DNA from: Flavisolibacter longurius
GTDB taxonomy: Bacteria > Bacteroidota > Bacteroidia > Chitinophagales > Chitinophagaceae
Assembly (NCBI GenBank): GCA_014163555.1
Contig: JACJGO010000003.1
Location: forward strand, 1-64,000
Direction: 5' to 3'
Length of the DNA stretch: 64,000 nucleotides
Positions 1 through 64,000 of this stretch are shown here, piece by piece. The stretch's first letter is position 1. Each line of letters starts with the position of its first letter. The translations under genes and the position numbers were made by a program. The notes under the pieces are model-generated. The model saw nothing but the letters and a program-made list of their open reading frames with translations, did not search any database and was not told where the DNA came from.

Positions 1-406
1 ACCGGTGTTACTTATACAACGACGACCCTGGCCGATGGCGACCGGATCACGGTGCAGTTAACCTCCAATGCCACCTGTGCGACGGGCAATCCGGCGACCT
101 CCGGTGAGATGGCCACGGCGGTGAACCCGAACCTGCCGGTGAGTGTAACGATTGCCTCCAACGATGCGGACAACACCATCTGTGCCGGTACCTCGGTGAC
201 CTTTACGGCGACACCGACCAATGGTGGTTCGTCACCTGCTTATCAGTGGTATAAGAATAACGCAATCATCAACGGACAGACCGGTGTTACTTATACAACG
301 ACGACCCTGGCCGATGGCGACCGGATCACGGTGCAGTTAACCTCCAATGCCACCTGTGCGACGGGCAATCCGGCGACCTCCGGTGAGATGGCCACGGCGG
401 TGAACC
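1..406 (+). repeat. Tandem 279-bp coding repeat (93 codons)
   Basis: Bases 1-127 are identical to 280-406, giving a period of 279 nt in frame. The window starts inside a unit, so more units probably lie upstream. The identity includes silent sites, which points to recent duplication or homogenisation rather than selection on the protein alone. Confidence 0.9.
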
Positions 407-2496
407 AGTATCCAGTGCTTACCTCCACGCTAACAGCGCCTGCAATCTGTAACGGTGCGACCTTCTCGTATACGCCGACCAGCAGCACGTTAAGTGCCAG
501 CTTCTACTGGAGTAGGACTGCGGTAACAGGCATCAGTAATGCTGCTGCAACGGGCACAGGCAATCCGAACGAAATACTAAATAACACTACGACTGCACCT
601 ATTCAGGTAACCTATGTGTACACAGTAAGCGCCAATGGTTGCACAAATTCAACCACCTACTCTGTAGTGGTAACAGTAAAACCAGATGTGACAATAAATC
701 CCTTCAATCCAACTACCTCCACGCGTTGTCAAGCGGCGGAAACGGTGACTTACATCACCACAGCTTCTAACAGCACAGGTATAATCTATAGTTTGGATCA
801 AGGTGCTTTGAACGCAGGTTTGACAATCAATGGATCTACAGGAGCAGTAGCTTATCCAGCGACCTTCAGCGGAGCAGTTACTATAACGGCAAGTGCAGCT
901 GGCTGTAATGGTCCGGCAACAACTACCCACATTGTAACAGTGAATGCATTGCCAGTTGTTACTCCATCGACCAATCAAATCACTGTTCAATATAGCGATG
1001 CAATCAATGCGGTATTTAATGTAACTGATAATGATGGCCCCAATACATTGAATAGCTCGAATGTGACTATTCAATATCGGGATAATTCAGTTACTCCAAT
1101 CACGTGGTTGAGTTTGCCAAGCTCCTTGTCATTTGTATGGAACGCTAGCAATAAAACCGCAACACTGAATGGAAATGTTTATTTGGGGTCTGGTACCTAT
1201 ACAATGAGAGTAACAGCGAATGACGGCATGTGTTCTGGAACTGGGGATCTGCTATTGACAGTAGCAAAAGAAACAGTTTGTGCTGAATACAATGGCCAAA
1301 CGTCTGTATCGGCAGTTACTTTGAATAAGAACAGTGCCAAAGCAACAATCACTATGAGTGTTGGTTTAGATGAGCAAGATTATTCTGGTAATATCACAAC
1401 TGCTACAGTCCAGTTCAAACTTGAGGGCTTCAAGTTGCCTGGTAGTGATGCAGAAGGTTGGCTAACTGTACCAGTTCAATCATTGAATTCTCCGTTGAAT
1501 ACACAAGGAAACGCGACTGCAACTGCAGAAGTTACATTCACTGGTACTTATAATTCGTATACATTCTACTACCGGATTTCTGGGAATTATACAGCTTCAG
1601 AATGTGGTGATGGAGGTAAAGCAGTAATCAACGTATATATCCCGCAGAATGAGTTTATTACTGGAGGCGGTTATGTGAAGATCGCTAACTCAGTGGGCTT
1701 ATTCCCCGCAGATGTGCCAAAAGATGCGCCTCCGCGGAAAGCCAACTTTGGTTTCAATGTGAAGTATACTAAATCAGGAACAAATCTTCAGGGTAATATC
1801 AATTACATATTCCGACGTTTAGAAGCGGATGGCATTGTACACGTTTATCAGGTTAAGGGAAATGCTATGACTTCATTAACCGTAGATGCAAAAGCAAATC
1901 CAAGAACCGCGGTGTTTAATGGTAAATGTAATGTTGCGGATGTAACAGAAAACCCAAATCCTCTGGTCCCATTAACAAATTACCTAGGTTCGACAGGTAA
2001 TAGTACCATGCAGGTAGCAGTTACGGATGCGGGTGAGCCTGGCACATTCGATGAATATGCTATCACGGTTTGGAACTCTAGGAATGAACTGTTCCACTCC
2101 AGTAACTGGGTTTCAACCAAAACAGTGAAGCAGCAAATTAGTGGTGGCAATATTCAGGTAAGTGGTACTACTTCAGTACAAGCTTCCTCTTCACCAATGA
2201 CACGTAGTCATGGCAACGCAGAGCAACTATCTGCTATCCTGGCTAGTAAGTTAACGGCAAGAGTATATCCTAACCCAGCGATCTCGCAATTCAACATCAG
2301 CCTGGAAAGCAACAACACAAGGGATGCAATCACCCTGAAAGTGTACAACCAACTGGGCCAAGTGGTGGATGTGAAACGCAACCTGTTCTCCGGCCAGGTG
2401 GTACAGGTGGGTGCAGCGTACAAACAGGGTACGTACTTTGTAGAGGTTACCCAGGGTACGCAAAAGCAAAACCTGCAACTGGTTAAGACAAACTAA
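1..2496 (+). CDS. Repetitive secreted protein with T9SS type A sorting domain (5' end outside window)
   Basis: The frame is open from the first base, so the start lies upstream; about 831 residues are visible. The N-terminal part holds Ig/PKD-like modules of about 93 residues (motifs CAGTSVTFTATP, YQWYKNN, ITVQLTSN), the last two identical in DNA over 127 nt. The middle contains further beta-rich modules with paired cysteines. The C-terminus, from about residue 750, has the Por secretion tail pattern: VYPNPA, then LKVYNQLGQVV, then GTYFVEV and a basic end. This family is exported to the surface by the type IX system and its tail is cleaved by PorU, which is encoded at 36.6-40.1 kb. It is probably a cell-surface adhesin or matrix protein; no enzyme domain is seen. 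A strong terminator follows. Confidence 0.85.
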   Translation, partial: TGVTYTTTTLADGDRITVQLTSNATCATGNPATSGEMATAVNPNLPVSVTIASNDADNTICAGTSVTFTATPTNGGSSPAYQWYKNNAIINGQTGVTYTTTTLADGDRITVQLTSNATCATGNPATSGEMATAVNQYPVLTSTLTAPAICNGATFSYTPTSSTLSASFYWSRTAVTGISNAAATGTGNPNEILNNTTTAPIQVTYVYTVSANGCTNSTTYSVVVTVKPDVTINPFNPTTSTRCQAAETVTYITTASNSTGIIYSLDQGALNAGLTINGSTGAVAYPATFSGAVTITASAAGCNGPATTTHIVTVNALPVVTPSTNQITVQYSDAINAVFNVTDNDGPNTLNSSNVTIQYRDNSVTPITWLSLPSSLSFVWNASNKTATLNGNVYLGSGTYTMRVTANDGMCSGTGDLLLTVAKETVCAEYNGQTSVSAVTLNKNSAKATITMSVGLDEQDYSGNITTATVQFKLEGFKLPGSDAEGWLTVPVQSLNSPLNTQGNATATAEVTFTGTYNSYTFYYRISGNYTASECGDGGKAVINVYIPQNEFITGGGYVKIANSVGLFPADVPKDAPPRKANFGFNVKYTKSGTNLQGNINYIFRRLEADGIVHVYQVKGNAMTSLTVDAKANPRTAVFNGKCNVADVTENPNPLVPLTNYLGSTGNSTMQVAVTDAGEPGTFDEYAITVWNSRNELFHSSNWVSTKTVKQQISGGNIQVSGTTSVQASSSPMTRSHGNAEQLSAILASKLTARVYPNPAISQFNISLESNNTRDAITLKVYNQLGQVVDVKRNLFSGQVVQVGAAYKQGTYFVEVTQGTQKQNLQLVKTN

Positions 2497-2523
2497 GTTT
2501 TCTACTGACAAGAATACTTTTCA

Positions 2524-2548
2524 AGGTGGCCTTCGGGCCACCTTTTTT
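2524..2548 (+). terminator. Rho-independent terminator
   Basis: An 8-bp stem AGGTGGCC/GGCCACCT closes on a TTCG tetraloop (2532-2535) and is followed by a T run, 28 nt after the stop of the secreted protein gene. Confidence 0.9.
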
Positions 2549-2610
2549 GTTTCTGTGCTATTGGAAAAACCGTCAGGCGTTAACCGTACTGACTCGCTTA
2601 CGTGAAAAGT

Positions 2611-2699
2611 TTTTCCGTACAGGACAACTGCTACCTCCCCGTAGGTAGTAAGGGGACATTAAATACATAATAAAGGGGAAGTAAAGATGTAACGAAAAC
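2611..2699 (+). repeat. Diverged dispersed repeat, copy 1
   Basis: This stretch aligns with 14721-14811 with one single-base gap near its start. Shared blocks include GACAAC, CCTCCC, GTAAG, TAAAGGG and AGTAAAG. I estimate about two thirds identity by eye. Both copies lie between genes. The rest of the gap (2549-2610 and 2700-2934) shows nothing I can name. Confidence 0.5.
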
Positions 2700-2934
2700 A
2701 AAAATGTAGTGGGCAACAATTCTGGACAACAGTGGATCACTATACCTCTTGATGATCACACAATCCAGGAAATTTTTCTTTCCCACTTGCAAAAACAAAA
2801 AACAGGTTCTACCTTGCGCCTCGATTCTGATCCTATCCGATGATTGAATGCAAGGTCTACGCATTCTCCAAAGCCGCAGAGACCATCCTCTGAAATTCCG
2901 CAAATCACATAACGTAAACTAAATCGTACCCTTC

Positions 2935-4092
2935 ATGAAAAAAGTGCAATCGGGCATGCTCGCCCTGCTGCTGTTATGCGGCTTTATCTCTTGTCAGAAA
3001 AACATCACGTCAGAAGAACTTTCCCACGCTTCCGCCAAACCCCAAACCTCTACGGCTGTACAGACCATTCCGGATGGCGTCGTGGAAGAGAACTGTCCTG
3101 CATGTGTGGAAAATTTTGCAGCGACAACTACAACAGCGGCCACCAACAGTGTACTGACCCTGGAGGGCAGCAGCTTAACACCGGCCGGAACTACCTTTAC
3201 CACCATTGAAAAAACAAAGCAAACCTACACGGTAGAAAACGTGATCGTAAGCGTAAGCCATGATGCTCAGAATGTATATTTTACCTTTGAGCGCAATAAC
3301 CCCACCGGGAAATTTGGGAATGTTATCTTTTATTCTCCAGCTGTTTTGCCGGTAACCGAAGGCAATGGAAACAAAGCCGGGTTTACAACCGAAGTGAATA
3401 AGTTCCAGATTGTACGCTCAAGGGCCTCACTGGCTGCCTGCTCTTCAATTAGTTTTTCATTTAAAGTGAAGGGGGGTGGGAACCCAACCTTGGCGGGTGA
3501 AGTAACAACCACCGATGCCCTGACCTATGTATTGCGTGACGTCTGTGCTCCAGCCTGCACCATTGAAGTGGGTGATTATCGCACCCACTCCCGCGGCTAT
3601 TGGAGAAACAAGGATGGCCAGGCCTTCTTAACGGCAAACGCCTCATGGGTTGATTTTACCATCGGTGATGGCGACAACAAAGAACAGTTTACCACACCGG
3701 AGTCGGTGAAAACATTCCTGGACGACAAATCGATTGCCAATGGCACACCCGGAACCCTGCCAAACGGCGGTACTTATGCGGCCCATGTCCTTTCGCTGGC
3801 CATCAACCTGAAAGCCGACAACCAAATGGAAGACTATAGCCCTGCATCCGGCAAACTGGGGAACCTGGTGGTAGCGATCAGCGAAGCCGACATCGCAGCC
3901 CACCCCACCTGGGCCCAATTGACCATATGGAACGGCATGTCTGTGACGGAAATCTTCGCCATTGCGCAAAGAGTACTCGGTGGCACAGAAACAAAATATT
4001 CGCCCAGCCACATGAATGAACTGGTATCCGCCATCAATGAAGCCTACGAAGACGGCACAGTCGACACCGGCTTCCTGTCTTGCGGAAAATAA
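2935..4092 (+). CDS. Putative lipoprotein of unknown function
   Basis: The 385-residue product begins MKKVQSGMLALLLLCGF and has a lipobox-like ISC at residue 20, so it is probably lipid-anchored in the envelope. A cysteine pair (CPAC) follows near residue 55. The second half opens with the motif HSRGYWRNKDGQ, which resembles the short 'GYWKN' motif seen in some secreted bacterial proteins of unknown role. After it comes a helical region rich in Ala and Asn and an end at LSCGK. I do not recognise the family and no catalytic motif is visible. The gene stands alone between two terminators. Confidence 0.75.
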   Translation: MKKVQSGMLALLLLCGFISCQKNITSEELSHASAKPQTSTAVQTIPDGVVEENCPACVENFAATTTTAATNSVLTLEGSSLTPAGTTFTTIEKTKQTYTVENVIVSVSHDAQNVYFTFERNNPTGKFGNVIFYSPAVLPVTEGNGNKAGFTTEVNKFQIVRSRASLAACSSISFSFKVKGGGNPTLAGEVTTTDALTYVLRDVCAPACTIEVGDYRTHSRGYWRNKDGQAFLTANASWVDFTIGDGDNKEQFTTPESVKTFLDDKSIANGTPGTLPNGGTYAAHVLSLAINLKADNQMEDYSPASGKLGNLVVAISEADIAAHPTWAQLTIWNGMSVTEIFAIAQRVLGGTETKYSPSHMNELVSAINEAYEDGTVDTGFLSCGK

Positions 4093-4120
4093 TCGCAACG
4101 TCCATCCTTCTTTGCAAAAG

Positions 4121-4146
4121 GCCCGGCACCTGCCGGGTCTTTTTTT
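4121..4146 (+). terminator. Rho-independent terminator
   Basis: The stem CCCGGCA/TGCCGGG (4122-4128 with 4131-4137) is followed by a run of T, 30 nt after the lipoprotein stop. Confidence 0.85.
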
Positions 4147-4207
4147 ATGACGATTTCTTCAGGCTTGCTTGTGCAGCGCATTGCGTCCGGTTGTAATTCT
4201 GTCCGGC

Positions 4208-4410
4208 ATGGCAGACCTGAATAAAACGAGAAGCCAATAGATGGTGAAAGCGTGGTTATACAGCAAGGGCTACCAGCCCTTTTCTTGCCAGGAAGAGTCC
4301 TGACAGTACACCATAAACGACGTTATTGCTTTCCGTTGCCGCTCCGACAGGTTTACGGGAGTCATTGCTTTAAGGGCAAATGCCAGGGATTACGGCAGCA
4401 CCAAATACAC
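4208..4410 (+). pseudogene. Decayed 5' fragment of an Lhr-type helicase gene
   Basis: Reading from ATG 4208 gives MADLNKTRSQ, a stop, MVKAWLYSKGYQPFSCQEES, then another stop. This matches the start of the intact helicase at 14920 (MADLKRSSGYKVVKAWLNSK, then GYHPFAYQEEAW) codon for codon for 32 codons. The core is over 80 percent identical in DNA by eye. After the second stop the match continues as QYTIND against QHIING. It then jumps, apparently through internal deletions, to LRANARDYG against LRALAKDIG of motif Ia. Two in-frame stops and the deletions make it non-functional. The end is uncertain; a faint trace may run to about 4490. Confidence 0.8.
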
Positions 4411-4921
4411 AGGGAAAAGATTTTATTGAGCAGAGACTTTACGCAGGTAACTGTTTGTTCGAGCCTGAACCGGAATAGCAAATCGAAACAGGATTACGGT
4501 GCTCAACACCATGAAAACATTGTTGTTGAATGAATTAAAGAAACCAAAACAATGTTGAAACATTCTGGATAAAGTATTGTTTCCTTTTACTATGAGTTTA
4601 GCTTAGATTTAGTGTGCGGATTTACCGGGCAATGCATCTGGCAAAATGAGGTTGAGAAAGAGTGCAGCGTTCAGCGTTCAACCCTTGCCTTTATACTGGT
4701 GATTGTCCCGCTTAGCTCCTTCTTTGCAAGAGAATCGCCTTGCAGGCCGCACTTTTTGAAAACACAGCTGGTGCCTGATGTTGTTGGAGCGATCACCATT
4801 TCCGGATAGGATTTGGCTGTAGCCAACTACCAGGGGCAAATGCTGGTTAATCCCTCCCCACAGGCCGAAGTCGGCTAAACCGTCCCCCTAAACGTTTTTA
4901 CAGACTTATTTCTTAACCAAT
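4411..4921. other. Gap without a supported gene
   Basis: This is the region between the helicase remnant and susC. Short open frames have poor codon use and no start context. A signal-peptide-like string can be read near 4675-4760, and a broken frame reading AVANYQGQMLVNP near 4813-4851. These could be debris of a second decayed gene, but I cannot name it. Confidence 0.4.
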
Positions 4922-4933
4922 ATGCTTCAAACA

Positions 4934-7900
4934 ATGAGAAAGTTGACGTTCCTATTCACTTTTCTTATGGCTGTATTCATGGCCGTGGCCCAGGACATTA
5001 CGGTTTCGGGCCGGGTTGTCGGCAGCGATGGAAAAGCTTTAGAAGGTATCAATGTGCTGGTAAAAGGTACCAGCCGCGGCGCCGTTACGAGGGCCGATGG
5101 AACATTTAGCCTGAGTGCACCCTCAAACGGCACACTGCTCATAAGTGGTGTGGGTTATGCCCAACAGGAACTGCCGTTAAATGGACGATCAAATGTCACC
5201 ATCACCCTTGGCGAAGCTTCCGCTGAGATGACAAGCGTGGTAGTAACAGCCCTGGGTATCTCCAAAGAAACAAGGCGACTGGGTTATGCTGTTTCCACGG
5301 TGGGGGGCGAACAGCTTTCAAAAGCCCGGGAAACCAACGTGGCCAATTCACTGAGCGGCCGTGTGGCCGGGCTAAAAGTGACCGGTACCAGCAGCGGACC
5401 GGGAGGAACCTCCAAAGTTTTATTACGGGGCATGCCGAGTATGAACAGCGGCGGATCGCCCTTGTATGTGATCAATGGCGTTCCGATGGATAACACGCAG
5501 CGGGGAAGCTCGGGTGAGTGGGGCGGATCGGACAATGGCGACGGCATCGGCAACCTGAACCCCGACGATATTGAAACCATGACGGTTTTAAAAGGGCAGG
5601 CGGCGTCCGCCCTCTATGGGGCCAGGGCTTCCAATGGGGTTATCCTGATTACCACCAAGTCCGGCAAGCGAAGCGGCTTTTCGGTAGAGTATAACCTCAA
5701 CGTAATGGTTGACAAGGCTGTCGATTTTACAGACTTTCAATACGAATACGGGCAGGGACAGCAAGGCCAAAAACCCACCGATGTTCTCAGCGCCAGGAAT
5801 TCAAACCGCTTTAGTTGGGGTGGTCGCCTGGATGGCTCGCAGGTTATCCAGTACAACGGCCAAACCTATCCCTACACGGCTGTAGAGAATAATATTGAAA
5901 CGTTTTACAGAACAGCACCGGCCATCACCAACACCATCGCTTTTTCAGCGGGAAATGAGAGCGGCTCTTTCCGACTTTCCTTATCAAACCTGGACGGTAA
6001 GTCAATTGTACGGAACAGTGGGCTCACCCGCAGAACGATCAATTTTAACGGTGAACAGCGGATCACGAATAAGCTGACGGCAAATGTGGTGTTGAATTAC
6101 ATCGATGAGAAAGCAGATGCCCGGCCCCAGTTAAGCGATGGGCCGATGAATCCCAATAATTTTCAATTCCTGGCGACAAACGTCAGCCATGAAATTTTCA
6201 AACCGGGTTACGATCCGGCAACTGGATTTGAGATTCAGTTTAGTGACGACGAATACGTTTCAAATCCCTGGTTTGTCGTCAATCAGTATGTAAATGATCT
6301 CGACCGGAAACGGTGGATCACCTCCGCATCGCTCCGCTATAATTTCACCGAATGGTTCTATGCACAGGGGCGGGTTGGCTACGATTTGTCAAACGATCGC
6401 CTGCTGCGGGTAGAACCTTGGGGTACTGCCTATACGCAGGACAGGCATGGCAACCTGCAGGACCTTGCCTCATCGCAGCGGTTTGAGTTGAACTTCGACG
6501 GCCTGATTGGGGTAAGCCGGAAACTGACGCAGGATATAAGCCTGGATGCCGCCATTGGTGCCAACAGCCGGAAAAACCAGTACGAAAAAGTGGCTGTGGG
6601 CGGAAGTTATTTTTTGGTGCGCAACCAGTACACGCTGGGTAACGTAAGAAACCCGCGTACAAATCCAAACGACAATTATGATTTCTGGAAGACACAGGTA
6701 AATTCTGCCTATTACACCGTGGACCTGGCGTACCGGAATTTGCTCACACTGTCTACAACAGGCCGCTATGATGCGTACTCTACACTTCCCGTTGACAATA
6801 ACACCATCTTTACGCCTTCGGTGTCGGGAGGCTTTGTGTTTTCGGAGCTCCTGAACAGCAATAAACTCAACTTCGGGAAGCTACGCATATCCTATGCCCA
6901 AACCAGTGGTGAATTGGCGGAGGCCTATCGAACAGCCTTGTATTACTCCCTGGGAAGCCCCCTGGGCGGCATTCCTACCGGCAGCTTCGGCACCGATCTT
7001 CCCAACCTGTTCCTGAAACCATTTGTTACCTCGGAAATTGAACTGGGAACGGAACTTCGGTTTTTCAACAGCCGCCTGAATTTTGATCTGGCCTGGTACA
7101 ACAAAAAGACCGAAAATGAGATCATGCCGGCAACCTTCAGCCCTGCCACAGGTGCCACCAGCGGCGTAGTGGGAACCGGGTCTACAAGAAATACCGGGTT
7201 GGAAGTTCAGATTACCGCATCACCTGTTCGGGCGCAGAATTTCAACTGGACATCGACATTCAACTTTACCACGGTTGAAAATGAAATTCTGGAAACCGAC
7301 GCAGAAGGCAAAAACCAGAACCTTGGCCAGAACCGCGGCACCTTGGGCAATGCCATCACGGCCTTTATAAAGGGTGCTCCCGGCCCCCAGATCCTGGCGT
7401 TTGATTATGCCCGCACCGCGAAAGGAGAGATGATTGTGGATGCTTCCGGGTTGCCGGTACGGGGTCAATTGCTGCAAATGGGCAGTGTGCTGCCGAAGTA
7501 TTACGGTGGCTGGAACAACGAGTTCAATTACAAAGGCCTCAATTTCTCCTTCCTGATCGATTATAACTATGGCAACAAAATTATATCGGCAACCAAGTAT
7601 TATGCACTAAGAAGAGGGCTTGATAAAATGACCCTGGAAGGAAGAGATGGCATTACCACCGGTGTACGGGCCGACGGTACGCCAAACACGGTTAGAGCCA
7701 GTGCACAGGATTACTACACGGCCTTGGCCAACAACATCACATCGTTAACAGTACTGGATGGCGACTATATCAAGCTGCGACAGGCATTGATCGGCTACAC
7801 CTTCGGAGAAAAGGCGGTTTCCGCGTTACGGATCTTCAGTGCCATCCAGGTATCGCTGGTAGGACGCAACCTGGCGGTGCTGATGAAGAAAAGCGATAAC

Positions 7901-8014
7901 ATCGATCCGGAAGCAAACTTTGCCTCCAACATCCGGTACGCCGGCATTGAAGGTACCAGTTTGCCATCCACACGATCATTTGGCGTGAATGTCAATTTCA
8001 AGTTTAAAAGATGA
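4934..8014 (+). CDS. SusC/RagA-family TonB-linked outer membrane protein
   Basis: The protein is about 1,026 residues, usual for the family. A signal peptide (MRKLTFLFTFLMAVFMAVAQ) is followed by a carboxypeptidase-regulatory-like domain (about residues 22-105, motif VSGRVVGSDGKALEG). The plug domain (about 110-225) ends in the SusC signature ASALYGARASNGVILITTKSG-like stretch. A long barrel region ends in aromatic-rich strands and FKFKR. An in-frame ATG four codons upstream (4922) is possible; I chose 4934 because the signal peptide then starts normally. It imports an oligomeric ligand with the SusD partner encoded 59 nt downstream. The substrate cannot be read from sequence; no glycoside hydrolase is adjacent. 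Confidence 0.93.
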   Translation: MRKLTFLFTFLMAVFMAVAQDITVSGRVVGSDGKALEGINVLVKGTSRGAVTRADGTFSLSAPSNGTLLISGVGYAQQELPLNGRSNVTITLGEASAEMTSVVVTALGISKETRRLGYAVSTVGGEQLSKARETNVANSLSGRVAGLKVTGTSSGPGGTSKVLLRGMPSMNSGGSPLYVINGVPMDNTQRGSSGEWGGSDNGDGIGNLNPDDIETMTVLKGQAASALYGARASNGVILITTKSGKRSGFSVEYNLNVMVDKAVDFTDFQYEYGQGQQGQKPTDVLSARNSNRFSWGGRLDGSQVIQYNGQTYPYTAVENNIETFYRTAPAITNTIAFSAGNESGSFRLSLSNLDGKSIVRNSGLTRRTINFNGEQRITNKLTANVVLNYIDEKADARPQLSDGPMNPNNFQFLATNVSHEIFKPGYDPATGFEIQFSDDEYVSNPWFVVNQYVNDLDRKRWITSASLRYNFTEWFYAQGRVGYDLSNDRLLRVEPWGTAYTQDRHGNLQDLASSQRFELNFDGLIGVSRKLTQDISLDAAIGANSRKNQYEKVAVGGSYFLVRNQYTLGNVRNPRTNPNDNYDFWKTQVNSAYYTVDLAYRNLLTLSTTGRYDAYSTLPVDNNTIFTPSVSGGFVFSELLNSNKLNFGKLRISYAQTSGELAEAYRTALYYSLGSPLGGIPTGSFGTDLPNLFLKPFVTSEIELGTELRFFNSRLNFDLAWYNKKTENEIMPATFSPATGATSGVVGTGSTRNTGLEVQITASPVRAQNFNWTSTFNFTTVENEILETDAEGKNQNLGQNRGTLGNAITAFIKGAPGPQILAFDYARTAKGEMIVDASGLPVRGQLLQMGSVLPKYYGGWNNEFNYKGLNFSFLIDYNYGNKIISATKYYALRRGLDKMTLEGRDGITTGVRADGTPNTVRASAQDYYTALANNITSLTVLDGDYIKLRQALIGYTFGEKAVSALRIFSAIQVSLVGRNLAVLMKKSDNIDPEANFASNIRYAGIEGTSLPSTRSFGVNVNFKFKR

Positions 8015-8073
8015 CAAGGGATTTCAGCTAATCATGAGTATGCGTTTCAAATGATCAACAAAAAAATCAAGCA

Positions 8074-9681
8074 ATGAGAAAAATAGTCTTCTATACGGGT
8101 CTTGTTGTAACACTGTTCGCAACCGCCTGCACCAAGGATTTCGAGGAGATCAACACGGATCCGAAAAGATATTCGCCGGAAAACTTTGATGCGAATTATT
8201 TCCTGGCGAGCAGCCAGAATACCTATGCCGGTACCATCAGCGGTTACGCCGGGCCCATGCTGTTTCAGAGCGGCTGGATGCAGATATTTTCAATGGCAAC
8301 CGTTACCGGCGATTATTATACCAATGCCGATAAATACGTGGCCTCCAGTAACACGAACTCCTATATTCAATCGAGCTGGAACAACGGGTACCGTGCGGCG
8401 AGCCTGGCCAATGAAATTATCATAAACCGCGGCGGGGATCCCGAGTGGGCAAACGTAACAGCCATCGCAACCATTATGAAGGTGTTAAGCATGCAGTACA
8501 TAACCGATGCCTACGGCGATGCGCCATATTCGGAAGCCTTACAGGCACGATCCGGAATCACACTGCCGAAATACGACAGGCAGGAGGACATCTACAATGC
8601 CATGCTTAGGGATCTCGAAAATGCGCTGGTATCGATGGATGCCGGCAAGGCAAAACCAACCGCCGACATTTCATCCCTGAACGGTGATGTGGCAAAGTGG
8701 AAACGGTTTGGCTATTCGCTGATGCTGCGGCTGGCCATGCGGCTGGTAAAACAAAATCTGTCGCTGGCGCAAACATGGGCGTTAAAAGCTTACGCCGGAG
8801 GCACGTTGGCAAAAGGAGAAGACGTTTATTTTAAGCAGGATAACGCCAACGGGTATGGAAACCCCAACATCAATGCCTGGCTGGTGGCAACAGATTTCTA
8901 TCAGGTGCGTTGGAGCAAAACCATGATCGATTATCTCAAAGCTGCCAACGACCCTCGCCTGGGCATTGTTGCGGAGGTTCCGCAGGCAGGTTATGCCAAT
9001 AACAACATTCAGGCACTTGCCGGCGATAAAACGCCCGCCGCACAAATGGGAATGCCCAACGGCTACGACCTGAACGCAGGTTCTCAAACCAATATTGATA
9101 GGTCACCCGGTTATCCCGGTGGAACCGGAACCGGTACAGACGTCACGCCGATCGGTAGGTATTCACGTCCGGCGATAGGAGTCTATGCGAGCAGGGATAT
9201 TCCTGTTTTTGTTCTTTCCTATGCGGAAAGCGAATTGCTGCTTGCCGAAGCGGCTGTGAGAGGCTGGAGTGTAGGAGCGTCAGCAGCGGCCCATTATCAG
9301 AACGCGGTGTCGGGTGGTATTCAGGCGTTGAATGCGTTTAAATCCGGCGTTGCCGATGCCGGCGCTGCCGATGCGTATGCAGCCTCTCGTCCCCTGGATG
9401 TTTCATCAACAGCCAAATCGCTGGAGATGATCAATACCCAGTATTGGGCAACTACCGGTATGCTCCTGAATTTTGCAGAAGCCTGGAACAACTGGAAACG
9501 TTCAGGCTATCCTAACCTTACACCGGTAAATTATCCCGGTAATTTCTCCGGAGGCACCATCCCCCGCCGGCAGCCGTATCCAACGGGAGAAGCCACAAGC
9601 AATCCTGCCAATTATGCGGAAGCCCTGAGCCGCTTGTCAAACAACGACAACTTCAATGCAAGGGTTTGGTGGGATAAATAA
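8074..9681 (+). CDS. SusD/RagB-like nutrient-binding lipoprotein (SusD-like 2 type)
   Basis: The 535-residue lipoprotein has lipobox TAC at residue 16, followed by TKDFEEINTDPKRYSPENF, the opening typical of the SusD-like 2 group that pairs with SusC proteins. Helical TPR-type segments follow, for example the MKVLSMQYITDAYGDAPYSE region. The C-terminus has RIPRRQPYPTGEA-like and RVWWDK motifs common in the family. It lies 59 nt after susC on the same strand and surely forms an operon with it. It is expected to sit on the outer leaflet and cap the SusC barrel. A terminator 25 nt later closes the unit. Confidence 0.92.
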   Translation: MRKIVFYTGLVVTLFATACTKDFEEINTDPKRYSPENFDANYFLASSQNTYAGTISGYAGPMLFQSGWMQIFSMATVTGDYYTNADKYVASSNTNSYIQSSWNNGYRAASLANEIIINRGGDPEWANVTAIATIMKVLSMQYITDAYGDAPYSEALQARSGITLPKYDRQEDIYNAMLRDLENALVSMDAGKAKPTADISSLNGDVAKWKRFGYSLMLRLAMRLVKQNLSLAQTWALKAYAGGTLAKGEDVYFKQDNANGYGNPNINAWLVATDFYQVRWSKTMIDYLKAANDPRLGIVAEVPQAGYANNNIQALAGDKTPAAQMGMPNGYDLNAGSQTNIDRSPGYPGGTGTGTDVTPIGRYSRPAIGVYASRDIPVFVLSYAESELLLAEAAVRGWSVGASAAAHYQNAVSGGIQALNAFKSGVADAGAADAYAASRPLDVSSTAKSLEMINTQYWATTGMLLNFAEAWNNWKRSGYPNLTPVNYPGNFSGGTIPRRQPYPTGEATSNPANYAEALSRLSNNDNFNARVWWDK

Positions 9682-9706
9682 GGAAGGCCATGAAAAATTG
9701 ATTGCA

Positions 9707-9734
9707 GACAGGGCTGTTACAGCCTTGTCTTTTT
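9707..9734 (+). terminator. Rho-independent terminator of susCD
   Basis: The stem GACAGGGCTG/CAGCCTTGTC (one G-T wobble) with loop TTA is followed by TTTTTG. The remaining 260 nt up to the next gene hold no gene I can support. Confidence 0.8.
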
Positions 9735-9996
9735 GTTTTTATGTATATTGAGAATGGCAAAATGAGAAGGGCAGGAAGCTGATTTTAAAATTCGCATTTT
9801 CAGCGGCGAAGGCGCTGTTTTCCTTTGTTTGAACCATAATGATTGCTTTGTGACGTGGATTTTAGAATCGTATTCCACATGATTGTACGAAACGAATTTT
9901 TCTACGTGCTAGTTGTTTTACAACAGCAGCCTTCGCAGTGCTTAACCGCCATTACCATGGCCTGAACAATTTATTGAACGGCTAACCAATAGGGAT

Positions 9997-12900
9997 ATGA
10001 AATCTGTTTACAGAACTTGTGTCATTTTCTTGCTTGCACAGATGGTTGCCATCAGAAGCCAGGCGCAATTGTTTCGGCCATTGGCGGCCGAACAATCAGG
10101 CATTCGTTTCAGCAATGATATCAATGAAACCGAAAACCTGAACGTGCTGGCCTATGAATATTTCTACAACGGCGGTGGCGTAGCAGCAGGGGATATCAAC
10201 GGGGATGGATTGGAGGACCTTTATTTTACCGCCAACATGAAGCCCAATAAACTCTTCCTCAACCTGGGCGCAATGAAATTTAAAGACATTACAAAAGATG
10301 CCGGTGTGGAAGGACGGGCCCATGCCTGGAAAACCGGTGTAACCATGGCCGATGTCAACGGCGATGGGCTGCTGGACATCTATGTTTGTTATTCGGGGAA
10401 AGTAATTGATGATCTGAGAAGAAACCAACTCTTCATCAACAAGGGCAACGGGAAGTTTGCAGAGGAAGCGGCTCAATTTGGCCTTGACGATAAAAGCTAC
10501 AGCACGCAGGCCGCTTTTTTTGATTATGACAACGATGGTGACCTTGACATGTTCCTGCTGAACCATAGCACCAAAAAGATCGACAACATGGAGCTGGCCC
10601 GTTTCCGGAACGAAGTGGATTCGTTGGCGGGCAATAAACTATACGAGAATCAAAACAACCGCTTTGTGGATGTGTCGGCAAAGGCCGGCATCCGCCGCAA
10701 TCCCCTGACGTTTGGACTGGGCATCGCCATCGCCGATATTGACAAAGACAGCTGGCAGGATGTGTATGTGTCAAACGATTATAACGAGCAGGACTACCTG
10801 TATATTAACAACCGGAATGGAACGTTTAGGGAAGAATCGCAACAATGTCTTTCGCATCTTTCGCATTTTTCCATGGGGGTAGATATTGCCGACTTCAACA
10901 ACGATGCCCTGCCCGATATTCTAACGCTTGATATGCTGCCCGAAGACAACCGGCGGCAAAAGCTCCTGCAGTTACAGGAGAATTACGAGTCGTTTCAATT
11001 GATGCAATCGCAGGGGCTTCACCGGCAGTACATGCGCAACATGCTGCACCTGAATAACGGCGATGGCAGCTTTAGCGAGATTGCGCAGGCAGCCGGCGTT
11101 TCCAACACCGACTGGAGCTGGACACCGCTATTTGCCGATTTTGATAATGATGGTTACAAAGACCTGTTTGTTACCAACGGCTACCTGCGGGATTATACCA
11201 ACAAGGATTTTTTGCGGTATTGGGGCGATTATAAAATTAAAAAGGCCATGGACCGCGAGCCCACAAAACTCATGGACCTGGTAACAGCCATGCCTTCTAC
11301 CACGTTGTACAACTACATTTTTAAAAACAACAGGGACCTTACGTTTTCCAACCAGAAGACCGAATGGGGCATGACAGACCCCGGTATCTCCAGCGGTGCC
11401 GTGTTTGTTGACCTGGATAATGACGGCGATCTTGACCTTGTTGTCAACCGCATCAACAAAGAGGCCGGCATTTATTGGAACCGGCAGCAGGAAGAAAAAA
11501 AGAAGTCCTTTCTCTCCCTCCGCTTGCGGTATAAAAAAGGAAACGCCAATGCCGTTGGTGCCAAGCTCTATGTATATAGCAATGGCAGTATACAATATGG
11601 AGAGGTGAATGCCAACCGCGGGTACCTTTCTTCTTTGCCGCTTGCTGCCCATTTTGGTTTAGGCGAGGCAGCCACCGTTGATTCGGTAAAAATTATCTGG
11701 CCCGACAACACGGTTCAAAACCTAACGAAAGTTTCCGCCAATCAATTTTTAACTGTCGACTACAGCAGTCCTGCTCGGGAGGGAGCCAACCCGGTTGCTG
11801 CAAAAACTGTTTTCAGCAAAGCAAAACCGCTTATCGATTACAGCAATGAATCGTTCAGTGAAAATGATTTCAAGCGCCAGCCACTGATGTTGTTCATGTA
11901 TTCCAAAACAGGCCCGGTGATGGCAAAAGCGGATGTCGACAAAGATGGCCTGGAAGACCTGTTTGTCAGTGGTGACAAGACAGCCGCCGGCAAAATTTAC
12001 CGGCAGCAAAAAGGAGGATCATTTGTCGCCATCAATGGACTGGCCATTGGCGATGAGAACAGTTCAGCCACCAGTGCCGCCACCTTTGCAGATGTGGACA
12101 ACGATGGCTTTGTGGACCTCTACGTGGCAAAAGGCGGCTATTCCCTGTTTGAACCCAACACCGTTGCCCTGCAGGATGAATTGTACCGGAATGACGGCAA
12201 GGGAAACTTCGTTCTTTACAAGGAGGCTCTGCCCGATGTCAGCGCCAGTGCCAAGAGTTGCGTTCGTGCCGCGGATTATGATAACGACGGGGACATTGAT
12301 TTTTTTGTGGGCGGAAGGGTAGTGCCCGGCCGGTACCCGATGACCCCTGTGAGTTACCTGTTGAACAATGATGGCAATGGAAAATTTACGGTTGTCAACA
12401 CGGTATTCAGCCAGGTGGGCATGATCACAGATGCGGTGTGGTATGATCTGAATGGTGATGGCCGGAAAGACTTGGTGGTTTGCGGCGAGTTTATGCCGGT
12501 GACAGTGTTCATCAATACCGCCAATGGTTTTATTGATAAAACAACCGAATACTTTCCGGCCCCGGACAGCGGCTTGTGGTTTTCGCTGGCCATTGCCGAT
12601 GTCAACAGCGATGGGAAGCCCGATATAGTTGCCGGCAATGTGGGCCGCAATACACAGATCCATTTTTCAACAAAAGAGCCGGTAGAGTTATACTTCGCTG
12701 ATTTTGACGGCAACGGTTCCATTGATCCGTTTTTAAATTGTTACGTGCAGGGCACAAGTTTTCCGTTTGTAAGCCGCGATGAGCTGAACGGCCAGATCTA
12801 CGCCATGCGTAAAAAATTCAGGTCGTACAACGACTATTCCAACGCCAGCATGACCAGCATTTTCACACCGGATGAAATGGCAAAAGCAGGGAAATTGATC

Positions 12901-13272
12901 GCCACGGAAGGTAACACGGTTTGTTACCTGAACCACAACGGGCGGTTTGAAAAAACAATCCTTCCCCTGCAGGCGCAGTTTTCCGTGGTGACAAACATTA
13001 CTGTTGACGACTTTGATAAAGACGGAAAGCAGGATATTTTGTTGTTGGGAAACCGTTCGGATAACCGGCTAAAGATTGGCAGCATTGCCGCCAACTATGG
13101 CTGCCTGTTGACAGGCGATGGCAATGGCCGGTTTACCTACCTGCCGCAAACTGCATCGGGACTGTCTGTAAAAGGCGATGTGAAATCAGCGGAAGTCATA
13201 ACGGTGGGCAATGAAAAATACATTTGTATCGGTGTAGCTGATGGCCCCCTGCAATTTTATAAACTGAAGTAA
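9997..13272 (+). CDS. VCBS/FG-GAP repeat protein with ASPIC/UnbV domain (CRTAC1-like)
   Basis: The product has 1,091 residues with an N-terminal signal peptide ending near SQAQ. Many FG-GAP/VCBS blades carry calcium-binding loops such as DINGDGLEDLYF, DVNGDGLLDIYV, DYDNDGDLDMFL and DLDNDGDLDLVV, first between residues 55 and 470 and again from about 640 to the end. Between them (about 515-585) lies an ASPIC/UnbV domain (VGAKLYVYSNG, FGLGEAATVDSVKIIWPD). Such proteins form secreted beta-propellers. In Bacteroidota they often sit beside SusC/SusD pairs and vanadium haloperoxidase-like PAP2 proteins, as here. The exact role is unknown; extracellular binding of polymer or metal is plausible. Confidence 0.9.
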   Translation: MKSVYRTCVIFLLAQMVAIRSQAQLFRPLAAEQSGIRFSNDINETENLNVLAYEYFYNGGGVAAGDINGDGLEDLYFTANMKPNKLFLNLGAMKFKDITKDAGVEGRAHAWKTGVTMADVNGDGLLDIYVCYSGKVIDDLRRNQLFINKGNGKFAEEAAQFGLDDKSYSTQAAFFDYDNDGDLDMFLLNHSTKKIDNMELARFRNEVDSLAGNKLYENQNNRFVDVSAKAGIRRNPLTFGLGIAIADIDKDSWQDVYVSNDYNEQDYLYINNRNGTFREESQQCLSHLSHFSMGVDIADFNNDALPDILTLDMLPEDNRRQKLLQLQENYESFQLMQSQGLHRQYMRNMLHLNNGDGSFSEIAQAAGVSNTDWSWTPLFADFDNDGYKDLFVTNGYLRDYTNKDFLRYWGDYKIKKAMDREPTKLMDLVTAMPSTTLYNYIFKNNRDLTFSNQKTEWGMTDPGISSGAVFVDLDNDGDLDLVVNRINKEAGIYWNRQQEEKKKSFLSLRLRYKKGNANAVGAKLYVYSNGSIQYGEVNANRGYLSSLPLAAHFGLGEAATVDSVKIIWPDNTVQNLTKVSANQFLTVDYSSPAREGANPVAAKTVFSKAKPLIDYSNESFSENDFKRQPLMLFMYSKTGPVMAKADVDKDGLEDLFVSGDKTAAGKIYRQQKGGSFVAINGLAIGDENSSATSAATFADVDNDGFVDLYVAKGGYSLFEPNTVALQDELYRNDGKGNFVLYKEALPDVSASAKSCVRAADYDNDGDIDFFVGGRVVPGRYPMTPVSYLLNNDGNGKFTVVNTVFSQVGMITDAVWYDLNGDGRKDLVVCGEFMPVTVFINTANGFIDKTTEYFPAPDSGLWFSLAIADVNSDGKPDIVAGNVGRNTQIHFSTKEPVELYFADFDGNGSIDPFLNCYVQGTSFPFVSRDELNGQIYAMRKKFRSYNDYSNASMTSIFTPDEMAKAGKLIATEGNTVCYLNHNGRFEKTILPLQAQFSVVTNITVDDFDKDGKQDILLLGNRSDNRLKIGSIAANYGCLLTGDGNGRFTYLPQTASGLSVKGDVKSAEVITVGNEKYICIGVADGPLQFYKLK

Positions 13273-13372
13273 TTTTTGTGAGCAATAGGAATCAAATTTC
13301 TGGCATCGTTTTGAACAAACAACCACCTGCTGAATCAAATACTTTCAATAAACAAAAGGTATATCCAAGGAC

Positions 13373-14692
13373 ATGAAGCGTATCCTGGTCATCTTAGTTT
13401 TGGCAGCAAACAGTTTACAGGCGCAGACGAAAAAAACAGCGTATGAAGACCTCGTACAACCGGCTGTTTTTTCCTTGTCCATGGTGATGATGCACGACGT
13501 GGTGAACCCGCCGGCCGCCAGCCGTTTTTTTGCCTATTGCACCCTGGGTGCTTATGATATCGTGGCGCAACGCAATCCTGCTGTGGTTTCTCCTGCGGCA
13601 TTTATCAGGCGGTACCAACCTGTTGTGATTTCAACGGCTGCCAAGGATTACGATTACCGTCTTGCCGCCTTGTATTGCATTTACGAAACAGGGCGATTAC
13701 TGTTGCCTTCCGGTTATCTGCTGGAGGAAAAGCAGGAGGCTTTCCTGGCTTCTTTAAAAGCGCAGAAATTAAAACAGGCGATCATCGACAGTTCGGTTGC
13801 CGTGGCCAAATCGGTAGCGGCGCAAATTGCTGCATGGGCGGCACAAGACGGTTATGGCAAGCTGAGTGCACGGTTACGGTACACGCCGCTAAAAGGCGAG
13901 GGCATGTGGTACCCCACGCCGCCTGCTTATATGGAAGCTGTAGAGCCCAACTGGAAAACGGTAAAAACCCTGGTGATGGATTCCTGTGACCAGTTTGTGC
14001 CCCCGCCACCAGTGGCCTTCAGCAAAGACAGCAGCTCTTCGTTCTTTGCACTGGCAAAAGAAGTGTACGAGGTGTCGAAAAACCCCACGCCGGAACAATT
14101 GGCCATAGCCGGTTTTTGGGATTGTAATCCTTTTGCTGTGGCCAACGCGGGGCACATGTCCATCGGGTTTAAAAAGATCAGTCCCGGCGCCCACTGGATG
14201 AACATTGCCGCCATTGCCGCGAAAGAAGCCGGCCTCGATTTTGATAAGGTCATCCAGTTACATGCGATCGAAGCGGTGACCTTAATGGATGCCTTCATCA
14301 GTTGCTGGGATGAAAAATTCCGCAGCAACCGCATCCGGCCGGAGACCTACATTCACCGCTATATGGATGTGGCCTGGCAGCCCCTTTTGCAAACACCACC
14401 TTTTCCCGAATATCCCAGCGGGCACAGTGTTGTTTCCGCCGCATCGGCTGAAGTGCTGTCCTACTTGCTGGGCAACAATCTTTCGTATACCGACAATACG
14501 CAGGATATGTTTGAGCTGCAGCCAAGGGTTTTCACTTCGTTCCGGCAAGCGGCAGAGGAAGCGGGAATTTCCCGGCTGTATGGCGGTATTCATTTCCGGG
14601 ATGCCGTTGAGCAAGGCATGAAGGAAGGAGCCGCCGTCGGAAAATTTATCTGTGAGAAAATACGGGCTGCCGGCATAAAGCCATTGAAATAG
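13373..14692 (+). CDS. Vanadium-dependent haloperoxidase-like PAP2 superfamily protein
   Basis: The product has 439 residues with a short signal peptide (MKRILVILVLAANSLQAQ). The three PAP2/haloperoxidase motifs are present and in order: K-x6-RP (KFRSNRIRP, about residue 315), PSGH (about 347-350) and SR-x5-H (SRLYGGIH, about 400-407). These residues bind vanadate in haloperoxidases and phosphate in acid phosphatases, so the fold is clear but the reaction is not. It lies 100 nt after the VCBS/ASPIC gene on the same strand, a pairing common in Bacteroidota. It probably acts in the periplasm or outside the cell. Confidence 0.88.
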   Translation: MKRILVILVLAANSLQAQTKKTAYEDLVQPAVFSLSMVMMHDVVNPPAASRFFAYCTLGAYDIVAQRNPAVVSPAAFIRRYQPVVISTAAKDYDYRLAALYCIYETGRLLLPSGYLLEEKQEAFLASLKAQKLKQAIIDSSVAVAKSVAAQIAAWAAQDGYGKLSARLRYTPLKGEGMWYPTPPAYMEAVEPNWKTVKTLVMDSCDQFVPPPPVAFSKDSSSSFFALAKEVYEVSKNPTPEQLAIAGFWDCNPFAVANAGHMSIGFKKISPGAHWMNIAAIAAKEAGLDFDKVIQLHAIEAVTLMDAFISCWDEKFRSNRIRPETYIHRYMDVAWQPLLQTPPFPEYPSGHSVVSAASAEVLSYLLGNNLSYTDNTQDMFELQPRVFTSFRQAAEEAGISRLYGGIHFRDAVEQGMKEGAAVGKFICEKIRAAGIKPLK

Positions 14693-14720
14693 CTCCCAAA
14701 ACTATTATGATCTAACCTCT

Positions 14721-14811
14721 GTTCCGTTCAAGACAACCCGCAGCCTCCCTGTGGATGGTAAGTAGATGGTATATAGATGGTAAAGGGTTAGTAAAGGTTT
14801 TTGACGGAAAC
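14721..14811 (+). repeat. Diverged dispersed repeat, copy 2
   Basis: This is the counterpart of 2611-2699. It lies just upstream of the helicase gene. It also contains an internal repeat of the word GATGGTA. Confidence 0.5.
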
Positions 14812-14919
14812 AGCTTGCACTTGGGGTACTTGCGCCAAAGACTACGCTGCGAAACCCTCCGCTTTTCCCGTTCTCTGCGGTTATCAAAACAGGCGTATCC
14901 TTTTGTAGATTTACACAGC

Positions 14920-17694
14920 ATGGCGGACCTGAAAAGATCAAGTGGTTACAAGGTGGTGAAAGCGTGGTTGAACAGCAAGGGCTACCATCCCTTTGCTTAC
15001 CAGGAAGAAGCCTGGCAGCACATCATCAACGGCAGGAGCGGATTGGTCAATGCACCCACCGGTACCGGTAAAACCTTTTCCGTTTTTCTCGGCAGCATCA
15101 TTCAATTCATCAACCAGCATCCCAAAGACTATACCCGCAAGGCCAAAAACGGCCTGCAACTCATCTGGATCACCCCCCTGCGGGCCCTGGCCAAAGACAT
15201 TGGCCGGGCCATGGAAGAAGTGATCTTCGAACTGGACCTGCAATGGCGTGTCGGCATCCGCAACGGCGATACCTCGCTATCCGAAAGGCAAAAGCAAAAG
15301 CGCCAGATGCCCGAAGTGCTGATCATCACCCCCGAAAGCATGCACCTGCTGCTCTCGCAGAAGGGCGCCGCTGATATTTTCAAAACCCTGAAACTGATCG
15401 CTGCCGATGAATGGCATGAACTCATGGGCAGCAAGCGGGGAGTGCTCATAGAATTGGCGGTAAGCCGTATTGTAGGAGCGGCCCCCTCCGGCTCCCCCGG
15501 TGGGGGAGTGACCCTAGCACAGCCCTCGCCTGGCGAAGAGGTTGACAACAGTACAGTGTTTCCGCAAAGCGGGCCAACGCGGCGCAGGTCTCCCTCCCAC
15601 CAGGAGGGCGGGGTAGGCCCCTCCATCTGGGGCATCTCGGCTACCATCGGCAACCTGGAAGAAGCGATGAACGTTCTGCTTTCGCCCTTGAAATTGCAAA
15701 AGACAACTGCGCAACGCGAGGCTGATGCAGAAGCCATTCCCCCCTTGGGGGGTGGGGGGGCTGGCATCATTGTCAAAGCCGCTCTTTCCAAAAGTCTGGA
15801 AGTGCTGTCCGTGCTCCCCGACGAAATTGAAAAATACCCTTGGGCTGGGCACTTAGGCATCAAGCTGGCGCACAAGGTTCTGCCCATTATTGATAACAGC
15901 CGCACCACGCTGATTTTTATCAATACCCGCGGCATGAGTGAGCTTTGGTACCAAACGCTCCTGAACATTGCCCCCCATCTTGCCGGCGCCATTGCCCTGC
16001 ACCACGGCAGCATTGAAATGGAACTGCGTACCTGGGTGGAAGAAGCCCTGCATGAGGGCAAACTAAAGGCCGTGGTCTGCACCGCCAGCCTTGACCTGGG
16101 TGTGGATTTCCGCCCGGTGGAAACCGTTATCCAGGTGGGTTCGCCCAAAGGCGTTGCCCGTTTCCTGCAGCGGGCCGGCCGCAGCGGCCACAGTCCTGAT
16201 GCAACAAGCCGCATTTATTTTTTGCCCACGCATTCGCTTGAGCTGATCGAAGCGGCGGCGCTTAAATCTGCCATTGATGAACAGTTCATCGAAAGCCGTG
16301 AGCCCTTGCTGCTTTGTTACGATGTGCTGGTGCAATACCTCTGTACCCTTGCCTGCGGCGATGGCTTTGTACCGGCTGTTATCTGGAAAGAAGTAAAAAG
16401 TACCAACTGCTATGCCGACCTGACAGAAGACGAATGGGCCGAAATGCTCTACTTTATTACCTCGGGGGGCAATGCCCTGCAGCAGTACGATGAATACAAA
16501 AAGGTGGAGATAGAAAGCGGTGTGTACAAGGTCAACAGCCGCCGCATTGCCATGCGCCACCGCCTGCACATCGGCACCATCGTCAGCGATGCCATGATGA
16601 AGGTAAAGTTCTTGGGCGGCGGCTATATCGGCATTATCGAAGAATATTTTATTTCCCGTCTGGATGTTGGCGATACGTTTACCCTGGCCGGCCGGCAACT
16701 GGAGCTGGTAGCCATCAAAGACATGACGGTAATTGCCAAAAAATCGTCGGCGAAAAAATCGGCCATCCCCAGTTGGCTGGGTGGTCGCCTGCCCCTGTCG
16801 GCGAGCATGGGAAAAGTTTTGCGGCGCATGGTGGATGTAGCCAGCAGTGCGCAAGAGGCAATGGGCAATGAGCAACAGGCAATCGGCAAAAGCCAGGCGG
16901 AAAGGGGTAAAAAGGGGAAGGCAAAAGAAAAGAAGCAAATCACCGGATCAGCATTGCCGATAACCTATCGTCCGTTGCCCATAGAACTGGAAGTATTGCA
17001 ACCTCTCTTTGGCCTCCAGCAGGAACTTTCGCACCTGCCAAAGGAAAAAGAATTGCTTATTGAACAGATCGAGACCCGCGATGGCTTTCACCTATTTGTT
17101 TACCCCTTTGAAGGGCGGCTGGTGCACGAAGCCATGGCAGCACTCCTGGCCTGGCGCATTTCCCGCATTATGCCCATCACGTTTTCCATCGCGATGAACG
17201 ATTACGGCTTTGAGCTGCTGAGCGACCAGCCCATTCCCGTAGACGACAGCAATGTATACGAACTGTTTTCGCCCCAAAACCTGATGGAAGATATCCAGCG
17301 CAGCGTCAATGCCACGGAGATGGCAAAACGTAAATTCCGCGACATCGCCGTGATTGGTGGATTGATCTTCCAGGGTTTTCCCGGCGAATACAAAAAAGCA
17401 CGGCACCTGCAGGCTTCCGCCGGGTTGCTTTTTAATGTCTTCAATGAGTACGATGCCAACAATGTGCTCATCCGCCAGGCCTACCAGGAAGTGTTTGACC
17501 AGCAAATGGAGGAAGCCCGCCTGCGGGAAATGCTCCAGCGGGTGCAGGAATCGAGGATCGTGTTGACCTTCCCGGAGCGGCTAACCCCATTCTGCTTTCC
17601 CATTAAAGTGGACAGCCTGCGGGAAAGCCTTACCTCCGAAAAACTGGCCGACCGGGTACGCCGCATGCAGTCGGAACTGGGATCAGCAGGATAA
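14920..17694 (+). CDS. Ligase-associated DEXH-box DNA helicase (Lhr family)
   Basis: The 924-residue protein has helicase motifs in order: Walker A NAPTGTGKTFS (about 45-55), motif Ia TPLRALAKDI, motif II as ADEWHE, SATIGN, then domain 2 with INTRGMSELWYQ and the motif VI-type RFLQRAGRSGH. A winged-helix and Lhr core domain follow, with the C-terminal end typical of the ligase-associated group. The start at 14920 matches the start preserved in the decayed copy at 4208; an in-frame ATG at 14755 would add an unlikely leader. Three low-complexity insertions interrupt the normal alignment (near 15478-15625, 15700-15768 and 16845-16985). The partner phosphoesterase follows, but the ligase and exonuclease of this repair set are not in the window. 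It probably unwinds DNA in repair. Confidence 0.9.
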   Translation: MADLKRSSGYKVVKAWLNSKGYHPFAYQEEAWQHIINGRSGLVNAPTGTGKTFSVFLGSIIQFINQHPKDYTRKAKNGLQLIWITPLRALAKDIGRAMEEVIFELDLQWRVGIRNGDTSLSERQKQKRQMPEVLIITPESMHLLLSQKGAADIFKTLKLIAADEWHELMGSKRGVLIELAVSRIVGAAPSGSPGGGVTLAQPSPGEEVDNSTVFPQSGPTRRRSPSHQEGGVGPSIWGISATIGNLEEAMNVLLSPLKLQKTTAQREADAEAIPPLGGGGAGIIVKAALSKSLEVLSVLPDEIEKYPWAGHLGIKLAHKVLPIIDNSRTTLIFINTRGMSELWYQTLLNIAPHLAGAIALHHGSIEMELRTWVEEALHEGKLKAVVCTASLDLGVDFRPVETVIQVGSPKGVARFLQRAGRSGHSPDATSRIYFLPTHSLELIEAAALKSAIDEQFIESREPLLLCYDVLVQYLCTLACGDGFVPAVIWKEVKSTNCYADLTEDEWAEMLYFITSGGNALQQYDEYKKVEIESGVYKVNSRRIAMRHRLHIGTIVSDAMMKVKFLGGGYIGIIEEYFISRLDVGDTFTLAGRQLELVAIKDMTVIAKKSSAKKSAIPSWLGGRLPLSASMGKVLRRMVDVASSAQEAMGNEQQAIGKSQAERGKKGKAKEKKQITGSALPITYRPLPIELEVLQPLFGLQQELSHLPKEKELLIEQIETRDGFHLFVYPFEGRLVHEAMAALLAWRISRIMPITFSIAMNDYGFELLSDQPIPVDDSNVYELFSPQNLMEDIQRSVNATEMAKRKFRDIAVIGGLIFQGFPGEYKKARHLQASAGLLFNVFNEYDANNVLIRQAYQEVFDQQMEEARLREMLQRVQESRIVLTFPERLTPFCFPIKVDSLRESLTSEKLADRVRRMQSELGSAG
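15478..15625 (+). repeat. GC-rich hairpin element inserted in frame in the helicase gene
   Basis: The segment codes for about 49 Pro/Gly/Ser-rich residues between LAVSRIVG and SIWGISATIGN, where related helicases have a short loop. It has a perfect hairpin CTCCCCCGGTGGGGGAG near the left end and CCCTCC/GGAGGG near the right. Both ends match, in the same relative order, the reverse strand of the intergenic element at 29270-29395. Confidence 0.75.
15738..15768 (+). repeat. Second G-rich hairpin inside the helicase gene
   Basis: CCCCCC-TT-GGGGGG is followed by another G7 run. It codes for PPLGGGGAG in a stretch (about 15700-15768) that looks extra relative to the usual protein. It may be a trimmed member of the same GC-rich element family. 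Confidence 0.5.
16861..16982 (+). repeat. Imperfect inverted repeat in frame in the helicase gene
   Basis: The left arm 16861-16888 and right arm 16955-16982 are 28 nt each, and 21 positions pair. The left arm is made of GGCAAT-like words (ATGGGCAATGAGCAACAGG). The 66-nt centre codes for a Lys/Gln-rich linker. It resembles in design the elements at 17713, 22939 and 25780. Confidence 0.75.
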
Positions 17695-17712
17695 GTAGGA
17701 TTTCTATAGACA

Positions 17713-17795
17713 AAACCACAGAGACAGGGATACACGGAGATGCACAGAGAAGTTTGCCTTTGTGACCCTTTGTGTCCCAGAGCCTTCGTGGTTCA
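17713..17795. repeat. Imperfect inverted repeat with CACAGAG-like words
   Basis: AACCACAGAGACAGGGATAC... on the left pairs imperfectly with ...GTGTCCCAGAGCCTTCGTGGTT on the right. It lies between the helicase stop and the phosphoesterase. Confidence 0.65.
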
Positions 17796-17874
17796 AAAAA
17801 AAATTCCACCTTATTTAAGAAAGTTTTGATCCAATTGCCCATCCCTTTCAGCCCAGAAATCCCTGTTCCAACGG

Positions 17875-17882
17875 TAGCTTTG
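17875..17882 (+). promoter_or_regulatory. Possible -7 box before the phosphoesterase gene
   Basis: TAGCTTTG fits the Bacteroidota -7 consensus TAnnTTTG exactly and lies 9 nt before the chosen ATG, which would give a very short leader. No clear TTTG -33 box is seen at the usual spacing. Confidence 0.45.
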
Positions 17883-17891
17883 CGACCTCTT

Positions 17892-18542
17892 ATGCAGGCA
17901 CCGCTTCTCCAAAAAATTCACGGTCAAAATCTTTGGCTTTCAGCCCAGCGTTCCCTTTTTTGGGAAGAAGAAAAATCCCTTGTGGTGTCGGACCTGCACT
18001 TTGGCAAAACCGGGCATTTTCGAAAGGCAGGCATTGCCGTACCGCAAACAGTTTACAAAGAAGACCTGCAGCGCCTTGTTAGTTTGTTGCATTATTTCAA
18101 GCCTTCCCAACTGATCGTGGTGGGTGATTTTTTTCACAGCCGGGCCAACACCGAACTGGATTGGTTCAAGCGCTGGCGAGACGATTTTTCTGCCCTGCAG
18201 ATCACACTCGTAAAAGGAAACCACGATATCCTAACCGATGCCTGGTACAAGGAAGCAGCCATCGATGTGGTCAATCCGACCCTGCAAACAGGGCCCTTCC
18301 TGTTTTCCCACGACCGGTGCGAGACCGCGGCCGGTGTTTACGCCTTTTGCGGGCACATTCACCCCGGGATTATGTTGCATGGTCTGGGGAAACAATCCTT
18401 GCGCTTTCCTTGTTTTTATTTTACGGAACGCCATTGCATCCTGCCGGCCTTTAGCAAATTCACCGGTGCCGTGTCTATGAACAGGGGAGAAGCCAGCGCT
18501 GTTTTTGCCATTGTTGAAAACGAATTGATCAAACTCACATGA
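17892..18542 (+). CDS. pdeM: Ligase-associated metallophosphoesterase (PdeM-like)
   Basis: The 216-residue product has calcineurin-type metal motifs: VSDLHFGKTGHFRKAG (D-x-H), VVGDFFHS (GD), VKGNHD (GNHD), then FSHD and CGHIHPG (GH-x-H). This arrangement and the KxGHFRKAG stretch are typical of the phosphoesterase encoded beside the Lhr-type helicase and an ATP-dependent ligase in many bacteria. I chose ATG 17892, which starts MQAPLLQKIHGQNLWL, because the longer frame from 17772 runs into the inverted repeat. The gene overlaps the next start by four bases (ATGA), so it is co-translated with the HDAC-family gene. The role in repair is inferred from the family. Confidence 0.85.
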   Translation: MQAPLLQKIHGQNLWLSAQRSLFWEEEKSLVVSDLHFGKTGHFRKAGIAVPQTVYKEDLQRLVSLLHYFKPSQLIVVGDFFHSRANTELDWFKRWRDDFSALQITLVKGNHDILTDAWYKEAAIDVVNPTLQTGPFLFSHDRCETAAGVYAFCGHIHPGIMLHGLGKQSLRFPCFYFTERHCILPAFSKFTGAVSMNRGEASAVFAIVENELIKLT

Positions 18543-19462
18543 GCCGGACCGGAAAACTTCACATTGCCTACGATCCCATTTATGCGCATCCCCTGCCGGA
18601 AGGGCACCGTTTCCCGATGCTGAAGTATGAACTCATTCCGCAACAACTACTTTATGAAGGGATGATAACCGAAGGTGCTTTGTTCTCACCCTTGCCTTGT
18701 CCCGATGATGTGGTGTTGCTCACCCATGATGCGGACTACCTGCAAAAGCTGAAAGAGCAAACGCTGTCGGCTCGGGAGCAGCGACGGATTGGTTTTCCGC
18801 AGTCGCCCCAATTAACCCAGCGGGAACTGATCATCACCCAGGGCACCATCGACTGCTGCTTCCATGCCATGCAAAATGGCGTTGCGCTGAATGTGGCTGG
18901 CGGTACCCACCATGCCTTTGCCGACAGGGGAGAAGGCTTTTGCCTCCTCAATGATTTCGCCGTGGCTGCTAATTTTTTATTGCACAAAGGACTGGCAAAA
19001 AAGGTTCTTGTCATTGACCTAGATGTGCACCAGGGCAACGGCACGGCAAAGATCTTTGAAGGCGATGACCGCGTATTTACTTTCAGTATGCACGGCCGCA
19101 ATAATTATCCTTTTCACAAGGAAAAAAGTGATTTGGATGTAGAAATACTGGATGGCACAACCGATGAAACGTACTTACAATTGCTGACATCTCATCTTCC
19201 TTCCTTGCTGGAAACGGTGAAGCCTGATATTGCTTTTTACCTCTCCGGTGTGGACATTTTGGAAACCGATAAATTCGGGAAGCTGAAAGTCACTATCAAC
19301 GGTTGCTTCGAACGGGATCGCATTGTTTTCTCTTTGCTAAAAGCTGCCAACATTTCCTGCGTAGTGGCCATGGGCGGAGGCTATTCGCCTCAGGTAAAAA
19401 CAATTGTAGAAGCGCACTGCAATACGTTCAAACTGGCAAAGGAAATTTGGGAGTTGGAATAA
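18539..19462 (+). CDS. Histone deacetylase superfamily protein
   Basis: The product has 307 residues. Zinc-amidohydrolase motifs are clear: GGTHHAFADRGEGFCLLND (tandem His near 125), VIDLDVHQGNGT (D-x-D-x-H, about 160-164), YLSGVDILETD (third Asp) and the glycine loop AMGGGYSP. The fold removes acyl groups from amines; bacterial members act on small acetylated polyamines or on proteins. The substrate is not known here. Its start overlaps the phosphoesterase stop as ATGA, which implies coupled translation with the helicase and phosphoesterase genes. That company is a reason to ask whether it deacetylates a DNA-bound protein, but this is only a guess. Confidence 0.88.
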   Translation: MSRTGKLHIAYDPIYAHPLPEGHRFPMLKYELIPQQLLYEGMITEGALFSPLPCPDDVVLLTHDADYLQKLKEQTLSAREQRRIGFPQSPQLTQRELIITQGTIDCCFHAMQNGVALNVAGGTHHAFADRGEGFCLLNDFAVAANFLLHKGLAKKVLVIDLDVHQGNGTAKIFEGDDRVFTFSMHGRNNYPFHKEKSDLDVEILDGTTDETYLQLLTSHLPSLLETVKPDIAFYLSGVDILETDKFGKLKVTINGCFERDRIVFSLLKAANISCVVAMGGGYSPQVKTIVEAHCNTFKLAKEIWELE

Positions 19463-19516
19463 GCGGTGAGCTGCGAGCTTTGAGCTGTGAGCAATGGTTG
19501 GCCGGTGAAGAACGCA

Positions 19517-19556
19517 ATATCCCAATATCTAATATCCCATATCTCAATATCTCAAC
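19517..19556. repeat. Short AT-rich low-complexity run
   Basis: Words such as AATATC, CCATATC and TCAATATC recur in the gap between the convergent HDAC and DUF5916-type genes. Just before it GTGAGCTGCGAGCTTTGAGC shows the same style. No matching inverted arm was found. Confidence 0.4.
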
Positions 19557-19567
19557 TATCCTCTCTC

Positions 19568-22078
19568 TTACTTCTTCCTCCTCAGTTGGTTGTAATCAAG
19601 AAAGTAGATAAGCTTCACCGTTAGCTCGTTTCCGTGCGAAATGCGGAAGGTGTTCTTCAGGTTGTGAATATAGTCTGTGCCCGAACCCACGGCATAGGGG
19701 TCGCCCAGCCAGTTTTTATAGCCAACGATCACGCGGCTGCCGAGGCGGAAATCCCAGGTTAAAAAAGCATCCACGTTGAACAGGTTGTAATTGTCGTTCT
19801 GGCTGCTGATAAAGGGCCTTGGGCGGTGCGTGCCATCGGCCGCCACGGTGTAAAAGCTGTTATAGGCCACGTTGTTCCAGTAGTGGCGGGTACGCAGGGA
19901 AATGTTCAGTCGCGAGGTAAAGCTGTAGTTCCCGGTAAGGATGGTAGTCGTCTGCACATTCTGCCGGTAGCCGATAATAGGCTCTCCATTGGGCTCCCGC
20001 AAAAAGGCAAAACCAATCTGGTTCTGGTCATCTTCGCGGTTTAGCGAAAGATCCAGGGTAAAGCGATTGTTGAAGCGGTACCGGGCTCCCAGGTTGGTAT
20101 GGAAGAAGTTTCCGCCTTTTATATCGGAACGGGTATAGCCCAAGGTATAGCTGACAAACAGCTTTTTCCGGCTGTCGGTGCTGCCCTGCAGCGACAGGTA
20201 ATGAAAGGCCGGCCGTTTGAGGTAGCGGTTGGGTGTACGCAATTCAAAATAATCGTGTTGCGAAAAGGGCTGTGTGCCGATGTTCACCGTTATATCCCAA
20301 AAATTGCGGAAGTACCAAAAGGCTGTTGCGTACACTTCGTACTGATTAAATGCATTGGGCTTGTACATGCGGGTGTAGCGGGTGCCCAGCCGGTAGCGGT
20401 ACGAAAGAAACCTGTCCGTTGCCGTTAGCTGGTTGTGGCTGATGGTGGCATCGTAAATCACCTCGTTGGGCGCCTGCAGGTAACCCATGTCATTCGGGTC
20501 AAACTGGTGGGAGGTTATGCTGGACGTAAAATTGTATTGCAGCTTTCCACTCACCTTACCGGCAAAAAACGTGGTCTTAAAGCCATCATACGGTTTCACC
20601 ACCAGGCGACCATTGATGCGGGCTGTATCGTCTATCAGGTTAATGCCATACGAAGAGTAGTCGAGACTGGGCAGGGATGAATAGCCAAAGATCTTGCTGT
20701 ATCGCCCCGTCACCTTTACCTGGAACTGGTTATCAGGAGTAAAATAGGCATAATCCAACCCGGTGACGTTGGCATCCCGGGCCGCTCCGCTACGCACCAC
20801 GTTGGTATTAGTAAAGGTGAGGTAAGAACGGTCTTTCAGCGCCTGGTCAAGCACCACCAGGTTAAAATTGGTTAGAGGTTCGGTTTCAAACGTAGATTCT
20901 CTCCCTGTAAAATCGTTGCGTACCGTGGCCTTCATCGGTGCTGTAACGGCATTGAACACACCTACACCCAACTTTCCTTTTGTGCGACCTGAAAGCTTGA
21001 TGGCGTTGTAAAGCTGAGTGATGGAAGGGTTTTTCACCACGGTGCTGTTAGGCATTTCCTGTGCGGTATAATACCCGGTAGGTACGGCACCAATCCGCCG
21101 CGAATAAAACAACCCTGACTTTTTAAACAGCTCAGTTCCTTCTGTAAAAAACGGGCGGTTTTCCTGGAAAAGCTGTTCGAAGGGGGAGAGGTTATTGATG
21201 ACATTATCGGAGATCACCTGGCCAAAGTCAGGGATCAGGGTAGCATCAAGGGTAAAGCTTTCGTTGATGCCGTACTTAACATCCATACCCCCATTGCGCA
21301 GCACTTCTTTGTCCTTCACATGATTCTCGGGATAGTACCGAATGCCACCCGAGAGGTAGGGCGAAAAGCTAAGGCGCAGGGGTGGGGTAATGTTTTGAAG
21401 GTTGGCAAACTGGCCGAACTGGTTGATGAACCCGTTCTCGTTTGGATTAACCGGGTTCCAGTACGCCATTTCGTTGCTGCGGCGGATGTAGCGCAGGAAC
21501 TGCAGTCCCCAGGTTTGCACCTCTTTTTTCGCAAAGCGGATGGAAAAATAGGGAATCCGCATTTCCACGGTCCAGCCGTCGGCTGTGCCCTGCGTTTCGC
21601 TTTGCCAGACGGCATCCCAGGAGCGGTCGCCAAAATCGCCCCAGCTTGGATTGGCTGATGCGTTGAGCTTGGCGTCGGTTTGCACGTTGGCCGGTGTTAC
21701 CAGGAACTGGAAGCCATTTTGTTTGTCATTATAGGTATCCAGGAAAACGGAGAAATAGTCGGCATCCTGCTGCTGCTCTCCGTCCCTTGCCGTCAGTTGC
21801 CTGCGGATCTGCGAAGGCTGGTCGAACAACTGCGCGGCAATGTACACGGCATCATCATCGTACAGGATACGAACCGTTGTTTTAGCCGAAGCGGGTTGAC
21901 CATAATTGGGGGAATGCTGCACAAAATCGGTTGCAAGAGGGGCCTGCAGCCAGATGGCATCGTCAAGTTTTCCATCAATAACCGGGGGTACAGATGACTT
22001 GACTGCAGTTAGTGTTTTTTGTGTTAGCCCTCTCAACGTCAATAGCAGAACGAAGAGGAGGAGAAGCCCTCTCAACAT
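19568..22078 (-). CDS. DUF5916-type outer membrane protein with N-terminal CBM9-like domain
   Basis: The product has 836 residues from ATG 22078, chosen because a clean signal peptide (MLRGLLLLFVLLLTLRG) starts there. Residues about 25-210 form a CBM9-like sandwich (VIDGKLDDAIWLQAP, DDDAVYIAAQLFD, DADYFSVFLDTYNDKQNGF). The rest is a long series of amphipathic aromatic strands ending FLDYNQLRRKK, consistent with an outer-membrane barrel. Proteins of this build are common in Bacteroidota and of unknown function. It faces the regulator gene 71 nt upstream on the same strand. The reading frame is intact. Confidence 0.8.
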   Translation of the reverse strand: MLRGLLLLFVLLLTLRGLTQKTLTAVKSSVPPVIDGKLDDAIWLQAPLATDFVQHSPNYGQPASAKTTVRILYDDDAVYIAAQLFDQPSQIRRQLTARDGEQQQDADYFSVFLDTYNDKQNGFQFLVTPANVQTDAKLNASANPSWGDFGDRSWDAVWQSETQGTADGWTVEMRIPYFSIRFAKKEVQTWGLQFLRYIRRSNEMAYWNPVNPNENGFINQFGQFANLQNITPPLRLSFSPYLSGGIRYYPENHVKDKEVLRNGGMDVKYGINESFTLDATLIPDFGQVISDNVINNLSPFEQLFQENRPFFTEGTELFKKSGLFYSRRIGAVPTGYYTAQEMPNSTVVKNPSITQLYNAIKLSGRTKGKLGVGVFNAVTAPMKATVRNDFTGRESTFETEPLTNFNLVVLDQALKDRSYLTFTNTNVVRSGAARDANVTGLDYAYFTPDNQFQVKVTGRYSKIFGYSSLPSLDYSSYGINLIDDTARINGRLVVKPYDGFKTTFFAGKVSGKLQYNFTSSITSHQFDPNDMGYLQAPNEVIYDATISHNQLTATDRFLSYRYRLGTRYTRMYKPNAFNQYEVYATAFWYFRNFWDITVNIGTQPFSQHDYFELRTPNRYLKRPAFHYLSLQGSTDSRKKLFVSYTLGYTRSDIKGGNFFHTNLGARYRFNNRFTLDLSLNREDDQNQIGFAFLREPNGEPIIGYRQNVQTTTILTGNYSFTSRLNISLRTRHYWNNVAYNSFYTVAADGTHRPRPFISSQNDNYNLFNVDAFLTWDFRLGSRVIVGYKNWLGDPYAVGSGTDYIHNLKNTFRISHGNELTVKLIYFLDYNQLRRKK

Positions 22079-22149
22079 GCATGCAGTTTTGGCGAAAGCG
22101 TAAATATAATTGACATCGGGAATATTTACGCTATATCTCACCAAAAAAT

Positions 22150-22899
22150 TTATGACATCCGCTTCTTCAATACACTGACCTGTTCCTGCAGGTTGCTGAC
22201 AAGATTAGCCAGGTTGTTTACGTCCCAGCGCTGCTGTGTATTGGCTTTGGAAATGATCATCTGGGCCTGCCAGAGTTCTAAAATCTCATCGGTTCCTACG
22301 TTATAGGGCTGGTAGGCAGGGTTGTCGCTAATCAGGGTAAACTTGTTTTTCTGGCGGTTGTTTTTGAGGACCCGCTTGTACACGATGCCATCAGTTTTTG
22401 ACACCACCACGTAGGTATTGTTGGATTTGATTTCTTCCAGGTCTTGCACTTTTTCGCCCACAATCACGCTGCCGCTGGGCGTGGGCATCATTGAGTCGCC
22501 TACGATTTCAAAAGCACGATAGTCACCACCGCTCAGCATGGGAAGAGTAAAGGTGTTCAGTTCGTCAATAAATTCCGGGTCGGAATATCCGGCCAGGTAA
22601 CCGGCAGCGGCTTTCACCGGAACAAAAGGAATATCCGTGCGTCCGGCTGCCAGTTTTTGGGCCCGGCGGCGGGAGAGGTAACTTGTTTTGTTGTCGCTCA
22701 CATCGCGGCGAAGCAGATCGTCCAACTTAAGCTTGAACATATCGGCTACGGCTTCCAGTATCTCGATACGGGGTTCGGCTCTTTCTTCTTCATACGCACC
22801 GAGGAGCGATCGTTTGATACGCAGTTTCTGAGCAAATTCTTCCTGTGTCCAGCCCCGTAGCTTACGCAGGTATTTGAGGTTTTTATTGGCAAACGACAT
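22150..22899 (-). CDS. XRE-family regulator with S24 (LexA-like) peptidase domain
   Basis: The product has 249 residues. An N-terminal helix-turn-helix (about 8-64, LRKLRGWTQEEFAQKL) is followed by a linker containing a possible Ala-Gly self-cleavage site (YLAGYS, about 101-106). The S24 domain has Ser136 in EIVGDSMMP and Lys175 in IVYKRV, the expected catalytic pair. Such proteins bind operator DNA and may be inactivated by RecA-stimulated autocleavage. The C-terminal 40 residues look like a coiled coil (NLANLVSNLQEQVSVLKKR). It is transcribed toward the DUF5916-type gene and may control it and the divergent surE unit. There is no sign of a prophage around it. Confidence 0.88.
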   Translation of the reverse strand: MSFANKNLKYLRKLRGWTQEEFAQKLRIKRSLLGAYEEERAEPRIEILEAVADMFKLKLDDLLRRDVSDNKTSYLSRRRAQKLAAGRTDIPFVPVKAAAGYLAGYSDPEFIDELNTFTLPMLSGGDYRAFEIVGDSMMPTPSGSVIVGEKVQDLEEIKSNNTYVVVSKTDGIVYKRVLKNNRQKNKFTLISDNPAYQPYNVGTDEILELWQAQMIISKANTQQRWDVNNLANLVSNLQEQVSVLKKRMS

Positions 22900-22938
22900 G
22901 CACTAATAATTTTAGCCGCAAAATACTAATTTATTTAG

Positions 22939-23078
22939 AAATGGTGAGTGGTGAATTGTGAGTGGTGATTTTTTTTTCTGTCAAATTTTTTCGAAATAAG
23001 ATGCAGTTCGGTTGCCAGCGAAGAAATAAAAGAAAAAGATTCTTCTGCTCACTACTGACCACTCGCCACTCACCATTT
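22939..23078. repeat. Imperfect inverted repeat with GGTGAGT words
   Basis: The left arm 22939-22968 and right arm 23049-23078 (30 nt each) pair at 25 positions. The arms repeat the word GTGAGTG or GTGAATTG. The 80-nt centre has a T9 run. It occupies most of the gap between the divergent regulator and surE. Confidence 0.8.
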
Positions 23079-23129
23079 GGTTTTCCGTTATTTCTGGTTC
23101 AAATTTGCAGGAAGCATAAAACTGTAGGC

Positions 23130-23921
23130 ATGGAAGAACAGCGAGAACCGGTCATACTTGTCACGAATGATGATGGCATCAATGCGCCCGGCATCCGGAA
23201 CCTGGTAGAAGCGGTAAGAGGGTTGGGAAAGATCGTGGTCGTGGCGCCAGACAAACCCCAATCGGGCATGGGACATGCTATCACCATCGGGGTTCCGCTG
23301 CGGCTACACCGGGTTCACCTTTTTGATGGCATTGAATCGTACCAGTGCACCGGCACACCGGTGGATTGCGTCAAGCTGGCCGTTGACAAAGTGCTGCACC
23401 AAAAGCCCGATATCTGCATCAGCGGAATCAATCATGGGGCCAATCACAGCATCAACGTCATTTATTCGGGTACAATGTCGGCGGCGGTGGAAGCGGCGAT
23501 TGAAAGCATTCCGTCCATTGGCTTTTCCCTGCTCGATTATGCTCTGGAAGCTGACTTCAGCGCTGCCCGCAAATATGCCCGCATTTTGGTGGAGCAGATG
23601 TTGAAGCACCCAGTCGACAAGCACTGTGTGCTGAATGTAAACTTTCCCATTGCGACCCCGGAACAGATCAACGGCATAAAAATCTGCCGTCAGGCCTATG
23701 CCAAATACGAAGAAGACTTCCTGGAACGTTTAGATCCACACGGACGCAAGTATTATTGGCTCACCGGTGAGTTTGTAAACTTTGATGAAGGTACCGATAC
23801 GGATGTATGGGCGCTGGCCAATAACTATGTTAGCGTGGTGCCGGTGCAGTTTGATTTAACCAACTATAAACAAAAGCAACAAATTGAAAACGACTGGGAC
23901 ATTTTTTCTGAAAAGGGATAA
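23130..23921 (+). CDS. surE: 5'/3'-nucleotidase SurE
   Basis: The product has 263 residues, normal for SurE. The start ATG 23130 gives MEEQREPVILVTNDDGINAPG, with the metal-binding NDDG right after the first strand. PDKPQSGMGHAIT follows, then GTPVDCVKLAV and CISGINHGANHSINVIYSGTMSAA, all family hallmarks. The enzyme removes phosphate from nucleoside monophosphates and is a stationary-phase survival factor. Its last 38 bases overlap the next small gene. The order surE, small membrane protein, lpxB suggests one transcript. Confidence 0.95.
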   Translation: MEEQREPVILVTNDDGINAPGIRNLVEAVRGLGKIVVVAPDKPQSGMGHAITIGVPLRLHRVHLFDGIESYQCTGTPVDCVKLAVDKVLHQKPDICISGINHGANHSINVIYSGTMSAAVEAAIESIPSIGFSLLDYALEADFSAARKYARILVEQMLKHPVDKHCVLNVNFPIATPEQINGIKICRQAYAKYEEDFLERLDPHGRKYYWLTGEFVNFDEGTDTDVWALANNYVSVVPVQFDLTNYKQKQQIENDWDIFSEKG

Positions 23922-24198
23922 TTTGCAATTGGGATTGCTGCTGGGATTTTTGCTGCCTTTACTGGTTTTCCTGATTATTTACCTGGTGCGTTTCAGCGAG
24001 GCCTCCCTGCCGGATTTCCTAGATACGTTTGCTGAGCAGAAAGGGCTGATCACGTTTTTTGGCGTGTGGAGCCTGGTGACTAACATTGCCCTCTTTACCT
24101 ACTACGTCAATACGCAAAAAGACAAAACAGCCAAAGGCGTTTTTGCCGTTACACTTTTGTATGGCCTTGGCGTTTTGCTGGCAAAAGTGCTGATCTGA
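23884..24198 (+). CDS. Small membrane protein between surE and lpxB
   Basis: The product has 104 residues with three likely membrane spans (about residues 16-36, 55-75 and 85-103). The first begins LQLGLLLGFLLPLLVFLIIY. No ATG precedes the conserved part; the reading starts at TTG 23884 inside the end of surE, or possibly at a later TTG (23923). The overlap suggests translational coupling. I do not know the function; its place before lpxB suggests an envelope role. Confidence 0.7.
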   Translation: MKTTGTFFLKRDNLQLGLLLGFLLPLLVFLIIYLVRFSEASLPDFLDTFAEQKGLITFFGVWSLVTNIALFTYYVNTQKDKTAKGVFAVTLLYGLGVLLAKVLI

Positions 24199-24419
24199 TT
24201 CAGGGTTCGACTTTCGATGTTTTCTGTTTTTGCTAGCAATCTTTGCATAACACATCAATAAAAAAATAGCCTTGCCGGACCAATCTGGTTGGGAAGACTT
24301 GTATGCTTGCCGGTTAATGCAAACAGCATTTCAAAATTGTTAGGAACTCTTCCTAGCCAATAACATCGAACAGTAAACCTCCAACTCCAAACCTTAAACA
24401 TCTTCTATCTTTACTGCCG

Positions 24420-25604
24420 ATGAAATACTACCTCATTGCCGGAGAAGCGTCGGGGGATTTGCACGGCAGTAACCTGATTAAAGAATTAAAAAAGCTGGAC
24501 AAGGACGCTGCCATCCGCTGCTGGGGCGGCGACCTGATGGAAACTGCCGGCGGCCAGGTGGTAAAGCATTACCGTGATTTGGCATTTATGGGATTTGTGG
24601 AAGTGGTAATGAACCTGCGGACCATTATGGCCAATCTGACATTCTGCAAACAAGATATTGCTGCATTTGATCCTGACGTTGTGGTGCTGATCGATTACCC
24701 GGGTTTTAACCTGCGCATAGCCAAATGGGCAAAGGCCTCCGGATTCAACGTCATCTATTATATCTCCCCACAAGTATGGGCCTGGAAGGAAAACCGGGTG
24801 AAAGGCATCCGGCAGTGGGTGGATAAAATGCTCGTGATCCTGCCGTTTGAAAAGGCCTTTTACCAGAAATGGGATTACAAAGTGGACTACATCGGCCACC
24901 CTTTGGTGCAGGTGGTTGACGAAGCCATTCAGGAAAAAACGGGTACGCCTCTCCGTTGTTTGCAACCCTCCACGCAACAAACCGTTGACGTTATTGAAAA
25001 TGAATGGGAGGGACATGCTTTGGTAGCCCTGTTGCCTGGAAGCCGCAAACAGGAAATCGCTGTGAAACTGCCGGTGATGCTGGAAGCAGCAAAATTATTT
25101 CCTTCCTACCGGTTCATTATTGCGCAGGCACCGGGACAGCCCCTTTCGTTTTACCAGGAACTGACGGCCGCTTATCCCAATGTATGGATTGCTTTATCCG
25201 GGCAAACCTATACGCTGCTAACAAAAGCAAAAGCTGCACTGGTTACCTCCGGAACTGCCACCTTGGAAACGGCGCTTTTTAGCGTACCGCAGGTTGTTTG
25301 TTACAAGGGTTCTGCCATTTCGTACCAGATCGCAAAACGACTGGTTAAGATTAAATACATATCACTGGTTAATCTGATTATGGACAAACCGGTGGTGAAA
25401 GAATTGATCCAGGGGGAGCTAACGATTTCCAACATACAACATGAACTGGATGCTATCCTTCATAAAGAAGAAAAGATCGGCAAGATGTTGTCTGACTACA
25501 GGGAATTAAGAGCCATCCTGCAAAAAGAAGGCAATGCTTCGGCCCGGGCGGCACAGGAAATTGTCGGTTACCTGCAGGCTGCTAACGCGTCGAAAGCCGG
25601 ATGA
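24420..25604 (+). CDS. lpxB: Lipid-A-disaccharide synthase
   Basis: The product has 394 residues. The N-terminus MKYYLIAGEASGDLHGSNLI carries the LpxB GEASGD signature. Further family stretches are DYPGFNLRIAKWAK, YYISPQVWAWKENRVK, YIGHPL, ALLPGSRKQEI, TSGTATLETAL and VVCYKGSAISYQIAK. It joins UDP-diacylglucosamine to lipid X in lipid A synthesis at the inner membrane. TATCTTTA 12 nt before the ATG resembles a -7 box, so it may have its own promoter. Its 3' end overlaps a small convergent gene by 23 bases. Confidence 0.95.
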   Translation: MKYYLIAGEASGDLHGSNLIKELKKLDKDAAIRCWGGDLMETAGGQVVKHYRDLAFMGFVEVVMNLRTIMANLTFCKQDIAAFDPDVVVLIDYPGFNLRIAKWAKASGFNVIYYISPQVWAWKENRVKGIRQWVDKMLVILPFEKAFYQKWDYKVDYIGHPLVQVVDEAIQEKTGTPLRCLQPSTQQTVDVIENEWEGHALVALLPGSRKQEIAVKLPVMLEAAKLFPSYRFIIAQAPGQPLSFYQELTAAYPNVWIALSGQTYTLLTKAKAALVTSGTATLETALFSVPQVVCYKGSAISYQIAKRLVKIKYISLVNLIMDKPVVKELIQGELTISNIQHELDAILHKEEKIGKMLSDYRELRAILQKEGNASARAAQEIVGYLQAANASKAG

Positions 25605-25746
25605 TCAGAATGATCAGTGCCAGTATAAACAGCAGCAGGCTCAATCGGTTGATGCCATGCATGTACTTAACAAACGACGACTTTGGCCGGTTCGGATCGG
25701 GCTTGCGCAGGTAAAGGTATTCGGCTAATTGTTTCAGGACTCCCAT
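25582..25746 (-). CDS. Small membrane protein, DUF6728-like (54 residues)
   Basis: Reading the minus strand from ATG 25746 gives a 54-residue protein. It opens MGVLKQLAEYLYLRKPDPNR, continues KYMHGINRLS and ends in one strong membrane span (LLLFILALIILIIRL). I recall a small Bacteroidota family with the same plan (YLYLRKPDP, MHGINR, one span), listed as DUF6728, but I could not check. The gene is convergent with lpxB and its stop lies inside the lpxB end. Function unknown. Confidence 0.75.
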   Translation of the reverse strand: MGVLKQLAEYLYLRKPDPNRPKSSFVKYMHGINRLSLLLFILALIILIIRLSTR

Positions 25747-25779
25747 AACTGATTTCTGCCGGTAAAATTACAAGTAGTT

Positions 25780-25891
25780 AGGGCTGCGAAAATGTGAAAA
25801 CGTGAAAAGTGAAACGTCAGACGTGAAACCAAGGGATATCTTTTCTTAAGAGCCCTAATTTCACCTTTCACGTGTACCGTTTCACAACCCT
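25780..25891. repeat. Imperfect inverted repeat with GTGAAA words
   Basis: The left arm 25780-25814 (AGGGCTGCGAAAATGTGAAA and on) pairs with 25859-25891 (to CCGTTTCACAACCCT). The arms repeat the word CGTGAAA. The centre is 44 nt. It lies between the small membrane protein gene and a weak minus-strand gene. Confidence 0.7.
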
Positions 25892-26084
25892 ACGGTGCCG
25901 GGTTGCGCCGGAAACCGTCCTGCCGTTTGTACAGGTCGCGGATGTTCATGCTGTCGGGAGTAGCCCTGGGAAATACAGCGCTTGCGGTACTGCGTTTTTT
26001 TCGTTTGTCAGCTGTAGACTTGCCGCCTGCGGGGTGCACCACCTGTTCGAAATAAGTGTAAACGTTATGGAGATACGTATTCAT
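25890..26084 (-). CDS. Small hypothetical protein
   Basis: The 64-residue reading from ATG 26084 opens MNTYLHNVYTYFEQVVHP and has a basic middle (KSTADKRKKRST). Codon use resembles its neighbours. Its stop touches the edge of the inverted repeat. Upstream ATGs at 26114 and 26126 are possible starts. I do not recognise it and it may not be a gene. Confidence 0.4.
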   Translation of the reverse strand: MNTYLHNVYTYFEQVVHPAGGKSTADKRKKRSTASAVFPRATPDSMNIRDLYKRQDGFRRNPAP

Positions 26085-26238
26085 TTTCAAGAGGATTTTG
26101 GAATAGTTTGACATCAGTTTTGGCAAAAGGTTTTTTCAAACAATTGTTAATACAGATATTTCAAACTTACAGCAGGAGACCAAAAAAGTCAAGTGAAAAA
26201 ATACGTAAAAAATGGGATGCCCAACGACGCTGTTTCTT

Positions 26239-27096
26239 TTACGGAAGAAATGGATAATCGCGGTCAGAGCGCTTTTTTTCCTGCTCCTGTTCCCTTTCTT
26301 CCGGCGTTTTCATACTATTGTAGCGCAGTTTCATAGCAAGGGCATAGCCGTCTAAATCCGGGAACAAACTGGCCCGGTGCAGGTTCATTTTCAGCAGTTC
26401 GCGAAGGGCCTGTTTTTTATGGCAGGATGGAATCTCCAACTTTATTATGGCCTGATGCATGGTGTCTCGTAAAAACTGCAACTGCTCCATAAATGGCGCT
26501 TCCGAAGTGCCGGTGCTTAAGAATATGGATTGCTGCAGGGAGTAACGCCGGTTCATGCGAAAAGGCTCTACCGGAAAAACAAGGCGTTTGTTGTTTTGGT
26601 GAAACAAAACTTCAAACAGCTTTTCATTGATCAGGTTTTGCGTTGCTTTAAGCGCATCGCCAAATTCATGGGAAAGAATCTCCAGTGCAGCTTCCCGCAG
26701 GTGTTCTACATGAAGACACCATACGGCTACAAAATAGTCTTCTTTTACCGGGGCAAATTCATAGGCAAAATAGGCAGCAATAAACGGGGATTTAGTAAGG
26801 TCGAGGAGGCGGGTAGGAGCGCCGTGGTGCTGCATCAGCGCCAGCCATTCGATAAGGTGTTCCGGGATGTGGTCTCGTGATAGGTAATTGCGGGCACCGC
26901 GTTGAAACTCGGCTACAAATTTTTCTTCCACACCATTGCCTTGCAGGATAAAATCGGTACGCTCAATGGCATTGTTCAAAACCCAGTCGGCATTGGCTTG
27001 TCCCCGAAAGGCCCATTTCTCCGAAAACTGTTCCACATACCGGCTAAAATCCTCAAAGGAATCCAACCGTACCGTTGTATAGCTGTATGGATTCAT
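26239..27096 (-). CDS. FRG-domain protein
   Basis: The product has 285 residues. The FRG motif is near residue 30 (KWAFRGQANADW), and the second conserved block HHGAPTRLLDLTKSPFIAAYFA-like follows near 110. These are the markers of the FRG domain, found in proteins of phages, mobile DNA and candidate defence loci. An ADP-ribosyl-type activity has been suggested for the domain but is not shown. The C-terminus is basic and acidic (EREQEQEKKRSDRD). A small gene lies 33 nt upstream on the same strand and may be its partner. Confidence 0.82.
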   Translation of the reverse strand: MNPYSYTTVRLDSFEDFSRYVEQFSEKWAFRGQANADWVLNNAIERTDFILQGNGVEEKFVAEFQRGARNYLSRDHIPEHLIEWLALMQHHGAPTRLLDLTKSPFIAAYFAYEFAPVKEDYFVAVWCLHVEHLREAALEILSHEFGDALKATQNLINEKLFEVLFHQNNKRLVFPVEPFRMNRRYSLQQSIFLSTGTSEAPFMEQLQFLRDTMHQAIIKLEIPSCHKKQALRELLKMNLHRASLFPDLDGYALAMKLRYNSMKTPEEREQEQEKKRSDRDYPFLP

Positions 27097-27129
27097 TGCG
27101 AAAAGCCGTAAAAATTTTACGCCAGCAGG

Positions 27130-27348
27130 TTATTGTCTTGCCATTTTTTCGCTACCGGTATAAGCGCCTTCTTTCAGCAACCCGATAATCTCTTTCAGGG
27201 ATACGTTCATTTCCCGCATTTGCAGGTAATTGGCATAGTTAATCTGGCTGTTCACCCAGCGCAGGTAGATGGCTTCATTTTCCTGTGCATTTAGTCCGGT
27301 CTCTAGATGAAAACGCTCCGGTGTGAATGGTTCGAAATAGTGAGTCAT
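27130..27348 (-). CDS. Small hypothetical protein upstream of the FRG gene
   Basis: The product has 72 residues from ATG 27348 (MTHYFEPFTPERFHL), chosen over an upstream ATG whose leader looks non-coding. It is mostly helical and soluble, with the stretch ENEAIYLRWVNSQINYANYL. It ends 33 nt before the FRG-domain gene, so the two are probably co-transcribed. I do not recognise the family; an accessory or antidote role for the FRG protein is a guess from position only. Confidence 0.6.
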   Translation of the reverse strand: MTHYFEPFTPERFHLETGLNAQENEAIYLRWVNSQINYANYLQMREMNVSLKEIIGLLKEGAYTGSEKMARQ

Positions 27349-27488
27349 GGATAGGAGGTTTGGTGTCTTATAACGAATATAATGAATCCATGCGACCGCC
27401 AATCTCAACGGTTATCGCTTTCGTCAGAAAAGGGAAAACCACGCTTTGGCCAGCATGTAGTATTTACGGTCAGGCTAATGGTTTGCTC

Positions 27489-28046
27489 TTAAAAAGAAAA
27501 GTTGTAACCCACATTGACGATCGGTCGGTTGCCATAAGGCGAACCGGGTTTTTGCAGCACATCGTACATAACAGAGAAGATGGCAGCACCGCGGCCGGTG
27601 GGAGTAACCATGCCACCACCTACCAGCAGGGATGGAATAATTTCCGTATTGAGCTTGTAGCTTTCTTTTACCGGCTGGTAATAAATTTCTTTGCCGAAAA
27701 TATAGTTGCCTTCGGGTTGTACCTGAATCATAAAACGCTGGGTAGGATAAAACCGGACAAATGTGTTTAATCCGGTGATGCCCTGAACCAGTTTATAATA
27801 ATTGTTTCCGTAAACGTCTTTTTGTTTTTGGCTGGCATACACGAGGTTCAACCCTAGTCCGGCGCCAAGAAACCGGTTAAAGCGATACCCCACTTGCGGG
27901 TTGACGCTGATCAGCGTATAACGACCGATGGCCAGTCCAAAGTTACCGCCACCAAAAAACCGGCTTTCGCCTTCTTCTTTTTCCTCCTGCGCTGAGGCAG
28001 ATAGGCTGATTAAAACAGCCATTAAAATGGCACTCCATTTTTTCAT
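27489..28046 (-). CDS. Small outer membrane beta-barrel protein
   Basis: The product has 185 residues from ATG 28046, where a signal peptide starts (MKKWSAILMAVLISLSASAQ). The mature part alternates hydrophobic and polar residues in strands (FGLAIGRYTLISVNPQVGYR, GAGLGLNLVYA) and ends in an aromatic strand (VNVGYNFSF), as OmpA/OmpW-type small barrels do. Specific function unknown. Confidence 0.75.
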   Translation of the reverse strand: MKKWSAILMAVLISLSASAQEEKEEGESRFFGGGNFGLAIGRYTLISVNPQVGYRFNRFLGAGLGLNLVYASQKQKDVYGNNYYKLVQGITGLNTFVRFYPTQRFMIQVQPEGNYIFGKEIYYQPVKESYKLNTEIIPSLLVGGGMVTPTGRGAAIFSVMYDVLQKPGSPYGNRPIVNVGYNFSF

Positions 28047-28186
28047 AGTGGATTTTTTCTGCGATGTTATGCTTTCTTGTTCAAAATACCCATACCATCG
28101 CCGTGCCATCTTTCAAACACAGACTTTGGCGGTGGCCCAAAAGGCAAGAGAATTCTACCTTTTGTCGTCACAAAAGCAAAACATTT

Positions 28187-29221
28187 TTACTGCCGGAATG
28201 AAGGGCAAAGTGATTGCCGCCTGTTCCCGTTAAAGCTGTCGAAAAGACCTTCTTTAATAAGTGAAAATTCAAAGGCCCCGCGGGAGCCATTGTAGGCACG
28301 CATCGACGAAACGGTAGCGTCGTAAGTAAAGGCAAAGGTGTAGTCCTTCACGCCAATGCCGATCATCGGAATCACCGCTTCGTTGTGCCGATAGTACAAT
28401 CCCCCGATAAGTACATTTTCGCCTTCTCCGGAAAGATTATAATGTGCATTGAGGCCGGCTACCAGTTCGGAAGCGGTTACCTGACGGGAATAATAAATAT
28501 TGGGATTAACAATCCAGGACTCGTTCACCTTAAAGCTACCGTTCAGAAATCCGGTATACCGCAGGGGCACCCGGCTGGCACTTTTATCGCCCTGGTTCAC
28601 AAAAAAAGACTCGTTTGGCCGGTTGATATGCTGGGCCGAAAAGCCGCCGTTGAGATAAACATTGCTATTGGGAAAATAAGCATAGTTCATACCTACATGA
28701 AGGTCCAGGTAGCTGATGTTGGTGCGGTCAAGAATAGCTGATGTTGGGATCTTGCTGTCGAAGAACGTACCGTCAAACTGGTCGGGGAATTTCAGGTTAG
28801 CTGTGTTGATCTGTTTGTTAGCCCAGCCTGCATTAAAGCCCAAGCTCAACAGGCTGGAATAGCCCAGGGTCTGATGATACGCCACCGATCCGAAAACCTT
28901 GGTGGAAGCAAGGTTACCGCTACCGGCTACATCCCGCAAAATCATCCCGCCCAGTCCCAGCCAGCCGTTTTCGGAATTATTGCGCAATAGCTGCACATCA
29001 CCAAAGGCACTCATGGTTTTGTAAGGCACCGACATGACCGACGACCATTGGTTTCGGTAGTTGATGCCCAGGCGGTAATCGCCTTCGGGCATAAAGCCGG
29101 TGTTGGCAGGGTTGGTGTTAATGGGCGAACGGAAAAACTGGGAGAAATGCAGGTCCTGTGCAGGAACGGTAAATGTCACCGTCAGCGCAGCAATCGTTAG
29201 TATGTAATGAATCTTTTTCAC
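28187..29221 (-). CDS. PorP/SprF family type IX secretion system membrane protein
   Basis: The product has 344 residues. The signal peptide is followed by the family opening QDLHFSQFFRSPINTNPANTG and by strand motifs such as YRLGINYRNQWSSV. The PorP/SprF family forms outer-membrane barrels that anchor or help export a partner protein with a CHU_C tail. The partner gene is directly upstream on the same strand (29397-33011), the usual pairing. This is a SprF-type accessory rather than the core PorP, judged by that pairing. Confidence 0.9.
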   Translation of the reverse strand: MKKIHYILTIAALTVTFTVPAQDLHFSQFFRSPINTNPANTGFMPEGDYRLGINYRNQWSSVMSVPYKTMSAFGDVQLLRNNSENGWLGLGGMILRDVAGSGNLASTKVFGSVAYHQTLGYSSLLSLGFNAGWANKQINTANLKFPDQFDGTFFDSKIPTSAILDRTNISYLDLHVGMNYAYFPNSNVYLNGGFSAQHINRPNESFFVNQGDKSASRVPLRYTGFLNGSFKVNESWIVNPNIYYSRQVTASELVAGLNAHYNLSGEGENVLIGGLYYRHNEAVIPMIGIGVKDYTFAFTYDATVSSMRAYNGSRGAFEFSLIKEGLFDSFNGNRRQSLCPSFRQ

Positions 29222-29269
29222 AAAATGAGGTTTGACGGTTTTAAACGATATCCTTTCTCATTTGCAGTT

Positions 29270-29395
29270 GGGGGCCAATCCCGGCCCTCCCACCGGGAAG
29301 GCGTTGATTTACGACGTACCCTTTTATTATTCAGCCGCTCCGCAAAGAAGGTGCTGTTCCCCGTTCACTCCCCCACCGGGGTAGCTGGAAGGGGC
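29270..29395 (-). repeat. GC-rich hairpin element, intergenic copy
   Basis: On the minus strand it starts GCCCCTTCCAGCTACCCCGG, then TGGGGGAGTGA, matching the left end of the insertion in the helicase gene at nearly all positions. It ends with CCTTCCCGGTGGGAGGGCCGG, matching the right end less closely. It fills the gap between the CHU_C gene and its PorP/SprF partner. Confidence 0.7.
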
Positions 29396-29396
29396 T

Positions 29397-32300
29397 TTAT
29401 CGAATCAGCGTTATATCACCTTTCTTCTGGTGCTTTTTACCATCCACAAACTCCACGTCTAACGTATAGGCGTAAACGTCCATTGGCAGCAGCTTCCCTT
29501 TGTACCGGCCATCCCAGCCGATCTTCTTGTCATTGCTTTCAAATACTTTTTCACCCCAACGGGCATAGATCGAAAACTTCAGTTTGGCAATGCCATAGCC
29601 CCGTACAAACACATAACTGTTGATATCGTTGCTCAGGGGTGTAAAGGCCGTTGGAACATCCACCGCCGGTTCTACCTGGGTAGTGACCTGTTTGCAAACC
29701 TGTGCCGGGCACCCCGCAGCATTGTAGGCAATGAGGCAGGCATCATACGTGCCGGTAAGGTTGTACTCGTGCTTCACCGGGCCACGGGACGTTGTCTCCA
29801 GCGAATCGCCATCGCCAAACAACCATTTAAACCGCACCGCATCGCTGCTCGCCAGGTTAGTAAAGGTGATGGGCGTATTGGTGATCGGTGGTTGCGGCGC
29901 CGCCGTAAAATCTGCCGTCGGGTTACCATACACCGTTATGGTGAAGCTGGTAGCATCTGTCAGGTTACAGGTATTAGGGTCGTTCGCTGTCAGGTGTACG
30001 GTATATGTACCCGGCTGTAGGTAAGTATGGGTCGGATTCTGTTCGGTGGAAGCGGTTCCATCACCAAAATCCCAGATAAACTCCGCACCACCCTGAGAAA
30101 TGTTGTCAAATACAGCGGTATAGGGCGCACAGCCAGTGGCTGGAGTCTCAAACGCTGCTTTCACGTTGGCGGCTACCCGTAATGTTTTCACCAGCGTATC
30201 CGGTGAATTACAATATGCAGTATCGCTGATGATCAGTTTTACCAAGTAGGTTCCCGGTGCTGCATAAGTATGAAAAACAGCTTCGGGCCCGGCTTTCACC
30301 AGGGGTGAATTGTCGCCGAAATCCCAAGTAAAAGCTCCGTTTTTAAACGGCAGGCCAGCAGGAGCGATGGAAGTATTGTCAAAGCGATACCGGAAAATAT
30401 CACATGGCGGACTTAGTTTCACCGGGTTGAAATCCAGTCTGGCTTCATTGTCGCCCACACGGATGGAGACATAGGAAGTATCACGGGTAATGCATTTATC
30501 CGGGTCGATAGCAATCATCATGACGCGGTAAGTGCCTACCTGATTGAAGGTATGCTGGATGTTAGGCGTAGTGGTTGTTTCCACCGGGCTGCCATCCATA
30601 AAGTTCCATTCATATTCTTTGGCTTCCTGGATGGTATCGAGAAAGTCAACTGTGAGTGGTACGCAACCCGAGGTTCTGCGGGGTACTCCTTTAACGGACG
30701 AACGAACACTACCCTGCACACCATCCAGGTTAAAGGCAATTTTTACCATGGCCAGATTACAGGCCTGGGTTGGTTTTGAGGTTGACCAAGCACCGGCGGT
30801 TGTGGGAAAGGGAAGATTGTTGCTGCAACTGGCACACATGGCTTGGTAGATAACGCCTCTCCTGTCGAAGCGACTCGTACCGCCATCCACATGGTCGCCG
30901 TACTGACCCCCGTTTTGCCCGAAATAGCTGCCATACAATTGGGCCGTAGCATCCCGCTTCAACACAAAAAAGTAAAAATCATCGCCCATCCCGGTTTGAG
31001 GGTTGATGTCCGGTGACTGCTTCAGGGCATCACCCGTAACCGGTAAACCATTGGCACCGGCGTTGCGGTAATTTGTGCTCGGAATTCTGCCGCCCCAGCC
31101 GGAGATATAAACATTTTCGCAGCGGTCAACCAGGAAGGCTACAGGAGAAATATCCGGTGACGCATCGCCCTTTCCGAACATGGTGGAATACACAAAATTG
31201 GAAAGATCGGGCCGGAGTTTGGAAATAAACTGCTTGCCGTTTGGCTGGTTCCATACGGCATTTATCGCCTGCCAGTTGCCGGTTGTTTGGCCCATTACAT
31301 AGGGAAAACCATTGGCGTCAAACTGAACACCGTAAACCTGGTCATCCCCTGCAGTGCCGATATAAGAAGTTTTTACAACCGTGGAGCCGTTTGGTGTTAC
31401 AATGGTTACAAAGCCATCAATGCCACCAAAATTGCTTGATCCGAGGGAGCCGGCACGGGTGCCGTTCAGCAGGTTTGTGCTTTCGGTGCCCCCGGCTACA
31501 TACACATTGCCGTCTATCGGATTAATGGCCAGCACATAGGCAGCATCATTGGCACTTCCTCCAATAAAGGAGCCAAACAGGTAGGTAGAAAGATTTGGGT
31601 CAAATTTCAGTAAAACGCCATCCTGGCCACCACCGCCTGTTGGCTGGAAAGGGTTGCGTAAGGGGAAAAGCTCATCACCAGTGCTGGAGACAGATTGTGT
31701 GCAGGAAGCCACATAGATATTTCCGGTGGCATCCAGGATCACTTCACTGCGGCCATCATCACCATAGTTTTGTTGCAGGGAGTTGCTGGATCGTGATGTA
31801 CTGATATTAACGCCGTCGTCTTTTTTTCCGCCAATACGTACCGAACCAATTAGGGCAGTACCCATTGCATTAAGTTTGGTGATCACAATGTCAAAGTCGC
31901 TGCCACCGTTTGCCGGGCCTATATAACCCAAGGGGCCCTGAACCGGATAGGTTGATCCACCGGCCCGTGGCGAATTGCTACGGCCCGCAATGACAAGGTT
32001 GCCCTGGTTATCCACCACAAGGCTGTGCGGCTGATCCTGGCCAGACCCTCCAATGTAGGTAGCATATACGCGGTTGGTGCCATCAGGCGTCAGCTTAATG
32101 ATGGACATGTCCCACTCACCACCGTTCATGGATTGCTGGAAGGCACCCGGGCTGACAGGGAAACCTTGTGCCCAGGTAATGCCGCCGCCAAACATAGCGC
32201 CATCAGGTCCGTAGGTGGCGGTAAAGCCCCAGTTGTCCGCAGTACTTCCGCTGAATGAACAGAAAACAAGATTCGGGTCGATGACCAGCGTGGTTTTTGG

Positions 32301-33011
32301 ATTAAAGGTTTTAATGTCGAACGTAACAATATTGCCTTTGTTAACCACATACTTTGTTTGTACGTTCACCCGACCTTTCTCGTTGTACTGGTAGGTGTAC
32401 GGATCAGTTTCCCGAAGTTCGCCTACCGATGTTTTGATCAGAAGCTCTTTGTTTTTGACCTCGAGGCCATCGGCGCCTTCATATTTCAATGCAATTCTGG
32501 AAGGGTCGCCGCCCGGATGAACAATCAGGTCATATTTTACCGAGCCGCCGCCGGAGTAATAGCGTACATCAATGTTGGGATAAATATTCTTTACGGTAAT
32601 TCCCTGGTAGATTTTGCAATTGGCTCCCCATTTGGACGGATCGCTGCCGATAAAATAGTTGTTGTAGGTTGGTAATGGTTTATCGGCGATGATTTGCGGC
32701 GAGGGATTGCCACCCAGAAACTTTACTTGAAAGGCATGGGAGCGAAGGATTTGTCCCTGGGGAATCCTTGCTTTTGCATCGGCTCCATGGCCATGCATTG
32801 CTTCGGTGATTTTACCCCAGTCTTCGGGACTGTGCTGAATAACAGTAAATCCGCCTTCTTCAATAAAAAAGGCACCGGCATCTACCTTGCCCATGTATTT
32901 TACGCGGCTGTCCCACTGTCCCCGGTTTTCAACAAATTCAATGGTTTGTGCAAACAAGGAAAGGGTAAACAGACAGGCGATTACAAAGAGTATGGAAAGC
33001 TTGTATGTCAA
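29397..33011 (-). CDS. Large T9SS-exported protein with SBBP-like region, PKD domains and CHU_C tail
   Basis: The product has 1,204 residues. After the signal peptide comes the N-terminal module EFVENRGQWDSRVKYMGKVD. A beta-propeller-like region with SBBP-type repeats follows (about 230-780, motifs GGSGQDQPHSLVVDNQGNLV, IGGSANDAAYVLAIN). At least four PKD domains follow (about 795-1130, cores such as FIWDFGDGTA and FKWLFGDGDS). The C-terminal 80 residues are a gliding-type CHU_C domain (VPTAFTPLSNDINSYVFVRG, YARWGEKVFES), the type B signal for T9SS export. It probably forms a surface adhesin or filament anchored by the PorP/SprF partner downstream. Confidence 0.9.
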   Translation of the reverse strand: MTYKLSILFVIACLFTLSLFAQTIEFVENRGQWDSRVKYMGKVDAGAFFIEEGGFTVIQHSPEDWGKITEAMHGHGADAKARIPQGQILRSHAFQVKFLGGNPSPQIIADKPLPTYNNYFIGSDPSKWGANCKIYQGITVKNIYPNIDVRYYSGGGSVKYDLIVHPGGDPSRIALKYEGADGLEVKNKELLIKTSVGELRETDPYTYQYNEKGRVNVQTKYVVNKGNIVTFDIKTFNPKTTLVIDPNLVFCSFSGSTADNWGFTATYGPDGAMFGGGITWAQGFPVSPGAFQQSMNGGEWDMSIIKLTPDGTNRVYATYIGGSGQDQPHSLVVDNQGNLVIAGRSNSPRAGGSTYPVQGPLGYIGPANGGSDFDIVITKLNAMGTALIGSVRIGGKKDDGVNISTSRSSNSLQQNYGDDGRSEVILDATGNIYVASCTQSVSSTGDELFPLRNPFQPTGGGGQDGVLLKFDPNLSTYLFGSFIGGSANDAAYVLAINPIDGNVYVAGGTESTNLLNGTRAGSLGSSNFGGIDGFVTIVTPNGSTVVKTSYIGTAGDDQVYGVQFDANGFPYVMGQTTGNWQAINAVWNQPNGKQFISKLRPDLSNFVYSTMFGKGDASPDISPVAFLVDRCENVYISGWGGRIPSTNYRNAGANGLPVTGDALKQSPDINPQTGMGDDFYFFVLKRDATAQLYGSYFGQNGGQYGDHVDGGTSRFDRRGVIYQAMCASCSNNLPFPTTAGAWSTSKPTQACNLAMVKIAFNLDGVQGSVRSSVKGVPRRTSGCVPLTVDFLDTIQEAKEYEWNFMDGSPVETTTTPNIQHTFNQVGTYRVMMIAIDPDKCITRDTSYVSIRVGDNEARLDFNPVKLSPPCDIFRYRFDNTSIAPAGLPFKNGAFTWDFGDNSPLVKAGPEAVFHTYAAPGTYLVKLIISDTAYCNSPDTLVKTLRVAANVKAAFETPATGCAPYTAVFDNISQGGAEFIWDFGDGTASTEQNPTHTYLQPGTYTVHLTANDPNTCNLTDATSFTITVYGNPTADFTAAPQPPITNTPITFTNLASSDAVRFKWLFGDGDSLETTSRGPVKHEYNLTGTYDACLIAYNAAGCPAQVCKQVTTQVEPAVDVPTAFTPLSNDINSYVFVRGYGIAKLKFSIYARWGEKVFESNDKKIGWDGRYKGKLLPMDVYAYTLDVEFVDGKKHQKKGDITLIR

Positions 33012-33063
33012 TTGTTTTTGAAGTTAACTATAAAATAGGATAAATTATTGCTTCAACAACCTG

Positions 33064-35208
33064 TTAAGATATTTTGCTCCAGGGCGTTTTTCCTTTTTGA
33101 GCCAGCAGATACTGTTTGATGGGGGCGTTCTCGGGGAAGGTTAGTTCCGGGTCTTTCTCTACCATTTCTTCCGCCCACTTCTTTGCAGCATCCAGTATTG
33201 GTTTATCCTGCACAATGTTTGCCAGCCGGAAATTCAGTACACCGCTTTGTCTTGTTCCTTCAATATCCCCGGGCCCGCGGAGCTCTAAATCTTTTTCTGC
33301 AATTTCAAAACCATTGTTGGTGCTTACCATGGTTTTAATCCGTTCCCTTGCCTCGTTTCCCAGCTCTGTTCCTGTCATCAGGATACAATAACTTTTTTCC
33401 GCGCCACGGCCTACGCGGCCGCGTAACTGGTGCAACTGGGATAGTCCAAATTTTTCCGCACTTTCAATTACCATTACCGAAGCGTTGGGAACATCCACAC
33501 CTACTTCAATAACAGTTGTTCCCACCAAAAGTTGGGTGTCCTTGTTTTTAAAGCGCAGCATGTTGGTTTCTTTCTGTTCCCATGTCTGGCGGCCGTGCAC
33601 CATGCTGATCCAGTATTTGGGTTCGGGAAAAAAGGCTTTGATGTTTTCGTATCCTGTCATCAGGTTTTCATAATCCATCTTGGCGCTTTCTTCAATCAGG
33701 GGGAAAACAAAATAAGCCTGTCGTCCCAGCTCAATTTCACTCCGCACAAACTCCAGTACTTTCATGCGCTGCGTTTCATAACGGTGCACAGTGGTTATGG
33801 GCTGCCGGCCCGGTGGCAGTTCGTCCATCACGCTGTAATCCAGGTCGCCGTAGGCTGTCATGGCCAGGGTTCGCGGAATGGGTGTAGCGGTCATCACCAG
33901 AATATGCGGAGGGATAGATGCTTTTTTCCAGAGTCTTGCCCGCTGCTCCACACCAAAGCGGTGCTGCTCATCTACAATGGCCAGCCCCAGGTTTTTAAAC
34001 TGAACGGTTTCCTCAATCAGGGCATGGGTGCCAATGACAATCTGGATAAGACCTTCGGTCAGTCCTAGCTGGATCTGTTTTCGTTCTTTGGCCGGCGTGG
34101 AACCGGTAAGCAGCTTGGCCGTTACCGGTAGTCCTTCCAGCAAACGGCTGATGCCGGCAAAATGCTGCTGCGAAAGAATCTCGGTTGGCGCCATCAAACA
34201 GCACTGAAAACCGTTGTCGATGGCAATGAGCATGGAAAGCAGGGCTACTATGGTTTTGCCGCTACCCACATCGCCTTGCAAAAGGCGGTTCATCTGGTGG
34301 CCGGCTGCGGTATCGGTCCTGATTTCCTTCAATACCCGTTTTTGCGCACCGGTAAGCTGAAAGGGAAGGTGGTGGTTGTAAAAGTCGTTGAACAGGTCAC
34401 CTACCTTCTGAAATACGACACCACGGGACCTCCGATGGCGTTCGATCCGCACGATGGCCAGGCGTACCTGCGAAACAAACAATTCTTCAAACTTCAGGCG
34501 CCGAACGGCTTGTTCGTGCATGGCCGCGGAAGAGGGAAAATGTATTTGGCGAAGGGCTTCGGCCCTTGAAATAAGCTTGAGTTTTTCCAGCAAATAGCTA
34601 GGCAGGTTTTCCTCGATTTCCCTTTCAGGAATCAGCGAAAAAAGTGTAGCAGTGAGTTTGCCGATTTGCCGACCCCCCAATCCCTTGGCCTTGAGCTTTT
34701 CAGTGGTGGGATAAACCGGTTCAAGGTAGCTTTTCACGGCGGCTGATGGATTGGTCACCAGTTCCAGCTCCGGGTGAACAATCTGTGCCTTGTCCATAAA
34801 AAACGAAATCTTGCCAAAGGCGTTGTACACCTCATCGGGCTTCAGCATCCGCTCCACCCAGGCCAGTCCTTTAAACCAGGTGAGTTCAATCACGCCGGTA
34901 TCGTCTTTCAGATAAGCCATGAGGCGTTTGGCACTACCGGCTCCCACGGTCTCGTGGTACCAAAGTTTCCCTTGCACCTGCGCATAGTCGGTCATGCTGG
35001 TGAGGTCTTCAATTTTGGTAATCGAGGTTTTATCAATATGCCGGTAAGGAAAGAGGTATAACAGGTCCTGGTAGGTAAATACACCGAGTTCTTTTTTCAA
35101 CAGGTCGGCACGCAGAGGGCCAACCCCTTTCAGGTATTCGATAGGCTGGGATAGTATGGAGGCAAGGTTGGTGATAGGGTTGGTTGTTTGGAACAAATAT
35201 AAAGGCAA
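33064..35208 (-). CDS. recG: ATP-dependent DNA helicase RecG
   Basis: The product has 714 residues, normal for RecG. The wedge domain opens with IEYLKGVGPLRADLLKKEL and an OB-fold follows. The helicase core shows RLLQGDVGSGKT (Walker A), MAPTEILSQQH, VDEQHRFGVEQR (the DEQH box typical of RecG), MTATPIPRTLAMT, TTVIEVGVDVPNASVM and QLRGRVGRG. It drives fork regression and branch migration in recombination and repair. It stops 52 nt before the CHU_C gene on the same strand. Confidence 0.96.
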   Translation of the reverse strand: MPLYLFQTTNPITNLASILSQPIEYLKGVGPLRADLLKKELGVFTYQDLLYLFPYRHIDKTSITKIEDLTSMTDYAQVQGKLWYHETVGAGSAKRLMAYLKDDTGVIELTWFKGLAWVERMLKPDEVYNAFGKISFFMDKAQIVHPELELVTNPSAAVKSYLEPVYPTTEKLKAKGLGGRQIGKLTATLFSLIPEREIEENLPSYLLEKLKLISRAEALRQIHFPSSAAMHEQAVRRLKFEELFVSQVRLAIVRIERHRRSRGVVFQKVGDLFNDFYNHHLPFQLTGAQKRVLKEIRTDTAAGHQMNRLLQGDVGSGKTIVALLSMLIAIDNGFQCCLMAPTEILSQQHFAGISRLLEGLPVTAKLLTGSTPAKERKQIQLGLTEGLIQIVIGTHALIEETVQFKNLGLAIVDEQHRFGVEQRARLWKKASIPPHILVMTATPIPRTLAMTAYGDLDYSVMDELPPGRQPITTVHRYETQRMKVLEFVRSEIELGRQAYFVFPLIEESAKMDYENLMTGYENIKAFFPEPKYWISMVHGRQTWEQKETNMLRFKNKDTQLLVGTTVIEVGVDVPNASVMVIESAEKFGLSQLHQLRGRVGRGAEKSYCILMTGTELGNEARERIKTMVSTNNGFEIAEKDLELRGPGDIEGTRQSGVLNFRLANIVQDKPILDAAKKWAEEMVEKDPELTFPENAPIKQYLLAQKGKTPWSKIS

Positions 35209-35360
35209 AGCAGTTGCTGCTGAAGACGCAAAAGAGGGAATAGAAGACTGGAAAGTTTCGGCTTTTAAATAACGTAATCTTGTTCAGACATTTCTCGGAT
35301 GAATAAGCGCCGGTTCAGCCAGAGAACCTGTATATTTTATCTCCAAAGCATCGGAAATAA

Positions 35361-35391
35361 AAAAAAGCGAAGGAAGGCCCCTCGCTTTTTT
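35361..35391 (-). terminator. Terminator after porV (bidirectional form)
   Basis: The stem AAAAAAGCGA (35361-35370) pairs with TCGCTTTTTT (35382-35391). Read on the minus strand it lies 24 nt after the porV stop and ends in T's. Confidence 0.8.
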
Positions 35392-35414
35392 GGTATGTAG
35401 TATTTCAAGGAAAT

Positions 35415-36575
35415 TTATTGCGAATCACCTCCGCCTTCACCGGTAAGGTCAAACACCAGAGAAAAACGCAGCGTATTGGCAAGCGGGTTTTGGTTGATAC
35501 CCGAACCTGTTGGAATCAGGTAGGAGAAATTCAAACCAAACACATTGTACTTTACACCCACACCAGTTGTAAAATACCGGCGGTTGCCTTTGGTTTTGTT
35601 CTCGTAAAAATAACCGGCACGCAGGGCAAACTGGTTGGCATATACGTATTCGGCACCGGCGGAAATCTGAAATTCTTTCAGTTCTTCGCTAAAGCCGTCG
35701 GGGGCATCTCCGAATGAAGAAAACCAGGAGCTCACCACGCTTTTCTGACGGTAGGCAACCAGTCCGGCCGAATCACCAACAGCAGGCGGTGTGGGTACCA
35801 GCAGTTTGTTTATATCGATTCCAAACATCACCCGGTTGCTTTCATCCAGCACACTGGTATAAGTAGTACCAATGCCCAAATTTGCTGGAATAAAATCCCG
35901 CTGATCAGCATTGTCGGTATAAGAAATTTTGCCACCGAGGTTAGTCAATGCTGCGCCAAAGGCCCAGCCCTGTCCCACTTCATTGTGTGCATTGTGATAA
36001 ATGCCAATGTCACCGGCAACTGTAGTACCAGCCTTGTAGGTATTGCCACCCACGGTACCGCCGGCTAGGTTCGAATAGATATATTTCAGACCTACACCAA
36101 AGCCGGTGCGTTCACCGAGCCTGCGGGAATAACCAACGTCTATCCCGAACTCACGAGGGTTAAAACTTTGCAGTGGGTTGCCGAAATTGTCGGTAAATTG
36201 GATAGAGCCCAAGCTGAAATACCGCAGTGAAGCCGAAATGGCCTGGTTTTCATCCAATTTATGGTAGCCCGCCATAGACGCCAAATAAACATCATTCACC
36301 AATCGCTTCAGCCATGGTGTGTAGGTCAGGTTCAGTCCTGTGCGCAATTCATTAAAAGGAACTTTTCCTAGGTTAAAATAAGGCGAGCTGGCATCCGGCG
36401 TTGTGGCAATGGCCAAGTCGCCCATACCACCGGCACGGGCATCAGGAGAGATCCGAAGGAACGGAACCGCTGTTGTTACCACGTTGATAGGTTGGGCCGT
36501 TTGTGCCTTTGCACCAAGGATCCCATACACCATGAACAACGTAACAGTAGCAAATCGAAAAGCAGTTGATTTCAT
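35415..36575 (-). CDS. porV: Type IX secretion system outer membrane protein PorV
   Basis: The product has 386 residues. The signal peptide is followed by the PorV hallmark TTAVPFLRISPDARAGGMGD and ASSPYFNLGK. The remainder is a 14-strand FadL-like barrel pattern ending LRFSLVFDL. PorV picks up cargo from the translocon and hands it to the PorU sortase at the cell surface. It lies 69 nt after porU on the same strand and shares its terminator, a conserved pairing. Confidence 0.95.
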   Translation of the reverse strand: MKSTAFRFATVTLFMVYGILGAKAQTAQPINVVTTAVPFLRISPDARAGGMGDLAIATTPDASSPYFNLGKVPFNELRTGLNLTYTPWLKRLVNDVYLASMAGYHKLDENQAISASLRYFSLGSIQFTDNFGNPLQSFNPREFGIDVGYSRRLGERTGFGVGLKYIYSNLAGGTVGGNTYKAGTTVAGDIGIYHNAHNEVGQGWAFGAALTNLGGKISYTDNADQRDFIPANLGIGTTYTSVLDESNRVMFGIDINKLLVPTPPAVGDSAGLVAYRQKSVVSSWFSSFGDAPDGFSEELKEFQISAGAEYVYANQFALRAGYFYENKTKGNRRYFTTGVGVKYNVFGLNFSYLIPTGSGINQNPLANTLRFSLVFDLTGEGGGDSQ

Positions 36576-36644
36576 AGTTTGTTTTTAAAAAGTGCGTGAA
36601 AATAGAGAGTTTTTGCGTGTAATTATAATTTTGGGACTGTACTA

Positions 36645-39600
36645 CTACTGCAGAAGGGCCATTTTTCCCCATTGGCTGGCGTTTTTCCCATTGGCAGTTT
36701 TTGCAGACAGGCGGTAGATATAGATCCCCCGCCCAACTTTTTCTCCCCATTCATCTCTTCCGTCCCACGACAACTCAATGGAACGGGTTCCGAGGGTGTT
36801 TATTGTTTGGGTGAGGGTTTTAATTTGTTTGCCGCTAAGGGTAAAAATATCCACCCGGCAGTACAGGTCGAGCCCCGGTTGGTTATGCTCAAACCAAAAA
36901 TTGGTACGGGTGGTAAAGGGATTGGGATAATTCAAAACATGGGAAAGCTGCAACTTCTCATTGTTGGCAACAATAAAATGAAGGGTGGTTTCCGCGGAAT
37001 TGTTCACAACATCCCAGGCTTTGATCTTCAGGCTGTGCGGGCCGGGAGAGAGGGCGGGCATCTGAAACCGAACGGTACCCTTTTGGTAACTATCCACCTC
37101 TGTTTCGTAAAAATTGTTTAGTACAAAATACTGGTCGTTATTGTTGTCAAGCGTAGCCACAATATCATGTGCAATGTCTCCACTTCCGGTATTGATGCCC
37201 GACGAATCCAACAGCTTCAGCAGCAGCAGCGGCGCCTCGTTGGTGATGCTGCCATTGACAAAACGGTCGTCATTGAGATAGGCATTGATCTCCGGTCCTG
37301 TGTTATCCGCTGTTCCTCCCTGTGCCATACCGCCAATGATGATGTTTTTGGAATAGCCGGCTCCATCCCTGGTGCCGTCTTCGGCATAAAGGCTCAGTTT
37401 TCCGGAACCATATTGAAAATTAATGTCTTTGGGTAAGCGGAACCTCACCTGGAACCGGCCGCTTGTAGCGGTTGCTTTTCCGCGGAAGAGCACCGACGAC
37501 TGGTCGGGGTAAGCAACCGGCAAACTACCGGCATCGTTACCCAGTGTGGTGACGCTTTTTTCTTTGTCGAACAGCGTGATATGAACCGTTCCATCAAAAG
37601 AGGTTTGCAAGGCTCCGCCGTCATCCTGCACTTCTCCTTCTAGGGTAACCATCTCCGTTGCCCCCAGGGTGTCGGGTTGGAAGGAAATGGGTTGTCCGTT
37701 TACGGCCGTAAGCGCTACCTGCCATGCAGGGAAGGCCAGCCGCATTGCGGGGTCGCCCAAAAGAGAGAATTTCCGGTTATTGACCACATCACCTGATGTT
37801 GTGTAGGTAAGGTTTTTCGAGACTTGAACGGCTTCGCCCAAGGTTTTGAATTGACCGCCGGCGCCCTTTTCCAGTGCCGTTTTTACATAATTGGTATTCA
37901 TCACCCGGTTGCTGTTGGCAAATACTACACGGGAGGTTGTCATCAGGGCAATGGCGCCGGTTTTTGGCCGGACCAGCAGGTCTTCGCCAAGGGAATAGAT
38001 CAGCGGGTTGTCATAGGTGGCAAAGTCGCAGGTGGCGGTAATTAGCAGCGGCAACCGGAACTCATTTTTCCAGTTGGCCACAATGCTTTGGTCCAGTACC
38101 ACTTCTTCGGCCAGGCGTTGCGGCCCTCCGTGCCCCGTATAATTCCACATCAATGTACCATTATAAATATTACTGTTGATGACAGCATTCGCACCCGGAA
38201 ACCGACCACCGGCACCGCCACTTTCCTGCTGAAAAGCATCTAAGTAAATTTTGCGGGAATTGAATAAAGGTGCTGTGGTGGTAACTGTTGCTGTTACCGC
38301 TTCGGCGTCCTGCAAGTGAAGGTTCTGGTCTTCATCGTCCGCAACAAAATCAAGCTGGTTGCGCCAGGGGCCAAAGGCCGCCGGGCTGTGGTATGCCAGC
38401 ACTTTGTCCACAAAGGCCGCAGCTTCTTCGGCTGTTTTGGCCGGAATGCGGCCAATCCCAAGGTCCAGCGTATTTACAATAGCGGTTGAGTTGATGTCTT
38501 CGGCATCGTCCAGGAAACCATAAAAATCATCGGATGTGTAGGTCGCCAGCGGATCCAGCGAGGCCTCGCATTCATACACCGGAACAAAGGAGGTGTTGTT
38601 TTTGATCCGGTCTTTGTAATCGAACGATCCCTTGCCTAACAGGAGGAGGTATTTGCCCCCGCTGGTCCACGTAGCCCTGTAGCGGTCATAATACAGTTTG
38701 GCAAAATCCCGGATGGCGGCAGGATCAGGAATGCCACCTGAAAATTCATGAAAAACCTGCTCGGTGGTGACTACTACGGTGCGTAGGTTCCGGCCTTCGT
38801 GAAACTGCGCCAGCCGCTGCGCCTGTGGCAGAAAAAGGGGCGGCGTTACGATCAGGTAATCAGCTTCGGTGCTGGCGTGCAGGTTTTGGGTTGCCAACCG
38901 GCCTTCGGCCTTGGGTGCCGGGAAGGTGGTTCCAAAGGCTACATATTCCCGCAGCCGCATGGCATCATTGGTGAAACGAAGCGCATTGCCGGTTAGTGTG
39001 GTGGCCAGGGCCACGGGCTGAAACGGATCTGTAACATCCCAAACCTGCGTGGTCGCATCCGGAACGGTTAGCTGAAAGGAAACTGCTGCATTACCAACGG
39101 TCTGCCAGTCGCGGAAAGGGAGCTGTTGCCCTTCCGGCAGGACAAGGTTGCGCCGGCAAAAAAAACGGAACCAGTTGATCCAGCCTTGGCTGTTGACGCT
39201 TCCGGGCGAATAGGCAACACTAACGGTTGCAGTAGATGCTGCCAAGGGAACGCCGACGCTTTGTGTCGCCTGCTGGGCAAACAGGCTATAAGGCCCAGGC
39301 GTGATGCTGCGCACCGGAACCTGAGCCACCAGCGAATTGTTTAGCGAAACAGCAAAGCTGCTACCGGCTCCCACCGAACGGGCGGCCAGGTCAACCTCGA
39401 GGGTTGCCAGTCCGGGGGCCAGGTCGGAGAGGGGAAGGGGAAAACCTCGGGTTAAACTGCGGCCGGAAAGCGAAGACAATTCTTCACCCCACCACGCTTT
39501 TCCGCTGGAAAGAAAATTTACCGAATCCTGCTCATGGAAATAGCGTTCGTCAAACGTTGTTGTGCTGACCACTGCGGCTGGTGGGTTAGTTTGGGTTGTG

Positions 39601-40064
39601 ATTCTTTTACCAGTTCCGCCGATGGTTATAAAATAATAAGCTTTTTCAGCGTAGAGGTTTTTCCGGTGGGTAAATCGCCGGGCGGCAGAATCCTTACTCC
39701 ATTTATGGGGGCCTTCGGCGTAAAAAAGTATAAAATCATTTCCATTGAGTTGCCCGTCACCACCATCTGAAACGGCAATGGCTAGTTCTTCCAGGTCATC
39801 GATGCGGGTTTCACCGGCTCTTTCGGGCAGCATGCCATTGCCGGCGGCAAATAACCGGATTTGTGCCGAAGGAAGGGAACCATTTATACCCAGGGTTGCA
39901 AAAAAGGCAGGATCAATTTTGTAAACGCCGGCTGCCGGTACGCTGATTTTGTACCAGGTACCCGTTGCCAGGACAGAGGCCGTTTTGAAGGTTCGCTGGC
40001 CTAAAACTGGGCCTGAAAACCATAACACACAAGCCAGAAAAAGCAGTCTTTTACAGGCAGTCAT
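36645..40064 (-). CDS. porU: Type IX secretion system sortase PorU (C25 peptidase)
   Basis: The product has about 1,139 residues from ATG 40064 (MTACKRLLFLACVLWF signal); an ATG nine codons upstream is also open. The gingipain-like C25 domain has the His block MWNYTGHGG (about residue 640) and the Cys block ITATCDFATYDNP (about 680), the expected catalytic pair. The end has a FlgD-type fold (PNPFTTRTNFWFEH, GRDEWGEKVGRGIYIYRLSA). PorU cuts the C-terminal signal of T9SS cargo and attaches it to lipopolysaccharide. gldJ is divergent at 216 nt, an arrangement related to that of other gliding Bacteroidota. Confidence 0.94.
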   Translation of the reverse strand: MTACKRLLFLACVLWFSGPVLGQRTFKTASVLATGTWYKISVPAAGVYKIDPAFFATLGINGSLPSAQIRLFAAGNGMLPERAGETRIDDLEELAIAVSDGGDGQLNGNDFILFYAEGPHKWSKDSAARRFTHRKNLYAEKAYYFITIGGTGKRITTQTNPPAAVVSTTTFDERYFHEQDSVNFLSSGKAWWGEELSSLSGRSLTRGFPLPLSDLAPGLATLEVDLAARSVGAGSSFAVSLNNSLVAQVPVRSITPGPYSLFAQQATQSVGVPLAASTATVSVAYSPGSVNSQGWINWFRFFCRRNLVLPEGQQLPFRDWQTVGNAAVSFQLTVPDATTQVWDVTDPFQPVALATTLTGNALRFTNDAMRLREYVAFGTTFPAPKAEGRLATQNLHASTEADYLIVTPPLFLPQAQRLAQFHEGRNLRTVVVTTEQVFHEFSGGIPDPAAIRDFAKLYYDRYRATWTSGGKYLLLLGKGSFDYKDRIKNNTSFVPVYECEASLDPLATYTSDDFYGFLDDAEDINSTAIVNTLDLGIGRIPAKTAEEAAAFVDKVLAYHSPAAFGPWRNQLDFVADDEDQNLHLQDAEAVTATVTTTAPLFNSRKIYLDAFQQESGGAGGRFPGANAVINSNIYNGTLMWNYTGHGGPQRLAEEVVLDQSIVANWKNEFRLPLLITATCDFATYDNPLIYSLGEDLLVRPKTGAIALMTTSRVVFANSNRVMNTNYVKTALEKGAGGQFKTLGEAVQVSKNLTYTTSGDVVNNRKFSLLGDPAMRLAFPAWQVALTAVNGQPISFQPDTLGATEMVTLEGEVQDDGGALQTSFDGTVHITLFDKEKSVTTLGNDAGSLPVAYPDQSSVLFRGKATATSGRFQVRFRLPKDINFQYGSGKLSLYAEDGTRDGAGYSKNIIIGGMAQGGTADNTGPEINAYLNDDRFVNGSITNEAPLLLLKLLDSSGINTGSGDIAHDIVATLDNNNDQYFVLNNFYETEVDSYQKGTVRFQMPALSPGPHSLKIKAWDVVNNSAETTLHFIVANNEKLQLSHVLNYPNPFTTRTNFWFEHNQPGLDLYCRVDIFTLSGKQIKTLTQTINTLGTRSIELSWDGRDEWGEKVGRGIYIYRLSAKTANGKNASQWGKMALLQ

Positions 40065-40279
40065 CAGCGGCTTAGTAGAATTCACATGCAAAAAACGTGT
40101 TTTCCACTATATAATTTTATCGTAAACCATCTATATTCGCAAACCGCCTCAAAAAAATGCTTTGCCGCTTTACAATAATTGGTACAGGGTGCCGTTAATG
40201 TAGTTCGGAACAAAGGTTTTATACAAAGGCGGCACATGTAAAAATCCATGTGTCCTTTAGAAAGACAAAAAAAGCAACC

Positions 40280-41821
40280 ATGCAAGTTAAAAATCTGGTA
40301 ATCCTATTATCCTGCACTGCTGCTCTCGCAAGCTGTAATTTATTTAAGAAGAAACCACAACAATCTGACGTAACCGGCTGGAACTACAACGACAAAAACC
40401 AGGGCGGCTTCCAGGTATCGAAAGCAACCGAGCAAGCCACCGGACCCGGTTTGGTGTTTGTTCAGGGCGGGACCTTTACCATGGGTCAAACTGACGAAGA
40501 CGTGATGGGTGACTGGAACAACATTCCCCGCCGCGTAACTGTGAACTCTTTTTATATGGACCGCACCGAGGTAGCTAACGTTCACTACCGCGAGTACATT
40601 CACTGGCTTACCCGCATCTTCCCTTCGGATGAAGAGCAGGGCCAGAAAGTTTTGTATGCAGCCTTACCCGATACCCTGGTATGGCGCAGCGAGCTGAGCT
40701 ACAACGAACCCCTCGTTGAATATTATTTCCGTCATCCCAGCTTCAACAACTACCCGGTAGTGGGTGTAAGCTGGAGACAGGCACATGATTTCTGTTTATG
40801 GCGCAGTGACCGTGTGAACGAAGGCCTGCTGATGGACAAAGGTTTGGTTTCTCCGCAGAACATCAAATCGCAGAACGGTGCCGGCCAAGACAACTTTACT
40901 ACCAAGTCTTATCTCCTTGGATTGTATACACCGCAGCCCGGCAGAGGCGTGAACTCGAAAAAGAACCCGCTGCGTGATGCCGACGGCCGCCCCCGTGCCC
41001 AGGCTACCATGGAAGATGGTATTCTGCAACCCGATTACCGCCTGCCATTTGAAGCAGAGTGGGAATATGCCGCTTATGGTCTGATCAATCAAAACCCGCG
41101 TCCAACCCAAAAAGAAGGAAAGCGTGGGGAAGAGTTGCAATCCAACAAACAAATTTACCCCTGGGCTGTGAACGTAAACGGCCTTCGTGATACAAAACAC
41201 GGTAGCTGGCAGGGTCAGTTCCTTGCCAACTTTAAGAGAGGATCGGGTGACAACGCCGGTGTGGCTGGTGGTTTGAACGACCGCGCCGTTTACACCGCTG
41301 AAGTGAACGCTTTCTATCCGAATGGTTTTGGTCTGTACAACATGGCCGGTAACGTAAGTGAGTGGGTATTTGACGTATATCGTCCGATGAACACCCTGGA
41401 TATGGAAGATGTGGCCCCGGTACGTGGTAACAAGTTCCAGACGCTGATGAAGAACGAGAACGGTGAAGCCGAAGTGGACAGCATGGGCCGTGTACGGATG
41501 CGTGACGTGACCGACGCTGAAAGCCGCAACCGCCGCAACTACCAGCGTGGTAACGTAATCAACTTCCTGGATGGTGACTCGCTTTCCAACTCTACCTATG
41601 GTTATGGCCTCACCACCCTGATATCTGATAAAACAAGAGTATACAAAGGCGGTAGCTGGAATGATCGCGCTTACTGGCTGAGCCCCGGTACCCGCCGTTA
41701 CCTCGAAGAAGACCAGGCGATGAGCACCATTGGTTTCCGTTGTGCCATGGACCGGATGGGTAGCCCTGAAGGTAACAAGCGCAAAACCGGTAACTTCTGG
41801 AAAGCCAAAAAACAACGCTAA
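40280..41821 (+). CDS. gldJ: Gliding motility lipoprotein GldJ (FGE/SUMF1 fold)
   Basis: The product has 513 residues from ATG 40280. The lipobox LASC puts the lipidated Cys at 19. The sulfatase-modifying-factor fold starts with GPGLVFVQGGTFTMG and VNSFYMDRTEV and ends with VYKGGSWNDRAYWLSPGTRR and TIGFRCAMDR. Within the GldJ/GldK pair the GWNYNDKNQGGFQV opening and the neighbouring porU favour GldJ. GldJ is needed for gliding and stabilises other motor or secretion parts. Codon use is strongly biased, which suggests high expression. Confidence 0.87.
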   Translation: MQVKNLVILLSCTAALASCNLFKKKPQQSDVTGWNYNDKNQGGFQVSKATEQATGPGLVFVQGGTFTMGQTDEDVMGDWNNIPRRVTVNSFYMDRTEVANVHYREYIHWLTRIFPSDEEQGQKVLYAALPDTLVWRSELSYNEPLVEYYFRHPSFNNYPVVGVSWRQAHDFCLWRSDRVNEGLLMDKGLVSPQNIKSQNGAGQDNFTTKSYLLGLYTPQPGRGVNSKKNPLRDADGRPRAQATMEDGILQPDYRLPFEAEWEYAAYGLINQNPRPTQKEGKRGEELQSNKQIYPWAVNVNGLRDTKHGSWQGQFLANFKRGSGDNAGVAGGLNDRAVYTAEVNAFYPNGFGLYNMAGNVSEWVFDVYRPMNTLDMEDVAPVRGNKFQTLMKNENGEAEVDSMGRVRMRDVTDAESRNRRNYQRGNVINFLDGDSLSNSTYGYGLTTLISDKTRVYKGGSWNDRAYWLSPGTRRYLEEDQAMSTIGFRCAMDRMGSPEGNKRKTGNFWKAKKQR

Positions 41822-41842
41822 GCATTTTAAAATAAGCATACG

Positions 41843-41868
41843 AAAGCCCGCCACCCGGCGGGCTTTTT
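41843..41868 (+). terminator. Rho-independent terminator of gldJ
   Basis: The stem AAAGCCCGCC/GGCGGGCTTT with loop ACCC is followed by further T's, 21 nt after the stop. Confidence 0.9.
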
Positions 41869-41930
41869 CGTTGTACTGCTATTTATCCACATCCGGCAAT
41901 AGCCCACTTTTGTTTTTCGTTTTAAGTAGG

Positions 41931-42497
41931 ATGAAAATCATCTTCCTGTTCCTGTTCCTGTTGACTCTGTTTATACCGGCTGTGGTGCCACCCGAACTGG
42001 ACCGGCAGGAGGCGCAGAAAGCCTTTGTTTTATTGAACAAAATCAGGGCGAACCCGGCCGCATTTGCCGAAGAAATGCCCTTTCTGGCCGAAATCGGTAA
42101 AAAACCGCTATTGAAATGGAACGATACGCTGGCGGCTGTTGCGGAGGCCAAGGCATTGGACATGGCCACGCGGCAGTACATGTCGCATGTGGACCCGGAG
42201 GGCTACGGGATGAATCATGCCATTAACAAAGCCGGTTATAAGCTGAATGTCAAGTGGTTAACAAAAAAGGAAATGAATTATTTCGAGTCGCTGAGTGCCG
42301 GGGCGCCTGACGGTGAAACCGCCATCCGCAACCTTATCATCGATAAAAATGTGCCTTCCCTGGGCCACCGCAAACACTTGCTGGGCCTTGACGATTGGAA
42401 CGCCACACTCTATGATATCGGGATTGGTTATGCCCGACCGGTTGAAAATTCAAGATTCAGGAGTTATGTTTGTGTGTTGATTGCAAAGCACGATTAG
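41931..42497 (+). CDS. CAP-domain secreted protein (SCP/PR1-like)
   Basis: The product has 188 residues from ATG 41931, where the signal peptide starts (MKIIFLFLFLLTLF). The domain begins AFVLLNKIRANPAAFAEEMPFL and continues PLLKWNDTLAAVAEAKALDMA, MSHVDPEGYGMNHAINKAGY and VPSLGHRKHLLGL. These are the four conserved CAP blocks, including the two His residues of the metal site (MSHVDP and GHRKHLL). Bacterial CAP proteins are secreted and of largely unknown biochemistry. A longer frame exists upstream but overlaps gldJ. Confidence 0.85.
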   Translation: MKIIFLFLFLLTLFIPAVVPPELDRQEAQKAFVLLNKIRANPAAFAEEMPFLAEIGKKPLLKWNDTLAAVAEAKALDMATRQYMSHVDPEGYGMNHAINKAGYKLNVKWLTKKEMNYFESLSAGAPDGETAIRNLIIDKNVPSLGHRKHLLGLDDWNATLYDIGIGYARPVENSRFRSYVCVLIAKHD

Positions 42498-42635
42498 GAT
42501 AAACATTGATCGAAGCGTAAAAAGAAAAAGATAGGAAACAGTACACAGGACAAGTCTAAGGTTTCAAAGACATTGGGTTTTGCACCGTTTCATATTCATT
42601 TATCACGCTGCATAAAGCAGCATTAAAATCCGCTT

Positions 42636-43151
42636 ATGATACATTCTATCAAACGAAAACTACCTGCTCTGCTTTTTTCGTTGTTGTTCAGTGCCGCCGT
42701 TCAGGCACAGAAAGTGGTGAAGAAGTTTATTAAAAAGTACGAGCACATTGCCGTTGAAAACATGCAAAAGCACCGCATCCCGGCCAGTATTATCATGGGT
42801 GTGAGCATAGTAGAAAGCGCCGCGGGCCAAAGTGCCATTGCCAAAGCGCTGAGTAATTTCTTTGGCATCAAGGGAAAAAACAGCAGCTCCAAAGAAAAAC
42901 TGGGTTATAAGTCGGCCTACCGCGAGTATGAATCCGCCGAAGACAGCTTTGCCCATTTCTGCGAAGTGTTGAAAAAGAAGAAATTCTATGTAAAGATGAA
43001 ATCCAGCACGGATTACAAACAATGGCTGAAAATGATGAATGCTGCTTCTTATGCGGAAGCCAAGGAAAAATGGGTGGCCGATATCACTCGCACCATTAAC
43101 AAGTATGAACTGTACAAGCTGGACCAGCAGCCCTTACAGGCCAGTTTTTAA
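42636..43151 (+). CDS. Glucosaminidase-domain cell wall hydrolase
   Basis: The product has 171 residues with a signal peptide (MIHSIKRKLPALLFSLLFSAAVQAQ). The domain shows GVSIVESAAGQSAIAKALSN, FFGIKGK, YREYESAEDSFAHF and YAEAKEKWVADITRTINKY. These are the features of FlgJ/LytG-type N-acetylglucosaminidases, with the catalytic Glu in VES. It probably trims peptidoglycan in the periplasm. It ends in a strong terminator shared with the convergent KGG gene. Confidence 0.85.
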   Translation: MIHSIKRKLPALLFSLLFSAAVQAQKVVKKFIKKYEHIAVENMQKHRIPASIIMGVSIVESAAGQSAIAKALSNFFGIKGKNSSSKEKLGYKSAYREYESAEDSFAHFCEVLKKKKFYVKMKSSTDYKQWLKMMNAASYAEAKEKWVADITRTINKYELYKLDQQPLQASF

Positions 43152-43171
43152 GTAAAATCTTTTTCATAAAT

Positions 43172-43206
43172 ATAACAGCCATTCTGTGTACCAGAATGGC
43201 TGTTAT
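43172..43206. terminator. Strong hairpin between convergent genes
   Basis: A perfect 15-bp stem (ATAACAGCCATTCTG with its complement) has loop TGTAC. It follows the glucosaminidase stop by 20 nt and the convergent KGG gene stop by 27 nt. A long T run is lacking on either strand. Confidence 0.75.
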
Positions 43207-43233
43207 GTTTTGGCAAACCGATTTATTCATTAT

Positions 43234-43464
43234 CTATAGAATTAATCCCCGGTCTTCGCTCCTGTCTGTTGATCTTCTTTTACCGGAGACCTGTCCTCCT
43301 TTTTTACCGGCTTCTCTTGCTTCGTCCGTGCTCCATTCATGAGCAACCCCCTGCTGGTGGGCAGCGCGGCCTCCCAGGCTGGCAATTTCCCGCTGCCGTT
43401 CTGGGCTCATAGCGGCAAATCCTCTTCTTGATTTCTGTTGCTCTTGTTTTGGGTTTTCTTGCAT
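43234..43464 (-). CDS. KGG-repeat stress protein (YciG-like)
   Basis: The product has 76 residues, very polar and glycine-rich. Two KGG-type units are visible: RRGFAAMSPERQREIASLGG and HEWSTDEAREAGKKGG. Such short proteins accompany YciE/YciF ferritin-like proteins in other bacteria, and two YciE genes lie nearby (44272 and 48240). They are linked to stress and desiccation responses. Biochemical role unknown. Confidence 0.8.
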   Translation of the reverse strand: MQENPKQEQQKSRRGFAAMSPERQREIASLGGRAAHQQGVAHEWSTDEAREAGKKGGQVSGKRRSTDRSEDRGLIL

Positions 43465-43791
43465 AAAAGCGATTTTAAGTTTGATAATTACGATTGGAAT
43501 AAAAACACCCGCCGAAATGGGGCAGGAGCTTCTATCTAATGAGAAAAGAAAATGCCTGTTTCTATAGGGCAGAAATCGCTGGTTTATAAGTAGAAAGACC
43601 CTAAAAAGGAGGTATTTGCGTATTCACCTCTACAATATAAAGGCAGGATTTTGTGAGCGATAGTAATACACATAGGGATTTACAGGAGTAAAGATGAGGT
43701 TGTGAAAACAGATGTGAAGAACGATGCCTTAGCAAACAGCAATTTTCTCCAAAATTATCTTTCTGTTATCCCTGCTCTGCTAAACACCCTG
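43465..43791. other. Gap without a gene
   Basis: This region lies between the divergent KGG and SMR genes. It is AT-rich with no open frame I can support and no guanidine-riboswitch-like structure that I could see. It should hold the KGG promoter. Confidence 0.5.
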
Positions 43792-43799
43792 TAGGTTTG
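43792..43799 (+). promoter_or_regulatory. Possible -7 box of the SMR gene
   Basis: TAGGTTTG fits TAnnTTTG exactly and lies 16 nt before the SMR start, giving a short leader. No clear -33 box was found at the usual distance. Confidence 0.5.
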
Positions 43800-43815
43800 C
43801 AGTTTAAATTTTTCT

Positions 43816-44142
43816 ATGGCCTGGATCTTATTAATCATTGCCGGTTTGTTTGAAGTAGGGTTTACCACCTGCCTGGCAAAAGCAAAAGAAAGCAGCGGTA
43901 GTACTGCTTTCTTTTGGTTGTTTGGATTTTTTGTTTGTGTAAGTCTAAGTATGTACTTGCTATACAGGGCAACACTGGTCTTGCCCCTCGGTACAGCGTA
44001 TGCGGTTTGGACCGGTATCGGGGCGGCTGGTACGGCGCTCATTGGCATCCTGTTCTTCAAAGAGCCTATGCACATGTGGCGGATATTTTTTCTGACTACC
44101 CTGATCTTATCTATAATAGGCCTCAAATACGTGTCGGAGTAA
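43816..44142 (+). CDS. Small multidrug resistance (SMR) family exporter
   Basis: The product has 108 residues with four membrane spans. It starts MAWILLIIAGLFEVGFTT, with the membrane-embedded Glu near residue 13 that couples protons to export. It continues LGTAYAVWTGIGAAGTALIG and FFKEPMHMWRIFF, all standard SMR blocks. Members export quaternary ammonium compounds or guanidinium; I cannot decide which here. Works as a dimer in the inner membrane. Confidence 0.9.
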   Translation: MAWILLIIAGLFEVGFTTCLAKAKESSGSTAFFWLFGFFVCVSLSMYLLYRATLVLPLGTAYAVWTGIGAAGTALIGILFFKEPMHMWRIFFLTTLILSIIGLKYVSE

Positions 44143-44271
44143 GTGTTTAAACGTTCAGGTGACCAGTCTGCTTGTCTAAGGTTGTACACTAAAAAGACAT
44201 AATTTTTTTACGGCAGACGATTCAGGCGGGCACAGTTTATGTGGCAACTACCAACACAAAAATGTTAGGCT

Positions 44272-44868
44272 ATGGATAATATGAATCATTTGAAAGACCT
44301 GTTGGTGCATGATGTACATGACCTGTATTCTGCCGAAGAGCAAATCATTAAAGCTTTACCGGCCATGATTGCCAATGCCAGCAATCCGCAGTTAAAACAA
44401 TCCCTGGAGCAGCACCTGCGTGTTACCGAGCAGCAGCGCGACCGCCTGAAGCAGGTAAGACAATTACTGGGTGCCGATAATGACGAAAGCAATACCGGAA
44501 CCGGGATTTTTGCCGGGCTGTTTGGCGGTGGTATCAAGTGCAAAGGAATGGAAGGTATCATTTCTGAAGGCCAGGAAGTGTTGTCCATTGATATGGACCC
44601 GGCTGTAAAAGATGCCGCTATCATTTGCGCAGCACAAAAAGTGGAACACTACGAGATTTGTGGTTATGGTACGGCCAAAGCCTATGCCGAGGAACTGGGC
44701 CTGATAGACGTTGCGCAATTGCTTCAGCAAACCCTGATGGAAGAATATGACGCGGATGATAAGCTAACGTCGCTGGCCATTGGCAGTGTGAACCGGAAAG
44801 CTGAAAGAGGCGCTGGTTCCGGGTCGGTAGCAACACATATGGGTACAACCACAGGCCGCAGCTTATAA
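44272..44868 (+). CDS. YciE/YciF ferritin-like protein (DUF892), copy 1
   Basis: The product has 198 residues. The opening LKDLLVHDVHDLYSAEEQIIKALPAM is the family hallmark. Later blocks are DAAIICAAQKVEHYEICGYG and LLQQTLMEEYDADDKLTSLA, which supply the Glu and His residues of a four-helix di-metal bundle. A glycine-rich tail (GAGSGSVATHMG) is extra. Family members are induced by salt and oxidative stress; activity is unknown. A second, shorter copy is at 48240. Confidence 0.9.
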   Translation: MDNMNHLKDLLVHDVHDLYSAEEQIIKALPAMIANASNPQLKQSLEQHLRVTEQQRDRLKQVRQLLGADNDESNTGTGIFAGLFGGGIKCKGMEGIISEGQEVLSIDMDPAVKDAAIICAAQKVEHYEICGYGTAKAYAEELGLIDVAQLLQQTLMEEYDADDKLTSLAIGSVNRKAERGAGSGSVATHMGTTTGRSL

Positions 44869-44887
44869 AAGCTAAAGACATGCATTC

Positions 44888-44914
44888 AATCCATCCTTCG
44901 GGATGGATTTTTTT
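44888..44914 (+). terminator. Rho-independent terminator
   Basis: AATCCATCC/GGATGGATT with a TTCG loop and a T run, 19 nt after the YciE stop. Confidence 0.9.
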
Positions 44915-45004
44915 ATTCTTCAATCTTCCAGGCAGGAAGACAAGGCTTGTCCGTGCAAATGGAATGGTCCCTGTCAAATCCATAGAAAAATCAGAAATTG
45001 ATGT

Positions 45005-46051
45005 ATGAACCAACAGGAGGCGCCCTACCAATCCTTACAGATAAAATCAATCAGGGAAGAAACCAGGGATTTTAAAACATTCGTTTTTGAAGAGGGGCAT
45101 TCTATTCGTTACAAGGCCGGCCAGTACCTTACCCTGGTTCGATTTGAAAACGGGGAGGAGTTGCGTCGGTCTTACTCCATTACCTCTTCGCCGGTTTTGG
45201 GAGAACCGCTTGCCATTGGGGTGAAACGGGTGGAGAATGGCGCCTTTTCTCGCCGGTTAATTGACCGTACAGTTCCGGGTGATAGCTTGCTGTCAACAGG
45301 GAGCGGGGGCTTTTTTGTTTTGCCCGAAGAGAGCAGTCCTTACCAACAGTTTTTCTTCTTTGCTGCCGGCAGCGGTATCACGCCGGTGTTTTCATTAATA
45401 AAAACCGCCCTTCATGCACATGCACATATCAGGGTTGTACTGGTATATAGCAATGCTTCGGTTGAAAAAGCTGTATACCTTAAGGAGTTGCAAGCCCTGC
45501 AGCAACAGTTGCCGGGCCGGTTTATCCTGGAAACTCTTTTCAGCAACGCAGCTGATTTGTCCCGGGCCCGGCTTCACCGCGACCTGGTGTTGGCGTACCG
45601 GGAACAGTATTCCAGAGTAAGCAATAAGGCTACACTTTTTTATATCTGCGGACCGGAAAGTTATATGCGGCTTTGTATCTATACACTGCAGGCATCCGGT
45701 GTGGACCCTTCCTCTATTCGCAAAGAAAATTTTTACTTCTCTAACCAAGTGGGGCGGGATGCTTTGCCACCGGATACAAAGGACAGGATGGTAAGGATAA
45801 AAATGGGCAGTGCCGAATACCACATTCCTGTACAGTATCCTGATGCCATTTTGAAAGCAGCCAAAAAACAAGGGCTTGTACTCCCTTATAGCTGTGAAGC
45901 CGGCCGTTGCGGTAACTGCGTGGCAAAATGTACTGAGGGAACCGTATGGCATTCGTATAACGAAGTGCTTACAGAAAAAGAACTGGCCCAAGGACTGATT
46001 CTTACCTGTGTGGGACACCCGGTTGGCGGCGACGTGGTGCTGGAAGTATAA
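45005..46051 (+). CDS. Flavin reductase with C-terminal 2Fe-2S ferredoxin domain
   Basis: The product has 348 residues. An FAD-binding barrel (about 10-110) shows RRSYSITSSP. The NAD(P)H domain (about 115-235) shows FAAGSGITPVFSLI and FYICGPESYM. A plant-type ferredoxin domain (about 260-348) has the cysteine set CEAGRCGNCVAKC plus a later Cys in LTCVGHP. The plan is that of PaaE/Hmp-type electron transfer proteins feeding an oxygenase. No oxygenase is adjacent; the desaturase at 61883 is a possible but distant client. It ends 3 nt before the convergent DUF421 gene. Confidence 0.9.
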   Translation: MNQQEAPYQSLQIKSIREETRDFKTFVFEEGHSIRYKAGQYLTLVRFENGEELRRSYSITSSPVLGEPLAIGVKRVENGAFSRRLIDRTVPGDSLLSTGSGGFFVLPEESSPYQQFFFFAAGSGITPVFSLIKTALHAHAHIRVVLVYSNASVEKAVYLKELQALQQQLPGRFILETLFSNAADLSRARLHRDLVLAYREQYSRVSNKATLFYICGPESYMRLCIYTLQASGVDPSSIRKENFYFSNQVGRDALPPDTKDRMVRIKMGSAEYHIPVQYPDAILKAAKKQGLVLPYSCEAGRCGNCVAKCTEGTVWHSYNEVLTEKELAQGLILTCVGHPVGGDVVLEV

Positions 46052-46054
46052 GCC

Positions 46055-46762
46055 CTAGATCAATCGCTTTTCTTTTATAGCCTGTATCCATTTCTGGTGC
46101 TTGCAGGTAGGACAGTTGTGTACCGGTGCAGGTTCCAGCCAGGCGGTATAGCCACAGGTGGCACAGGCATAGTGCCCACTATCGGTGATGCCTACCTGTC
46201 TTTTCCGGTTGGCGTCGGGAATAATCGGCAAGCCGTATTTTACAGCATCGTCAGCGAAATAGAATATACTGACCTCACCGTTGGTCTCCAGTATAGCCAG
46301 TCGCACCTGTCCCAAGTGTGAAACGGCGTTCAGCCGAAGCTGTGCATAAAACTCATCCTGTGCGATAGGTTCTTTGTTGAAGTTTTTTATTTGCAGGCAA
46401 CCGTCTTTCAAAATCGTCACGGGGTCACCTTCCATAAACTCTTCAAAATGGCTGCTCCGGTTGATAAAAAAAGTGATTAACCGGTACAGACCCAATACAA
46501 TGGCAAATACGATAAACCCTGGAAGCAGGCCTACGTCTTTGTAAAACATGGGGTCACCGGCTGCTGACCCCAACCCGATGATCACTCCCAGTTCAAAGAC
46601 GGATAATTGCTTGATGCCCCGCTTGCCCAGCAGCCGCAAGCTGAACATAATCACGAGAAACATAACAAAGGTTCGAAGCATGGCTTCCGGTAAAAAGCTC
46701 CACTCTTCACTACCCAGAAGCAACTCTTTCCATTTGATTTGCAGAAGATATACCTGGTTCAT
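46055..46762 (-). CDS. DUF421 (YetF-like) membrane protein with zinc-ribbon tail
   Basis: The product has 235 residues. Three membrane spans (about 25-45, 55-72, 80-100) precede the soluble DUF421 domain (FMEGDPVTILKDG, KEPIAQDEFYAQLR, VSHLGQVRLAILETNGEVSIF). The last 35 residues add a four-cysteine motif CATCGYTAW and CPTCKHQKW, a rubredoxin-like or zinc-ribbon tail. That tail is not part of the basic family as I know it. Function unknown; membrane sensor or carrier roles have been proposed for relatives. Confidence 0.87.
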   Translation of the reverse strand: MNQVYLLQIKWKELLLGSEEWSFLPEAMLRTFVMFLVIMFSLRLLGKRGIKQLSVFELGVIIGLGSAAGDPMFYKDVGLLPGFIVFAIVLGLYRLITFFINRSSHFEEFMEGDPVTILKDGCLQIKNFNKEPIAQDEFYAQLRLNAVSHLGQVRLAILETNGEVSIFYFADDAVKYGLPIIPDANRKRQVGITDSGHYACATCGYTAWLEPAPVHNCPTCKHQKWIQAIKEKRLI

Positions 46763-46965
46763 TTTAAAGGGATGTGTCTTTGCTGTTTAGTATCTCATCC
46801 ATATGTTCAAAAAGCAGGCCTTGCCATAAGCGCTAGGAAGCGCTTCACTACTATCATTCTTGTTGCCAATAAAGCATGGTACTGAAATTGCAGCGCATTC
46901 GTTCCACCCCTTACCCCGTAAAACACAGCCTTTTTCATTTATCATCTAAATCAATAAAGACAGGT

Positions 46966-48135
46966 ATGAAAGCAGCGGTTTTTCACAAGATTGGTGACAT
47001 CAGCGTAGACAATGTTGAAGATCCCAGAATTGAAAAGGAAGACGATATTATCGTGAAAGTTACCTCAACAGCCATTTGCGGATCTGACCTTCACATTTAC
47101 GACGGGTTTGTTCCGCAGGTAAGGGATATGGTGCTGGGACATGAGTTTATGGGGATTGTAGAAGAAGCAGGGCCGGGTGTTACCCGGGTGAAAAAGGGTG
47201 ATCGGGTTGTGGTTCCTTTCACCATTGCCTGCGGTCAATGCTTTTTTTGCCAGCAGGGATTTCATCCCAGTTGCGAGCACACCAACCCCGAACATTACGG
47301 GCCTGAAGGCGACTTGCTAAAAGGCAAAGGAGGGGGAATGTTTGGCTATACAGACCTATACGGAGGTTACAACGGCGGACAGGCCGAATATGTACGAGTG
47401 CCTCACGGTAACGTAGGACCGAAAATCATTCCGGATGGCCTTGATGACGACCAGGTGCTCTTCCTTACCGATATCTTTCCCACCGGCTGGAGTGCTGTAA
47501 AATGGGGAAAAGTGAAGCCCGGCGATACTGTAGTAATCTTTGGCAGCGGCCCGGTAGGGTTGATGGCACAAAAAGCGGCCTGGATCAATGGTGCCAAGCG
47601 GGTAATTGCCGTGGATCCGCTGGACTACCGCCTGGAGAAAGCAAGAACGGTAAACAAGGTGGAAACGCTCAACGCCAACGATGATGACCTGCGGGAAAAG
47701 ATTTACGAAATGACCAATGGCCGTGGTGCCGATGTGGCCATTGATGCGGTAGGCATGGAGGCCAACCGTAATTTCCTGGAAAAAGCAAAAGCTGTTATCA
47801 ATGCTGAAAAAGGCACGGCCAAAGTAATTGAAATGTGTACCGAAGCGGTACGCCGCAACGGGGTGGTTTCGATAGTTGGCGTGTATGCAAGCCCGTACGA
47901 TAATTTTCCCATTCACCGCATATTCGACAAGGGATTGATTATGCAGTTTGGCCAGGCACAAACGCATACCTACATCGACCAGTGTTTTGAGCTGGTGCAA
48001 AGCGGCAAAGTGGTGCTTGATGATATTATCACCCACCGGTTGCCCTTGTCAAAAGCATCCGAAGCCTACGATATGTTCAAGAAAAAAACAGATGATTGCG
48101 TAAAGGTGGTTTTAAAGCCTGATATGGATCGGTGA
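46966..48135 (+). CDS. Zinc-dependent alcohol dehydrogenase, formaldehyde-dehydrogenase-like
   Basis: The product has 389 residues from ATG 46966 (MKAAVFHKIGDISVDNVEDP). Catalytic zinc residues are in ICGSDLHIYDG and LGHEFMGIVEEAG. The structural zinc set is CGQCFFCQQGFHPSC. The Rossmann site is VVIFGSGPVGLMAQKAA. The long middle insertion around YGGYNGGQAEYVRVPHGNV is that of glutathione-independent formaldehyde dehydrogenase-like enzymes. It probably oxidises or reduces an aldehyde or alcohol with NAD. It is followed by YciE copy 2 and an SDR gene in the same direction. Confidence 0.9.
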   Translation: MKAAVFHKIGDISVDNVEDPRIEKEDDIIVKVTSTAICGSDLHIYDGFVPQVRDMVLGHEFMGIVEEAGPGVTRVKKGDRVVVPFTIACGQCFFCQQGFHPSCEHTNPEHYGPEGDLLKGKGGGMFGYTDLYGGYNGGQAEYVRVPHGNVGPKIIPDGLDDDQVLFLTDIFPTGWSAVKWGKVKPGDTVVIFGSGPVGLMAQKAAWINGAKRVIAVDPLDYRLEKARTVNKVETLNANDDDLREKIYEMTNGRGADVAIDAVGMEANRNFLEKAKAVINAEKGTAKVIEMCTEAVRRNGVVSIVGVYASPYDNFPIHRIFDKGLIMQFGQAQTHTYIDQCFELVQSGKVVLDDIITHRLPLSKASEAYDMFKKKTDDCVKVVLKPDMDR

Positions 48136-48239
48136 TAAGAAATGCTTAGTTAGTAAAAAGCATGCAGTAACAGGGATACTGGAGAATTGCATATACAAGT
48201 ATTCCTTTTTCAAGGGTAATAAACCAATAAAAAGATTTT

Positions 48240-48758
48240 ATGGGCGAACATACAAGCAACGGACAAACATTTGAGCGGGACCTGCAGGCGCTTTGGAGTG
48301 CCGAAAAACAACTGACACAGGCCATGCCGCTGATGATAGAAAGGGCCAGCAATCTTGGCCTGAAAAAAAACCTGGCTCTTCACCTGGCCGAAACCCACCA
48401 GCACAAAGTGGCCATTGAAGCCATCTGCAAACAACTGGGCTTTGCACATAAAGGTGAGAAGAATGCAGAAATCAAATCAGTGGTAGAACAGGGCGAACGG
48501 GAAATGAGTACCCAGGTATCAGATGGCAAAGTGGATGCGGCCATTATCGCCGGTGCTATCAAAATTGAGCACTATGAAATCAGCCGTTATGAAGAGGTGG
48601 CCAATGCCGCTGAGGCCCTGGGTTTTGAAGGGGTGGCAAAGCGCTTGCGGTTGACCCTGGAAGAAGAGCGCCAGGCTGACGCCAAGCTCAATTTTCTTGA
48701 TAAGAACTATGTACAGGAAAGTTCTCTATTGGGAGGCACTCAGCTTGCCTTGAAATAA
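48240..48758 (+). CDS. YciE/YciF ferritin-like protein (DUF892), copy 2
   Basis: The product has 172 residues. Core blocks are FERDLQALWSAEKQLTQAMPLM, AAIIAGAIKIEHYEISRYEEV and RLRLTLEEERQADAKLNFLD. It aligns with copy 1 at 44272 but lacks its glycine-rich tail and is clearly diverged, so this is an old duplication. It lies between a zinc alcohol dehydrogenase and an SDR gene on the same strand, all probably one stress-induced unit. Confidence 0.88.
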   Translation: MGEHTSNGQTFERDLQALWSAEKQLTQAMPLMIERASNLGLKKNLALHLAETHQHKVAIEAICKQLGFAHKGEKNAEIKSVVEQGEREMSTQVSDGKVDAAIIAGAIKIEHYEISRYEEVANAAEALGFEGVAKRLRLTLEEERQADAKLNFLDKNYVQESSLLGGTQLALK

Positions 48759-48833
48759 AATCAACATAAAATAAACAAGCAAAAGCTGGCAGTTCCTGAA
48801 ATGATTTTCTAATCAATCTTAAAACAAAACTTT

Positions 48834-49640
48834 ATGGCAGATACAACCAATAACCGGTATGCCCTGATCACCGGCGGCTCGCAGGGGATAGGTTACGAAC
48901 TGGCAAAACTTTTTGCCGGTGATGGATACAACCTTGTTCTTGTGGCCCGCACAGAAGCCGACCTGCAACAACGAAAGCAGGAGTTTTCGCAGCAGTATGG
49001 TGTGGATGTGATAACCATTTCGAAAGACCTATTTCAACCCCAGGCGCCATTTGAATTGTATGATGAAGTGAAAAGCAAAAACATTGTTGTGGATGTGTTG
49101 GTGAACGATGCAGGCCAGGGTCAGTTTGGCTTGTTCGTTGAACAGGATATTCACCGGCTGCAGGAAATTATTCAGCTAAATGTGAATGCACTCACCGTAC
49201 TGACGCGTCTTTTTCTGAAAGACATGGTGGCACGGAATGAAGGTAAGATCCTGCAACTGGCTTCCATCGCATCACAACTACCCGGTCCCTGGCAGGCCGT
49301 ATACCACGCTACCAAGGCCTATGTACTGTCATTTACCGAGGCCCTTATCAGCGAGTTGAAAGAATCGGCGGTAACCTTAACAGCCTTGCAGCCCGGCGCT
49401 ACCGATACGGACTTTTTCAACAAGGCCGATATGCAGGAATCCAAAATCCTGGATACCAAATTGTCGGACCCCGCAAAAGTGGCAAAAGATGGCTACGAGG
49501 CCCTTATGAGTGGCGATGATAAGGTCGTGTCGGGCTTTAAGAATAAAGCCATGGTAGGCATGAGCAATGTAATGCCCGAATCGATGGTGGCCGACCAGAT
49601 GAACAAGATGCAGCAACCGCGGGATGAGGGGAAGAAGTAG
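48834..49640 (+). CDS. Short-chain dehydrogenase/reductase
   Basis: The product has 268 residues. The cofactor motif is YALITGGSQGIGYELAKLF (TGxxxGIG), then VNDAG, the catalytic Ser in ASIASQLPGP and YxxxK as YHATKAY. The substrate is unknown. It is the third gene of the alcohol dehydrogenase-YciE-SDR run, 75 nt after YciE copy 2. Confidence 0.92.
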   Translation: MADTTNNRYALITGGSQGIGYELAKLFAGDGYNLVLVARTEADLQQRKQEFSQQYGVDVITISKDLFQPQAPFELYDEVKSKNIVVDVLVNDAGQGQFGLFVEQDIHRLQEIIQLNVNALTVLTRLFLKDMVARNEGKILQLASIASQLPGPWQAVYHATKAYVLSFTEALISELKESAVTLTALQPGATDTDFFNKADMQESKILDTKLSDPAKVAKDGYEALMSGDDKVVSGFKNKAMVGMSNVMPESMVADQMNKMQQPRDEGKK

Positions 49641-49688
49641 ATAGTAGGCAGTCAGAATAGGGTAGTATCAATTCGAAGCTATCAGTAT

Positions 49689-49709
49689 GGACATGCCCTT
49701 GGCATGTCC
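49689..49709. repeat. Perfect hairpin without a T run
   Basis: GGACATGCC-CTT-GGCATGTCC, 49 nt after the SDR stop, followed by an A run instead of T's. It may be a repetitive palindrome or part of a compound terminator with the next hairpin. Confidence 0.5.
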
Positions 49710-49740
49710 CTATAAAAAAATCATTGAAACATAAGGGCAA

Positions 49741-49772
49741 AAAAAAGAGTCTCCGACGGAGACTCTTTTTTT
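49741..49772. terminator. Bidirectional terminator
   Basis: GAGTCTCC-GAC-GGAGACTC is flanked by an A run on the left and a T run on the right. It ends both the SDR unit and the convergent DUF2911 gene. Confidence 0.92.
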
Positions 49773-49786
49773 AGTGAAGAACGTTC

Positions 49787-50299
49787 TTACTTAATAGAAA
49801 CGGGCACCTGAAGTTTTTCCCATTTCAGCACAACGCCGTTACCGGTTACATCATACACCAGTTGTTCGCTCATGGCGCTGGCAGCGGTGGGTTTTACCGA
49901 CACAGCCAGTACATCTTTCGACGCATCGTACTGTGTACCCCACTGGCCTGTCTGGGAATTGAACATAATCTTCCATTCATTTTCTCCCGGAAGGGCAAAC
50001 AGGCTGTATTTGCCTGCAGGCAGTGTTTTCCCTTCTACTGTAATGTCTTTTGAGGTTTCAAATGTGGTTGCGGCATTGGCTCCGGCACGCCAAACTTTTC
50101 CATAGGGCACCAGTTCGCCCCAGATGGTACGCCCTTTTACCGAAGGACTGCTGTAATTGATGGTGATGTCGGCATCGCCAACTTTTCCGGTGGCCGTAGC
50201 CGCAGGAGAAGCCCGGTTGCCCTGCGCACAGGCAGTAAAGCTCATAAATAAGATGGCCATTAAAAATGAGAAGGTGACCTGTAGGTTTTTCCTGTTCAT
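49787..50299 (-). CDS. DUF2911 secreted protein
   Basis: The product has 170 residues. A signal peptide with a possible lipobox (MSFTACAQG, Cys about 24) precedes the family blocks ADITINYSSPSVKGRTIWG, VPYGKVWRAGANAATTFE, GKTLPAGKYSLFALPGENEW and a final GVVLKWEKLQVPV. The DUF2911 fold is a beta sandwich of unknown function, common in Bacteroidota and often secreted. It stands alone with its own terminator. Confidence 0.88.
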   Translation of the reverse strand: MNRKNLQVTFSFLMAILFMSFTACAQGNRASPAATATGKVGDADITINYSSPSVKGRTIWGELVPYGKVWRAGANAATTFETSKDITVEGKTLPAGKYSLFALPGENEWKIMFNSQTGQWGTQYDASKDVLAVSVKPTAASAMSEQLVYDVTGNGVVLKWEKLQVPVSIK

Positions 50300-50696
50300 A
50301 ACTGTAGTGTTTTGTCTTTAAAGATAATTAGAGCCCGGCGATAAACCGCCAGGATTTTACAGATGGCAATTCTGCCGGATAAGCTTGAGAGTCGTGCTTT
50401 TCAGACCGAATAATTGGATAAGGCAGAAGGGCCCTCGTAAGAGTGGCAAGGTTCCGTCGGCCAAAACAAAAAAGAGCATGCGCTTTTTACATAACCTCTT
50501 TATTCCAGCGATCAGGCCAATTATCACGGTTCGGATGAAAGCTAAAGTATCAATGATGTATTATTGGTTCCTTTCCCCTTCTGAAGGGATGGAAAGCCTA
50601 CAATAAAACCAGCTTCAAGCAGGTTTCCGACAAACACAAGTACAATGGTAAAGGTCTAAATAACTCGATTTTTATTTTCTAGCTGGGTGCCGGCGA
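50300..50696. other. Gap without a gene
   Basis: No open frame with supporting context was found. One imperfect palindrome, AAAAAGAGCATGCGCTTTTT, lies near 50470. The DUF2911 promoter should be at the left end. Confidence 0.5.
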
Positions 50697-51023
50697 CTAG
50701 CTGTGTATATACTGCCGTATAAGATCATCCACTTTATCCGGGATGTCGTTTTCATTTGCATTGTAAGGCAAAAGTATCAGGTGCGATATATCATCCCGTT
50801 GACTGAAACGGGTCAGTTCGTCCTGAATATTTTCGGTGTTGTAGATGCTGTTCACACGATGGTTCCAGCCATTGTCGTTGTGTGTGCTGTTCGTCAGGAT
50901 GGCAATGGCCCTTCCGTCAAGTGAGGAATGGCTGACTTTTTCGCTGTAAATTTTACCGGTGTAAACCTGGCCGCTTTTCCCGGTAAGGCTAATGTCTTGT
51001 TCTGCTATCTTCAGTTCCGTCAT
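50697..51023 (-). CDS. Small hypothetical protein
   Basis: The product has 108 soluble residues opening MTELKIAEQDISLTGKSGQV. The pattern of beta strands, a central AIAILTNST strand and a helix-rich end (DELTRFSQRDDISHLILLPY) suggests a compact alpha/beta fold. I do not recognise the family. Codon use resembles its neighbours. Confidence 0.65.
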   Translation of the reverse strand: MTELKIAEQDISLTGKSGQVYTGKIYSEKVSHSSLDGRAIAILTNSTHNDNGWNHRVNSIYNTENIQDELTRFSQRDDISHLILLPYNANENDIPDKVDDLIRQYIHS

Positions 51024-51065
51024 GGTTCACTTTTTCTGAATTTACGATAACATTTTTGCGAAGCA

Positions 51066-51108
51066 AAACAAAAAGAGCCGGAGCAAAGTAACATGGTTTT
51101 ACTCCGGC
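51066..51108 (-). terminator. Rho-independent terminator
   Basis: On the minus strand GCCGGAGT...CTCCGGC (7-bp GC stem, about 18-nt loop) is followed by TCTTTTTGTTTTG. It closes the small membrane protein gene at 51123. Confidence 0.75.
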
Positions 51109-51122
51109 GCACTATATCCTTA

Positions 51123-51269
51123 TCAATAATAAAGGCTGTTGATCAGAACGTAGAAGGTTGTCCCCACAAAAAACAGGACAAGCAGAAGGGTGATAATGGC
51201 CGGAACAGGCTTAAAACCGTTGTTATGCTCTTTTCTCACAATTCCAATACGCTCAAGTAAATTAATCAT
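51123..51269 (-). CDS. Small single-span membrane protein
   Basis: The product has 48 residues from ATG 51269 (MINLLERIGIVRKEHNNGF). One membrane span (VPAIITLLLVLFFVGTTFYVL) ends near the C-terminus. A longer frame begins at 51356, but its leader lacks a start context. Function unknown; the terminator directly after it supports a real gene. Confidence 0.6.
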   Translation of the reverse strand: MINLLERIGIVRKEHNNGFKPVPAIITLLLVLFFVGTTFYVLINSLYY

Positions 51270-51344
51270 AACTGTTCTTTTCCTTATACTGTGCAATTTC
51301 ATGCCACAATACCGGTGTTTAAGTAATAGTATTAAGGCAACAAA

Positions 51345-51382
51345 AAAGCGTAACAAAATGCGATTGCATTTGTTACGCTTTG
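51345..51382 (-). terminator. Terminator of the DEAD-box helicase gene
   Basis: AAAGCGTAACAAATGC on the minus strand pairs with its copy across a 4-base loop and ends in a run of T's, about 22 nt after the stop. Confidence 0.85.
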
Positions 51383-51403
51383 ATTATTTTACTGTAAGTC
51401 TTC

Positions 51404-52537
51404 CTAGTTTTCGAACGGGTGCTGTACCGCCGGAATTTTAAGCCCAATAAGCTTGTTGATGCTTTTCAGGTTTTTCAGTTCCTGGCTGCCATCGCAAAAC
51501 GAAATGGCCATGCCTGAGGCACCCGCACGACCCGTACGGCCAATTCGGTGTACATAGGTTTCCGGCACATCCGGAAGATCGTAGTTGATTACATGTTCCA
51601 GCGAATCCACGTCAATGCCACGGGCAGCAATATCGGTAGCCACCAGCACTTTCAGCTTGCCGGCCTTAAAATTGGTCAACGCATTTTGCCGGGCCGTTTG
51701 CGATTTATCGCCATGAATGGCGTCGGCTTTTACGTTGGCTTTTTTCAGGTGCTTTGCAATTTTATCCGCGCCATGCTTGGTACGGGTAAACAGCAAGGTG
51801 CGTTTGATGTTTTGCTCATTCAAAAGGTGCAATAACAGGGTGTTTTTATGGGCCTTGGGCACAAAATATACGGCCTGCTCAATCTTTTCTACCGTAGAAG
51901 AAACAGGGGTAACTTCTACCCGTACCGGCGACTGCATTAGGGAAGATGCCAGTTGTGCAATTTCTTTGGGCATGGTGGCCGAAAAAAGCATGGTTTGTTT
52001 TTCCTTTGGCAGATGGCGCACCACTTTGCGGACGTCATGAATAAAACCCATGTCCAGCATGCGGTCGGCTTCGTCCAGCACAAAAATTTCGAGGTAATCA
52101 AGGTGCACATATCCCTGGTTCATCAGGTCGAGCAGACGACCTGGTGTAGCAATCAGGATATCCACGCCGTTGCGCAAGGATATGGTTTGCTGCGTTTGTG
52201 AAACGCCGCCAAAAATCACTTCATGTTTCAGACCCATAAAGCGGCCGTAGCTTTCAAAGCTTTCGCTGATCTGCACGGCCAGTTCGCGGGTTGGCGTCAG
52301 AATCAGCGCCCTTGTATGGCGATAGCCTTTGGAAAGGGGAGTGGCTGCCAAGCGTTGTAAAACGGGAATGGCAAAAGCGGCAGTTTTACCGGTGCCGGTC
52401 TGGGCCAGCCCCAGAATATCTTGTCCGTCCAATGCATGCGGAATGGCTTGCTGTTGAATAGGGGTAGGGGTGGTGTATTGTTCTTTTTTGAGCGCCTTCA
52501 ATATGGGCTCTGTCAAACCTAATTGTTCAAATAACAT
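51404..52537 (-). CDS. DEAD-box RNA helicase, RhlE type
   Basis: The product has 377 residues. The motifs are in order: Q motif ([17 protein letters not shown]), [66 protein letters not shown] and [10 protein letters not shown]. It ends soon after the core, so it lacks the long basic tail of many RhlE proteins. Such helicases unwind structured RNA, often in the cold. It is divergent from the cold-shock-domain gene with a shared 250-nt gap and has its own -7 box at 52654. Confidence 0.94.
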
Positions 52538-52653
52538 TTCTGTTTTGTTTTGTAATAAAAAATGCTCGGGTGGAGCGTTGGTCTCTTTTGAAGGACCAGA
52601 TGAGCTTCTACGGATGGGAGGAGAAATTTATCAAGTCAGCAACGAAGAGAGGG

Positions 52654-52661
52654 CAAATATA
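52654..52661 (-). promoter_or_regulatory. -7 box of the DEAD-box helicase gene
   Basis: On the minus strand TATATTTG fits TAnnTTTG exactly. The start of transcription would lie near 52647, giving a leader of about 110 nt. No convincing -33 box was seen at normal spacing. Confidence 0.5.
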
Positions 52662-52787
52662 GGCTTTCTTGTGTGAATGCTTTGGTAAAGCAACCGGATA
52701 TTAAAAAGAAAGCAAAATCTGTGTGCACAGTTGCTGAACCTACGCCGGAAGAACGTATCTTCATTTTAAACAAACTTTTATTACTAC

Positions 52788-53240
52788 ATGGCAAGATCAA
52801 GTCAGTCTTTCAACAAGCGGGAAAAAGAAAAACAAAAAGCAAAAGAGCGCCAGGAAAAGCGTGAACGTGCCGAAGAGCGCAAGGCAAATGCAAAAAAAGG
52901 AGCTGCGTTGGAAGACATGATGGCTTATATTGATGAAAACGGGAACCTTTCCTCTACCCCACCGGATCCCACGAAAAAACAGGTATTTAATGCAGAGGAT
53001 ATCGAGATTGGCGTACCCAAATACGAGGCGGAAGAAGAAGATCCTGTGCGTACCGGTACGGTAAACTTTTTCAATACCACGAAGGGTTTTGGTTTTATCC
53101 GCGACAGCAGGTCAGGGGAGAGCATTTTTGTTCATGCCAGCCAGCTATCAGCACCCCTGAATGAGGGCGAGAAAGTGAAATTTGAAGTGGAGAGAGGCCC
53201 GAAAGGGTTGGTTGCTGTCAATGTGCAAAAAGGCGGATAA
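52788..53240 (+). CDS. Cold-shock-domain protein with a charged N-terminal extension
   Basis: The product has 150 residues, about twice a normal Csp. The first 40 residues are Lys/Glu/Arg-rich and likely helical (KREKEKQKAKERQEKRERAE). A linker follows. The cold-shock domain is at about 87-148, with GTVNFFNTTKGFGFIRD (RNP1) and ESIFVHASQL (RNP2). It binds single-stranded nucleic acid and may melt RNA structure. It is divergent from the RhlE-type helicase and heads the RNA-binding region. The leader just before the ATG contains TTTTAAACAAACTTTT, similar to the leaders of two RRM genes. Confidence 0.9.
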   Translation: MARSSQSFNKREKEKQKAKERQEKRERAEERKANAKKGAALEDMMAYIDENGNLSSTPPDPTKKQVFNAEDIEIGVPKYEAEEEDPVRTGTVNFFNTTKGFGFIRDSRSGESIFVHASQLSAPLNEGEKVKFEVERGPKGLVAVNVQKGG

Positions 53241-53336
53241 GCTTTTGCTGCTGTCAATAGCGTTACAACCGACTACCGTCACGAAAAAGTACACAGAATT
53301 TTATAGCTGAAAATTACTCAACGCTCTAAAGCATAC

Positions 53337-53364
53337 AAAGCACGGTGTAAACCGTGCTTTTTTT
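53337..53364 (+). terminator. Rho-independent terminator
   Basis: AAAGCACGGT-GTAA-ACCGTGCTTT plus TTTT, 97 nt after the cold-shock gene. Between 53365 and 53656 I see nothing further. Confidence 0.9.
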
Positions 53365-53656
53365 ACCTATCGACTACCCGTTTTGGGTTTGAATCTCTTC
53401 AAGACTGGCAAAGTGAACTACCTTCTAATTTGCATTTGAAGTGTTGAGCATCTTCCTCAGAAAATGGTGATTACCACAACCAAAGCTTGTGAATGCGCTG
53501 CACAGCCAAATGGATGCGTAAACAGCATGAAATGATAATTTAAATCCTCAATGATAACCAGCGTTTTTTTACGTAAGGAATTAGATGTGGGATGTAATGT
53601 AGAAAAGCAGCGACGGTGAATTATAAAAAGGTGAAGAACTTATTCTCTGCAGAAAC

Positions 53657-53686
53657 CAAAAAAGGTATAGCAGTGTGCTATACCTT
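53657..53686 (-). terminator. Terminator of the DUF1328 gene
   Basis: AAGGTATAGCA-GTG-TGCTATACCTT; on the minus strand it is followed by a T run, 24 nt after the DUF1328 stop. Confidence 0.9.
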
Positions 53687-53710
53687 CTCTATGAATGTTA
53701 TGACGGGTCC

Positions 53711-53878
53711 TTATAGTGTACTTCTGGAGCGGCCAAATATCAGCGACAGGACGAACAAAATCAAGAAGATAAAGAACAGGACTTTTGCTATTCCTGCTGC
53801 ACCGGCTGCAATCCCACCAAAACCTAATATGGCCGCAATAATGGCCACGATCAGGAAAATAACTGTCCAACGTAACAT
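53711..53878 (-). CDS. DUF1328 small membrane protein (YtjA-like), 55 residues
   Basis: The minus strand from ATG 53878 reads [20 protein letters not shown], then [20 protein letters not shown], and ends FGRSRSTL. This is the standard DUF1328/YtjA pattern: a hydrophobic start with LRW, the [16 protein letters not shown] core and a second span. Length matches the family. It is a small inner-membrane protein of unknown role, often stress-induced. A terminator directly follows. A plus-strand open frame over the same bases is its shadow. Confidence 0.92.
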
Positions 53879-54426
53879 AATTTTTCGTTTTAAGGGTTAT
53901 CAAATACAGCTTATACTGTTAAAGAACCATGCCAATTTTATTTTCTTGCGTCATTGCAGGCAGTACTAACCGGGTCTCTTTCTCCTTGATAATGCATGTA
54001 TAAATGTTGTGATTCACCTATCCTTTCTTTAGAAATCTTATCCGTGAAATTTGCCTGATTTTTTATAGGCTTAGTCGGTATGATCCCGCTAATTTCTAAA
54101 GGGATTCATGCGTTTTACAATGACATTTGGAAAGCCAATTGATTGTTGGTATTGCATTCCTTATTTTAATGTAGATTGAGTAAGGGGCTGAAGCAGTGTC
54201 TGTGCTATTCTTATCCAACGATCGTAATGTTGCCGTTTTTCTACTTTAGAATTTATAATCGCTTGTATGAAGCAGTATCAGTATCTCATTCACGTGTGCA
54301 CAAGCAACTTTGTACGCATAGGGTTTTTATCGACCTTCTAATGTTTATCCAGTCAAAGCAAATGATGGTTGTTATTCAGTAAAAGATTGTGCACGCAGGA
54401 CTATAGTTTTCTTCTTTGTGATGATA
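53879..54426. other. Long gap between divergent genes
   Basis: This gap lies upstream of both the DUF1328 gene and the first RRM gene. It is AT-rich. Short open frames show poor codon use. No RNA gene could be recognised. Confidence 0.5.
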
Positions 54427-54576
54427 TTGGCAGTAAATCCAATAAAAGTGTCTATCTTACACGGGTTAATTTGAGCCTCGCATCAGTAATCGGTAATTAT
54501 CCTGCTTTTCGCATCGTAGTTAGTTTCTTACTTCTTGCTTTCCTCAGATCATTTTTTAAACTTTTAATTTTTACGC
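54427..54576 (+). promoter_or_regulatory. Promoter and leader of RRM gene 1
   Basis: TTGG (54427-54430), 22 nt, TATCTT (54453-54458), 12 nt, then TTGAGCCTCGCA at 54471, 106 nt before the ATG. The same order and the same 22- and 12-nt spacings occur before the RRM gene at 61228. The 3' part also shares TGCTTTYCTCA and a TTTTAAACTTTTAATTT-like run. Confidence 0.7.
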
Positions 54577-54888
54577 ATGAACATTTATGTTTCCAACTTA
54601 AGCTTCAACGTTCAGGATGAAGACTTGAGAGAATTTTTTACCCCGTACGGAGAAGTTACTTCTTCCAAAATTATCAATGACAAGGAAACAGGGAGATCGA
54701 GAGGATTTGGTTTTGTGGAAATGAGCGACGACGAAGCCTCTAAAAAAGCCATTGCCGAACTGGATGGCGCCGAAGTAGAAGGCCGTACCATTAAAGTAAT
54801 GGAAGCCAAACCAAAACCTGGAAAATCTTCCGGCAGTTTCAGCCCTTTCCGTAATAACAGCGGTGGCAATCAAAGAAACCGTTGGTAA
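54577..54888 (+). CDS. RRM RNA-binding protein 1
   Basis: The product has 103 residues. A single RRM domain spans about 1-77, with RNP2 IYVSNLSF and RNP1 RSRGFGFVEM. The tail (SFSPFRNNSGGNQRNRW) is glycine- and asparagine-rich and ends in basic aromatic residues. It is most like the protein from 61228; the first 32 nt of the two genes are identical. Small RRM proteins of this type bind RNA and are often cold-induced. A terminator follows. Confidence 0.93.
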   Translation: MNIYVSNLSFNVQDEDLREFFTPYGEVTSSKIINDKETGRSRGFGFVEMSDDEASKKAIAELDGAEVEGRTIKVMEAKPKPGKSSGSFSPFRNNSGGNQRNRW

Positions 54889-54904
54889 TAACAACATAAC
54901 TTAC

Positions 54905-54937
54905 AAAAGGCCTTTGATTATTTCAAAGGCCTTTTTT
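54905..54937 (+). terminator. Rho-independent terminator of RRM gene 1
   Basis: AAAAGGCCTTTGA pairs with TCAAAGGCCTTTT and is followed by further T's, 17 nt after the stop. Confidence 0.92.
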
Positions 54938-55235
54938 ATAAAGCCACCATTCTGATTATTTAAGGTAGACTGTTAGAAGATTTTTTCCTGATCGCATGCC
55001 CTGCAATGCTGTTTCAGGCTGTTGTGCGGCAGCGTCCAAATTCTGGCCATTTACGGTTGTTCAAAAAGTAAGGATCACGCAAAGAAAATTTGCAACTGGT
55101 TCTGGTGTCTCCTGCCAGCAAACAAGGCATTCTATTGTATGCATAAGTTGCAATAAAATGCAAAGCGCAGGTCCGGAATAAATCATCTGTTTGAATAGAA
55201 TAAGTCTACATTACACTCCCTAATACGCTCATACA
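54938..55235. other. Gap without a gene
   Basis: No supported gene. It should hold the promoter of the sigma factor gene; AATAGAATAAGTCTACATTA near 55195 is AT-rich but matches no firm box. Confidence 0.45.
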
Positions 55236-56102
55236 ATGCGGCCACTTAAGATTACACAGTCCATTACTAATCGCGATGCGGCCAGTTTGGAAAAATACCT
55301 GTACGAAGTTTCAAAGATCCCGGTCATTACACCGGATGAAGAAGTCACACTTACCCAAAAAATCCGGTGCGGAAACCAACTTGCTGTTGAAGCCTTGACA
55401 AGGGCAAATCTGCGTTTTGTTGTTTCTGTAGCAAAGCAATACCAAAACCGCGGCCTGCCTCTTTCTGATCTGATCAGTGAGGGCAACATTGGCCTGATCA
55501 AAGCCGCAAAAAACTTTGATGAAACCAGAGGGTTTAAATTTATTTCGTATGCTGTTTGGTGGATACGGCAATCGATCATCGAAGCGGTAAATACAAAATC
55601 GCGTTTGGTGCGACTTCCCGGAAACAGAGTCAACCAGCGCAATCATATCAAGGCCAGTATCATGTTGCTCGAGCAGGAGCTGGAGCGAACACCTACTTTT
55701 GAAGAAATCGCTCAGCAAACAAACCTCTCCGTGCTTGCTGTGGAACAGATCGCCAGTACAGGAGAGCAACACCAAAGCCTGGATGTCCCCTTGCATAATG
55801 ATGATAATGGTGCAACCCTGCTGGACAGCCTTTCCAACGCGGAAGAAATGACCGATCAGGAGGTGACGCATACAAAATCACTTCAACAGGAAATAGTACG
55901 CTGTCTTTCGTCACTGACACCAATTCAACGAACCATTCTCTGTCATTTTTATGGCCTGGACTTACACGATGAGATGAGTACAGATGACATTGGAAAGCGG
56001 CTGAACCTTTCCGGAGAAAGAGTACGACAGATCAAGCAAAAGGCGATTGTGCAAATGCGTATGGAAAAAAGAGCTCTCTTGTTAAAACCATTTTTGGGGT
56101 GA
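55236..56102 (+). CDS. RpoD-family sigma factor, divergent paralog
   Basis: The product has 288 residues, the length of Bacteroidota RpoD. It opens MRPLKITQSITNRDAASLEKYL, close to the housekeeping factor. Region 2 is well kept (LRFVVSVAKQYQNRGLPLSDL, FDETRGFKFISYAVWWIRQS). Regions 3 and 4 have drifted: LVRLPGNRVNQRNHIKASIM, and a region 4 with LTPIQRTILCHFYGLDL and DIGKRLNLSGERVRQIKQKA. I read it as a secondary sigma factor because these parts differ from the RpoD I know. It would direct RNA polymerase to related but distinct promoters. No anti-sigma gene is adjacent. Confidence 0.85.
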   Translation: MRPLKITQSITNRDAASLEKYLYEVSKIPVITPDEEVTLTQKIRCGNQLAVEALTRANLRFVVSVAKQYQNRGLPLSDLISEGNIGLIKAAKNFDETRGFKFISYAVWWIRQSIIEAVNTKSRLVRLPGNRVNQRNHIKASIMLLEQELERTPTFEEIAQQTNLSVLAVEQIASTGEQHQSLDVPLHNDDNGATLLDSLSNAEEMTDQEVTHTKSLQQEIVRCLSSLTPIQRTILCHFYGLDLHDEMSTDDIGKRLNLSGERVRQIKQKAIVQMRMEKRALLLKPFLG

Positions 56103-56209
56103 AGCAATTCACAAAACAAATTGTCGAAAAAAATTCAGCGTACATCGACCTTTCAGGTTTTCCAATAGGGGGATCAATAGTCGGTTACGGTGTCTTTTCG
56201 ACCCATGGT

Positions 56210-56632
56210 TTATACAGCTACAGGTAGAGGAGCTAGTTTCTTATTCGCCACAAAATTTACTTCCTTCCCCTTCAGCAGATAATGGATGTTCTGCAACTGG
56301 TGAAGCGCCGTTAGATTTTTAAGTATAGGTTTGCGCATGAAATCAATTACCGCATAATCTCTGTCAATATCCATCTCAGAACGAAGCCCGTCGCCGGTCT
56401 CAAGTAGCTGCCAGAATTTAAAATAATCGTGGTATAGAAAACCGCACTGTCTCAATATTTCGTCTGTCATCACTACCGGATAAATATTGGCAAGTGAGTA
56501 CGTGGTGGCTGAGGTAGTGCCAGGCAGGCTGGTCGCTGCTGTAGAAGAAGCCTGATCAATCAGGACAATTTGCTGCATTTTTTCATCTGCCATTACATAA
56601 TTTCCGATTCTTAATTCCTGCGAAGAGATCAT
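56210..56632 (-). CDS. Hypothetical protein with LRIGNYV start
   Basis: The product has 140 residues. It starts MISSQELRIGNYVMADEK, an opening I associate with small proteins common in Bacteroidota genomes and phages. It ends with a helix-rich part (LTALHQLQNIHYLLKGKEV). Function unknown. There is no phage gene nearby. Confidence 0.7.
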   Translation of the reverse strand: MISSQELRIGNYVMADEKMQQIVLIDQASSTAATSLPGTTSATTYSLANIYPVVMTDEILRQCGFLYHDYFKFWQLLETGDGLRSEMDIDRDYAVIDFMRKPILKNLTALHQLQNIHYLLKGKEVNFVANKKLAPLPVAV

Positions 56633-56736
56633 TGTATAAAGTTTTGCCTTCGATGCGTTTCGGTTTGAAACCCATTGTCAGTTGTAAATATTTGATTGGA
56701 CTTTCTTATCAGCTGGTGTCGCACGTTCTCCCTGAC

Positions 56737-57084
56737 CTATAAACTGTAGTGCTGTACTTTTCCTGTTGTCAAACAGTTCACAACGTATTCCTCCAGGTCG
56801 CGTTGGAAGGTTGGATTGTGCCGGCTGGATGCAAAGAGATGTTCCAATACATGCAGGGGAAATTGTTTTTCACTAATCTGGCTGGCCAGTTGCGGGAAGT
56901 CTTTCACTTGTTGAGAGCTGATGGCGTGATGCCTCGTAAACGAAACAATCATGTCTGTTGATGGACCGTCAGGTGCCGTTGTCAGTTGTTCAAGAGTTAG
57001 CTGAAGACAGGCGTTTAGCTGGGGGAAATAGCCCGGATCAAAGCGATCGGTATCCTTGATAAGGAATTTCTGATAAGTAAACAT
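56737..57084 (-). CDS. Hypothetical soluble protein
   Basis: The product has 115 residues from ATG 57084 (MFTYQKFLIKDTDRFDPGYF); an ATG 14 codons upstream is also open. It is helical and polar, with the stretch LNACLQLTLEQL and a His-containing end (VQHYSL). I do not recognise it. Confidence 0.6.
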   Translation of the reverse strand: MFTYQKFLIKDTDRFDPGYFPQLNACLQLTLEQLTTAPDGPSTDMIVSFTRHHAISSQQVKDFPQLASQISEKQFPLHVLEHLFASSRHNPTFQRDLEEYVVNCLTTGKVQHYSL

Positions 57085-57388
57085 AACCGGAAGTAGATTG
57101 ATGCGATGAAAAATTGCAGGATGCAAATGTGAAATGAAAGAAATGTCTCAGGATCTTGCACAATGCGAATACAGTACAAGGTAACTTTATTAATCTGTAC
57201 GACGCTTTTTATTTTTCAAGCTGACGGCGACTACTTCTCTTTTGGTTTTCAAACCATCCGTCTGCGTAAGAAGTGAGATAGGTGCTTGTCACATATAAGG
57301 TTGCGTGAGTGTAGTCAAGCTTTACGTATGTTGCTTACCGTTTTACTACATTGATTGCGCTGATTGTGCCTTCCTCTATTCAATCTGA

Positions 57389-57925
57389 TTACACGTCAAT
57401 GGCCATTTCGCTGTTACGATGGTGTAGATTCTTTTGTTGATTTTCCGACGTCTTCCGTGTCGTCAGACTGGATTTTGCCAGGCCCAGAAAAAGTTGCATA
57501 GCCAGCAGGAGCAACACGCCTAGGCGCACAAGACTCCACATTTCCCATGCACCGGCACGACGAGTCAGGTCGGGATCCGTTTTTTGTGCAAATGGCGTTG
57601 TGGTGATTGCAAGAAGTTCCGGAACAAAATAGAAAGCTGTAATAACCAGAATGAGAAAATAGCTGCTCAACGCTGTAAGGATATTCATTCTTCTTTCTGT
57701 CTTCCAGTGCGTAAAAAGGGTTAACGCAAACAAGGCAAGCGTAACAGGGTGAATCAGTTTCCAGAAAAGCTCCGGTTTTAACCCATATGTTCCCTGGAAC
57801 ATGCTCAGCGAAACTGGCGGCGCAGCACTCCATTTTGGTACAATGGTAAGGTGTTCATAAACAGCTCCGCCGATCATAATGGAAAAACAAAGACAGGTTA
57901 AGGCATAAAGCAAATCTCTTTTCAT
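57389..57925 (-). CDS. Four-span membrane protein
   Basis: The product has 178 residues. Spans are near 5-22, 58-76, 85-103 and 130-150. The stretch GGAVYEHLTIVPKWSA and the layout resemble DUF1772/anthrone-oxygenase-like membrane proteins, but the match is weak. It lies 122 nt after the cupin gene on the same strand and so probably shares control by the TetR-type regulator at 58638. Confidence 0.7.
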   Translation of the reverse strand: MKRDLLYALTCLCFSIMIGGAVYEHLTIVPKWSAAPPVSLSMFQGTYGLKPELFWKLIHPVTLALFALTLFTHWKTERRMNILTALSSYFLILVITAFYFVPELLAITTTPFAQKTDPDLTRRAGAWEMWSLVRLGVLLLLAMQLFLGLAKSSLTTRKTSENQQKNLHHRNSEMAIDV

Positions 57926-58047
57926 GATTCAGAATTTAAAGTTGAAGGTTTTGTATTTATAAAAAGGGTTGGGTGCATTGGAGAACAATGCCTGTATAAT
58001 TATCGGTTTCAGATGCCGGAAAGCATATTCACGGCCACTTGTTCGTT

Positions 58048-58599
58048 TTAAAGGAGCGGTGCCGGTGCGTCTTTAAAATGGTTGTATTTGCCAAGGACTC
58101 TTCCCAACTGGTAAGTTGTCGGAAGGACAAATCGTTTCACGAACCAGGGAATCTCCACCAGTTCATATTCCGATGCATAGCGGGTAAGGAGGTAAGCGGC
58201 ATCAAACATTTCCGGCTTTGCCGTTCCTGTTTTTTGCTGCGCGGCAAAAACAGACGAAAGAAAAAATACAATCGTGTTAACTGGTTGTATCCATGCCCTG
58301 CAATGCAGCACCTCTGTGCCTTCGGCCCAAAAGCGGTGGGGCATGCCCCGCCGGAAAACCACGGTTTCTCTCACAGTAGCATACCGGGGCGCTTCTCCCT
58401 TCACCAGGTATCCCATTTTTCCCGACAAAACAGTCAGTCCCTCATCTTGTTTGAAATGCGTGTGCATCAACGGTCCCGAACCGGGCTGGCAAAAAGCTTC
58501 TCCAGTCAGCTTATCACCCTCCGGTGTCGATTCCAGTTTTTGAAACACCAGTCTTTCACCGGTGGGATTCTGAATGGTAAGGGGAAGCGTGTAGGTCAT
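58048..58599 (-). CDS. Cupin-fold protein
   Basis: The product has 183 residues. The cupin core (about 38-100) has GPLMHTHFKQDEGLTVLSG (the H-x-H...E set), MGYLVKG and a second motif GMPHRFWAEGTEVLHC. The C-terminal half is helical. Cupins hold a metal and act as enzymes or sensors; the substrate is unknown here. It is divergent from the TetR-type gene and the palindrome at 58630 lies 31 nt before its start. Confidence 0.82.
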   Translation of the reverse strand: MTYTLPLTIQNPTGERLVFQKLESTPEGDKLTGEAFCQPGSGPLMHTHFKQDEGLTVLSGKMGYLVKGEAPRYATVRETVVFRRGMPHRFWAEGTEVLHCRAWIQPVNTIVFFLSSVFAAQQKTGTAKPEMFDAAYLLTRYASEYELVEIPWFVKRFVLPTTYQLGRVLGKYNHFKDAPAPLL

Positions 58600-58629
58600 G
58601 GTTGATTTGTTTCTGTAAAACTATCTATA

Positions 58630-58646
58630 TTTGGACAGTGTCCAAA
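58630..58646. promoter_or_regulatory. Palindromic operator, probably for the TetR-type regulator
   Basis: TTTGGACA-G-TGTCCAAA is a perfect 17-bp inverted repeat. It lies between the divergent cupin and TetR genes and covers the GTG that I take as the TetR start. A repressor bound here would block both genes. Confidence 0.75.
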
Positions 58647-59264
58647 CTCAAACTGAATACAAAGGATAAAATACGGGATAAAGCGTTAGAACTCTTTAAT
58701 GAACGGGGCATTGAATATGTGGGACTGCGAGAACTGGCGGCCCTGCTCAACATCCGCGTTGGTAACATCACCTATTATTTTCCCACCAAAGACGATCTTG
58801 TTTATGAGTTGTCGCAGGAGCTCCGCAAAGCCAATTCTGCTATCATGGTGGTGCATGAAAACATGACAATGCGCGGTTTCCTGGAAATGCTGCACGTGGT
58901 GTTTCAGAATCATCATCGTTTCCGCTGCCTCCTGCGCAGTTTTGTACACCTGATGCAGCAAAACAAACCCATGGCGGCTGCATATCAAACCACACAAGCC
59001 AACCGGCGTGATATGATTGGTGCCCAGTTGGAAGGGATAAAAACCGGAGGTTACTTGCAGATCAGTGAAGAAGAAAAAGCTTTCCTTCTTTCCTCTCTTA
59101 CACTTATCAGCCGTTTCTGGATCTCAGAGGCTGCCATTTCTTTCCGGGAGATGAGCAGTGAAGAACAGATCCGATATTACCTCTCCCTTGTGGCCAACCT
59201 GCTGATGCCTTATGCCACCACCAAAGCAAAAACGGAAATCCACCATTTTTTGGCATCGTTGTAA
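58638..59264 (+). CDS. TetR/AcrR-family regulator
   Basis: The product has 208 residues from GTG 58638 (VSKLKLNTKDKIRDKALELF). An in-frame ATG at 58602 would add twelve poorly conserved residues. The helix-turn-helix is at about 12-58: LFNERGIEYVGLRELAALLN, then VGNITYYFPTKDDLVYEL, the YYF-x-KDDL block being standard for TetR. The C-terminal helical domain binds an unknown ligand. It probably represses itself and the divergent cupin and membrane protein genes through the palindrome at 58630. Confidence 0.9.
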   Translation: MSKLKLNTKDKIRDKALELFNERGIEYVGLRELAALLNIRVGNITYYFPTKDDLVYELSQELRKANSAIMVVHENMTMRGFLEMLHVVFQNHHRFRCLLRSFVHLMQQNKPMAAAYQTTQANRRDMIGAQLEGIKTGGYLQISEEEKAFLLSSLTLISRFWISEAAISFREMSSEEQIRYYLSLVANLLMPYATTKAKTEIHHFLASL

Positions 59265-59408
59265 AAAGATTTTTTGCTGCTACTGCATTGAGTAATGCAT
59301 GGCAACCGGAAACGTTTTAAAAGAAATGATTTTTATCTCTTGGCGAGATTGGAGAGATGTTTAGCATTCGTGCAGGGAGAATTCGCACGATTGCTCTCGT
59401 GGCAAGGA

Positions 59409-59669
59409 TTAGTTTTGGAGGTTCTGGACCGACCAACCTTTGTGAGTGAAATGCGACACCAGAAGCTGATGGGCCGATACTTGTTTGTTTGCTTCAAGGG
59501 TGAACTGTGCCTGCATGGCCTGGGCCTGTGAAATGCCCTTCCAGAGGCGCATGTTTTTTTCGGAGCAGTGGTAGGGGTGGATCTGTACCAGGCGGCTGGG
59601 TGAAAGATCCACTTTTAGCTGTACATGTAGCCGGGAAATGACAAAGCTTATACCGGCAGGTTCAGACAT
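59409..59669 (-). CDS. Hypothetical protein
   Basis: The product has 86 residues (MSEPAGISFVISRLHVQLKV). Its start overlaps the end of the next gene upstream on the same strand by 22 bases, so the two are probably co-translated. Codon use favours this frame over the opposite strand. Unknown function. Confidence 0.55.
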   Translation of the reverse strand: MSEPAGISFVISRLHVQLKVDLSPSRLVQIHPYHCSEKNMRLWKGISQAQAMQAQFTLEANKQVSAHQLLVSHFTHKGWSVQNLQN

Positions 59670-59977
59670 GGTTCTTTTTTTAAGGCACTGCCCAGGACAG
59701 TCCTGAATTGGGCAATAAATCGCTTGATCAATCTTTCCTGTGCTGCAACTTTATGGCACTTTGTTTTTGCTTCGGCAAAAGCCACCAATTGCAGTTGCTT
59801 TAAGGCACCCAACAGTTGGTTTTCGGCGGGATCACTTCCGTAATGGCGGGCTACCTGCATTGTTTCGTAAAACAGAAGTTCCACTTTCAAAAAATTACAT
59901 TCTTTGGACCCGAATTGTGTGAGCTGTCTTTTGGCTTCTTCGAAAAACTGTTTGTCTGTACCGGAAATTGTCTGCAT
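59648..59977 (-). CDS. Hypothetical helical protein
   Basis: The product has 109 residues and is mostly helical, with repeated Lys/Gln and the stretches FFEEAKRQLTQF and LIKRFIAQFRTVL. It precedes and overlaps the 86-residue gene and follows the RRM gene at 60289 on the same strand. Unknown function. Confidence 0.6.
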   Translation of the reverse strand: MQTISGTDKQFFEEAKRQLTQFGSKECNFLKVELLFYETMQVARHYGSDPAENQLLGALKQLQLVAFAEAKTKCHKVAAQERLIKRFIAQFRTVLGSALKKEPCLNLPV

Positions 59978-60007
59978 AAAAAACTCTTTGATGAAGAATA
60001 GAAATCG

Positions 60008-60289
60008 TTAGTCGTTCTGTGTATGTGACCAGGACGAATGGGGCACAGGATCGTAAACCACATGTTCAACGGCTATTTTTTTTCCTTTCAGCATAGTGCC
60101 GTTCAGGCTGACAACAGCCAGTTCGGCTTGCAACGGTACAGGCATTTTTACATAGCCACGACCATGGGAGCGGTTGTTCAGTTTATCACGTACCAGTCTT
60201 ACATCTTCAACCTCGCCGTATGGCGCAAAGAGACGCTTCAGGTCAGATTCGAGCAGGCCGCTGTGAAGATTGGAAATATGGATTTGCAT
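60008..60289 (-). CDS. RRM RNA-binding protein 2
   Basis: The product has 93 residues. The RRM has RNP2 IHISNLHS and RNP1 RSHGRGYVKM, where the usual RGFGFV is replaced by GRGYV. The FGEV-type turn APYGEVEDVRLVRDK is normal. The last 15 residues are unlike the other copies (DPVPHSSWSHTQND). It lies 30 nt before the helical gene at 59977. Confidence 0.88.
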   Translation of the reverse strand: MQIHISNLHSGLLESDLKRLFAPYGEVEDVRLVRDKLNNRSHGRGYVKMPVPLQAELAVVSLNGTMLKGKKIAVEHVVYDPVPHSSWSHTQND

Positions 60290-60523
60290 AAAAGAAGTTG
60301 AGAGATGATGAAAAAATCAAAAGAAAGGCAAGATAGTAGGCAAGTAAGGTCTGAAGGTTGTAATGAAGTTATCCTACTACGGTGCGATGCTAAAGATGCT
60401 AACCGCTTAAAGGTAGTCTTTTCATGGCAGTCCTTCATTTATTATTTCAACTGCATCCGGCAAATAGGTCTACCTTCAATGGCAATCCTGCATGTGGTGG
60501 ATAACGTGCCGTGTTGAATGGTT

Positions 60524-60784
60524 ATGAATATCCTTGTTTCTAATTTGAGCGAAAGTATCAACAACAGCGACCTGGTGTCTTTGTTTTCGGCATTTGGTAA
60601 TGTGAGTTATGCTGCCATTGTCCGGGAAAAAAAGAGTGGCCGGTCGAAAGGAACAGCCTTTTTGGAAATGCCCTTTGAAGCCCAGGCGGAGCAAGCCATA
60701 ACCGCTCTTCATCTTTCTTTTCTTGACGGCAAACGTATTCTGGTACAGGAGATTATTTACAAGCCTGGGGAATTCAACAATTAA
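60524..60784 (+). CDS. RRM RNA-binding protein 3, divergent
   Basis: The product has 86 residues from ATG 60524 (MNILVSNLSESINNSDLVSL); an ATG two codons upstream is also open. RNP2 is ILVSNLS. RNP1 is changed to RSKGTAFLEM, losing the first aromatic residue that normally stacks on RNA, so binding may be altered. There is no glycine-rich tail. It is divergent from RRM 2 and convergent with RRM 4. Confidence 0.85.
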   Translation: MNILVSNLSESINNSDLVSLFSAFGNVSYAAIVREKKSGRSKGTAFLEMPFEAQAEQAITALHLSFLDGKRILVQEIIYKPGEFNN

Positions 60785-60858
60785 CACAGGGTTTCGTGAG
60801 GATGTAAGTTGTTTCGGCGCAACATGCGTTAAAAACATTTTACAATAGAACTAATAAA

Positions 60859-60884
60859 AAAGCCCCTGCATTTGCAGGGGCTTT
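60859..60884 (-). terminator. Terminator of RRM gene 4
   Basis: AAAGCCCCTGCA-TT-TGCAGGGGCTTT; on the minus strand it is followed by TTT, 20 nt after the stop. It could also stop the convergent RRM gene 3. Confidence 0.92.
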
Positions 60885-60904
60885 CTCTATTTCACTCGGG
60901 TTGC

Positions 60905-61228
60905 TTACCATCTGTTTTTGTTGAAGCCACCGCCACCATTGCCACGGAAACCACCGCCTCCGCCGCTGTTGCGGGCAGGCCTGTCTTCTTTCGGACGAGC
61001 TTCCATTACTTTGATGTTGCGGCCATCTACCGTTGCATCGTTCAGTTCTTCAATGGCTTTGTTGGCTGCAGCGGTATCGCTCATTTCCACAAAACCAAAG
61101 CCGCGGCTTTGACCGGTGAACTTGTCATTGATAACTTTGGCAGAGGTCACTTCTCCGTAAGGAGTAAAAAATTCTCTTAAGTCTTCATCTTTAATATTGA
61201 AGCTTAAGTTGGAAACATAAATGTTCAT
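60905..61228 (-). CDS. RRM RNA-binding protein 4 with glycine-rich tail
   Basis: The product has 107 residues. The RRM (1-77) has IYVSNLSF and RGFGFVEM. The tail is GGGGFRGNGGGGFNKNRW, a typical RNA-binding glycine/arginine/aromatic tail. The first 32 nt of the gene are identical to RRM gene 1, including silent sites, and the leader is matched as well. It is a recent or constrained duplicate of RRM 1. Confidence 0.93.
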   Translation of the reverse strand: MNIYVSNLSFNIKDEDLREFFTPYGEVTSAKVINDKFTGQSRGFGFVEMSDTAAANKAIEELNDATVDGRNIKVMEARPKEDRPARNSGGGGGFRGNGGGGFNKNRW

Positions 61229-61374
61229 GTTCGTGAAATTGAAAAGGTTTAAAACTTGAGAAAAGCATTGGTAAGGGTTGAATTAATTTTGCTTGGCAGA
61301 ATTGATTAACGAATCCAGTGCGAGGCTCAAAATAACAGGATGAAGATAGGTTTTCTTTTTAGCAATACTCCCAA
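61229..61374 (-). promoter_or_regulatory. Promoter and leader of RRM gene 4
   Basis: On the minus strand TTGG (61374-61371), 22 nt, TATCTT (61348-61343), 12 nt, TTGAGCCTCGCA from 61330, then 102 nt to the ATG. It is matched feature for feature by the leader at 54427. No gene is supported in the gap 61229-61528. Confidence 0.7.
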
Positions 61375-61424
61375 AACTATCACAAAGACCGCCAAATCGC
61401 CGAAATGCTTTGACGAATAAAGAC

Positions 61425-61432
61425 TATCTTTG
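61425..61432 (+). promoter_or_regulatory. Possible -7 box of the gene at 61529
   Basis: TATCTTTG fits TAnnTTTG exactly; a TTTG at 61409 is only 12 nt away, shorter than the usual spacing. The leader would be about 90 nt. Confidence 0.4.
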
Positions 61433-61528
61433 AAAGGATACCAGAGTTCGTAGCATACAGGTTTCATCGTTTTCCCGCCGCAGATGTCTGCTGTTTTGCT
61501 TTTCGCACCTCCATAAATACAGGCATAT

Positions 61529-61798
61529 ATGAACACAGAAGACATTGAAAAATTTTTTGAAAAAAAAGCAATCATTAATGAGGATTATGTAAAAATCTCT
61601 TTCCGTCAGCGGGAAGCGATCTTTGGCCTCTTCCTCAAGGATGCCGATTATCAATACCTGAAGGCAAAAAACTTCTGGCGCATTGTTCCCCAGAGCCAGT
61701 TAGAAGCCTACAAAGCCACCCGGAACAGCAACCTGGCAAGAATCTTCAACGGTGCCGAATTTTCAAAGCTTAGCACGTATTCGGAAAGTTTTGATTAG
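61529..61798 (+). CDS. Small conserved-looking hypothetical protein
   Basis: The product has 89 residues opening MNTEDIEKFFEKKAIINEDY. It is helical and charged, with FRQREAIFGLF and KNFWRIVPQSQLEAY. Codon use is normal. Function unknown. It precedes the desaturase gene by 84 nt. Confidence 0.7.
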   Translation: MNTEDIEKFFEKKAIINEDYVKISFRQREAIFGLFLKDADYQYLKAKNFWRIVPQSQLEAYKATRNSNLARIFNGAEFSKLSTYSESFD

Positions 61799-61882
61799 CG
61801 GATCACTGCCTTCGCTTTTTCGTTAACCATTTAAATTAATAATCAGCCGGCTACGGCCGCAACAATTTTTCAATTTTGTGCT

Positions 61883-62926
61883 ATGGCGTTTATCGATGAT
61901 GTCCTTATGAAGCCCTCGTATGGCTGGCGAAATGCCGATGGAACTCTTTCAGTTCCTTCCACCAGGCAACTTTGGAAAGAAGCGTTCAGTCGCATGAACA
62001 TTTTCCGGACTCGAAAAAACTGGATCTCATTTGCCAGTATGGCGATGATGGTTCTTTTTGTGCCCTTCCTTTATTTTTTTCTTTTCCATTATTTCTCATG
62101 GTTGCTGTTGGCCGCTTTTCTGGTATATGCAATGATCATCATGGGAACGCATGGAACTATCTGGTTTCACCGCTTTGGGACACACAAGGCGTTTCGGTTC
62201 AGTCATCCGTTCTGGCGGGTAGTAACACAGAACTTGGTTATCAAAACACTTCCAGAAGAAATTTATATAGTCTCTCACCATGTGCATCATTCCAAATCCG
62301 ATGAGCCCGGTGATCCTTATAATGCACAGGCGGGTTTCCTGTACTGTATGCTGGCAGAGTTTAATCACCAGCGTCTTTCACAAAACCTGAGCGAAGAGGA
62401 TTACAAAAAAGTGGTGCATTTTATGCGGCATACAGGAGTTGGTTTAAATGATTACCGGCAGTACCGACGCTGGGGTTCGGTGGCCTCACCGGCCTATACG
62501 CTGGGCCTGTGGGCAGCGAACTGGGCTTTTTGGGGTGTCGTGTTTTATCTGATTGGAGGATTTGCACTTGTCTGCACCCTATTCAGTGCCGCCTTTTTCT
62601 GGTTTGTTCTGGTGCGGGCCTTTAACTACACGGGCCATGGAAAAGGAGAAGTAAAACACGTAGAAGGGGTGGATTTTGATACCTCCAATTTGTCGGTTAA
62701 CCAGTTGCGGCCAGGGCTGTTTGCCGGAGAGTGGCACAACAATCATCATCTGTATCCCGGTTCGGCCAGGGCTGGTTTTTTGGCCTACCAATTAGACCTT
62801 CCCTGGATTTATATTTATACTTTATACAAGCTGGGTGCGGTGTCTTCTTACCGTGATTCAAAACAAGAGTTTTTGCGGAAGTATGTGCTGGCAAAAGCAC
62901 CGGCAGCCCAGGTAGCGGGAAAATAA
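61883..62926 (+). CDS. Membrane fatty acid desaturase
   Basis: The product has 347 residues. Three histidine boxes are present: HRFGTH (about residue 100), HHVHH (about 133-137) and HNNHH (about 285-289). They bind the di-iron centre. Two hydrophobic pairs of spans surround them (MVLFVPFLYFFLFHYF and the region from about 210). It puts a double bond into membrane fatty acids and so keeps membranes fluid in the cold. That fits the cold-type genes around it. The electron donor is not adjacent. Confidence 0.92.
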   Translation: MAFIDDVLMKPSYGWRNADGTLSVPSTRQLWKEAFSRMNIFRTRKNWISFASMAMMVLFVPFLYFFLFHYFSWLLLAAFLVYAMIIMGTHGTIWFHRFGTHKAFRFSHPFWRVVTQNLVIKTLPEEIYIVSHHVHHSKSDEPGDPYNAQAGFLYCMLAEFNHQRLSQNLSEEDYKKVVHFMRHTGVGLNDYRQYRRWGSVASPAYTLGLWAANWAFWGVVFYLIGGFALVCTLFSAAFFWFVLVRAFNYTGHGKGEVKHVEGVDFDTSNLSVNQLRPGLFAGEWHNNHHLYPGSARAGFLAYQLDLPWIYIYTLYKLGAVSSYRDSKQEFLRKYVLAKAPAAQVAGK

Positions 62927-63018
62927 ATGAGAAGCTATTTCGGTTATTTCTTACCGTTAAACGACCTTATGGTAGCGATTGTTTGCTCTTTTTTTGTTCA
63001 CTTTTAAAACAGATTATT

Positions 63019-63372
63019 ATGACAAATGTTTGGTCAAAGTACCTGCCCATTTTACGCATTATTTTCAAACGGGCTTTAACAGAAGAGCAGCAGTTTGCGT
63101 TGAATGTGCCTGATTTTGAACGGGCCGGATTTAAACGTAAATCCGGTTATAAGTTTTTTATCCGCCTGAAGGACGGGCGGTTGGACAATGTGCTGGTTGA
63201 TTCCCCCCTTGCTTCCTCGCTGTCATCCACGCTGCTGGAAGATGAAACCATCCGGGAACTGGTGCAAACAAACGAACTGCACATCAGCATGAATGCAAAA
63301 TTCCAGCTCACGATCAAGCACGTGCCGGAGACAGTGGTGCAACAACCCGCGGAAGACGTAGTGTCTTTATAA
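63019..63372 (+). CDS. Hypothetical soluble protein
   Basis: The product has 117 residues from ATG 63019 (MTNVWSKYLPILRIIFKRAL), chosen over an ATG 12 codons upstream. It has a mixed helix-strand pattern with a basic FKRKSGYKFFIRLKDGRLDN block. It may bind RNA, but I cannot show it. Unknown family. Confidence 0.65.
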   Translation: MTNVWSKYLPILRIIFKRALTEEQQFALNVPDFERAGFKRKSGYKFFIRLKDGRLDNVLVDSPLASSLSSTLLEDETIRELVQTNELHISMNAKFQLTIKHVPETVVQQPAEDVVSL

Positions 63373-63410
63373 TGACTTCCGTAAGAAAAGCGATAAACAC
63401 CAACATATAG

Positions 63411-63626
63411 ATGAATCAATTCACAAAAACAATAGACGGTATTCCCTTTGTTTTCCAGGGATTTATGGAAGGGAATGACGAGGTCTGCCGGGTAACTGTA
63501 GACAATCACAATTTTAAAATGATCGTGGGCGAAAGTGGTGAGTGGGAGATCTGGCAACAGGTTCCAAACTGGATCAAGCGATTGGAAAAAGATTTGCGGG
63601 AAGCCATCGACAAGGAATATTGTTAG
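63411..63626 (+). CDS. Small hypothetical protein
   Basis: The product has 71 residues opening MNQFTKTIDGIPFVFQGFME. It looks like a small beta domain with a Trp-rich turn (EWEIWQQVPNWIK) and a C-terminal helix. Such short proteins often sit beside RRM genes in Bacteroidota as I recall, but I could not check. It lies 38 nt after the 117-residue gene. Confidence 0.6.
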   Translation: MNQFTKTIDGIPFVFQGFMEGNDEVCRVTVDNHNFKMIVGESGEWEIWQQVPNWIKRLEKDLREAIDKEYC

Positions 63627-63793
63627 CGGTGCTTTGCTGCCAAACTTCTGTCAATTCAAAAGGCCGGGATTCAGTTTTGTTCTTATTTCACCGCTTAATA
63701 TCCGGCCTGGTCTCATTCAGATAAAATAAACCTCAATCAGCAGGATCCATTGGCTTCGTACAATGACGTTGCTGATTTCTAAAAAAATAAAAA

Positions 63794-64000
63794 ATGAAAA
63801 ATATGAATATTTATGTAGCAAATTTTGATACCAATTGGAAAGACGAAGACCTGCGCCAGCTATTTGCACCGTATGGCGAGGTGGCTTCCGCTTCAGTAGA
63901 AATGGATCTTTTCACCGACAAGTCGAGAGGCTTTGGGTATGTGGAAATGCCGGATGAGGCCAGCGCACAAAAGGCAATTGATGCCCTGCACCAGAAAGAT
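63794..64000 (+). CDS. RRM RNA-binding protein 5 (3' end outside window)
   Basis: The frame from ATG 63794 reads MKNMNIYVANFDTNWKDEDL and then RQLFAPYGEV; an internal ATG at 63803 (MNIYVANF) is the more likely start by comparison with the other copies. RNP2 is IYVANF and RNP1 is RGFGYVEM. The gene runs off the window after 69 codons. It is the fifth RRM gene within 9.5 kb. Confidence 0.9.
   Translation, partial: MKNMNIYVANFDTNWKDEDLRQLFAPYGEVASASVEMDLFTDKSRGFGYVEMPDEASAQKAIDALHQKD

Follow-up and report, generated by a model that had tools for sequence, protein, structure and literature searches.

The hairpin between a regulator gene and surE probably belongs, as a copy without a gene, to a class of mobile hairpins whose full form holds a PF05635 gene, the protein of which may aid their spread. 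It lies in a window of 64,000 nucleotides (positions 1 to 64,000 of contig JACJGO010000003.1, Flavisolibacter longurius; genome G000 below). No move was observed in the genomes compared.

The hairpin and other copies in the window

The hairpin and the genes on either side of it are as follows.

22150..22899, minus strand: flanking gene, regulator with Cro/C1-type HTH and Peptidase_S24
22939..22968, plus strand: left arm of heptamer words NGT[GC]A[GA]T (GGTGAGT), from arm pairing and TRF
22969..23048, no strand: centre, 80 nt, no gene; its counterpart in G006 holds two PF05635 gene fragments
23049..23078, minus strand: right arm, 25 of 30 positions paired with the left arm, from arm pairing and TRF
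23130..23921, plus strand: flanking gene surE (PF01975)

The original prediction that arms within 22939-23078 pair at 25 of 30 positions is confirmed, with heptamer words in both arms and 83% complementarity over the 30 nt. TRF finds a period of 7 on each side, with about four heptamers per arm. The regulator and surE are divergent genes and the hairpin occupies their spacer, outside the 23S and 16S rRNA genes; an Rfam search of 16000-26500 gave no match. Folded as RNA, the 140 nt reach -51.2 kcal/mol (z -6.84), and none of 200 shuffles was equally good. A palindrome with arms of tandem 7- or 8-nt words is the mark of the hairpins that enclose PF05635 genes, and GGTGAGT itself is found around the PF05635 genes L142 (G009), L171 (G017), L186 (G013) and L328 (G014). 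It is found around none of the 11 PF05635 genes of G000, and the 80-nt centre in G000 lacks the PF05635 gene of the full form. In our reading, the surE hairpin is a PF05635 element that lacks the gene.

The window holds further copies, as well as arrays that have no paired partner.

16857..16889, plus strand: left arm of a GGCAATG hairpin, in frame within the helicase gene 14755-17694; word of the arms of PF05635 locus L105 (GGCAATA)
16951..16982, minus strand: right arm of the GGCAATG hairpin, degenerate here and cleaner in G009
17716..17750, plus strand: left arm of a CACAGAG copy; word also around GxxExxY genes L360 and L362
17757..17794, minus strand: right arm of the CACAGAG copy
19462..19492, plus strand: AGCTGTG array with no paired arm; word of PF05635 loci L101 and L106
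19515..19561, minus strand: CAATATCC array, read as GGATATTG on this strand; same word as at PF05635 locus L110
24196..24404, no strand: degenerate bracketed stretch, with other words at the same site in G009 (by eye)
25792..25829, plus strand: left arm of a GTGAAAC hairpin; word of PF05635 locus L107
25859..25885, minus strand: right arm of the GTGAAAC hairpin

The surE hairpin had been grouped with copies at 16861, 17713 and 25780, said to have a common design without a common sequence. The design is indeed shared and the words, mostly of 7 or 8 nt, differ among families. The copies at 16861 and 25780 are of the same kind; at 17713 the words are longer and less regular, and that copy is probably part of a second family that runs parallel to this one. 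The view of all copies as one set with arbitrary words does not hold, as each word marks a family of its own that is spread through the genome and its relatives. The helicase gene is also overlapped by long minus-strand ORFs of up to 361 aa.

An excess of such structures over random sequence, which the original prediction implied, was found. We searched 858,561 bases of G000 (the window and 40 stretches of the same genome) and obtained 35 inverted repeats with at least 20 of 24 positions paired and a loop of at most 150 nt, against none in one Markov-2 resample; twenty Markov-3 resamples gave between 0 and 2 apiece. Under a strict threshold, 16 of the 35 have at least one arm with a period of 7 or 8 nt, and the other 19 fail it. 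The 7-nt words among the 16 are GGTGAGT, CGTGAAA, GATGACA, GGCAATA, GTCAGGA and TATGCAA, and the 8-nt words are TGTGAAAA, GATATTGG, GTTGAAAG and GTTCACAA. Seven words (GTGAAAC, GGCAATA, GTTCACAA, GATATTGG, TTTGAAAA, GTCAGGA and AGCTGTG) are common to short hairpins and to PF05635 genes of G000.

PF05635 genes within paired arms

PF05635 is the 23S rRNA intervening-sequence protein, a four-helix bundle. Matches to it occur in 17 of the 18 genomes of the genus set (179 in total), 11 of them in G000, where 10 are above the cut-off. The genes were examined with an arm test, which asks for arm pairing within 260 nt at a score of at least 12 and does not require words. Eight of the 11 in G000 pass; L102 and L106 have words on both sides but score too low, and L111 has no words. 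Across the genus, 83 of 98 loci score at least 12, compared with 31 of 980 mismatched left and right flanks of different loci. The genus loci numbered 99, being those returned by the search together with a hand choice from the 179 matches (all listed for G000, G005, G006, G009, G016 and G017, and most of the good ones of the others); L123, whose left flank is too short, was left out before the 98. Ordinary ORFs of G000 pass in 16 of 600 cases, and among the four best of these controls two are PF05635 genes and one is a GxxExxY gene. Twelve extra loci of G002, G007 and G014, examined with wider flanks and kept outside all of these and the following counts, gave 6 of 12 with a score of at least 12; two (L327 and L330) have no words.

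The arrangement extends beyond the genus. Among the best 80 of 578 loci from a scan of named genomes, for which a broad profile built from 16 proteins was too diverged, 63 of 79 pass (L213 was left out for a short flank), against 27 of 790 mismatched pairs. By their record titles, these best 80 span Bacteroidota, Planctomycetota, Patescibacteria, Chloroflexota, Desulfobacterota, Nitrospirota, Selenomonadales, Gastranaerophilales and others. Of 22 matching plasmid records, 12 were used, all cyanobacterial, and 11 of these 12 loci pass. Failures of the test amount to about 15% of loci in the genus and 20% in the wider set. Two side observations concern single loci: at the cyanobacterial plasmid loci L368, L373 and L374 the PF05635 cassettes lie in CRISPR operons, between cas6 and cas4 or cas10 and cmr3, and at L119 (G007) a 129-nt stretch, coding-like and with TTTAGTTG words, is inverted on both sides of the PF05635 gene.

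The anatomy of the arms was analysed at 143 loci (L119, L268 and L272 were left out). The best word period is 7 in 103 loci, 8 in 34, 9 in 4 and 6 in 2, and the mean autocorrelation is 0.53 at lag 7, 0.49 at lag 14, 0.36 at lag 8 and about 0.25-0.28 at other lags. Arm-to-arm match is 0.876 in register and 0.669 one word off (137 loci), a gap that arises partly by construction, the register having been picked for the best match. The 5' arm is poor in C (11% C, 28% G; C is below G in 133 of 143 loci and above it in 7) and the palindrome therefore has a polarity. Five words are present in 105 of 272 arms, four in 82, six in 36 and three in 17. The mean arm has 4.75 words where these are of 7 nt and 4.66 where they are of 8 nt; equal length in nucleotides would predict 4.15 (p 2e-5). 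This test used arms of three to seven words, with 8 zero-word arms and the long arms left out, and the count depends on the chosen threshold. Arm length is thus counted in words and not in nucleotides. Slippage may still set the number of words per arm. The solved PF05635 structures 2GSC and 2RLD have five chains each, and a protein of this type has been described as a homopentameric ring (PMC4990558). Arms of four to five words and a ring of five members make a one-to-one match of subunit and word a natural suggestion.

Twenty short GGTGAGT hairpins have centres that for the most part are not related to each other, with one weak pair, so most of them are not simple deletion derivatives; one short-hairpin interior recurs at other loci at 81-82%. 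A MITE with shared ends and a shared interior was rejected on the same observations. At L025, L049, L021 and L033, short GGTGAGT-type brackets surround a terminator-like hairpin (CCTCCTGA..TCAGGAGG-T7).

One strong-armed control ORF encodes a GxxExxY protein (PF13366, PD-(D/E)XK superfamily). In a small sample of 11 GxxExxY loci with 300-nt flanks (three from loci already in the set and all eight of eight plasmid records), five pass the arm test (L070, L360, L361, L362 and L363), and the CACAGAG words around L360 and L362 are those of the window copy at 17716. The GxxExxY loci are possibly a parallel class of element with a nuclease-like protein. Viral contigs gave no GxxExxY match. The arms of the five are of CACAGAG, CACGAATTA or CACGCGAAGG words; the 11 loci include L070:7524-7905 (minus strand) and L357-L364.

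Words, proteins and the exchange of cassettes

The word of an element goes with its protein. Over 82 loci (L119, a large duplication, was left out beforehand) word and protein similarity are correlated with a Mantel r of 0.534, and the largest value in 2000 permutations was 0.074. Pairs with a common word rise from 0.3% at 20-30% amino acid identity to 67-79% at 60-80%. Two related words, GGTGAGT and ACGTGAA, go with proteins that share 51% identity, and the gene of G000 nearest to the GGTGAGT gene L142 is L107, also 51% identical. Plain joint inheritance may account for this correlation, at least in part.

Counts of arrays follow the genes in some genomes. GTTCAC arrays number 83 in G000, 44 in G005, 44 in G006, 52 in G009 and 97 in G017, with 3 in G015, 1 in G001 and none in the other eleven; the backward control gave none in all 18 genomes. 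A PF05635 gene with the GTTCAC word is present in four of the five array-rich genomes (G000, G005, G006 and G017); in G009 there was no cognate gene among 9 of its 10 PF05635 matches. GTSART gives 77-320 matches in seven genomes, four of which (G007, G009, G014 and G017) have a cognate gene. The array-rich G000, G002 and G016 have no intact cognate gene, while in G001, G010 and G012 the gene is present and arrays are few. With a tighter pattern G000 has 155 GTSART arrays against 24 for the backward control; a looser pattern allowing 3 mismatches is weak evidence, with 193 matches against 144, and the GTSART control is also non-zero in G008, G009, G013, G014, G016 and G017. G002 has 86 GTSART and 55 GTTTGG arrays, yet its sole trace of PF05635 is a fragment of 36 aa that falls below the cut-off, with no intact gene; gene loss after spread, or another mover, would explain this.

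The regulator-surE site was compared across the 18 genomes, and relatives differ at this junction, as the original prediction implied. G000 and G009 have the same hairpin. Between the same two junctions the arms in G006 are made of GATGAGT, a related word, and the centre is several hundred nucleotides long and holds two PF05635 fragments in different frames (E 2e-11 and 2e-9 with the profile built here). Six genomes (G003, G010, G012, G014, G015 and G017) have a spacer of 108-117 nt that by eye has no such hairpin, and in six others (G001, G002, G004, G007, G008 and G016) the spacer, inspected by eye only, is 199-263 nt. The regulator and surE are apart in G005, and G011 and G013 gave no match for the site.

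Whole cassettes are exchanged at occupied sites. G000 and G009, with flanks that are 81-89% identical, have different cassettes at four common sites, where the proteins share 22% (L105/L143), 33% (L109/L144), 18% (L106/L134) and 54% (L101/L141) identity; the L101 and L141 cassettes are in opposite orientation. The outgroup G006 (flanks 71-76% identical) is of the G009 type at two of these sites, with 62% amino acid identity for L143/L154 and 69% for L144/L153, and at both, G009 and G006 have a common word and protein from which G000 differs. It follows from the state of the outgroup that the cassettes at the L105/L143 and L109/L144 sites changed on the G000 branch. Short copies are exchanged too: at one site between two genes G000 and G009 have GGTGAGT brackets and G006 has GTGAAAC brackets, around different terminator-like hairpins. 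A full element has one empty site, L145 of G009 against a 46-nt spacer in G000. The CACAGAG hairpin (17716-17794) is absent from G009 between aligned flanks. The alignment of G000 and G009 has no internal gap of at least 18 nt, every difference falling between alignment blocks.

No target-site duplication or clear motif was evident in the outer flanks of 82 loci, and the empty sites are too diverged for exact junctions. AGATAGG occurs near the arms in 6 of the 82 outer flanks and in none of 980 background pieces; it resembles part of a Bacteroidota promoter.

Inspection by eye covered the helicase linker near 16857 in 16 genomes. The in-frame GGCAATG hairpin is present in G000 and G009, G015 has direct GGCAATA arrays, G006, G005 and G003 have other words, and most of the others have 48-75 nt without clear words. 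The linker (16857-16982; relatives L337-L353) thus appears, by eye, to have been recolonised in frame more than once, with words that vary from species to species.

Origin of the elements and known systems

The element is a palindrome in which each arm is a short tandem array, mostly of four to five degenerate words of 7 or 8 nt. The full form has a PF05635 gene in its centre and the short form no gene, and each clade of the protein goes with its own word, such that the sequence varies among families and the architecture stays constant. This architecture, the link of word and clade, the differences in presence at fixed sites and the exchange of cassettes are observed; how the element moves is our suggestion. 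The five-membered ring may bind one word per subunit on a single-stranded DNA or RNA arm, bring the two ends of the element together and help copies whose arms match, among them gene-less copies such as the one at surE, to settle either at new sites or at occupied ones, with an empty or occupied hairpin serving as the target. The element has no nuclease or transposase, and copying in trans, by host replication or a reverse-transcription step, would therefore be the likeliest source of new copies. The ends so paired would be those of a single-stranded or RNA hairpin.

Alternatively, the palindromes could arise by slippage of 7-8-nt units with template switching between the arms, the PF05635 genes being passengers. 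The abundance of arrays in G002 suits this account, as do long uniform tracts such as GTTTGGA in G006, and the in-register match of the arms (partly by construction, as noted above) fits templated copying. We nevertheless think it unlikely, since it leaves unexplained the gene within the arms (83 of 98, 63 of 79 and 11 of 12 loci), the link between word and clade, and the exchange of whole cassettes between intact flanks. Slippage with inversion, or selection for a cruciform alone, as originally proposed, does not explain the first two of these, on which slippage plus inversion as the whole story was set aside. In a further proposal, a reverse transcriptase adds words in the manner of a telomerase to both 3' ends of a break, which are then joined around filler, with PF05635 as an Avd-like partner. 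The uniform polarity of the arms is what 3'-end extension on both sides would give, the mostly unrelated centres would be the fillers, and PF05635 does resemble Avd (PMC10053308), but independent addition would not be expected to leave the arms paired in register, and we regard this as the least probable of the readings.

A role for the host is distinctly unlikely in our judgement, though several observations are in its favour. Stems around terminators or mRNA ends might steer RNase III cutting or decay, with the hairpin selected and the words free to vary; the transcript of the surE hairpin folds strongly, several short copies enclose a terminator-like hairpin, the site with different words in G000/G009 and G006 also has different terminators, and related 23S rRNA insertions are reported to be removed by RNase III (PMC4990558). 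However, copies also lie in frame inside the helicase gene and between the divergent regulator and surE, the surE copy is absent in six relatives, and the enclosed gene is left unexplained. Movement in trans of REPIN-like elements by Y1 (RAYT/IS200-type) transposases seems to us very unlikely. The layout is alike, with two inverted repeats, a spacer and singlets besides (PMC3116915), and PF01797 genes occur in 14 of the 18 genomes. Of the four genomes that have no PF01797 match, however, two are array-rich (G014, 84% complete, with 320 GTSART matches, and G002 with 86), and G004, where PF01797 has five matches, lacks arrays of all three words tested; Y1 transposases were rejected as the movers.

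If the mobile hairpin class is as we suggest, some very common bacterial genes of no known function may be parts of mobile elements of a kind so far unrecognised. The PF05635 four-helix-bundle proteins, whose function is unknown according to the sources, gain a genomic context and a testable role, and the GxxExxY proteins perhaps gain a context too. A ring that reads one short word per subunit would, if true, mean that mobile elements can encode their ends in a novel manner, with the end sequence free to change while the design is kept. Separate observations are also joined: heptamer repeats, heptamer intron stems, rRNA intervening sequences and REP-like hairpins. A wider reading is possible, and we put it forward tentatively: a transposase-less mobile class present across many phyla, its ends written in a family-specific code of four to five short words that correspond one to one to the subunits of a five-membered ring of four-helix bundles, with exchange of whole cassettes at occupied sites and a second, GxxExxY (PD-(D/E)XK) branch with CACAGAG/CACGAA words. 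It would account for the cyanobacterial heptamer repeats, the Nostoc trnL stem, the rRNA intervening sequences and two very common protein families of no known function. A full-text literature search found no paper that links these features; most subscription journals and bioRxiv lay outside its scope and it is weak evidence of novelty.

One of the closest known systems is the rRNA intervening sequence, described as an S23/IVP ORF between complementary, stem-forming ends, sporadic in occurrence, in which a long stem-loop replaces a small loop (PMC4990558). The elements here likewise have a PF05635-type gene enclosed by complementary ends, which pair as a stem. Unlike the rRNA insertions, they lie between or inside protein genes, each genome has 0-18 full copies besides dozens of short ones, and the ends consist of tandem arrays of words, with different words for different protein clades. 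REPINs are described as inverted doublets that form hairpins, with singlets as remnants, a repeat family for each gene family, and gene-less copies that outnumber the gene (PMC3116915). The surE copy is alike in having two inverted repeats that form a hairpin; the arms, in contrast, are arrays of 7-8-nt words and not one conserved REP, and the gene is PF05635 and not a Y1 transposase.

Cyanobacterial heptanucleotide repeats are known as STRR. The TAACTGA direct repeats of Beggiatoaceae, cyanobacteria and Bacteroidetes are reported as heptamer arrays, mostly intergenic and at strain-specific sites, for which a regulatory role is proposed (PMC4679880); unlike the elements here, they are described as direct repeats of a single word, and neither a palindrome nor a linked gene is part of that description. 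The Avd protein of diversity-generating retroelements is reported to be structurally related to PF05635 proteins (PMC10053308). In Nostoc, the P6b stem of the trnL intron is described as composed of heptamers, NNTGAGT in Class II and TDNGATT in Class I, and replacement of the whole region by the other class has been proposed (PMC4476775). The GGTGAGT word of the surE hairpin fits Class II, with the complement on the other side, which is a likeness of form and not proof of descent. P6b is described there as a feature of the intron without a gene, whereas the PF05635 genes of cyanobacterial plasmids found here lie within heptamer brackets.
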